A stretch of 27,543 nucleotides of DNA. Origin: a virus. The stretch covers positions 1 through 27,543 of the IMG/VR virus record IMGVR_UViG_3300009329_000265, one strand, 5' to 3'. Every line of letters begins with the position of its first letter. Positions within the stretch are counted from its first letter, which is position 1. Below are positions 1-27,543 of the stretch, piece by piece. The position numbers and the translations under genes were made by a program. The notes below the pieces were generated by a model, which was not told where the DNA came from, made no database searches, and saw nothing but the letters and a program-made list of their open reading frames with translations.

Positions 1-3000
1 CTTTGTAATATCAGAGCCATGCGCCCAGCCTGTCGCAGTAGCCGCATCTATCAATTCCCACTCTCCTGCAATTATCTCATCATCGCCTGGATTAGTAGCA
101 CGGTACATCTTGTCTCCGTCGTCAGTGTCAATCCATAAATCACCTGTGGCTAAAGCGGTAGGAATGGCGTCTTGTCGAAAGACGGTTATACCTCCGCCGC
201 CGCCGCTCTCGGATACTACTTCCCACGCGCTATCTTGGTAGATGTAAAGTTTATTCTCATCATCAGTATCTATCCAATAATCCCCATCATTCATGCCAGA
301 GGTAGGCTCCGCATCCTGATAATACGTCTTAGGCGGGATAGCATCGCTTGCTAGTTTGGAAAGCGTTATAGATTCTGCTGTGATTTTACTCCCATCCAAA
401 TTAAGGATCTTTGCATTTGTGACAATAAGGTCTTTTATCTGAGCAGATAAAGTAATCAATTCTCCCGCAATAAGCTTTCTTGCCGATATTATAGCGTCGC
501 CTATTTCCGCTTCGGTTAAAGGTGTAAAGTTTATCGTAACAGCAGAAGAGAAGCTCCCGGGCCCATAAGTGTCTACCGCTCTTACTTTATAGTAAGCCCT
601 GTCTTTTATGACGAACTCATCATCGACATCGGGCGTGCCAGACGGCCAGGAAGCCACTGAAACCTGCCCTGTCGAATTATTGTAGGCTGTGATTACTGCT
701 TCCTGATCTTTATAAGTACCGCTTGTCTGGACAATCACATCGCCGACAAAATAATCAGTGCCATAGCCAGCTATATCCGCGTCTGTAATGCTTGTCGCAT
801 CCGCCGCATCAGCCTTGGCGTCAACCGGGGCATTACCCTGAACCGTTGCCGCTGTGCCGGGAACCTTTGCCTCTAAAGCTTCCTCACCTCCCCAAACATT
901 GGTGGGAGATTTATAGACTTCGTAATATTTCAAGTCCTCGTCGCTAACATCAGACCATTCTATTTTCGCAAACCCGAACCACTGTGTAGCCGCTATGGTC
1001 GGCGTAGAAGGAGCCGCGTTTGTCGGCGTTACGGACTGCGCTGTTTCGGAATAGTTGCCGGACGTATTATAGGCCTTGATATAATACGTGCCTGGGCTTC
1101 TTGATGATGGCGTAACGATCGTGAATGTGTTTGCCAGCCCGCTATATATGAGGGCGGCACTCTGCGTTCCCCAATTTGCGTCTTCCGTCCTGATCTCGTA
1201 GCCAGCCAAATCCATATTCGGGATTTCATTCCAGAAAAAGACTATCTCATTCAAAAAAGTATAAGCAAAATTCGAAACATCATTGGGTAGCGTAGTGTTA
1301 CCGGTAATGGTAATCTCGGCAGTGGGAGAATCGGGCTTTGCTGTTTCCTGGCCATCGTAAGATACACTTGTCACACAAATCTTATAAGTCGAGCCGATCT
1401 CTATATTGCCGATTATCGACATGCTACTGCCTTCGGTGTATCCTACGTAATACCAATTCAAACCGTCGTTGTCCGAATAATAAACGTTAACCCCCTTGAA
1501 CCTGTTCATCAATTCCGAGGCGCCCAAATCGGGAAGCTCAAAACATACATCTATTGTGTTTTCTATCGTGCCGTCTGCTAAGGTAATAATTCTTTCTGTC
1601 AGCACTACATTCGAAACCAAAGGAATGGTAAAGTCCAAAGAAGAATAGTTATTGTCCGGTATGATTACATCGCTATCGTCATAAACATTTTCGTTGTATT
1701 CCAAAGCCGATATCTGAACTTCGTCTTTGCCTTCCCTCTGGATAGATACAACCCTGAAATCCTTTTTGATTTTGTTCGTTTCGCCAATCGCATATACATC
1801 AAAAGCCTGTGGTGCGGCCGAAAACGCCGTACACTCCACCTCTGTATAACTCCCTGTGGGAGATGTGATAGATTGCTCTTCTATGGTATCGTCGGAAAAC
1901 CTGACCTGAATCTTATAGGACTTGCCGTCTTCGATCACCATCGTCCGGTCCAGCTTTACCAGCGTTGTTGTCGAGCCTGCCTGAACCCTGCCCGAAAACC
2001 CCCATTGAGGCACATCGTGCGAAACCGAGATAACATCTCCTGCCTGGCAGGCAACCGCATCTATCCCGGCCTTAAACGAAATAGATCTATTGATATACTT
2101 AGCAACCTTCAATGCATATCTGCCTGCACGAATAGCATAGCTTGCTTTTGTAGTAAATAGCCTAACCTGGCTCTTGCGCATAGGATCCCCATCCGCCAGG
2201 GCGTCCTCATCGATATATGCTATTGTTTCCTGCCGATATCCTTTATCCTTATCCATAAACTGAATCTCAATTACATTAGGAATTTCTTTTAACGTCTTCC
2301 AACTTTGAACGAAAGTATCTTTGATGATATTTCCCATGCTGAATAACTGCGTGGGATTTGCCTCTTTATCGATCTTAAATGATATCCCGCCTGCGCTATA
2401 TACCGGCATAGCGTTGAACGTGGCGCACAACTGAATCAAAACGTCCAACGCCTTTGTATTGGAATCGATCACGACGTCCATTCTAAACCGCTTCTCATAT
2501 CCGCCCGCTCCGTCCTCAAGTTTTTCTTCACAATACCGTGACATTTCCAATAATGAAACAACATCTAAGCTCCCGCTGGATATAAACTCGCCTAACCCAT
2601 ACCGGGCGTTTGTTATAAAGTCTTTCAAGCACCATACAGGATTGGCGCAGTATTTCTCGACATAGGTTGAGCCGTCCCAGGAAAGCAGTGTATCGTCTGC
2701 CAACAATCTATAATCAGACCCATCCCAATAATAATCTTCCCAATCAACAGGAGTTGCGCCATTTAAGATATTAGGAACGAGGACTTTTTTACCTTTAACG
2801 ACAGTCGTGATATTAGGCATGCCGCCGGAAAGCTGATCTGTCGCCAAAAGCTTCAATCCTAATAACGCTATGTTTGGATAATTAAGACTGTCGGTTTTGA
2901 GTTCATCTAATTGATACCAGGTCAAATCACCCTGCTTTAAAGGGTCGAGGGAGCTGTCATCAGATGTCCTTGTCACCCGAATATCATACTGTCCGGGAGT

Positions 3001-3951
3001 AAGCCCTGTTTTCCTGAAAGTTCTCCTGACAGGGGAGCGGGAATTATCGGAAATAGTCGTTTCACCCAAATCTATATAAGTCGGGTCTACATGCAGTTTG
3101 TATTCCACCTTATAAGTTACGCTCCAGCTGTTTATCCCGCCGCCAGAACTCTGTTGATATAGCCCATTGTTCAACCTTAAAAGAATCTCGAAGCCTTCGA
3201 TATCCGAATCAACCGTTTCATAAACATGGGGGTTGTCCTTTAGAAGACTTACGTTGACCGTATAAAGATTATGCAGATCCTCGAAATCTTCGATTAATGA
3301 CTGGTCATTCGTGCCGTAACGCTTGACTGTGTCAACGCCGTCAAAATTATCGATTGAATTATTGTTGATTTCGATATCATCGATCGCCTCGATTTCACCT
3401 TCGCATAAAGCCAAGAGTACATTCAAATAATGTTTATCTCCATCGTCACGTATAAACTGGTTTATGATATTGCCGCCGATCTTATGCTCTCCGTAAACGA
3501 CCGCAACCGGCACTCCGACCTCTTGTATCGTCTGAACGCCATCCCATCCGTATGTGGGTGAGCCTTCATCCAATCCAGCGGATCCCAAATTAAAATCAGC
3601 CATTTTTGGCTGATTCATGTATTGATAAATCGAGTAGCCTAAGGATAGTACAAAGAAAGCAAATATAAACGGATGGGCTATCGCATATGCCGCTATGGCC
3701 GATACAATCCAGGAAACAACAGCTATTACCGGCGCCTTAACTTCGGGGATAACAGTTATCTCGTCGCCCTGCTCAACCCGGACATCGAGATCCTTAATCT
3801 TTTTGCCTGTGACAATAACCCGCTTATCCTTATAATCGAACCCGGACTTATCCAGCAGACTGCGGATAGTTTCGCTTCGTGAATAATCGACCTCTTTGAT
3901 TTCCGCTTGGTCTAATTTAAAAGGATTTTCGATATTGCGTATAGTTACCAT
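1..3951 (-). CDS. tail tip / host specificity protein (lambda J-like), 3' end outside window
   Basis: The frame is open for 1317 codons and runs off the left edge. It is the J-type central tip protein, which usually contacts the host receptor. Residues 1-70 look like a beta-grasp (ThiS/lambda gpI-like) domain ending EQGDEITVIPE. A hydrophobic stretch follows at about 72-108. The middle matches the baseplate-hub core of J proteins, and fibronectin-III-like segments follow from about residue 830. Near the C-terminal part two copies of a GDxWIDTDDxxKxY repeat begin at about residues 1222 and 1268. The ATG overlaps the end of the upstream NlpC gene by 7 bases, as expected for tail-tip genes. No separate lambda I gene lies between K and J, which fits an I-like domain fused to J. 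Confidence 0.9.
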   Translation of the reverse strand, partial: MVTIRNIENPFKLDQAEIKEVDYSRSETIRSLLDKSGFDYKDKRVIVTGKKIKDLDVRVEQGDEITVIPEVKAPVIAVVSWIVSAIAAYAIAHPFIFAFFVLSLGYSIYQYMNQPKMADFNLGSAGLDEGSPTYGWDGVQTIQEVGVPVAVVYGEHKIGGNIINQFIRDDGDKHYLNVLLALCEGEIEAIDDIEINNNSIDNFDGVDTVKRYGTNDQSLIEDFEDLHNLYTVNVSLLKDNPHVYETVDSDIEGFEILLRLNNGLYQQSSGGGINSWSVTYKVEYKLHVDPTYIDLGETTISDNSRSPVRRTFRKTGLTPGQYDIRVTRTSDDSSLDPLKQGDLTWYQLDELKTDSLNYPNIALLGLKLLATDQLSGGMPNITTVVKGKKVLVPNILNGATPVDWEDYYWDGSDYRLLADDTLLSWDGSTYVEKYCANPVWCLKDFITNARYGLGEFISSGSLDVVSLLEMSRYCEEKLEDGAGGYEKRFRMDVVIDSNTKALDVLIQLCATFNAMPVYSAGGISFKIDKEANPTQLFSMGNIIKDTFVQSWKTLKEIPNVIEIQFMDKDKGYRQETIAYIDEDALADGDPMRKSQVRLFTTKASYAIRAGRYALKVAKYINRSISFKAGIDAVACQAGDVISVSHDVPQWGFSGRVQAGSTTTLVKLDRTMVIEDGKSYKIQVRFSDDTIEEQSITSPTGSYTEVECTAFSAAPQAFDVYAIGETNKIKKDFRVVSIQREGKDEVQISALEYNENVYDDSDVIIPDNNYSSLDFTIPLVSNVVLTERIITLADGTIENTIDVCFELPDLGASELMNRFKGVNVYYSDNDGLNWYYVGYTEGSSMSIIGNIEIGSTYKICVTSVSYDGQETAKPDSPTAEITITGNTTLPNDVSNFAYTFLNEIVFFWNEIPNMDLAGYEIRTEDANWGTQSAALIYSGLANTFTIVTPSSRSPGTYYIKAYNTSGNYSETAQSVTPTNAAPSTPTIAATQWFGFAKIEWSDVSDEDLKYYEVYKSPTNVWGGEEALEAKVPGTAATVQGNAPVDAKADAADATSITDADIAGYGTDYFVGDVIVQTSGTYKDQEAVITAYNNSTGQVSVASWPSGTPDVDDEFVIKDRAYYKVRAVDTYGPGSFSSAVTINFTPLTEAEIGDAIISARKLIAGELITLSAQIKDLIVTNAKILNLDGSKITAESITLSKLASDAIPPKTYYQDAEPTSGMNDGDYWIDTDDENKLYIYQDSAWEVVSESGGGGGITVFRQDAIPTALATGDLWIDTDDGDKMYRATNPGDDEIIAGEWELIDAATATGWAHGSDITK

Positions 3952-4424
3952 GCCTTATTCCTTAATCTATAAAAACCTTCGATTCTTTTCTTCCAAGACT
4001 CATCATCCAGCCTCGACACAATCACGCCTGCCCGGCAGCAATGAATAAACTTCCTGCTCTTAAAAACAACACCGGCATGATTTGCCACTCCCCGGGAGTT
4101 TAAAAATAACACCGCGTCCAATACTTCGGAAACCTCGACCTTATCCCAGTCATTAACGTAATTCTCCTTGAAATAATCTTTATTGCGAAGGCCCCATGCC
4201 TGACCATACTCCAGATCATCGATGTCAAACAATTTAAAACCCAGGTCCGCATATACGAATTTCAAGAATCCCCAGCAATCCAGGCCAGCTATCTCCCGGC
4301 CCCTGTGCTTATAAGGAATACCCAGATACTTATCGATGATAAGCTTCTCTACATGATGTATATCCGTCCTGTCGGCACCGAAGGGAAAGCTCCGAACCTC
4401 GAGTAATTTCCTATCTCTTTGCAT
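3945..4424 (-). CDS. NlpC/P60 tail tip peptidase (lambda K-like)
   Basis: Tail-associated cysteine peptidase of the NlpC/P60 family, expected to cut cell-wall peptides during DNA entry or to act in tail assembly. The catalytic Cys sits in LDCWGFLKF, the His in NHAGVVF, and a third polar residue is probably the His of FIHCC. The gene lies between L-like and J-like genes, the lambda order. The start is uncertain. The open frame extends to 4499, and the nearest ATG before the domain (4424) already overlaps the L-like gene by 76 bases without a clear ribosome site. The peptidase fold itself seems to begin only near 4355. Confidence 0.85.
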   Translation of the reverse strand: MQRDRKLLEVRSFPFGADRTDIHHVEKLIIDKYLGIPYKHRGREIAGLDCWGFLKFVYADLGFKLFDIDDLEYGQAWGLRNKDYFKENYVNDWDKVEVSEVLDAVLFLNSRGVANHAGVVFKSRKFIHCCRAGVIVSRLDDESWKKRIEGFYRLRNKAW

Positions 4425-4960
4425 CTTTGCTGTGTCTTGTTGCACGACGTTTCGCCTCCCGAATATCCGCATTCGCTTGATTTGAATTTCCACGCGCAAT
4501 AGTTCCTGGTATATCTGCGTGCTGGAAGATCCACTCCTAACACGTCAAACTTACCTGTTAGGGTAAACTCGACATTATTTTGGTCTGCCACATAGTTATC
4601 GATATAGAAGATATCATCTATGTATGCGTCTGGATCAGCCAACTGATTAGCCCACACCATACGGATAGTGACTTTTTTGCCCCTGAAATCATACTGTTCA
4701 AGATACGACTGGATAAGTCTCGACACGTTAGCCAGCCTAACCTTGACCTGGTCGATCTGCCCCTGGTTGTTCTCGCCTATAAACTCATGGGCTATGGGGA
4801 ACTTCGAATAAAGAACCGAATTATAAGTGATATCCGTATCGTATCCGGCAAGATGAAGATCACTGACACCATCGTAATCTTCAATGGTATATAAAAAAAT
4901 CGGCTGATTTTCCTGTTTGGCTTTTTCTGTTTTAAATGTCGAATCAATGTCCCTCGGCAT
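4349..4960 (-). CDS. minor tail protein L-like (probable Fe-S tail tip protein)
   Basis: 203-aa homologue of the lambda gpL family, part of the tail tip complex. The C-terminal third carries the family signature: NYCAWKF, SSECGYSG, TSCNKT and QRCKEI, then a RFGAFPSVP motif. Lambda gpL relatives are known to bind an iron-sulfur cluster through such cysteines, and all four are present here. The N-terminal two thirds form a beta-rich domain like other phage baseplate-hub proteins. The start overlaps the upstream stop by one base (TAATG), implying translational coupling. Confidence 0.85.
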   Translation of the reverse strand: MPRDIDSTFKTEKAKQENQPIFLYTIEDYDGVSDLHLAGYDTDITYNSVLYSKFPIAHEFIGENNQGQIDQVKVRLANVSRLIQSYLEQYDFRGKKVTIRMVWANQLADPDAYIDDIFYIDNYVADQNNVEFTLTGKFDVLGVDLPARRYTRNYCAWKFKSSECGYSGGETSCNKTQQRCKEIGNYSRFGAFPSVPTGRIYIM

Positions 4961-5298
4961 TATTTCACCTCTATAAAATCGAATTCAAAGTCATAGGTCT
5001 GATATGATTTTAAAACAAACTTAAAGCTATCCTCGACAAACCTGACTGTATACTCCACAGAGTCATTGGGATTTGTCCAGGTGAATGATGTAAGCGCCCC
5101 GTACTTACCCATAAAGAAATCCCTGACATTTTCCATTTCGGTTTTTGTCCTGTGCTTATACCTCAACGTCCACTTTCTCAAAGGGTTCGCCCATTTGCGC
5201 CTGCGCTGTTCAACTCCATTTTCGAACTCGGAAACAAGCGTCTTATACTGAACCGTTTCATCGACCGTAAAGTCTGGCGTATAATTAAAATCGCTCAT
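4960..5298 (-). CDS. minor tail protein M-like
   Basis: 112-aa protein with the pattern of the lambda gpM / phage minor tail family: a basic stretch (QRRRKWANPLRKWTLRYKHR), then a short helix (DFFMGKYG), then TSFTWTNPNDSVEYTVRF and a beta-rich end. Tail-tip component. Its ATG overlaps the tape measure stop (ATGA) and its stop overlaps the L-like start, so tape measure, M and L are probably translated as a coupled unit. Confidence 0.8.
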   Translation of the reverse strand: MSDFNYTPDFTVDETVQYKTLVSEFENGVEQRRRKWANPLRKWTLRYKHRTKTEMENVRDFFMGKYGALTSFTWTNPNDSVEYTVRFVEDSFKFVLKSYQTYDFEFDFIEVK

Positions 5299-6953
5299 GT
5301 GTAACTCCTGATAACCGACCGGATCTTTCCGTTATTGTAAATGTCGTCGGCAATAGCATTCGACAACGCTTTTCTGTTTCGCCATACATCCTGCGCGTCC
5401 CATGCCCGAATAACCTGATTGATATTTATCGTCACTCCGCCTGCGCCTGCCTGTTCTCCCCTGTTAAGGCTTTTTAGATTATCCGATCCGCCTAAAGCCC
5501 TCACACCTTGTCTTGACAATATTCCTTCTCCGGTCTGAGCAATGATCGGCACCTCATCCGGTGAAAGCCCGCCATGCGCCCTTATAAGTCCGCCTTGATG
5601 CCTTCTAACCATTCCACCATGATGAAACAAAGCTCCAACACCCACCCCGAAGATCTTGCCCCCGGGCCCGGCCATAGCCGTAAAGAGTTTAATCAAAAGT
5701 AATTTCGCCAGGATATTCGCTATCATCTGCAACACCGCTCTTCCGAAACTAGCGAATATTTCCTTTAGATTCCTTAACTCACCCGTGAACGCCTTGAAGA
5801 AAAACTGAGAAAAAGCGTTCTGCATATTACGTGCCGACTGTTTGGCAAACTCTTCCATAGCATTAAACTGCTTCGCCGTTTCCTTTGCGTTCTCGCCAAC
5901 CTGCTTGGCCACGTCCTTCAAAATCTGTGCGGTGTTATCTCCGGTTTCTTTTACCTTGGCAAACACAAGGTCGTACTGCTCCATAGCGACTTTTGCGCTT
6001 TCTATCGACGCCATCTCAAAGGCTTTCTTATTCAATTCCATGTCAGAGGATAACTTCTTTACGCTTTCTCCTGCCTGCCTATATGCCTCGCCGACTTTCC
6101 CGGGCAGTTTGCCCAGCAACTCATATAACTTTATTAAAGGCACCAGCATTTTCTGAAATACCGTAGTCGCTACCTCTAACAGCTGAAAGAAGCCTGCTAC
6201 AAGCTGGTTCATGAAACCCTGTATAAATCCCAGCACATGCCACATGGCCTGTCCTATCTTTACCGCAAAATCTTGCCATTGCGCTTTTAACCTTTGCATT
6301 TTTTCCAAGTTCGTCATCGTAGAAGTATCTATCTGTTTGAGGATCCTGTCACCAGCTTCAAGCGTAGCGTTTAAGAAGGCCTGTTTTCTTTCCATTTCGG
6401 TTAATTCTTTGGTTGATTTGCCGATTGATTTTGCGTACGTATCATATGCCTTTCCCGCGCTCACGATAATCCCCAAGTTATCCAGGATAAGCTTGGATTG
6501 TCTGCCCACACCAATAGCAATACTCTCGAACATAAAGCCCACGTCTTTGCCAAACGCCCGAGCTGATGCGCGTGATATTTCCATCATCTTGGCTAATTTA
6601 GTCGGGTCGATCCCCAAGATCATTGCCTGAGAGGCCTTCCCCATAATCTCTGCGGTAGACATGGTCTCACCAGACATTTTACGCAAGTCTTTTATTATCT
6701 TTTCCGAACTCATGCCGAGAGAAGATGCAAGGTTTTCAAAGGCCTGTTTCTGCTGTTCTACCTTGGCGCCAAGCTCCATCATCTCCCAGGCTTTACGAAG
6801 AGCCATGATGCTTGCGGTAATAGCCGCAGTGATCGCAAGCCAGTTTTTCTTCCAGAAGTTGGCGAACCTCTGCAGGTTACCACGCACTCCCTGAAGGCGT
6901 TTTGAAGCTTCATCACGAAGCCTTAAGATTATAGATAGCTCTTTATTTGTCAT
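5295..6953 (-). CDS. tape measure protein
   Basis: 552-aa tail length protein (lambda gpH role). It starts with a basic, helix-rich region (ELSIILRLRDEASKRLQGVRG), then a hydrophobic helix around residues 38-52. Long helical stretches follow, with a second hydrophobic part at about 410-445. The C-terminal region has the His/Gly-rich motif common in tape measures (FHHGGMVRRHQGG, then LSPDEVPIIAQTGEGILSR). The position directly after the G/GT chaperones is diagnostic. It is short for the family. At the usual rule of about 1.5 angstrom per residue the tail would be around 80 nm. The start overlaps the preceding stop (ATGA). Confidence 0.92.
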   Translation of the reverse strand: MTNKELSIILRLRDEASKRLQGVRGNLQRFANFWKKNWLAITAAITASIMALRKAWEMMELGAKVEQQKQAFENLASSLGMSSEKIIKDLRKMSGETMSTAEIMGKASQAMILGIDPTKLAKMMEISRASARAFGKDVGFMFESIAIGVGRQSKLILDNLGIIVSAGKAYDTYAKSIGKSTKELTEMERKQAFLNATLEAGDRILKQIDTSTMTNLEKMQRLKAQWQDFAVKIGQAMWHVLGFIQGFMNQLVAGFFQLLEVATTVFQKMLVPLIKLYELLGKLPGKVGEAYRQAGESVKKLSSDMELNKKAFEMASIESAKVAMEQYDLVFAKVKETGDNTAQILKDVAKQVGENAKETAKQFNAMEEFAKQSARNMQNAFSQFFFKAFTGELRNLKEIFASFGRAVLQMIANILAKLLLIKLFTAMAGPGGKIFGVGVGALFHHGGMVRRHQGGLIRAHGGLSPDEVPIIAQTGEGILSRQGVRALGGSDNLKSLNRGEQAGAGGVTININQVIRAWDAQDVWRNRKALSNAIADDIYNNGKIRSVIRSYT

Positions 6954-7273
6954 CGTCTGAATAAATTCCTTTTCCGTTCTTTTTCAATTTCTATTGATCG
7001 GCGTTCTTTCTCGATTACCTCAAAGGCGTCCAGCATCTTTGCCGATTGCTCGATCCAACCGCCTGGGTTTGGCAAATAGCCATGTTCATAAAAATTAAAT
7101 GCCCTTAGAAAATTCGCACTTTGCCGTGTGACGATTTTAAAAGGGCATCCTTTATACTGCTCGCCGTTTAGCTCCCAAATCTCTTGTCCCGGTATCTCAA
7201 ACTCGCATTGAATCTTCTTCCCCGATAAACAGCTCCGGCAGTTCATTGTAAGATCGCCCAGATGAACCGCCAC
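6950..7273 (-). CDS. tail assembly chaperone, T-like part reached by -1 frameshift
   Basis: 107 codons counted from the GTG at 7273. It is probably not translated alone: a slippery heptamer just upstream moves ribosomes from the G-like frame into this one, giving a predicted 250-aa G-T fusion with Leu-Ile joining the parts. The N-terminal part has four cysteines (CRSC, IQCEFE, KGCPFK) that could bind zinc. The rest is helical and ends in a charged, Glu/Lys/Arg-rich tail. In lambda the GT form loads tail tube subunits on the tape measure. The gene sits between G and the tape measure, exactly where T belongs. No good ribosome site precedes the GTG. Confidence 0.8.
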   Translation of the reverse strand: MAVHLGDLTMNCRSCLSGKKIQCEFEIPGQEIWELNGEQYKGCPFKIVTRQSANFLRAFNFYEHGYLPNPGGWIEQSAKMLDAFEVIEKERRSIEIEKERKRNLFRR

Positions 7274-7275
7274 TA

Positions 7276-7701
7276 TTAGTTTTTTCTTTCATTCTCCGAA
7301 AGCTTGGACTCATCCAATATTACCTCCGAAAGCTCCTGCCTAAGCTCGCTCGGAAACATCGCAATAATCCTATCCGGCACACAATCCCTCATCTTACCGG
7401 CATAGCGAATAGTCTCACACTTAAACTCAATTGCTTTTTTAGTCTGAGGATCCAAGAAGTTCTCCAGGCTTCTAACCCCGAACTTGATGGCCGTAATCTG
7501 GCGCTTATTCCAGTTAAGTTTTACCTTCGCCTTATCGTTTGGATTCGTAGAACTCATCTCATAACTAGATGAGTCATCGTCTATCTCTGCCCTTAACGCT
7601 GGATCCAGAAATCCAATATGAAAAACCGTAGGACTATCTTTGTCTGGATCAAGCTTCGATACATATTTTCTAGTGGCACTAACATCGATTCCCGTTAACA
7701 T
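7276..7701 (-). CDS. tail assembly chaperone G-like
   Basis: 141-aa protein in the position of lambda G, between the tail tube gene and the tape measure. The N-terminal half is beta-rich and the C-terminal half helical, with an acidic/basic end (LSENERKN). The last sense codons contain the frameshift site, and tandem TAA TAG stops follow. The assignment rests on gene order, size (lambda G is 140 aa) and the frameshift more than on sequence motifs. It should be made in excess over the fusion and be absent from mature virions, as in other long-tailed phages. Confidence 0.8.
   Translation of the reverse strand: MLTGIDVSATRKYVSKLDPDKDSPTVFHIGFLDPALRAEIDDDSSSYEMSSTNPNDKAKVKLNWNKRQITAIKFGVRSLENFLDPQTKKAIEFKCETIRYAGKMRDCVPDRIIAMFPSELRQELSEVILDESKLSENERKN
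7279..7285 (-). promoter_or_regulatory. programmed -1 ribosomal frameshift site A AAA AAC
   Basis: On the minus strand the end of the G-like frame reads AGA AAA AAC TAA TAG. The heptamer A AAA AAC fits X XXY YYZ exactly in the zero frame, and a -1 shift enters the T-like frame (CTA ATA GTG GCG), which is open to 6950. Stops directly after the site favour its use as the only route to the fusion. Confidence 0.85.
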
Positions 7702-7730
7702 AAAAAACCTCCTTTGTTTGATACGCTCTT

Positions 7731-8882
7731 TTAGAGAAGTAAAATAGCCAGCTCATCGTCTCCCGGCTCCATCGAACCGGTTACATCGAACGCCGTCTGA
7801 GCAAGTTGTATGCCGTCACGGTCAGCATCATCTACTTTGTTATAGATAATGCTTGGGGCATAAACCCTGATCTTATTGCCGTCTACGGAACCATAGGCCA
7901 TATCAAGAACCATAGGCGTATTGCTAAACCACTTGTCATAAAAATCATGTGTTGCCACCAGCACCATCTCAGGATTAAACGATCCTTGCGTATCACGCTC
8001 GGTGATCATAAAAGATAAAATACCTTTTGCATCGTCAATCTTATCCTTTGGAGCCAGTGTGTTGGCGACATCGATATCCATCTCTCCAAGATTCAGAGAA
8101 ACCCCATCACATGACATCACTGCATTCAAGAGAACCGGCGGAACCACATCGTCGTAAGTAATCCCCGTAAGTAATGCTAGGTCTGAAACTCCCGCTTCGA
8201 CTCCCCTGAAGCTAAAATCCACTGTTGCCGGTTCGCCTATCATAAAGTTAAACTTAGCTGTTCCGCGGCATCCTTTAAGAAGCTTCCTTATGCCGTCTTC
8301 ATACAATCCCATGGTCAATGAAGGGACCGAACTGCTGATAGGCTTTATCTCATATCCGGCATCGGAAGGATCCGAACCTGCCGTTGCGCTTGCCCCGGAA
8401 GTACCACCCGTTATTGTGTCAGCATCCGCAAACGTACCTGTCAAGGTAACGAAATAGAGAGTAGTGGTACCGTCTGCGGTTTCTATCACTACCCGGCCGG
8501 TTGCACCGCTTGGCGCACCGGTTATCGTTTCACCATGCTGGAACGGACCTGCGGTGACAGCACCTATGGTAATCTTCTCGAGAGTGTTAATCTCAAAGCC
8601 GCATGCCTTAATCAGCTTTGCCCATTCTGGCTCTGTTGTTAATGAACCCGATCCTTTCAACTCGATACTGAAATCAAGGCCTGCCGAACGCTTACCGGTT
8701 AGCTTGCCCATCTTGGTAAGCGAAGAGCGCACAGGATTCCTTTGATACATCTGCGGGTCATAATTCGCCTTAGGCGTAAAATTAACCAACAGCCCTGCAT
8801 CTGCGGCCGCCAAAACTTCGGCTGTGCCTTCAACACTCTCGATCTTAGCCGCTAACTGCCTTTTACGTATTAGCATTGACAT
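7731..8882 (-). CDS. major tail tube protein
   Basis: 383-aa beta-rich protein at the tail tube position, after the neck genes and before G/GT. The N-terminal part (RKRQLAAKIESVEGTAEVL, then YQRNPVRSSLTKMGKLTGKRSAGLDFSIELKGSG) is typical of phage tail tube proteins. Residues from about 103 to 170 look like an inserted domain with two TITG-x(2)-SGA repeats (GETITGAPSGATG and ADTITGGTSGASA), a surface-type module also found in other virion proteins. The C-terminal half continues the tube fold. The product should form stacked hexamer rings around the tape measure. A good Shine-Dalgarno (AGGAGGGAT) precedes the ATG. Confidence 0.85.
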   Translation of the reverse strand: MSMLIRKRQLAAKIESVEGTAEVLAAADAGLLVNFTPKANYDPQMYQRNPVRSSLTKMGKLTGKRSAGLDFSIELKGSGSLTTEPEWAKLIKACGFEINTLEKITIGAVTAGPFQHGETITGAPSGATGRVVIETADGTTTLYFVTLTGTFADADTITGGTSGASATAGSDPSDAGYEIKPISSSVPSLTMGLYEDGIRKLLKGCRGTAKFNFMIGEPATVDFSFRGVEAGVSDLALLTGITYDDVVPPVLLNAVMSCDGVSLNLGEMDIDVANTLAPKDKIDDAKGILSFMITERDTQGSFNPEMVLVATHDFYDKWFSNTPMVLDMAYGSVDGNKIRVYAPSIIYNKVDDADRDGIQLAQTAFDVTGSMEPGDDELAILLL

Positions 8883-8896
8883 AATTCATCCCTCCT

Positions 8897-9364
8897 TTAA
8901 TTCTTTGCGGTTGGGTCGGACCTTAAATGACGATACCTTATGCCCAGCTCCATTATTATCCCTGCATAAGGCTGGCCTTCCGTCGTCTCAAACGGAGTCG
9001 TTCCCAAAACGTCCGTATCTATTGCCTCACCTCCACGAGTATGATCTTCTAAAATTGCTTTTTTCATATCGCCCTGCAATCTATTTAAATAGGTGTCTGT
9101 GACTACAGCATCACCTTCGTCATTTACGAAAAATACATCAAGATAAACAATCAAATAGCATTCCTCAAAAGGATTGGGCGATCCTTTTTCTTCTTCATCA
9201 CCCGGGCTTATTACAACAGCGGGAAGGTCGACCAATCTATTGCCATGCATTGACCATCTCTGGACAGTGTCGGCAGTAAAATCGAAATTGTAACCATTGG
9301 CGATTGTTACACCTTCAAGCGTCGTTTTGATGTTCGCCATTATTCTTTCTCTTACCGTTTCCAT
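8897..9364 (-). CDS. tail terminator-like protein
   Basis: 155-aa protein directly before the tail tube gene, the place of lambda U and other tail terminators that cap the tube and join it to the head. The pattern fits: an N-terminal helix (RERIMANIKTTLEGV), a PAVVIS strand, a YLIVYLDVFFV strand, a long helix (TYLNRLQGDMKKAILED) and a final strand ending MELGIRYRH. The ribosome site (GAGGAAAAT) lies within the end of the upstream gene. Function is inferred from position and fold pattern. Confidence 0.7.
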   Translation of the reverse strand: METVRERIMANIKTTLEGVTIANGYNFDFTADTVQRWSMHGNRLVDLPAVVISPGDEEEKGSPNPFEECYLIVYLDVFFVNDEGDAVVTDTYLNRLQGDMKKAILEDHTRGGEAIDTDVLGTTPFETTEGQPYAGIIMELGIRYRHLRSDPTAKN

Positions 9365-9366
9365 GA

Positions 9367-9972
9367 TTAAATTTTCCTCAAAGCATTTTCTATTTTCTTA
9401 TTAAGAATCTCGATCCTGTAATTTGCCAAACTATCCCATACTCTATAAAATCCTAACCGCGGCTTCAACCGCACCGATCTCTTTAGTACGTATAAAGGTA
9501 ATATCTTCTCGGCCCGTTTTTTCACTCTTACAAGAAAAGTCTGTCCTTTGAATCTCATCGGCTCCACATTCTTCAACTGTCGAGGCTTTTTATACTTTCC
9601 TCGTAGCTTTCCTTTTGGAGTAAACATCTGACTTCTTGCAGACAAAGGGACCGCCATCCTGCCGCCGCTTGGGTCCTTGACGATTCCGCCTGTTTCATGG
9701 AGCTTGGCAATCTTCGAATCCGAATAAACCTGCATGCCCATGCCTTCTATGGTAGGGGATACAAGAGATACTCTTTTAAATGTGCCGAAAAGCCCATAGC
9801 CTGACGCACCACGAACGCCAGGCGGCCCCTGAAGCCTCCGTTGCCTGAATCTCTTTAAGAATCCTTTACTGATACGGTCCATGCCGTCGCCAAGCTCGAA
9901 CTTCAATACTTTCGGCGCAATCTTTATCGCCCTATCGAGCGCTCTCATATCAACTTCCGCCATCAATCTCAT
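9367..9972 (-). CDS. neck / minor tail protein (HK97 gp10- or lambda Z-like)
   Basis: 201-aa strongly basic protein between the head-tail joining and tail terminator genes. The motif KLHETGGIVKDPSGGRMAVPLS is typical of phage virion morphogenesis proteins of the gp10/Z type, whose KxHExGG loop is widely conserved. An N-terminal helix (MRALDRAIKIAPKVLKFEL) and a long basic C-terminal part follow the same plan. It probably takes part in tail completion at the neck. A second ATG three codons downstream is an equally possible start. Confidence 0.75.
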   Translation of the reverse strand: MRLMAEVDMRALDRAIKIAPKVLKFELGDGMDRISKGFLKRFRQRRLQGPPGVRGASGYGLFGTFKRVSLVSPTIEGMGMQVYSDSKIAKLHETGGIVKDPSGGRMAVPLSARSQMFTPKGKLRGKYKKPRQLKNVEPMRFKGQTFLVRVKKRAEKILPLYVLKRSVRLKPRLGFYRVWDSLANYRIEILNKKIENALRKI

Positions 9973-9975
9973 AGA

Positions 9976-10320
9976 TCACCATCCCACGAGTAAATGCCAT
10001 GCGCCTTCGTCTTTATGCAAAACCTCGATGATGCGTGCCTCACGGCTCGTTCCTTCAACATCGTTTAAGGTTATGCGATCGTCTTTTTTATCCACGGATG
10101 CAACGCCTTCTGTTGCATCGTTAGCAATATAAATCTCCGCCTGATTCTGCAAACCTCTGCCTTGGTCTTCGCTCCCCGGCTCGAGCCTGTCGCGCACCAC
10201 AATAGCGTTGATATCTTTCGCCGACTGACCTTCGGGCGTATAGGTAATTACCTCTGCGAATTCGGCAGTATTTAAAAAGCAATCAATTACATCAAGAGGA
10301 AACTGATCTTTAAGGCTCAT
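9976..10320 (-). CDS. head-tail joining protein (lambda FII-like position)
   Basis: 114-aa beta-rich protein after the capsid gene. Features include a beta segment EVITYTPEG, a central EIYIANDA strand and a C-terminal EARIIEVLHKDEGAWHLLVGW, matching the small head-completion/tail-attachment proteins of lambda-like phages. It probably bridges portal-connector and tail. The ATG has a good ribosome site (AAAGGAA), and the gene ends 3 bases before the next start. The specific family is inferred from size and order. Confidence 0.65.
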   Translation of the reverse strand: MSLKDQFPLDVIDCFLNTAEFAEVITYTPEGQSAKDINAIVVRDRLEPGSEDQGRGLQNQAEIYIANDATEGVASVDKKDDRITLNDVEGTSREARIIEVLHKDEGAWHLLVGW

Positions 10321-10355
10321 AGATTATTCCTTTAAAAAGTAAAAAGGCCCCTTAC

Positions 10356-10547
10356 TCAAGGAGCCTCCTCACTATCGTTCTTGGATTTTACAACCTTAAC
10401 CTGACCGAGGCGAATAGACTCTCCCACATCATCAACGGTCATCTTTTCCGGACACACTCCCTCTAAGAGAACATACCCGGGATTTCTGACTATCCCGCCA
10501 ATGTCTTTCTGCTCAGTCAAGACTATACGGATAGACTCTTTTCCCAT
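10356..10547 (-). CDS. small conserved-type phage protein, unknown
   Basis: 63-aa protein between capsid and head-tail joining genes with a clear Shine-Dalgarno (AAGGAGCG). It has a beta-strand start (SIRIVLTEQKDIGG), then NPGYVLLEG and a VDDVGESIRLGQVKVV segment. Small proteins in this place are common in such head modules. The role is not known, but it could be a minor head or connector component. No signal peptide or membrane segment is visible. Confidence 0.7.
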   Translation of the reverse strand: MGKESIRIVLTEQKDIGGIVRNPGYVLLEGVCPEKMTVDDVGESIRLGQVKVVKSKNDSEEAP

Positions 10548-10592
10548 AACCGCTCCTTGTTTTTAACCAAGAGTTAAAAGTCAAAAGACCGA

Positions 10593-11555
10593 TTATGCGT
10601 CTACCTTCAGCAAATGAGCAAAGTACTTGTCGATGACTTTCTCGTCGACATTCTGACGTACCCGGAAGATATCGCTACGATGCTTTTCGTCTCGATACGA
10701 CTCAACCGTGGCATTATCAGGTGAATCAGCCACCCACAAGAAGGTCCTTCCCACGCTGGGCAGAATTAAATTCTGACCGTCTTCGGCAACTACACCGATC
10801 ATGGCATAATCATCATTCCAGATGTCAGCGCTTACGAAAGTCTGGCCTTCTTTGGCGCTGTTGTAAATTGCCTTCCCGACAATTATCTTCTTCAATCCCA
10901 AAATGTCAGCCAGAGCATTAAGGATCTCTGCTTCCGTCAAACGAGCAACGTACTTGATCGAATCCTTAATCCCGGTATTATCCATCAACCGGTCGATGTT
11001 TGCTTTATTGCAGATAAGCGCACTGGGATCAATCCCGCAGTTTGCCCGTACTTTTTCTCTTGCCGCACGAATCTGGCCGATAACATCAGTTGCAATGTCA
11101 TCCCACGGATTCGCAGAGTGATCCGTATAAAGATCCGCACCTGTCCAAGTTGTCGTATTGAAAAGAAGCTCTGCAACCCTTCGCTCCTGCGCCTGCATTA
11201 ACCGGCGGGCCGTAATCTGTGATGTTATAAGCTCTGCATCGAAGTCAGACGCATACATTTCTCTTTCACCGTCATCCAATGCTCCCTCAAGACCGTGCTC
11301 TTCGCACTTATAAGAAAGATCCTTTGCCTCGAACCCATCACGGTTGTATGCGCTGCGCGGCGCACGCTTGGTGTCAGCGTCCCGTGTTATGCTTGCCCTG
11401 GTGATAGCCGAGAAAGAGGACTCTTTCTTTTTGGTCTTGAAGATAGGTAAACAAAACGAACCGATAAACTCTTTCGCCTGCTCAACATACTCCATAACCG
11501 CCACGCCTAACTCAAGGCGCGGTTTTGCATGAGTTCCTGAATATTCTACGCCCAT
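10593..11555 (-). CDS. major capsid protein (HK97 fold, lambda E-type)
   Basis: 320-aa protein in the capsid position, after the decoration gene and before the neck genes. The sequence follows the E-type capsid pattern: an N-terminal arm, a helical region (ITSQITARRLMQAQERRVAELLFN), an A-domain with ANCGIDPSALICNKANIDRLMDN, and a GKAIYNSAKEGQTF segment. A C-terminal part with YRDEKHRSDIFRVRQNVDEKVIDKYFAHLL follows. It should form the icosahedral shell. A strong ribosome site (AAGGAGGG) suits a highly expressed gene. Confidence 0.88.
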   Translation of the reverse strand: MGVEYSGTHAKPRLELGVAVMEYVEQAKEFIGSFCLPIFKTKKKESSFSAITRASITRDADTKRAPRSAYNRDGFEAKDLSYKCEEHGLEGALDDGEREMYASDFDAELITSQITARRLMQAQERRVAELLFNTTTWTGADLYTDHSANPWDDIATDVIGQIRAAREKVRANCGIDPSALICNKANIDRLMDNTGIKDSIKYVARLTEAEILNALADILGLKKIIVGKAIYNSAKEGQTFVSADIWNDDYAMIGVVAEDGQNLILPSVGRTFLWVADSPDNATVESYRDEKHRSDIFRVRQNVDEKVIDKYFAHLLKVDA

Positions 11556-11612
11556 TTTTATCCCTCCTTTTTTTCAAACACAATTTTTAAACTCTCTTTT
11601 AACATCCCGTTC

Positions 11613-11981
11613 TTAAGAACTCATAATCGCTTCTATGATGTCCCCATCTGCTGTCGTAGCCTCAAGCGCAGTACCTCTAATTGTTCCTGCACCCGGATCC
11701 GTATCCTGAACCTTACCATCGGCCCCTGCGTAAATAGGAGCTCCGGCCGCCATTGCCTCATTGGCGGTAACCTTGAAAGTCCTGCCGGTAGTAACCAATG
11801 CAAGGGTTACCATATCTCCGACAGCCTCGGCTTTCTTCTGGGTAATGCCGATACAAGCCTCATCCGAATCAGCATACTCGACCTGAGTACCACTTCCAGC
11901 GCTCAACTTTACCCGGCGATAAGCCTCCAATACTTCTCCCGCCGTAAAGGTCTTTAAACCATTTTCTGTTTGCTGTGACAT
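11613..11981 (-). CDS. capsid decoration / cement protein (DUF2190-like)
   Basis: 122-aa protein just before the capsid gene, the place of lambda D. The sequence has the small beta-barrel pattern of capsid cement proteins: FTAGEVLEAYRRVKLSAGSG, then CIGITQKKAEAVGDMVTLAL, then a VTANEAMAAGAPIYAGADGKV segment and a GTALEATTADGDIIEAIM end. It probably binds the outer capsid at symmetry points and stabilises it after expansion. A very strong Shine-Dalgarno (AAGGAGGAAT) fits high expression. Confidence 0.8.
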   Translation of the reverse strand: MSQQTENGLKTFTAGEVLEAYRRVKLSAGSGTQVEYADSDEACIGITQKKAEAVGDMVTLALVTTGRTFKVTANEAMAAGAPIYAGADGKVQDTDPGAGTIRGTALEATTADGDIIEAIMSS

Positions 11982-12013
11982 TTTTATTCCTCCTTTTTTG
12001 AAAGTAACTTCCG

Positions 12014-12433
12014 TTATTTCTTTACTATTTTCTCTGCCGTCGCCTTTAAAGCCTCGGTCATGCTTCCGCCATGCTCTGCCTGATAGGCCTTTGCCCTGTC
12101 AATATGGCTCTTAGCACCTTTTTCAGGATCGTCAGCATTAGGCCCAAGGTTGGAAGGCGCATTTTTCTCCAGCTCTGCAAGCCTCTTGTCCTTGAACTTG
12201 CCGACTGCAGTTTCAACGCTGTCGCCTTTTTCTATGGCCTCATTGGCAACATCGCCCATCCCTTCGAAGCCCTTAGCCTCTTTCAAGATAGAAAGGACCC
12301 TTTCACGCTCCTGCTTTACTCCTGCATCCAGGTTCTCCTTAGCTCCGGATTCCTTGCCTTCTTTTAAAAGGACTTCGGCTAAATCAGACCTCTCGGTCTT
12401 TAGCATCTCCAGTGTTAAATCAGTAAGCTCCAT
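12014..12433 (-). CDS. nested scaffold protein (in-frame internal start)
   Basis: An in-frame ATG at Met205 of the protease gene is preceded by AAGGAGGT at 12448-12441 with a 7-base spacer, better than the site of the full gene. The 139-aa product would be the helical, charged C-terminal domain without the protease. This is the arrangement of lambda C and Nu3, where an internal start gives the scaffold in excess. The scaffold should be incorporated in the prohead and cut away by the protease. Confidence 0.75.
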   Translation of the reverse strand: MELTDLTLEMLKTERSDLAEVLLKEGKESGAKENLDAGVKQERERVLSILKEAKGFEGMGDVANEAIEKGDSVETAVGKFKDKRLAELEKNAPSNLGPNADDPEKGAKSHIDRAKAYQAEHGGSMTEALKATAEKIVKK

Positions 12434-13045
12434 GTTATCCACCTCCTTCTTTTTGTTTTCTATGATCTCGACATCCAAATCTATGTTATCGCTCTTATCC
12501 TTAAGAGCGCTTGCTGAGGTATTCTCATCAGCCCCCAAAGCACAAAAAGAAACCTCTCTCAATATCGATTTTCTGAATATTGTTCCAGGCCCCTTAATCT
12601 TCCTGCCGTTAACTTCGGCTGTTTCCCCATCCTTTACTCTCTCGATTGCAAGAGGAGGGATGTAAATAGAAGCTTGCCAGGGGAAGCCTTCATCAGCGAG
12701 TTCCAGAGCCTGTATGCCGTCTTCTGTTTTTCCCGAGAAGATACCCTCAGCAACAATACCTCTTTTTTCATCTATGTTAATGCCTTCTGTCCAGCCAACG
12801 ATGCGATTGGAATTGTGTTCCCTTAACGCTGGCTTTTTCTTCCGGCCGATTGAAACCCCGGATAAATCTATTGCCAGATTTCCCCAGAGCCAGTGGTTAA
12901 GCATAATCTTCCCGCTATGGGCGATCATACTGAATTTCCGCTTCTTTGTTTTTTCTCCTTCCTGCGATGATAGAATCTCAACAGGCACATCTTCTTCCTT
13001 GAACTTCAAAGCCGCTTTCGGTATCTTTTCGGTTTTATATGGCAT
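12014..13045 (-). CDS. capsid maturation protease with C-terminal scaffold domain
   Basis: 343-aa protein upstream of decoration and capsid genes. The N-terminal half looks like a prohead serine protease of the HK97 type: His77 in ALREHNSN with IVGW following, Ser126 in WQASIYIP, and the typical REVSFCALGADENTSASAL segment near 163-181. The C-terminal half is charged and helical (LTLEMLKTERSDLAEVLLKEGKE and onward), like a scaffold. Lambda uses an S49 protease here, so the module is a mosaic. The catalytic residues are assigned by pattern only. An internal start with a perfect ribosome site can give the scaffold alone (see the nested gene). Confidence 0.82.
   Translation of the reverse strand: MPYKTEKIPKAALKFKEEDVPVEILSSQEGEKTKKRKFSMIAHSGKIMLNHWLWGNLAIDLSGVSIGRKKKPALREHNSNRIVGWTEGINIDEKRGIVAEGIFSGKTEDGIQALELADEGFPWQASIYIPPLAIERVKDGETAEVNGRKIKGPGTIFRKSILREVSFCALGADENTSASALKDKSDNIDLDVEIIENKKKEVDNMELTDLTLEMLKTERSDLAEVLLKEGKESGAKENLDAGVKQERERVLSILKEAKGFEGMGDVANEAIEKGDSVETAVGKFKDKRLAELEKNAPSNLGPNADDPEKGAKSHIDRAKAYQAEHGGSMTEALKATAEKIVKK
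12441..12448 (-). promoter_or_regulatory. internal ribosome binding site for the nested scaffold
   Basis: The minus strand reads AAGGAGGT, a full anti-16S match, 7 bases before the ATG at 12433. It lies inside codons for Lys-Lys-Glu-Val, so it is embedded in the longer protease frame. This supports separate translation of the scaffold. Confidence 0.8.
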
Positions 13046-13063
13046 ATTTATCCCCCTTTTTAT

Positions 13064-13618
13064 TTATACTTTTTCCAATAACATTTCCGTTAAAGGCTCG
13101 GGTGCTGGCGTCGGCGATATCTTTGCCCGCTCGCCTAAAATGTTTCTTTGCCTGTTTACGCTTCTGACATCCCGATCGTAAAATTCAATATTGGTTATGC
13201 TTGACAAAGGAGTTGAATTGTAAGCATCGATTTGCTCTCCCCACGAAGCATCAACGTCCCGAAGTTTACAACTAAACACATCATGTTCTTCGTTTACCTT
13301 TAACCCGAATGGGGCAGGGGTTAAACTCAATCGAGAACGAATAGTTAGTAAATACATTTCACTGCCAATAACTTTAAATCTATCGAAATCATAAATCATT
13401 TGCGGGGTAAGCGTTTGTTTTCTAAAACTCCAAGTTGCTCGATAGCCTTCTATGATAAATTCGAAAGCATTGAACCCTTCAACAAAATAAGCCGAACGTG
13501 ATGTAAAATTTTCGTTAAATAAAATTATTCTGTTGTAGGTTTGAAGCTCAACTCCGGCAGAATAAACTCTACTCAAACGATACTGAATATTTAATAAAGG
13601 TACAGGTTCAATCGGCAT
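13064..13618 (-). CDS. unknown protein of the portal-protease cassette
   Basis: 184-aa protein of unknown function. The frame is open further upstream, but the ATG at 13618 has a good ribosome site (AGAGGA) and lies 10 bases after the previous gene. It contains aromatic-rich beta segments (SAYFVEGFNAFEFIIEGYRATWSF and EMYLLTIRSRLSL) and a Pro-rich end (PTPAPEPLTEML). No signal peptide or membrane helix is seen. It is the last of four genes between portal and protease and is likely to work with the beta-rich protein upstream, perhaps as a chaperone or cap of a surface structure. That role is inference only. Confidence 0.7.
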   Translation of the reverse strand: MPIEPVPLLNIQYRLSRVYSAGVELQTYNRIILFNENFTSRSAYFVEGFNAFEFIIEGYRATWSFRKQTLTPQMIYDFDRFKVIGSEMYLLTIRSRLSLTPAPFGLKVNEEHDVFSCKLRDVDASWGEQIDAYNSTPLSSITNIEFYDRDVRSVNRQRNILGERAKISPTPAPEPLTEMLLEKV

Positions 13619-13628
13619 AACAAATCCT

Positions 13629-14717
13629 CTATGGTAGTGGTATAAGCTGACGGCCTTTGGGATAAAGAATAATCGTTCCCTTTCCAGCGTCCACAACCAA
13701 ATGAGTCGTTAGAGAAGTATAAGAAAAATAAAAATCCACTGTTCCTCTAAAGACATGTATTCCATTTCCAAACTTGATCGTAAAAGTTGCATTGGGAAAA
13801 GCATCCTTGTAAATATCGAATTTTCCACCAATCCACATTTCTGCATTATTGGTAGCACAATCAAATTCGGCAGTATTAACCGAAGTTTCATCACACAAAA
13901 TAGTTAATTTCCCTAAAAAATAATGCCTTGCGCTTGCGTCCAATCTAAAAGTCTGAACGTCGTTATTATATTCAATTTCAACCTCGCATGAGGATTCATA
14001 AGTTCTTGGATTTAATACTGCCAGAGCATCTTGCAAACTGAACAGCCAATACTTGACTGAGATAGTTCCTGTGGCAGGCATGACGCTGGTATTCCTATAA
14101 CTATATCTAAATCTTCCATTGCCGTTTATTGTTCCAGTAAATACATCGAATCCTGCATTAGCCCCGTCTAAATCGATCCTTTTCCCAGAAGCAATAGTTA
14201 TTGTTCCAGTGACGCTGATTTTCTGGGCTATATTGGCAACGACTAGTCTTGTTCCTGAAAATGTATAGCTTCCAGTCACGCCGAAATTTTGATATGCCGC
14301 CGCCCCCACTTGATTCAACTGATATGTTTTATCTGTCCCAGAAAACAAACAGGTTAGGTCTATGCCTGTCCCAGTACCGATTGCAAATGTGCCGCCTCGA
14401 CTTTCCCAGTTGCCCTTAAATTCCAATACATAACCACCGCCGCCAGTTCCCCCGAAATAACCTGCCTCTTGTAAAAAATCGCCATTAATTATTCCGCCTT
14501 GTTCAAAGATAAAAAATTTACTTGATGCCGTTGCCTCAAAGGTTAAATTCCTGCATTCAAAAGCCGGAGTAAACCATATAAGGTCATTGCCGTTAGCATC
14601 AAAGAAGACATCATCGATTGCGGTTGGAATGCCTGCACCGCCAGCACCGCCGCTTGTTAAAGACCAATTATTATCGTCGTGCCAATATTGGGTTGTGCCT
14701 ACCCAGTATTTATTCAT
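13629..14717 (-). CDS. beta-rich repeat protein, possible surface fibre or spike
   Basis: 362-aa protein rich in Gly, Thr, Asn and aromatic residues. It starts with a motif common in beta-helix-type phage and passenger-like proteins: NKYWVGTTQYWHDDNNWSL, then PTAIDDVFFDANGND. Repeating short strands follow (CRNLTFEA, SKFFIFEQGGIINGDF, YVLEFKGNW, and similar turns), which suggests a parallel beta-helix. No signal peptide is seen, so export is unlikely. A virion surface appendage is more plausible. It lies in the head gene cluster, not with tail fibres, so a head fibre is one possibility. The ribosome site AAGGAAGT overlaps the upstream stop region. Confidence 0.72.
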   Translation of the reverse strand: MNKYWVGTTQYWHDDNNWSLTSGGAGGAGIPTAIDDVFFDANGNDLIWFTPAFECRNLTFEATASSKFFIFEQGGIINGDFLQEAGYFGGTGGGGYVLEFKGNWESRGGTFAIGTGTGIDLTCLFSGTDKTYQLNQVGAAAYQNFGVTGSYTFSGTRLVVANIAQKISVTGTITIASGKRIDLDGANAGFDVFTGTINGNGRFRYSYRNTSVMPATGTISVKYWLFSLQDALAVLNPRTYESSCEVEIEYNNDVQTFRLDASARHYFLGKLTILCDETSVNTAEFDCATNNAEMWIGGKFDIYKDAFPNATFTIKFGNGIHVFRGTVDFYFSYTSLTTHLVVDAGKGTIILYPKGRQLIPLP

Positions 14718-14718
14718 A

Positions 14719-15309
14719 TTACTTCCTTAAAATTAACTCCAGCTTCAAGCTGACTGTCTGCGGGTTGGCAAAACTAATCCGCAGATAAACTTCTTTCCCG
14801 GCTTCATTATTGAATAACGAGAAGCCGCTGAACTCTGATACTCTCACCAGTCCTGCGTCAATCGGGTGAACCCCGATAGTATCTTCGGCAATCATTGTGT
14901 CGGCTATCGTTTGCAATCTGATAAATTCCAAACCATCTAAAATCAAAGCCAAATCATTAGGATTAAAATCCGTGTGATCGTCTGGCGTAATGTTCGCATC
15001 CGCTCCCGTCGTAGCCACTTCTAGTTCGGTATAAACCAGTTTGGCGGCCGTTCTGTAGAATGCGTCTTCGCCTTTCTTGACGGCTTTATTGTAAAAGGTA
15101 TAGGTTGCCCACGCTTCAAACGGCGCCCCTGGGTCTTCATCGATGTATAATCTGGCTCTTAGTATTTCTTTTACACAGTCAAGCGGGATCACGATGTCTT
15201 CTTGAGCGCTGTTATTAAAATCGATGTCAAAGATTAAAGCTCCGGCAGTTTTTGCTTTTGCCCGCACAATATCCAGTTTTGCCGTAGTTGGATTGAATTT
15301 CATCGACAT
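14719..15309 (-). CDS. unknown structural-type phage protein
   Basis: 196-aa protein starting MSMKFNPTTAKLDIV, a short opening motif seen in phage virion proteins next to fibre-like genes. The rest is mostly beta with conserved-looking parts (ALIFDIDFNN, LEFIRLQTIADTMIAEDTIG, KEVYLRISFANPQTVSLKLELILRK). It is coupled to its neighbours by one-base spacing on each side (TGA-T-ATG, TAA-T-ATG). It probably assembles with the coiled-coil/beta protein before it and the repeat protein after it. Function is unknown. Confidence 0.7.
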   Translation of the reverse strand: MSMKFNPTTAKLDIVRAKAKTAGALIFDIDFNNSAQEDIVIPLDCVKEILRARLYIDEDPGAPFEAWATYTFYNKAVKKGEDAFYRTAAKLVYTELEVATTGADANITPDDHTDFNPNDLALILDGLEFIRLQTIADTMIAEDTIGVHPIDAGLVRVSEFSGFSLFNNEAGKEVYLRISFANPQTVSLKLELILRK

Positions 15310-15310
15310 A

Positions 15311-16147
15311 TCAGGTCCTTGCTATGGTGGCGATTTCGTCATCCGAGTTATAAGTCAAAGCCAAGACTGCAACCGTGGTACCGCCAGCTCCGCCGGTTTT
15401 ATAAGTCACTGTTTCGATTTCACCCTCGCCATCGCCGGAAGATACATACGTCAAAGCGATATAATCGTAAGCTGGGATTTCAAAGCCGATTAACTTTCTC
15501 AACTCGGTTAAAATGGCGCCGTCACTTCCGCCCCCGACATAAACATTCCCAGCCCGATAAAATTTCTCGCCATCTTCCGTTACCAGCCTGACAGGTATTG
15601 CTTCTTTAGGCTTTAAGTTCTTAATGAAACTCTTGAAAATAGTTGTCTTGACCTGCTTAAAAATACTCTCGTTTGAATCTTTAGCGAATTTGAACAATTT
15701 CTTAAAATCGAACTCTTTATACCAGAGAGGCTTTTTGATGCTTACTTCCTTGGGGTGTTTTTCGGGTTTTATCTCTTTTAAATTGGAAACCCTTATCTCC
15801 TTGGGGTGTTCATGCTTGAAATCTTCCGCATTGGATATTCTTACCTCTCCGGCAGGGGGCGGGAAATTGCTGACAAACACCTTAAGCTCTTTGCTGAATG
15901 CTTGCTGGTATTTGTCCAATGTTTCTGCTAATCCGCTTATCTCATTCTTGATATCTTTAAATGCCTTGGAGTCCGGCTGTCCTTCTTTTATCAGTACATA
16001 AACCTTGCTGATGATATTGACGATATCTTTCTGCCTATCCAAAGACTGAAGCAGAAAAATATTCCTCTCCAAATTATCGTCCTGTGTTTCAGTGCCTAAT
16101 AATTTGCTGATTTTGTTTCTTTCTAAAAGGGCTTGCTTTTTATCCAT
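15311..16147 (-). CDS. coiled-coil and beta-domain protein, possible head fibre base
   Basis: 278-aa protein in three parts. Residues 1-95 are helical and coiled-coil-like. Residues 100-140 hold three imperfect repeats with a Glu-Val/Ile-x-Ile/Val core (EVRISNAEDF, KEIRVSNLKEI, KEVSIKKPLW), each of the last two preceded by HP. The C-terminal part, from about 184, is EAIPVRLVTEDGEKFY and then DYIALTYVSSG, EIETVTYKTGG and TTVAVLALTYNSDDEI. Repeats and end modules of this kind are frequent in phage fibre- or base-type proteins. The start overlaps the portal stop, so it is translated together with the portal. A part that links a fibre to the head or portal is a reasonable guess. Confidence 0.72.
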   Translation of the reverse strand: MDKKQALLERNKISKLLGTETQDDNLERNIFLLQSLDRQKDIVNIISKVYVLIKEGQPDSKAFKDIKNEISGLAETLDKYQQAFSKELKVFVSNFPPPAGEVRISNAEDFKHEHPKEIRVSNLKEIKPEKHPKEVSIKKPLWYKEFDFKKLFKFAKDSNESIFKQVKTTIFKSFIKNLKPKEAIPVRLVTEDGEKFYRAGNVYVGGGSDGAILTELRKLIGFEIPAYDYIALTYVSSGDGEGEIETVTYKTGGAGGTTVAVLALTYNSDDEIATIART

Positions 16148-17885
16148 TGATCAAAACCTTCTCCAGTTTGGTTTTTATATTAGTCAGTTCTTCTTTTAAA
16201 GTGCTGTTGTCTTTTCCCATCTTCGCAAGCTCGCCGCTCAATTTCTCGTTCTTCCTCGCAACTTCTTCGGCGTCTTTCAATATCTCTCTAACCTCTTGTT
16301 CTTGTTTCGTCTGTTCTTTTTTTTCTTCTTCATCTTCTGCGGGAGTTTTTGAGTTGGTGGTTGTTTCCGGAAGATCAAGCTCTTTTCGTTTCTGTTCTTC
16401 TCTAGCCCTTTGCTCTAAAATCTCTTCCCAGTCCTTGCCTTGTCCCGCCGCCTCGTCAGCCAAGCTTGAAATGTTTCCTGCGATAGCTTCTTTGGATGCC
16501 TTAACCTCTTTAAGCGGATCCACCCAGGACCAGCCAGGAGCTATCCATCTCGCCCTAACCCAATCAAGCCGCTTCCCATAAAAGTTATTAGCTTTCAATT
16601 CCCCTCTTAAATAAGCCTCTTCCAAAAGCATCTCCCAAACAGGCTGGCAGAGCTTTTGAGCCAACCATTCCTGCCTGACCTTGAAATATCTTCTGGCCTC
16701 AAGAAGAGCTGCCCTGGCGCTTGAATAATTTGTCTTTGAAAAGTCTTTTGCAACCAGCTCGTAAGGAAGGCCCAGTGCCGCAGATATTGCCTTTAAGATC
16801 CTGTCGACAAACGGCTCAAATGTCGCGCTTGGCCTCTGCGGATTAAATGATGTGATAGATTCACCAGGCATAAGGTGTTTAATCATCCCAGGCTCTAATG
16901 ACTCTACCATCTGCCCGGATGCGTTCTTCTCATATGCAGAATTAACTGCTACATCCATCGATGACTCCGAAGTTATAAAAAGCGAGAAGCATGCCGCAAT
17001 ACGTGCGGCAACAAGCTCTGCCTCGGCATACTCGGCTAAATCTTTGAAATAAGTCAACACGGGAGCAAAGAAGGGAACACCTCTGGTCTGGCCGGACCGT
17101 GAGACATAATACAAATGAAAAATATTCTTTCTGCCATATTCGCCTTTAGCCTGAATTTCTACGTACTGCCTTGCTTCTTCTCTTGTCCTATGGTTGATAT
17201 CTCCAGGATGTGTCTTTTGAATGAAATAAGAAATCGGCTCGCCCTTTTCGCCAATCTTTACGCCAGACCTGATTGATTTATCGCTTCTTTTATCGGATGG
17301 CGTGTTAAGCCTGTCCGACTCTATCAACTGCAGGGCCAATGAATACGGCCTGCTTTTATCTTTCAACATCAATGGAACGATTATCGCCTCGCCGTTTTCA
17401 AGGATCTGCCTATCCACCAGCTGTTGAATTTCGTAGAAGTCCATACGTTCTCCCGCATCGGCATACGGCGACCAACGTTTCCATATCCTCTCGGTTTTTT
17501 TCTGGAAGTTATTTGCTGATTTCTCGCTTATGCCAAGGGAATCCTTATCCATCCTGCACTGAGGCCTGATGCCCGTTCCGATGACATTCGTGGTCATAGT
17601 AGAAGTAATCCCTGCGGCGTGGGCGTCATTTCTATTTAGATCACGGCTACGCTCCCGAATATCAGCTAACTCAGGAAGCAGGTCATGGTCTGCCGAACCC
17701 CCTCCCGGAAGCCAGGAAGAACGCAAACGATTTCTGCTCGCTCCTTTGTAAGAGCCGAACTTATGCGAAACATTGATTGCCTCCCGATACATCCTTCGCT
17801 TAAACCCAGCCTTGGGGGAGAAAAACGAAATGACGTTGTCTATTCCGGATGACAACTTTTCCGATATTTTCTTTTTATTTTTCAT
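16140..17885 (-). CDS. portal protein (lambda B family)
   Basis: 581-aa portal of the lambda gpB type, forming the dodecameric ring at one capsid vertex through which DNA passes. Recognisable parts are RSRDLNRNDAHAAGITSTM near residue 90, IRPQ after it, the stem-region stretch YFKDLAEYAEAELVAARIAACF, and FSKTNYSSARAALLEARRYFKVRQEW further on. The last 100 residues are Glu/Lys-rich and predicted coiled coil. The start overlaps the gpW-like stop (ATGA). Position and sequence agree fully. Confidence 0.93.
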   Translation of the reverse strand: MKNKKKISEKLSSGIDNVISFFSPKAGFKRRMYREAINVSHKFGSYKGASRNRLRSSWLPGGGSADHDLLPELADIRERSRDLNRNDAHAAGITSTMTTNVIGTGIRPQCRMDKDSLGISEKSANNFQKKTERIWKRWSPYADAGERMDFYEIQQLVDRQILENGEAIIVPLMLKDKSRPYSLALQLIESDRLNTPSDKRSDKSIRSGVKIGEKGEPISYFIQKTHPGDINHRTREEARQYVEIQAKGEYGRKNIFHLYYVSRSGQTRGVPFFAPVLTYFKDLAEYAEAELVAARIAACFSLFITSESSMDVAVNSAYEKNASGQMVESLEPGMIKHLMPGESITSFNPQRPSATFEPFVDRILKAISAALGLPYELVAKDFSKTNYSSARAALLEARRYFKVRQEWLAQKLCQPVWEMLLEEAYLRGELKANNFYGKRLDWVRARWIAPGWSWVDPLKEVKASKEAIAGNISSLADEAAGQGKDWEEILEQRAREEQKRKELDLPETTTNSKTPAEDEEEKKEQTKQEQEVREILKDAEEVARKNEKLSGELAKMGKDNSTLKEELTNIKTKLEKVLING

Positions 17886-18097
17886 GATGGATTATCGAAC
17901 TCTGCGTATGTTGTGGTATCCTTTGATCCTGCGATTTCTTTTCGCAATTGGTCGCGTAACTTTATCAATTCGCTAATACTGATATATTGAAGGTTTCTTC
18001 CGCCGATAGAGTAGGACTGCACGGCTCCGCCTGTCATTCTTGCGTTTATGGCAGTTTCAAGATTATCGAGCATTTCTTGTTTTGAAGGCGCGCTCAC
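17882..18097 (-). CDS. gpW-like head-tail joining protein
   Basis: 71-aa protein directly before the portal gene, as lambda W. It has an N-terminal helix (KQEMLDNLETAINARMTGG), a short beta hairpin (VQSYSIGGRNLQYI) and a second helix (ISELIKLRDQLRKEIAG), the known gpW fold. It would bind the portal after packaging and stop DNA leakage. The start is GTG with Shine-Dalgarno AAAGGAGA. It is separated from the upstream gene by 178 bases with a promoter and terminator. Confidence 0.85.
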   Translation of the reverse strand: MSAPSKQEMLDNLETAINARMTGGAVQSYSIGGRNLQYISISELIKLRDQLRKEIAGSKDTTTYAEFDNPS

Positions 18098-18115
18098 AAC
18101 GATCTCCTTTTATAT

Positions 18116-18174
18116 CCCAATAAAAAAGCCCATATCTCGCTCGTGCACGAGTACGGGCTTTTTTGACTATTGGG
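18116..18174 (-). terminator. strong terminator-like hairpin inside the late operon
   Basis: The outer arms CCCAATA and TATTGGG enclose AAAAAGCCC and GGGCTTTTT arms, and the inner loop holds the palindrome CTCGTGCACGAG. On the minus strand the GC part is followed by TTTTTT. The symmetric A/T tracts make it able to work in both directions. It stands between the terminase module and gpW, so it should stop or control late transcription. Confidence 0.8.
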
Positions 18175-18220
18175 CGCGCTTAAGAGCTGATCAGGCCCTG
18201 GCGCAAAAATCTATAATCCT

Positions 18221-18249
18221 ATATTACTTAAAATAATCCTTCGTTTCAA
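18221..18249 (-). promoter_or_regulatory. predicted sigma70-type promoter upstream of the hairpin
   Basis: The minus strand reads TTGAAA (18249-18244), a 17-base spacer and TAATAT (18226-18221). This is close to the housekeeping consensus with ideal spacing. Transcription would begin near 18214 and meet the hairpin ending at 18116, giving an RNA of about 100 bases unless it reads through into gpW. Confidence 0.6.
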
Positions 18250-18275
18250 ATAGTCGTTACTACAAAATGGAAAAT

Positions 18276-18518
18276 CTATTTTTCATAATCTTTCTCGACA
18301 GACTTAAAATTATATCTGCACTCTCTGCAGTAGTGATAACGAATTGGAGGATGGGAGCCATAACATTTTACATTTTTGCTGTTGCACTTTGGGCATCGTA
18401 AAGGAATAAATACGACTCCGTAGCTTTGGCTGTCTTTTGTCGATTTTTCTGGTTGCTCTTGCTTAAAGTCAGTGTCATTTCTTAGCCAATTGCTTTTTTT
18501 CTCAAGCCATTTGCCCAT
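18276..18518 (-). CDS. small zinc-ribbon protein
   Basis: 80-aa protein whose ATG touches the large terminase stop (TAAATG). It has four cysteines as two CxxC pairs: RCPKCNSKNVKCYG and then HYCRECRYNFKS, with RYHYC between. The arrangement recalls small phage zinc proteins such as P2 Ogr and Mu Com and transposon InsA-type ribbons, which bind nucleic acid. The N-terminal 35 residues are charged and probably disordered. It could be a late regulator acting on the promoter just downstream, or an aid to packaging. Neither is shown by the sequence. Confidence 0.75.
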   Translation of the reverse strand: MGKWLEKKSNWLRNDTDFKQEQPEKSTKDSQSYGVVFIPLRCPKCNSKNVKCYGSHPPIRYHYCRECRYNFKSVEKDYEK

Positions 18519-20399
18519 TTAAAGCCAGCTTCCTTCACGTTTTTTGATCCAATTCCCACGGCTAGTATCTTGATCGACTATCCGTTGGTGCACTTTGACT
18601 GACTCGTCTTTCCTGATATTCAAAGCCCTGATAATGTCTGCCGCGGCGACTGCATAGACTTCTGCGTCAAGATAGTGAATTGCCATCGCTGTTTTTTTCT
18701 TCTGCCAAACCTCCTTGGCACGGCCGGTGTTTCTGTTTCGCACCAAAACCTTATGCTCTGAGGTAAACTGGTTTAAATATTCATCGGTTGGATTCCTGAA
18801 GATATGCCATTTATGAGGATCTCGAGTCGCTACCAAGCGATTGATTTTATCCTTATACTGACTGACGTTCAAATTCCATAAAACCAAACCGCTTTTGATA
18901 ACACTGCCGGTTCTTGAGTTAATATCTATCTTCGAAGCCCTATAGAAGCGGCCGCCTGCAAGTTCTTCCTGTCCCTTGATGGCTTTTGTTCTATCCGACC
19001 ACTGACGACAGAATCTATACACCTCATCGGTGCGGTACCCAGAATCGATACAGCTCATGTATACCGGCAAAGTCTCGTTGTTCGATAACCGTTTGTATTC
19101 CGTATTGAAGAGTACATCTACGATATCTTCCCAATACTCGACACGATCGGCCCTGATCAACCAAGACTCTTCATAATAACCCCAGCCGCGGATCACATAA
19201 TAAAAATGGTCTTTCTGGACGTCTACCCCAGCAGTCAATACAATCACGTCATCCGGCACAATACCTTGGTCGTACTCGCGTGAGAGAACTCTTATCTTAT
19301 CGACAGTGGTTTCTTCGATCTTTTCTTCCCAGACCTCGGCAAGCCATGAATTGACAAAGTTCATCAAAAGCTCGATATAATCTTTTGACTTCATAAACTC
19401 GCTAGCGATATCGCTCCATCTAAGCCATGGGGAATAGAGGGAATTAATCCAGAACCCCCTGTGCTTGCTTCTGATAATATTTCCCGAGACGCTTCCATCA
19501 TCATCAAGCTCGGCGTCTTCCGGCACCCATTTCCCTCGCAACAATATTTTGTTTTTGTGATAATCTTTTATGTGCTTGTTGCAGTGATAGCATTCATACC
19601 AGGCAAGGCGTTCGTTTTTGATACGCTCGGCTGATTTCTCGCTCTTAGGCCACTTGATCTGGTTAAACACCAAAACCTGATATTTGCCGCAATGAGGGCA
19701 GGGTACATAAAAGCGGCTCCTGTCCGATTTCTCATACTCCCTAAAGATATAACCATCCCTTGTGGTCGGCGTGGATACTTTGATCGTCTTTCTGTTCCAA
19801 AATGTCTTCTGACGTTCGCTGGCAAGTTTTATCGGATCAGCTTCCCGGCCCGAGAACTTGGGATATTTGTCGATCTCATCCAAAAAAAGATAACGGATAG
19901 GCCGAGAGGCTAAGTCAGCAGGCGAGTTCGATCCGGCAAAATACAAAATCATCCTGTCTAAATGGTATTCCAGCCTCGTTATGTCATCCGAAAGCCTGGG
20001 AAGATGCTGACGCAGGGCGTAAGAACCTTGAATCATAGGCAGAACCCGGTTGCAGGAAACACTCCTTGCGTCACTCTCGCGCGGCAAGACCACAAGTGTA
20101 GGCCCCGGATCCTGATCAATGATAAACCCAAGCATATTAAACATGGCCTCGGTCTTACCAACCTGGGAAGCGGCCATAACGCTTATTTCTTCGACAAAAG
20201 GATCGGTGAAAGCATCCATGATGCCTCCCAAATAAGGCGTCCTTTGAGTCTTCCACCGGCCCGGTTCAGCTGAAGTAATCGGATTAAGATAACGAAAAAG
20301 ATCAGCCCACTGGCTGACTGTTATCTTCTCCGGTGGTTTCCACGTCTGCTTCTCCTCGGGTGTCCAGATTTTCCTGTCTTGTTTCCTCACTATCATCAT
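18519..20399 (-). CDS. terminase large subunit (lambda gpA family)
   Basis: 626-aa packaging motor and nuclease. Walker A is AASQVGKTE (residues 76-84) and Walker B is LFLDEID (171-177). A zinc-knuckle-like pair CPHC and CYHC lies at 234-237 and 270-273, a common insertion in this family. The nuclease domain shows AGVDVQKD (Asp393) and CIDSGY (Asp452). The start is uncertain: the frame also allows a TTG at 20408 with GAGG too close to it, so I prefer the ATG at 20399. Either way it overlaps the small subunit gene by about 100 bases, which suggests coupled translation. Confidence 0.92.
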   Translation of the reverse strand: MMIVRKQDRKIWTPEEKQTWKPPEKITVSQWADLFRYLNPITSAEPGRWKTQRTPYLGGIMDAFTDPFVEEISVMAASQVGKTEAMFNMLGFIIDQDPGPTLVVLPRESDARSVSCNRVLPMIQGSYALRQHLPRLSDDITRLEYHLDRMILYFAGSNSPADLASRPIRYLFLDEIDKYPKFSGREADPIKLASERQKTFWNRKTIKVSTPTTRDGYIFREYEKSDRSRFYVPCPHCGKYQVLVFNQIKWPKSEKSAERIKNERLAWYECYHCNKHIKDYHKNKILLRGKWVPEDAELDDDGSVSGNIIRSKHRGFWINSLYSPWLRWSDIASEFMKSKDYIELLMNFVNSWLAEVWEEKIEETTVDKIRVLSREYDQGIVPDDVIVLTAGVDVQKDHFYYVIRGWGYYEESWLIRADRVEYWEDIVDVLFNTEYKRLSNNETLPVYMSCIDSGYRTDEVYRFCRQWSDRTKAIKGQEELAGGRFYRASKIDINSRTGSVIKSGLVLWNLNVSQYKDKINRLVATRDPHKWHIFRNPTDEYLNQFTSEHKVLVRNRNTGRAKEVWQKKKTAMAIHYLDAEVYAVAAADIIRALNIRKDESVKVHQRIVDQDTSRGNWIKKREGSWL

Positions 20400-20961
20400 C
20401 TCTGGCAAATTCCTCTATAATCTCTATTATTGCCTCATATAACTCGGCTTCGATTTCCCTGGGTTCTTTCATCGCCAGAACCGGGGCAAGCCTCGTTGGT
20501 AGGGCAAGGAAGGATCTTTTTATCGCAACGATCCTTGCGATTCGACCTTTTTCCACTTCATCACGGGGCAACAACTCGGCGGTTGCTTTCTTGACCTCCA
20601 ACTCAAGCAAGGTTGCTTTATATTTCAGGATCTTCGTATTCCAATAAGCCCTGTCTTCGGCCTGGTCTACATTGCGCTGTTCATACCAGGCCTTGATTTC
20701 GTCAAGATCATAAAAGCCTTCCCTGGTAGCAGGCATACCGTCTTTTTTCCAACGCTGAACGGTCCTGTAGGCAACATCCATAACTTTGGCAACTTCTTCC
20801 ATTGTCTTGACAACCGCAGGGCCCAAGGGTTCTGCCTCGAATTGTTCAAGCTCCGCAATCTCCTGACTAGACAAAGGTTTTCTGCTCTGCATCTTCTCGA
20901 TCAAATAAAGATGCCTTTTCTTGCGAGCAATCTCTGCCAGGTTTTGTTTCTTTTCTGTCAC
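20302..20961 (-). CDS. terminase small subunit (Nu1-like)
   Basis: 219-aa DNA-recognition subunit. Residues about 55-92 form a winged helix-turn-helix of the Nu1/MerR-like kind (MEEVAKVMDVAYRTVQRWKKDG, then FYDLDEIKAWY). The following helices (KATLLELEVKKATAELLPRDEVEKG and RSFLALPTRLAPVLA) are typical for this family. The C-terminal end is acidic. I chose the GTG at 20961 because it overlaps the methyltransferase stop (GTGA) and is preceded by GGAGGAAGG. The open frame continues 15 codons upstream without such a site. Confidence 0.85.
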   Translation of the reverse strand: MTEKKQNLAEIARKKRHLYLIEKMQSRKPLSSQEIAELEQFEAEPLGPAVVKTMEEVAKVMDVAYRTVQRWKKDGMPATREGFYDLDEIKAWYEQRNVDQAEDRAYWNTKILKYKATLLELEVKKATAELLPRDEVEKGRIARIVAIKRSFLALPTRLAPVLAMKEPREIEAELYEAIIEIIEEFARDDDSEETRQENLDTRGEADVETTGEDNSQPVG

Positions 20962-22262
20962 TGACCTTCCTCCAAAATGGCCTTTTTGCCTGAGAACTCT
21001 TCCCATCGCTTGACCGTAACATCACAAAATATAGGTTCGATCTCCATCGCAAAAACACGCCTGTTAAGACGCTCCCCGGCAATAATCTGCGAGCCTGAAC
21101 CGCAAAATGGCTCATAACAGATATCGCCCGGCGCAGTATGCACTCTCATGGGAATAGCGAACACTTCCGTGGGTTTAACTGTTGGGTGTTTAATTCCGGT
21201 GTTTCTTTTTTTGCCTTCCCAATCCAGCTCCCAGATATCCGAATAATATTCGGGTTTAGTTGGATCACCTGACCTTAATAAATCTATCATCCAGACGCTT
21301 CCGATGGATTTATCTTTCGGCCTGTAAGGCGGTTTTTGTCCTTTTATCCACATCAAAAGGCACGGCTCGTGTCGCCAGGAGTAAAAAGAATAAGTGAGTA
21401 TGGCGCAGGGCTTTACCCAGATAATCTGCTGATGAAGCAACAACTTCAATTCATCACAGACTTCTTCGATTATTGCTTTGCGCTTTGAAGCATGCCATAG
21501 ATATAGGGCGGTGTTTTCTTTTACATATTGAAGTCCCACTTTATAAAACAATTTTATAAATTTCTTTGCATCGGGAATATCTACTTCATGGTATACATCC
21601 GACCAGTCCTTGCCGCCTGTCGGCCTGTCAGCTCCTGTGTAATCAACACAATAGGGTGGATCCGTTGCAAACAGACTTGCCTTATTACCAGCCATAAGCC
21701 TTGCCACATCCTCTTCGCAAGTTGCATCACCACACAAAAGCCGGTGTTCTCCCAGAAGCCACAAATCGCCTTTCTTGGTAATAGGCTCCTCCGGCGGCTC
21801 CGGGATATCATCGGGCAATGTTTTGCCAGCTCCTGTGTTTTCTTCTTCGAACTCCGAAACTTCATCCCGCAGTTCCTTCATGCGAAGCGCAAGATAATCA
21901 TCCGAAGCCTCAGTGCGTAATTTCTCTAAAAGAGGAATAATGGCCTGTGTCCATGATCCTACGATCTCCTGAGAGTTCAGTGTCACGTTCATAGCCATTT
22001 CAGAAACCTCATCAAGATCCACCATGATTGCAGTAACATTCTCGACACCCTCTTGCTGTAAAATCTTATACCGCTGGTGCCCTGATATAATCCGCATGTT
22101 GCGCTTATTAACCACCAAGAGATCCACCAACCCGAACTTCTCAAGTGAGTGCCGCAGGCCCGCAAGGGCCCCATCCGAGATCTCCCGTGGATTGTAGGGT
22201 GCTGGTTTTAAATCGGACATTTTAACTTCCAAAATGTCCGGTTTTACGTTGATTTTTGCCAT
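20958..22262 (-). CDS. ParB-domain DNA methyltransferase (N6-adenine or N4-cytosine)
   Basis: 434-aa fusion. Residues about 10-100 are a ParB/Srx-type domain with PYNPRE and ISGHQRYK. Residues 165-430 are an amino-methyltransferase with motif IV DPPY (201-204) placed before the SAM-binding motif EPFCGSGS (384-391), the beta-class order. Such enzymes are common just upstream of phage terminases and may protect phage DNA from restriction or mark packaging sites. No partner restriction gene is seen, so it is an orphan methylase. Shine-Dalgarno AAAAGGAGGC precedes the ATG. Confidence 0.9.
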   Translation of the reverse strand: MAKINVKPDILEVKMSDLKPAPYNPREISDGALAGLRHSLEKFGLVDLLVVNKRNMRIISGHQRYKILQQEGVENVTAIMVDLDEVSEMAMNVTLNSQEIVGSWTQAIIPLLEKLRTEASDDYLALRMKELRDEVSEFEEENTGAGKTLPDDIPEPPEEPITKKGDLWLLGEHRLLCGDATCEEDVARLMAGNKASLFATDPPYCVDYTGADRPTGGKDWSDVYHEVDIPDAKKFIKLFYKVGLQYVKENTALYLWHASKRKAIIEEVCDELKLLLHQQIIWVKPCAILTYSFYSWRHEPCLLMWIKGQKPPYRPKDKSIGSVWMIDLLRSGDPTKPEYYSDIWELDWEGKKRNTGIKHPTVKPTEVFAIPMRVHTAPGDICYEPFCGSGSQIIAGERLNRRVFAMEIEPIFCDVTVKRWEEFSGKKAILEEGQ

Positions 22263-22456
22263 TTTTGCCTCCTTTTGAACATAAATGCTAAGTCCATAAC
22301 CCCTTTATTTACAGTGTATTTCAAGCGTTTTGCCCCCTGGTTGCCACTTCCTTGCCCTACGACCCATATGACCACGACATCACTTTTCAAACCCAAAATC
22401 ACTGACAGAGTGCGCCTGACCACACCCTCGGCCCAAGCCCCCCTGGGAAGGACCCA
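22263..22456. other. 194-bp non-coding gap, candidate cos region
   Basis: No convincing gene is found here; only a 25-codon ATG frame lies near the HNH stop. The minus strand has a GC-rich stretch with a run of six G (CCCAGGGGGGCTTGGGCC) near the HNH end and is more AT-rich toward the methylase start. HNH nuclease genes and Nu1/gpA-type terminases commonly flank cos, so this is the best cos candidate. That is inference from context. Confidence 0.35.
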
Positions 22457-22735
22457 TTATTTTTGTGTGCGTTTTCTGTCAGCATAGTCAACCACCTTAC
22501 GGCACAACTCTATAAATTCTTCCTCAAGCAACCCTCCCTTGGCTTTATTAATCTCGGTTGTGACCAGCTGAGCGTTATCTTTTGTATGAGATCCTCCTTT
22601 GCATAAAGGCACGATATGATCCATCGCACAGTTAACAGGTGTAAGCAAATTACCTGTCAAAGGGCAACGGTAGTTTTGCTTCTTCAGCATTTCTTTTAAG
22701 TCCGATATCCCTATGATTTCGTTATCGTTTCCCAT
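22457..22735 (-). CDS. HNH endonuclease
   Basis: 92-aa HNH nuclease. The motif is MDHIVPLCKGGSHTKDNAQLV, then EINKAKGG, with YRCPLTG and NCAM before it. In many cos-type phages an HNH protein encoded near the terminase is needed with it for genome cutting and packaging, and the position here agrees. A homing nuclease is the other possibility, but the gene is in the operon, with its start inside the end of the upstream gene and a GGAAGAGG ribosome site. Confidence 0.87.
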   Translation of the reverse strand: MGNDNEIIGISDLKEMLKKQNYRCPLTGNLLTPVNCAMDHIVPLCKGGSHTKDNAQLVTTEINKAKGGLLEEEFIELCRKVVDYADRKRTQK

Positions 22736-23048
22736 TTATGCCTCTTCCTTTAATTCTTTTGCTTCTGTCCCGCCAGTTGCTCCTGATATTCTCAAGCGTC
22801 TTAGCCCATCCATCATGCCGTCGGTTATCGTTCCATTTTTTAAGGCAACGCCTGAAGCACTCCTCCCATGTATTACATTTTCTTACAATGCTGGGGGTCT
22901 TTTGTCTTGAGCCTTCCATTTGGTAATAATACTTGCGCCATGTGTTGCATATGGTCGACAATTTTCCAAACCATTTATCTTGATGACGATAAAAACGGTT
23001 ATATCCAGCATGTTGAATTCTTCGTAAACATTTTCCCCATTCATCCAT
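22722..23048 (-). CDS. small basic Trp-rich protein, unknown
   Basis: 108-aa protein with seven tryptophans, five cysteines and many Lys/Arg. Parts such as NTWEECFRRCLKKWNDNRRHDGWAKTLENIRSNWR suggest a compact helical nucleic-acid-binding protein. The ATG at 23048 has AGAGGT 6 bases upstream, and the stop overlaps the HNH start by 14 bases, which supports a real gene. A competing frame (22883-23104) lacks these signals. I do not recognise the family. Confidence 0.68.
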   Translation of the reverse strand: MDEWGKCLRRIQHAGYNRFYRHQDKWFGKLSTICNTWRKYYYQMEGSRQKTPSIVRKCNTWEECFRRCLKKWNDNRRHDGWAKTLENIRSNWRDRSKRIKGRGINGKR

Positions 23049-23061
23049 ACAATGACCTCTT

Positions 23062-23214
23062 TCAATATGTCACGCTTGCCGTTAACATCGCCGCCGCTAT
23101 CCAATAAATCGTGTGTCTAATGTCCCCACCACAGGCATAAACAATAGCTGAAGCAATATCAAGCACAATCAATATGGTCGGGAATATCTTTTCCATTATC
23201 TTTCTGTTATTCAT
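23062..23214 (-). CDS. 50-aa small membrane protein
   Basis: A short gene that overlaps the end of the replication gene (ATGAATAA junction) and ends just before the ribosome site of the next gene. The product has two hydrophobic stretches, FPTILIVLDIASAIVYACGG (about residues 10-29) and TIYWIAAAMLTASVTY (35-50), with a short polar turn. It resembles small phage inner-membrane proteins of unknown role. A second ATG at residue 7 is possible. Confidence comes from tight packing and the clear two-helix pattern. Confidence 0.65.
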   Translation of the reverse strand: MNNRKIMEKIFPTILIVLDIASAIVYACGGDIRHTIYWIAAAMLTASVTY

Positions 23215-24007
23215 TCGCGTGTTCTTGAATCTGTCTCAATATATCTGCCATCTTCCCAATGCCTTCCTTCTTGAATTTATTACCCCGCTCTATATTCACC
23301 CGGGCAAAGTAAGCCGAACTTTCCATCTTGAGCACTTTGATGAACCAAGGATAGGGCTGGCTGATTCTGCCCTTGTCCTTCTGATACTGCTGGCATATCT
23401 TAATTAAAACCTCATCCGGGATATTCTCATCCTTGCGCCATTTTGCGTCTTTCTTGAATTTATTGATAAGCTGATAAATATTGAATCCCTGGTTATATAC
23501 GGAATCTAAAGCTTCTTTGGTTTTTGAAGAAACGGCGGAAACTGGCGAAGCCTGTTTATTAACTATCTCTTTTCCATTCTCTTTCCCATCCCCATCCCCA
23601 TTCCCAACTGAGATATTCGTAGGACAACGGTTATTTAACGGTTGCTTAACGGTTAAAAGCTCTTTAGGCGGAGGCGGGATATCGCTGTCCCGCTCTGTCT
23701 TGTGTGGTTTTTGATGTTTTTGCCAGTTGATTATCTGGTAATATTTCTCTCCGTCTATTTCATAACGGACTATAAACGGTCTTTTACCGTTCTTCTTATG
23801 ATGAGCCAAAAGTTGCATTATTTCTTCGGCATTGACCTCATCATAGGGCATGATTTCTATCTTAAGCCTCTCCGGACGGTCTTCGCCACGCCCCTCGCGG
23901 TCCGCCTGAACCCATAGGCCCTGATAGAACAACCTTGCCTCATAGGGCAATTCTTTTATATCTTCGTCTTTGAAGAAATCCGGTTTTAGATATCTAATTC
24001 TTGCCAT
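23207..24007 (-). CDS. phage replication-type winged-helix protein
   Basis: 266-aa protein. The N-terminal region (MARIRYLKPDFFKDEDIKELPYEARLFYQGLWVQADREGR, seen here in two pieces: residues 1-18 and 19-40) is the winged-helix part found in many phage replication initiation or replisome organiser proteins. PERLKIEIMPYDEVNAEEI follows. A Gly/Asp-rich linker with GNGDGDGKENGKE near 135-147 separates it from a helical C-terminal domain (PDEVLIKICQQYQKDKGR, YPWFIKVLKMESSAYFARV). It probably loads or recruits host helicase at the phage origin. No helicase gene is present in the window, as expected if the host enzyme is used. Confidence 0.78.
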   Translation of the reverse strand: MARIRYLKPDFFKDEDIKELPYEARLFYQGLWVQADREGRGEDRPERLKIEIMPYDEVNAEEIMQLLAHHKKNGKRPFIVRYEIDGEKYYQIINWQKHQKPHKTERDSDIPPPPKELLTVKQPLNNRCPTNISVGNGDGDGKENGKEIVNKQASPVSAVSSKTKEALDSVYNQGFNIYQLINKFKKDAKWRKDENIPDEVLIKICQQYQKDKGRISQPYPWFIKVLKMESSAYFARVNIERGNKFKKEGIGKMADILRQIQEHANE

Positions 24008-24025
24008 ATTGTAGGACCGTCGTAT

Positions 24026-24274
24026 TTATGTAGTTACAAGTTCATACCAGGCCATGTTGCCTTTCAGGTTCCGCTGGATACACTCATCCTTGCCCAACTT
24101 CCTCACTATGCCTCGCTGGACAAAATCCCTAATTGTCCTGTCGGCCCGCAAATAATAATTCTTCGTACCGTAAGCTATGACCTCCGCCTTCGAAAAAACC
24201 TTCTTTTGTTTGCACCACTTCAACAACTGCTTCTCCTTGGATAGAAAAAGATCTCCCTGATCAGCGCTTTTCAT
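24026..24274 (-). CDS. small winged-helix protein
   Basis: 82-aa basic protein with a predicted helix-turn-helix (SKAEVIAYGTKNYYLRADRTIRDFVQRG) followed by a wing (IVRKLGKDECIQRN). It probably binds DNA, as a regulator or as a helper of the replication protein encoded next. The start at 24274 lies inside the end of the preceding small gene and has AAGGAAGGTG as ribosome site. The exact family is not recognised. Confidence 0.72.
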   Translation of the reverse strand: MKSADQGDLFLSKEKQLLKWCKQKKVFSKAEVIAYGTKNYYLRADRTIRDFVQRGIVRKLGKDECIQRNLKGNMAWYELVTT

Positions 24275-24383
24275 TTTTTATCACCTTCCTTTTTCGCTGT
24301 TTGCAGTTTGCCTCCAGAAGCCTGTCCTGGTTATACCAACTAAGCCCTTTGTAAAGTTTCTTTAACCCTTTGGTGACCTTCAT
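24261..24383 (-). CDS. 40-aa basic peptide, unknown
   Basis: A short gene between the 91-aa unknown and the winged-helix gene. ATG at 24383 overlaps the upstream stop (ATGA), an AGGAGG lies 11 bases before it, and its end overlaps the next start by 14 bases. The product has parts KGLKKLYKGLSWYNQDRLL and KQRKRKVIKNEKR, so it is strongly basic. Tight coupling on both sides is the main evidence. Function is unknown. Confidence 0.55.
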   Translation of the reverse strand: MKVTKGLKKLYKGLSWYNQDRLLEANCKQRKRKVIKNEKR

Positions 24384-24655
24384 AATTCGTCCTGCCTCCT
24401 TATTCTTTCCACGGTAAACTTATCCTCACCGAGTTTGCGGGTCATCAAGCCGATAAATATTTGAGCGATATATTCGCCGACCTCACTTGAGGCATCGATA
24501 ACCGCCTTATCATTCGTAGCCAGATACCCTGCATGAAGCCTTACCTTGGCCTGGCCAAAGGTGTATTCGGCAGTCTCGATTGCCCGGGCTATCTGCTTCT
24601 CGATAGCTTTTTTGCCTATACTTTCGTGGAATTTGAATTTGCATACATCGGTCAT
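24380..24655 (-). CDS. 91-aa early protein, unknown
   Basis: I chose the ATG at 24655 since GAGGAG lies 7 bases upstream; the frame is open five codons further. The product has a helical part (ESIGKKAIEKQIARAIETAEYTFG) and a mixed part (VRLHAGYLATNDKAVIDASSEVGEYIAQIFIGLMTRKLGEDKFTVERI). It is the first gene after the 34-bp control element and heads the replication operon. The family is not recognised. Confidence 0.7.
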   Translation of the reverse strand: MTDVCKFKFHESIGKKAIEKQIARAIETAEYTFGQAKVRLHAGYLATNDKAVIDASSEVGEYIAQIFIGLMTRKLGEDKFTVERIRRQDEL

Positions 24656-24671
24656 CTTGAATCTCCTCACT

Positions 24672-24705
24672 GCGTATATACAGATTTCATCGCCAAAGTG
24701 TGACA
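24672..24705 (-). promoter_or_regulatory. 34-bp early control element, copy 1
   Basis: Minus strand ends with AAATCTGTATATACGC and begins TGTCACACTTTGG. It matches copy 2 at 28 of 34 positions by eye and lies exactly 16 bases before the ATG at 24655, the same distance as copy 2 from its gene. The core GTATATAC is a palindrome, which suggests an operator. TGTATA could be a -10 with CTGTCA 18 bases upstream. Confidence 0.65.
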
Positions 24706-24722
24706 GCCTACTTCAAAAAAAA

Positions 24723-25286
24723 TTACAGGTAATCCTTAAGCCCTTCTTTTTCGAAAACCTCCCTGATCCTGGCTATCTCACGGTATAAATGCCTTCGGTG
24801 TTTTTTCATCTCCTTGCTGGCTTCGGTCACGCTTAGGCCGTCTTCGCCCAGCAACTTGCACAGTTTCTTTTGTTGTGGTGTTAATTTTTGGTATGCTTTG
24901 GAAAGTCCTATCTTGAGTCCTATATGGGTCTGCGGCGGGATGCTTTTGGTATCAGGGATTTTATCTTTTAAGGCAGGTTCGTCTTCGTCGTCGTTGAGGG
25001 GCTTATCCAAAGAGATGCTTTCGTAAATCGTCTTGCGTTTTTCCGCCGTTGCCTTCTCGACGATATTACCGAGCTTATTCCTGATGACCTTTGCCATGAA
25101 AGTCTGCTTCGACGCGTCCCGACCGGGGTCGTATTCATCCCGGACATCCAGCCAGTGGACGAGGCATTCCTGCAACAGGTCATCAAATCCTTCCCTCTCT
25201 AGACAGCTCCATGCTTTTCTGTACTCATCGATCAACCTCTTTGCGACAGCTATTTCCCAACTCTCAAATAGCCCTCCGTAATTCAA
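24723..25286 (-). CDS. sigma-70 family RNA polymerase sigma factor (phage-encoded)
   Basis: 187-aa protein with a two-domain sigma plan. Region 2 lies at about residues 14-85 (RLIDEYRKAW, DLLQECLVHWLDVRDEYDPG, FMAKVIRNKLGNIVEKATAEKRK). Region 4 lies at about 129-180, with LTPQQKKLCKLLGEDGLSVTEASKEM as helix-turn-helix and HRRHLYREIARIREVF as recognition part. No region 1 or 3 is evident, so it is ECF-like in size. It could switch transcription to late genes. The start is uncertain: TTG at 25286 has GGAGGT, but only 3 bases away. A run of eight T follows the stop on the minus strand. Confidence 0.75.
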   Translation of the reverse strand: MNYGGLFESWEIAVAKRLIDEYRKAWSCLEREGFDDLLQECLVHWLDVRDEYDPGRDASKQTFMAKVIRNKLGNIVEKATAEKRKTIYESISLDKPLNDDEDEPALKDKIPDTKSIPPQTHIGLKIGLSKAYQKLTPQQKKLCKLLGEDGLSVTEASKEMKKHRRHLYREIARIREVFEKEGLKDYL

Positions 25287-25301
25287 AACACCTCCCCCTT
25301 G

Positions 25302-25333
25302 ATTTCCCAAACGGAAATTGTCTTATCAGACAA
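25302..25333 (-). promoter_or_regulatory. two adjacent stem-loops in the leader of the sigma gene
   Basis: On the minus strand TTGTCT-GATA-AGACAA is followed at once by ATTTCC-GTTTG-GGAAAT; the stems touch at 25318. They lie just before the AAGGGGGAGGT ribosome site. They may control translation or transcript stability; a weak terminator is another option. Confidence 0.4.
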
Positions 25334-25377
25334 CGGGTGTTATGGGTTAGCCTCACGGAGGGCTGTCGAGAGTTGAA

Positions 25378-25596
25378 TTACTTGTGTTTTTTTATTTCTT
25401 TGGATATGTCATCAATGCCCAGTAGCTCTCTCTGAGTCGGCTCCCTGCCTAAAATGCCAGATAAAACTTTTATTATTGCCTTGCAGAGTTCGCCGTTCCG
25501 GAATTGTTTCTCCGATGCAGATGACTTTTGCGCGTAAACTATACGGATCCGGCCTCCGAATCGCTTATTGAAAATTGTGCTTATCCGCTGTCCCAT
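25378..25596 (-). CDS. 72-aa protein first in the early operon, unknown
   Basis: The open frame extends to 25659, but the ATG at 25596 has AGAGGTG 6 bases upstream and gives a 72-aa basic product: MGQRISTIFNKRFGGRIRIVY, then a helical C-terminal half (ELCKAIIKVLSGILGREPTQ, ELLGIDDISKEIKKHK). The gene is under copy 2 of the control element and next to the divergent recombinase, a usual position for a phage regulator. No clear helix-turn-helix is seen, so the role is open. Confidence 0.62.
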   Translation of the reverse strand: MGQRISTIFNKRFGGRIRIVYAQKSSASEKQFRNGELCKAIIKVLSGILGREPTQRELLGIDDISKEIKKHK

Positions 25597-25612
25597 ATTT
25601 TTCACCTCTACC

Positions 25613-25646
25613 GCGTATATACAGATTTCGTTTCCGAAATGAGACA
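25613..25646 (-). promoter_or_regulatory. 34-bp early control element, copy 2
   Basis: Same 3' part as copy 1 (GAAATCTGTATATACGC identical) and 16 bases before the ATG at 25596. TTGTCT overlaps the upstream end and could be a -35, with TGTATA 18 bases on. Inside it ATTTCG-4-CGAAAT forms an extra inverted repeat not found in copy 1. Confidence 0.65.
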
Positions 25647-25653
25647 ATTTTTT

Positions 25654-25687
25654 TCGCACACTTCAGCCAGAAAATCTGTATATACGG
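25654..25687 (+). promoter_or_regulatory. 34-bp early control element, copy 3, divergent
   Basis: Plus-strand copy ending AAATCTGTATATACGG and containing CACACTT as in copy 1; about 26 of 34 positions agree with copy 1 by eye. It is back to back with copy 2, 7 bases apart, and points to the recombinase gene 110 bases away. The core ATCTGTATATACGGAT is a near-perfect palindrome. Confidence 0.6.
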
Positions 25688-25715
25688 ATAGAACACCTCT
25701 ATTGTAGGTCACTTT

Positions 25716-25744
25716 TTGAGAGCGGGAAAAGCCCTTAATATAGC
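25716..25744 (+). promoter_or_regulatory. predicted recombinase promoter
   Basis: TTGAGA at 25716-25721, a 17-base spacer and TATAGC at 25739-25744. A second, weaker pair is TTGACT (25745-25750) with TATAGG after 15 bases. Either could transcribe the recombinase gene that begins at 25798. Confidence 0.4.
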
Positions 25745-25797
25745 TTGACTTATACATCTTTTTGTTATAGGGGTGTTGTTAAAAGAGAAGAATAATC

Positions 25798-27543
25798 ATG
25801 ATAAAGCACAACAAAAAAGCGGAGAAAAAACGATACATAATCTATACTCGCTGTTCCACCGACGACCAGGCGCAGGGCGACTTTACCACCCTTGACGCCC
25901 AGGCTTATCACTGCAAAAACATGCTGGACGCATTCGGGCATGAGCTCGCCGATATCGGAAAAAAAGGCGTGGTAATAGACGACGGTTATTCCGGCAAAGA
26001 CCTTAATCGTCCCGGCATCCAATCGATTCTCGACCATATAAACAAAAAGCGGTCGTTCGACGGAATTATCTTCTTCCGCCTCGACCGCTTAACCCGCAAT
26101 ACCCGGGACCTTTATTGGCTTATTGACTTATTCAGGGCCAAAGAGATCCATTTCGTATCGGTAAGAGAAAATCTCGACAGCTCAACCGCCATAGGCAGGG
26201 TAGTAATCGGCATACTCGGAATTTTGTCAGCTTTTGAACGGGAGCTCACCGGCGAGCGCGTGAAAGCTTCCTGCATAGCCAGGGTAAGGCAGGGTAAATG
26301 GGTGGGAGGCAACGTGCCTTTCGGCTATAAATTAATACCCAACGGCGATCCATTGCCGAACGGAAGACAGCCCCACAAAATCATCATCGATCCCGAAATA
26401 GGGCGTAAGATACGTTTCATCTGGGAAATGGCCGCGGACAACAAATCGCTTTATGATATCGCCAATGAATTGATACGCCGGGAAATAAAAACACCGCGCA
26501 AAAAAGTATGGCGCAAACAAACCGTGGCCTGGCTCATAAAAAATCCTTTCCATAAAGGCTACATAAAATACAGCGATGAACTTCACAAAGGCACGCATCC
26601 CGCTCTTGTGGATGAGAAACTCTGGGAGAAAGCAAATAAGATGCTGAGCATAAAAATGCCCGGGCACCGTTTCACCAAACGGCCCCGGGAATATATATAT
26701 CTTCTGGCGGGCATGCTCAAGTGCGGTAAATGCGGCAGTCATTATGTCTGCGAAAGCGGCAACGGCCATTCCGAAAAATTCTATTATTATGTATGTGGAA
26801 GGTCCAAACAGAAATTAGGCTGCGATGTATCTCGATTCTCTGCCAGAGGATTCGATAACGCATTGATCGATTATTTCAAACGGGCATCCAGGGACCAGGA
26901 GATAATCATAAAAGCAATCGGCGAGGCGATTCTGGATTCTCAGGTCAAATTGGAGCATCTCGAAAAACTAATCAAACCTCTGCAGAAGAAATTGGCAGGC
27001 GCCCGGGAAAAAGCGAATAAGCTTCTTGATCTGGCGATGAACGGCAAAGTATCGCAGGGCAAGACATACAAGGATAAGATGACGAAACTAGATGATGAGA
27101 TATTCAGGCTGGAAGACGAGCTGGAAAAACTGCAGGCGAAAAAGAGCGTTGCCCAGATAGCCGCGCATTCCGGAGAATTCCTGCACTCGAACCTCAAGCT
27201 CGCCATGCAATATATCGAACAGGCCCCTCCGGACGCGCAGAAGGCCCTGATAAGAGCCCTTATCAAAGAAATAATAGTTTATGATGACCAGATAGAGATC
27301 AAGATGTATATCGACCAGCCCGCCATGGAAAGTCTCTCCTGCACACTGCCAGCCGCAGAGCCCGGAAAACCTCCCAAAAATGAAAAACGCCCTACAGATA
27401 ACTGTAAGGCGTTAGTCCCCACTGCATCAAGCGGGTTTGGTTCGCCTGAGCGTCAAGGTTGGCTGCCCCGTCTGGATTCGAACCAGAAACAATTGATCCA
27501 GAGTCAATCGTGTTACCAATTACACCACAGGGCATTGCATTAG
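25798..27543 (+). CDS. large serine recombinase (phage integrase), C-terminal tail probably host-derived
   Basis: Site-specific recombinase for integration and excision. The catalytic Ser20 is in YTRCSTDDQ. The resolvase domain (to about 155) includes FRLDRLTR at 93-100 and FERELTGERVKA. The recombinase domain covers about 170-285 (GGNVPFGYK, KNPFHKGYIKYS). A zinc ribbon uses Cys309, Cys312, Cys333 and Cys342. A coiled coil spans about 380-450, followed by the conserved end IVYDDQIEIKMYID near 505. From residue 530 on the frame reads through a terminator hairpin and then antisense through a tRNA-Gln gene (WLPRLDSNQ), so the last 50 residues are probably an accident of the integration junction. 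It is the only phage gene on the plus strand. Confidence 0.92.
   Translation: MIKHNKKAEKKRYIIYTRCSTDDQAQGDFTTLDAQAYHCKNMLDAFGHELADIGKKGVVIDDGYSGKDLNRPGIQSILDHINKKRSFDGIIFFRLDRLTRNTRDLYWLIDLFRAKEIHFVSVRENLDSSTAIGRVVIGILGILSAFERELTGERVKASCIARVRQGKWVGGNVPFGYKLIPNGDPLPNGRQPHKIIIDPEIGRKIRFIWEMAADNKSLYDIANELIRREIKTPRKKVWRKQTVAWLIKNPFHKGYIKYSDELHKGTHPALVDEKLWEKANKMLSIKMPGHRFTKRPREYIYLLAGMLKCGKCGSHYVCESGNGHSEKFYYYVCGRSKQKLGCDVSRFSARGFDNALIDYFKRASRDQEIIIKAIGEAILDSQVKLEHLEKLIKPLQKKLAGAREKANKLLDLAMNGKVSQGKTYKDKMTKLDDEIFRLEDELEKLQAKKSVAQIAAHSGEFLHSNLKLAMQYIEQAPPDAQKALIRALIKEIIVYDDQIEIKMYIDQPAMESLSCTLPAAEPGKPPKNEKRPTDNCKALVPTASSGFGSPERQGWLPRLDSNQKQLIQSQSCYQLHHRALH
27386..27413 (-). terminator. rho-independent terminator of tRNA-Gln
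   Basis: Minus strand: AACGCC and TACAG arms pair with CTGTA and GGCGTT around an ATAA-type loop with one mismatch, followed by TTT and a further T run. It lies 46 bases downstream of the tRNA 3' end, inside the recombinase frame. Confidence 0.75.
27460..27534 (-). tRNA. tRNA-Gln (anticodon CTG)
   Basis: 75-base minus-strand tRNA with 7-bp acceptor stem TGCCCTG/CGGGGCA, D arm GTGTAATTGGTAACAC, anticodon stem ATTGA/TCAAT with loop CTCTGGA (anticodon CTG), T arm TCTGG-TTCGAAT-CCAGA, and an encoded GCCA end. It reads CAG codons. The coding strand is opposite to the recombinase, whose frame crosses the whole gene. Confidence 0.93.

Follow-up and report, generated by a model that had tools for sequence, protein, structure and literature searches.

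What lies in the gene-free interval between the terminase and gpW genes of this phage, and how might it govern the genes that follow? The window analysed here (the whole stretch of 27,543 nucleotides) comes from a phage assigned to Omnitrophota, a little-known bacterial phylum, and its late region is encoded on the minus strand (Table 1). An earlier note, made from the sequence alone, had described a promoter and a strong terminator hairpin in this interval, and had read them as the source of a stable RNA or as a controlled late promoter whose transcripts must pass the terminator to reach gpW and the portal gene. The second reading is the best supported: we put at roughly 60% the probability that the cassette is an attenuator, a leader that regulates the late structural operon, has an Ogr-like Zn-ribbon protein as its activator and releases an RNA of ~95 nt upon termination.

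Table 1. Features of the leader and of the adjoining late genes, with window positions and the basis of each assignment.
Feature	Position	Strand	Basis
Terminase large subunit, gpA type, upstream of the Zn-ribbon gene	18519-20408	-	PF05876, PF20454
Zn-ribbon protein, 80 aa, CPKC...RYHYCREC, probable promoter activator	18276-18518	-	ORF list
Dyad TTTCCA-TTTTG-TAGTAA, conserved CGAC after it; probable activator site, centre near -51	18257-18273	-	Spacing in relatives
Promoter: -35 TTGAAA, 17-nt spacer, -10 TAATAT; expected start near 18214	18221-18249	-	Scan and conservation
Hairpin H1, 7-nt loop CUGAUCA (18194-18188)	18176-18204	-	Folding, compensatory changes
Hairpin H2, intrinsic terminator: outer stem CCCAATA/TATTGGG, inner stem GCCCGTACTCG/CGAGATATGGGC, T tract	18116-18174	-	Folding, covariation, covariance model
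H2 tip, self-complementary, CTCGTGCACGAG	18140-18151	-	Tip comparison across relatives
gpW ribosome binding site (RBS) AAAGGAG	18104-18110	-	Sequence
gpW-like head-tail joining protein, GTG start, first gene past the leader	17882-18097	-	PHROG 118 head-tail adaptor 5.6e-10; PHROG 5774 4.3e-12
Lambda-type portal protein, next late-operon gene	16140-17885	-	PF05136, 1.2e-108

Both elements are real and strongly conserved, although their details differ from the first reading. The promoter TTGAAA-17-TAATAT is present at 18249-18221, but to call it near-consensus was generous, as it matches 9 of 12 consensus positions (5/6 in the -35 and 4/6 in the -10 hexamer), and a scan of the region returned 7 promoter-like sites as compared to 8.8 in shuffles. 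By itself the promoter does not exceed chance expectation, and its reality rests on conservation. The hairpin with its T tract is as strong as had been claimed: its stem spans 18158-18128 and is followed by six T residues at 18127-18122, while the flanking CCCAATA (18174-18168) and TATTGGG (18122-18116) pair with each other. Folding energies are -24.6 kcal/mol (z -5.1) for the 56-nt hairpin and -43.7 kcal/mol (z -5.3) for the 100-nt leader, so that the hairpins stand far above chance (z about -5). The ORF list places no gene between promoter and terminator and has a zinc-ribbon ORF immediately upstream, as noted earlier, that starts at the stop codon of the terminase large subunit gene. Exact copies of GGCGCGCT at 18087 and 18173 had been taken as the possible mark of an insertion; the copies exist, but the insertion is not borne out, since the copy at 18173 is the 3' arm of H1, that at 18087 encodes the gpW codons Ser-Ala-Pro, and relatives do not share the pair, which is coincidental. 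Hairpin H1, the self-complementary tip of H2 and the recurrence of the cassette in other phages and in satellites go beyond the earlier note. The CGAG at 18139-18136 repeats the 3' half of the tip. Elsewhere in the window, a tRNA-Gln gene (27460-27534, minus strand) lies within the 3' part of an open serine recombinase frame on the opposite strand (25798-27543, plus strand), and a ParB-type N-terminal domain fused to an N6/N4 DNA methyltransferase (20958-22262, minus strand) is encoded directly upstream of the terminase small subunit; a protein similar to this fusion is also found upstream of the terminase in L249 and L363.

To gather relatives, three proteins (gpW, the terminase and the Zn-ribbon protein) were used as queries against viral contigs, which yielded >150 loci, and GTDB genomes were scanned with the terminase to place prophages. 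Blastn against named phages gave no DNA-level match. Most prophages with this terminase belong to Omnitrophota genomes. Two of them (L319 and L320) lie in the complete genome of Candidatus Velamenicoccus archaeovorus; their H2 hairpins are nearly the same and their H1, dyad and promoter sequences differ. Approximately 60 non-redundant cassettes from Omnitrophota phages and prophages keep a single order upstream of gpW: Zn-ribbon gene, dyad, sigma-70-type promoter, H1, intrinsic terminator H2 and RBS. A covariance model (R1) built from the alignment scores the window's cassette at 88.5 bits (1.3e-23) and usually finds one strong copy per phage record. It matches 20 of 285 Omnitrophota genomes, although some of the weaker matches are ordinary terminators (L338, L340, L341, L343 and L347, host-genome matches scoring less than about 45 bits, were so judged by eye); in a control phylum there were two matches in 282 genomes, neither with a symmetric tip. 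A host origin of H2 was considered and rejected, as no additional good copy turned up in the host genomes of two prophage sets: in G002 there are only 3-mismatch matches, about as many as in the reversed control, and in G003 one decayed prophage copy. Phages with other terminases likewise have the H1-H2 pair with a symmetric tip, ahead of portal or scaffold/capsid genes (L325, L175, L179, L324 and L318, the last with two copies bearing two different tips), and in L362 it precedes a VirB4/TraC-like (T4SS-like) operon; the portal and head genes are named from matches and the scaffold and T4SS genes by eye. Its position before the head genes of unrelated phages and before this operon fits an operon leader.

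Upstream of the hairpins, the distance from the dyad centre to the start of the -10 hexamer is 39-42 nt in gpW-linked cassettes, although the letters of the dyad vary (TTACTA-N5-TAGTAA, TTACCA-N5-TGGTAA and TTCCTA-N5-TAGGAA in relatives); the -35 is a TTG-type hexamer and the spacing is mostly 16-17. An activator bound beside RNA polymerase would need such a fixed distance, near -51, which makes the dyad a probable activator site. The Zn-ribbon gene lies upstream of the cassette in most relatives' loci, and its product resembles P2 Ogr in the zinc motif and is probably the activator of this promoter. It matches no Pfam family above cut-off and gives no Ogr_Delta match up to E 10; alignment to the P2 Ogr profile with hhalign covers 37 columns at 27% identity with an E value of 0.001, but with a probability of 21%, a weak match. 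In two sets of loci (L061/L110 and L087-L089) H1 and H2 are missing and the dyad and promoter are kept directly before gpW, which argues that the promoter serves the operon and that H1-H2 is a separable module. Other layouts also occur. Members of a distant lineage (L062, L063, L141, L142 and L055) have two tandem dyads before gpW, and in the L062 group the terminator before gpW is a perfect 18-nt palindrome, GACAGTCAATTGACTGTC. L057, L058 and L060 have a palindrome before gpW (CCTTTGCGCAAAGG, CCCATGCGCATGGG) whose 3' half doubles as the 5' arm of the terminator stem, so that palindrome and terminator are mutually exclusive, a classic attenuator layout.

The RNA structure is conserved among the relatives. 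The consensus from an alignment of 44 sequences has 19 pairs; compensatory double changes occur at 14 of these, and G-U pairs are frequent, indicating that H1 and H2 are selected as RNA rather than as DNA. The outer stem of H2 includes bases past the T tract and covaries as well (GCCAATA/TATTGGC in L280, CCCAAA/TTTGGG in L281 and L282); as it can form only in read-through RNA, we argue that read-through is part of the function. The loops of H1 are self-complementary in the main group only (CUGAUCA, UUGGCCA), where a 6-nt palindrome lies inside a 7-nt loop, and other cassettes carry UCGCU. Each H1 or H2 loop is either self-complementary or without any complementarity, and the two do not form a mutually complementary pair. 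A known RNA family for the leader was rejected: nothing in the window except one tRNA exceeds the Rfam gathering threshold, and the best match in the cassette region, Thr_leader, reaches 20.8 bits against a threshold of 55.

The most unusual feature of the leader is the tip of H2, which is self-complementary over 10-12 nt, including the four central nucleotides expected to form an unpaired loop. The centre is self-complementary in 24 of 26 distinct tips, a number reached by 0 of 100,000 shuffles (maximum 11), and both central pairs show all four Watson-Crick combinations. One of the two exceptions (L033) is self-complementary with a wobble, and the other comes from satellites. The main set was gathered by the outer stem and T tract, independently of the palindrome; the most distant members (L167, L175, L179, L231, L362 and L363) were accepted partly for showing it, and dropping them leaves the result for the main set unchanged. 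A palindrome of at least 10 nt is absent from 105 other terminators found on these contigs, the sole exception lying at the same place in L062. In decayed prophage copies of MAG R3-B46 the symmetry is lost (CTTGTCACGAG, CTCGTGCACTAG), which argues that it is kept by selection and not by mutational bias; in that genome, contig C11 (L316, L317) holds several decayed cassettes, one without gpW and one followed by a Zn-ribbon-like coding sequence, and three intact copies lie elsewhere. Mapped onto the terminase (TerL) tree, the type of tip requires at least 29 changes and that of the H1 loop at least 10, and L132 and L134 have nearly identical TerL and different tips. Recombination between phages will account for part of the changes in both. 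A symmetric centre whose sequence is free to change is what pairing of identical RNA molecules requires, and from this we infer RNA-RNA pairing; we see no intramolecular reason for the symmetry, and homotypic pairing through the H2 tip is most likely what it reflects. Extended-duplex dimer energy was rejected as proof of such pairing, as nearest-neighbour energies lend it no support: in cofold calculations of homodimers, whose model does not cover kissing geometry, natural tips gain nothing consistent over non-palindromic ones.

The dyad-promoter-H1-H2 cassette also occurs in or beside integrated elements in five Omnitrophota genomes (L357-L361). The three examined in full (L357, L358 and L359) are ~5-7 kb long, lack head genes and encode a 76-aa ORF (DUF5659-like), a D5/P4-type primase-helicase and small ORFs, with a serine recombinase in the two whose end is covered. 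From this gene content they look like P4-like satellites of Omnitrophota, apparently undescribed. Their cassettes, which precede the replication region (primase), have lost the outer stem and are not followed by gpW; the next ORF of at least 65 aa starts 430-620 nt downstream, behind repeated sequence, and in two of the five the tip is no longer symmetric. L357 and L358 have two or three tandem dyad promoters, and type I restriction-modification-like genes are found close to L357, L358 and L359. The arrangement is reminiscent of P4, which has late promoters that respond to the activator of its helper; P4 delta and P2 ogr promote the late genes of both (PMC8628076).

In the mechanism that we propose, the Zn-ribbon protein would bind the dyad near -51 and activate the sigma-70-type promoter, as the fixed spacing and gene order suggest. 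Transcription would start near 18214, run through H1 and meet H2 after about 90-95 nt, where termination is predicted from the hairpin and T tract (the structure itself is shown by covariation). Terminated transcripts would form a small RNA of about 95 nt, whereas read-through transcripts would carry the RBS, so that gpW, portal and later genes are expressed. This reading of the cassette as a controlled late promoter draws on the fixed position of the promoter relative to the dyad, the conservation of the terminator and the variants that keep dyad and promoter without hairpins; of the earlier interpretation, it is this part that is best supported and the insertion that falls. The level of read-through may be set by a protein or RNA at H1, or by H2-tip pairing between RNA copies, and the symmetry of the tip makes pairing between leaders our leading idea for this control. 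A PHROG scan of window proteins turned up no antiterminator family, several small ORFs being without a family, and an RfaH-like factor was rejected, as three out of four Omnitrophota genomes examined encode just one NusG homologue and hence no obvious factor of this kind. A bolder version, to which we give low odds, is that the leader represents a new class of phage RNA which senses or counts its own copies: tip pairing would set termination in the structural operon, and the tip would be a recognition code, fast-diversifying because satellites and rival prophages have the same leader and could interfere through it.

Alternatively, the RNA itself could be the product, a discrete trans-acting small RNA of ~95 nt that forms a homodimer or oligomer (for packaging, in principle as with the pRNA of phi29, or as a regulator, for example), with gpW merely downstream. 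We consider this unlikely. A promoter, two hairpins and a terminator do make a complete RNA gene, a self-complementary tip would need an identical partner, and the satellites carry the cassette without gpW or any sizeable ORF close behind it, although there the region might serve as the leader of the primase gene instead. Against it, the RBS of a structural gene closely follows H2 in nearly all phages, the conserved and covarying outer stem spans past the T tract, so that read-through RNA matters too, and L061 and L087-L089 manage without H1-H2.

Even less probable, in our estimate, is an immunity device acting in trans, in which accumulated leader RNA would pair via the H2 tip with nascent leaders and force termination, keeping late genes off in prophages or competitors; satellites would thereby interfere with their helper, and helpers would escape by changing the tip. 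The fast turnover of tips in close relatives, exemplified by L132 and L134, would suit such a device, as would the presence of the cassette in satellites, and the CI RNA of P4 shows that a leader RNA can enforce termination in trans (PMC4825925). However, co-resident prophages share tips (both Ca. Velamenicoccus prophages have CCGTGCACGG, and CTCGTGCACGAG is found in every intact one of MAG R3-B46), and the dimer energies are again of no help.

A DNA packaging site is an unlikely reading of the palindrome, and a cos or other terminase site copied by satellites for their own packaging very improbable: gpA-type terminases make cos ends, the element adjoins the terminase and portal genes and is shared by satellites, and its two-fold symmetric 12-bp core would suit a dimeric nuclease, but wobble pairs and compensatory changes denote selection on RNA, the core sequence changes freely, L318 has two copies, the element is found before scaffold/capsid genes and a T4SS-type operon as well, and contig ends near it fall at differing positions. 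One of these (contig L059 starts 3 nt before gpW) had suggested a genome end at the hairpin; it is no evidence for cos, as the contig is 41.7 kb long without a TerL match and other contigs end elsewhere.

The regulated leader that we favour shares features with several known systems. In lambda, the late promoter pR' gives a short leader (6S RNA) that ends at the intrinsic terminator tR' before the late genes, which are reached through Q antitermination. The Omnitrophota leader likewise has a promoter, an intrinsic terminator within about 200 nt and then late genes, and a small terminated RNA is expected; it differs in its fixed dyad by a Zn-ribbon gene, its place between terminase and gpW, its two conserved hairpins with a self-complementary tip, and the failure to find a Q-like protein. 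With P2 Ogr and P4 Delta it shares a small phage zinc protein (CPxC...RYHxC...C...F..E), a dyad about 50 nt upstream of the start, at a fixed distance of ~-51 here as compared to near -55 in Ogr/Delta targets, and satellites with the same promoter type beside the primase. The Zn-ribbon protein differs, however, in having no Pfam Ogr match and a low profile probability (21%), the dyad of P2 late promoters has another sequence, and to our knowledge those promoters have no such attenuator. In the P4 CI RNA and Gifsy-1 IsrK, premature termination of a leader yields a small RNA and read-through an mRNA (PMC4825925), as proposed for the phage leader; CI RNA pairs antisense with separate seqA and seqC sites, whereas the Omnitrophota tip is complementary to itself. 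The pRNA of phi29, another phage RNA, is similar in size and has hairpin loops suited to pairing between molecules, but it joins two different complementary loops head to tail (PMC7357161), whereas the Omnitrophota tip is complementary only to itself and its tie to packaging consists of the neighbouring genes alone. A parallel to the tip itself is seen in homodimeric kissing loops such as the HIV-1 DIS: the H2 tip is kept self-complementary by compensatory change, and the main H1 loop of 7 nt also holds a 6-nt palindrome. The conserved flanking purines of the DIS (PMC7357161) are absent from the Omnitrophota leader, whose tip sits on a terminator hairpin and changes its sequence freely. Literature searches and Rfam yielded nothing like a terminator tip kept self-complementary under repeated replacement of its letters. 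The novelty lies in a leader RNA family that is conserved and mobile among phages and satellites of Omnitrophota. It marks P4-like satellites that appear to be undescribed, and it provides a handle on gene control in this phylum, whose molecular biology is almost unexplored. Attenuated late promoters are already known, whereas a self-complementary, letter-swapping terminator tip appears undescribed and points to pairing between copies of a phage leader RNA, which has rarely been proven in bacteria and is directly testable here.
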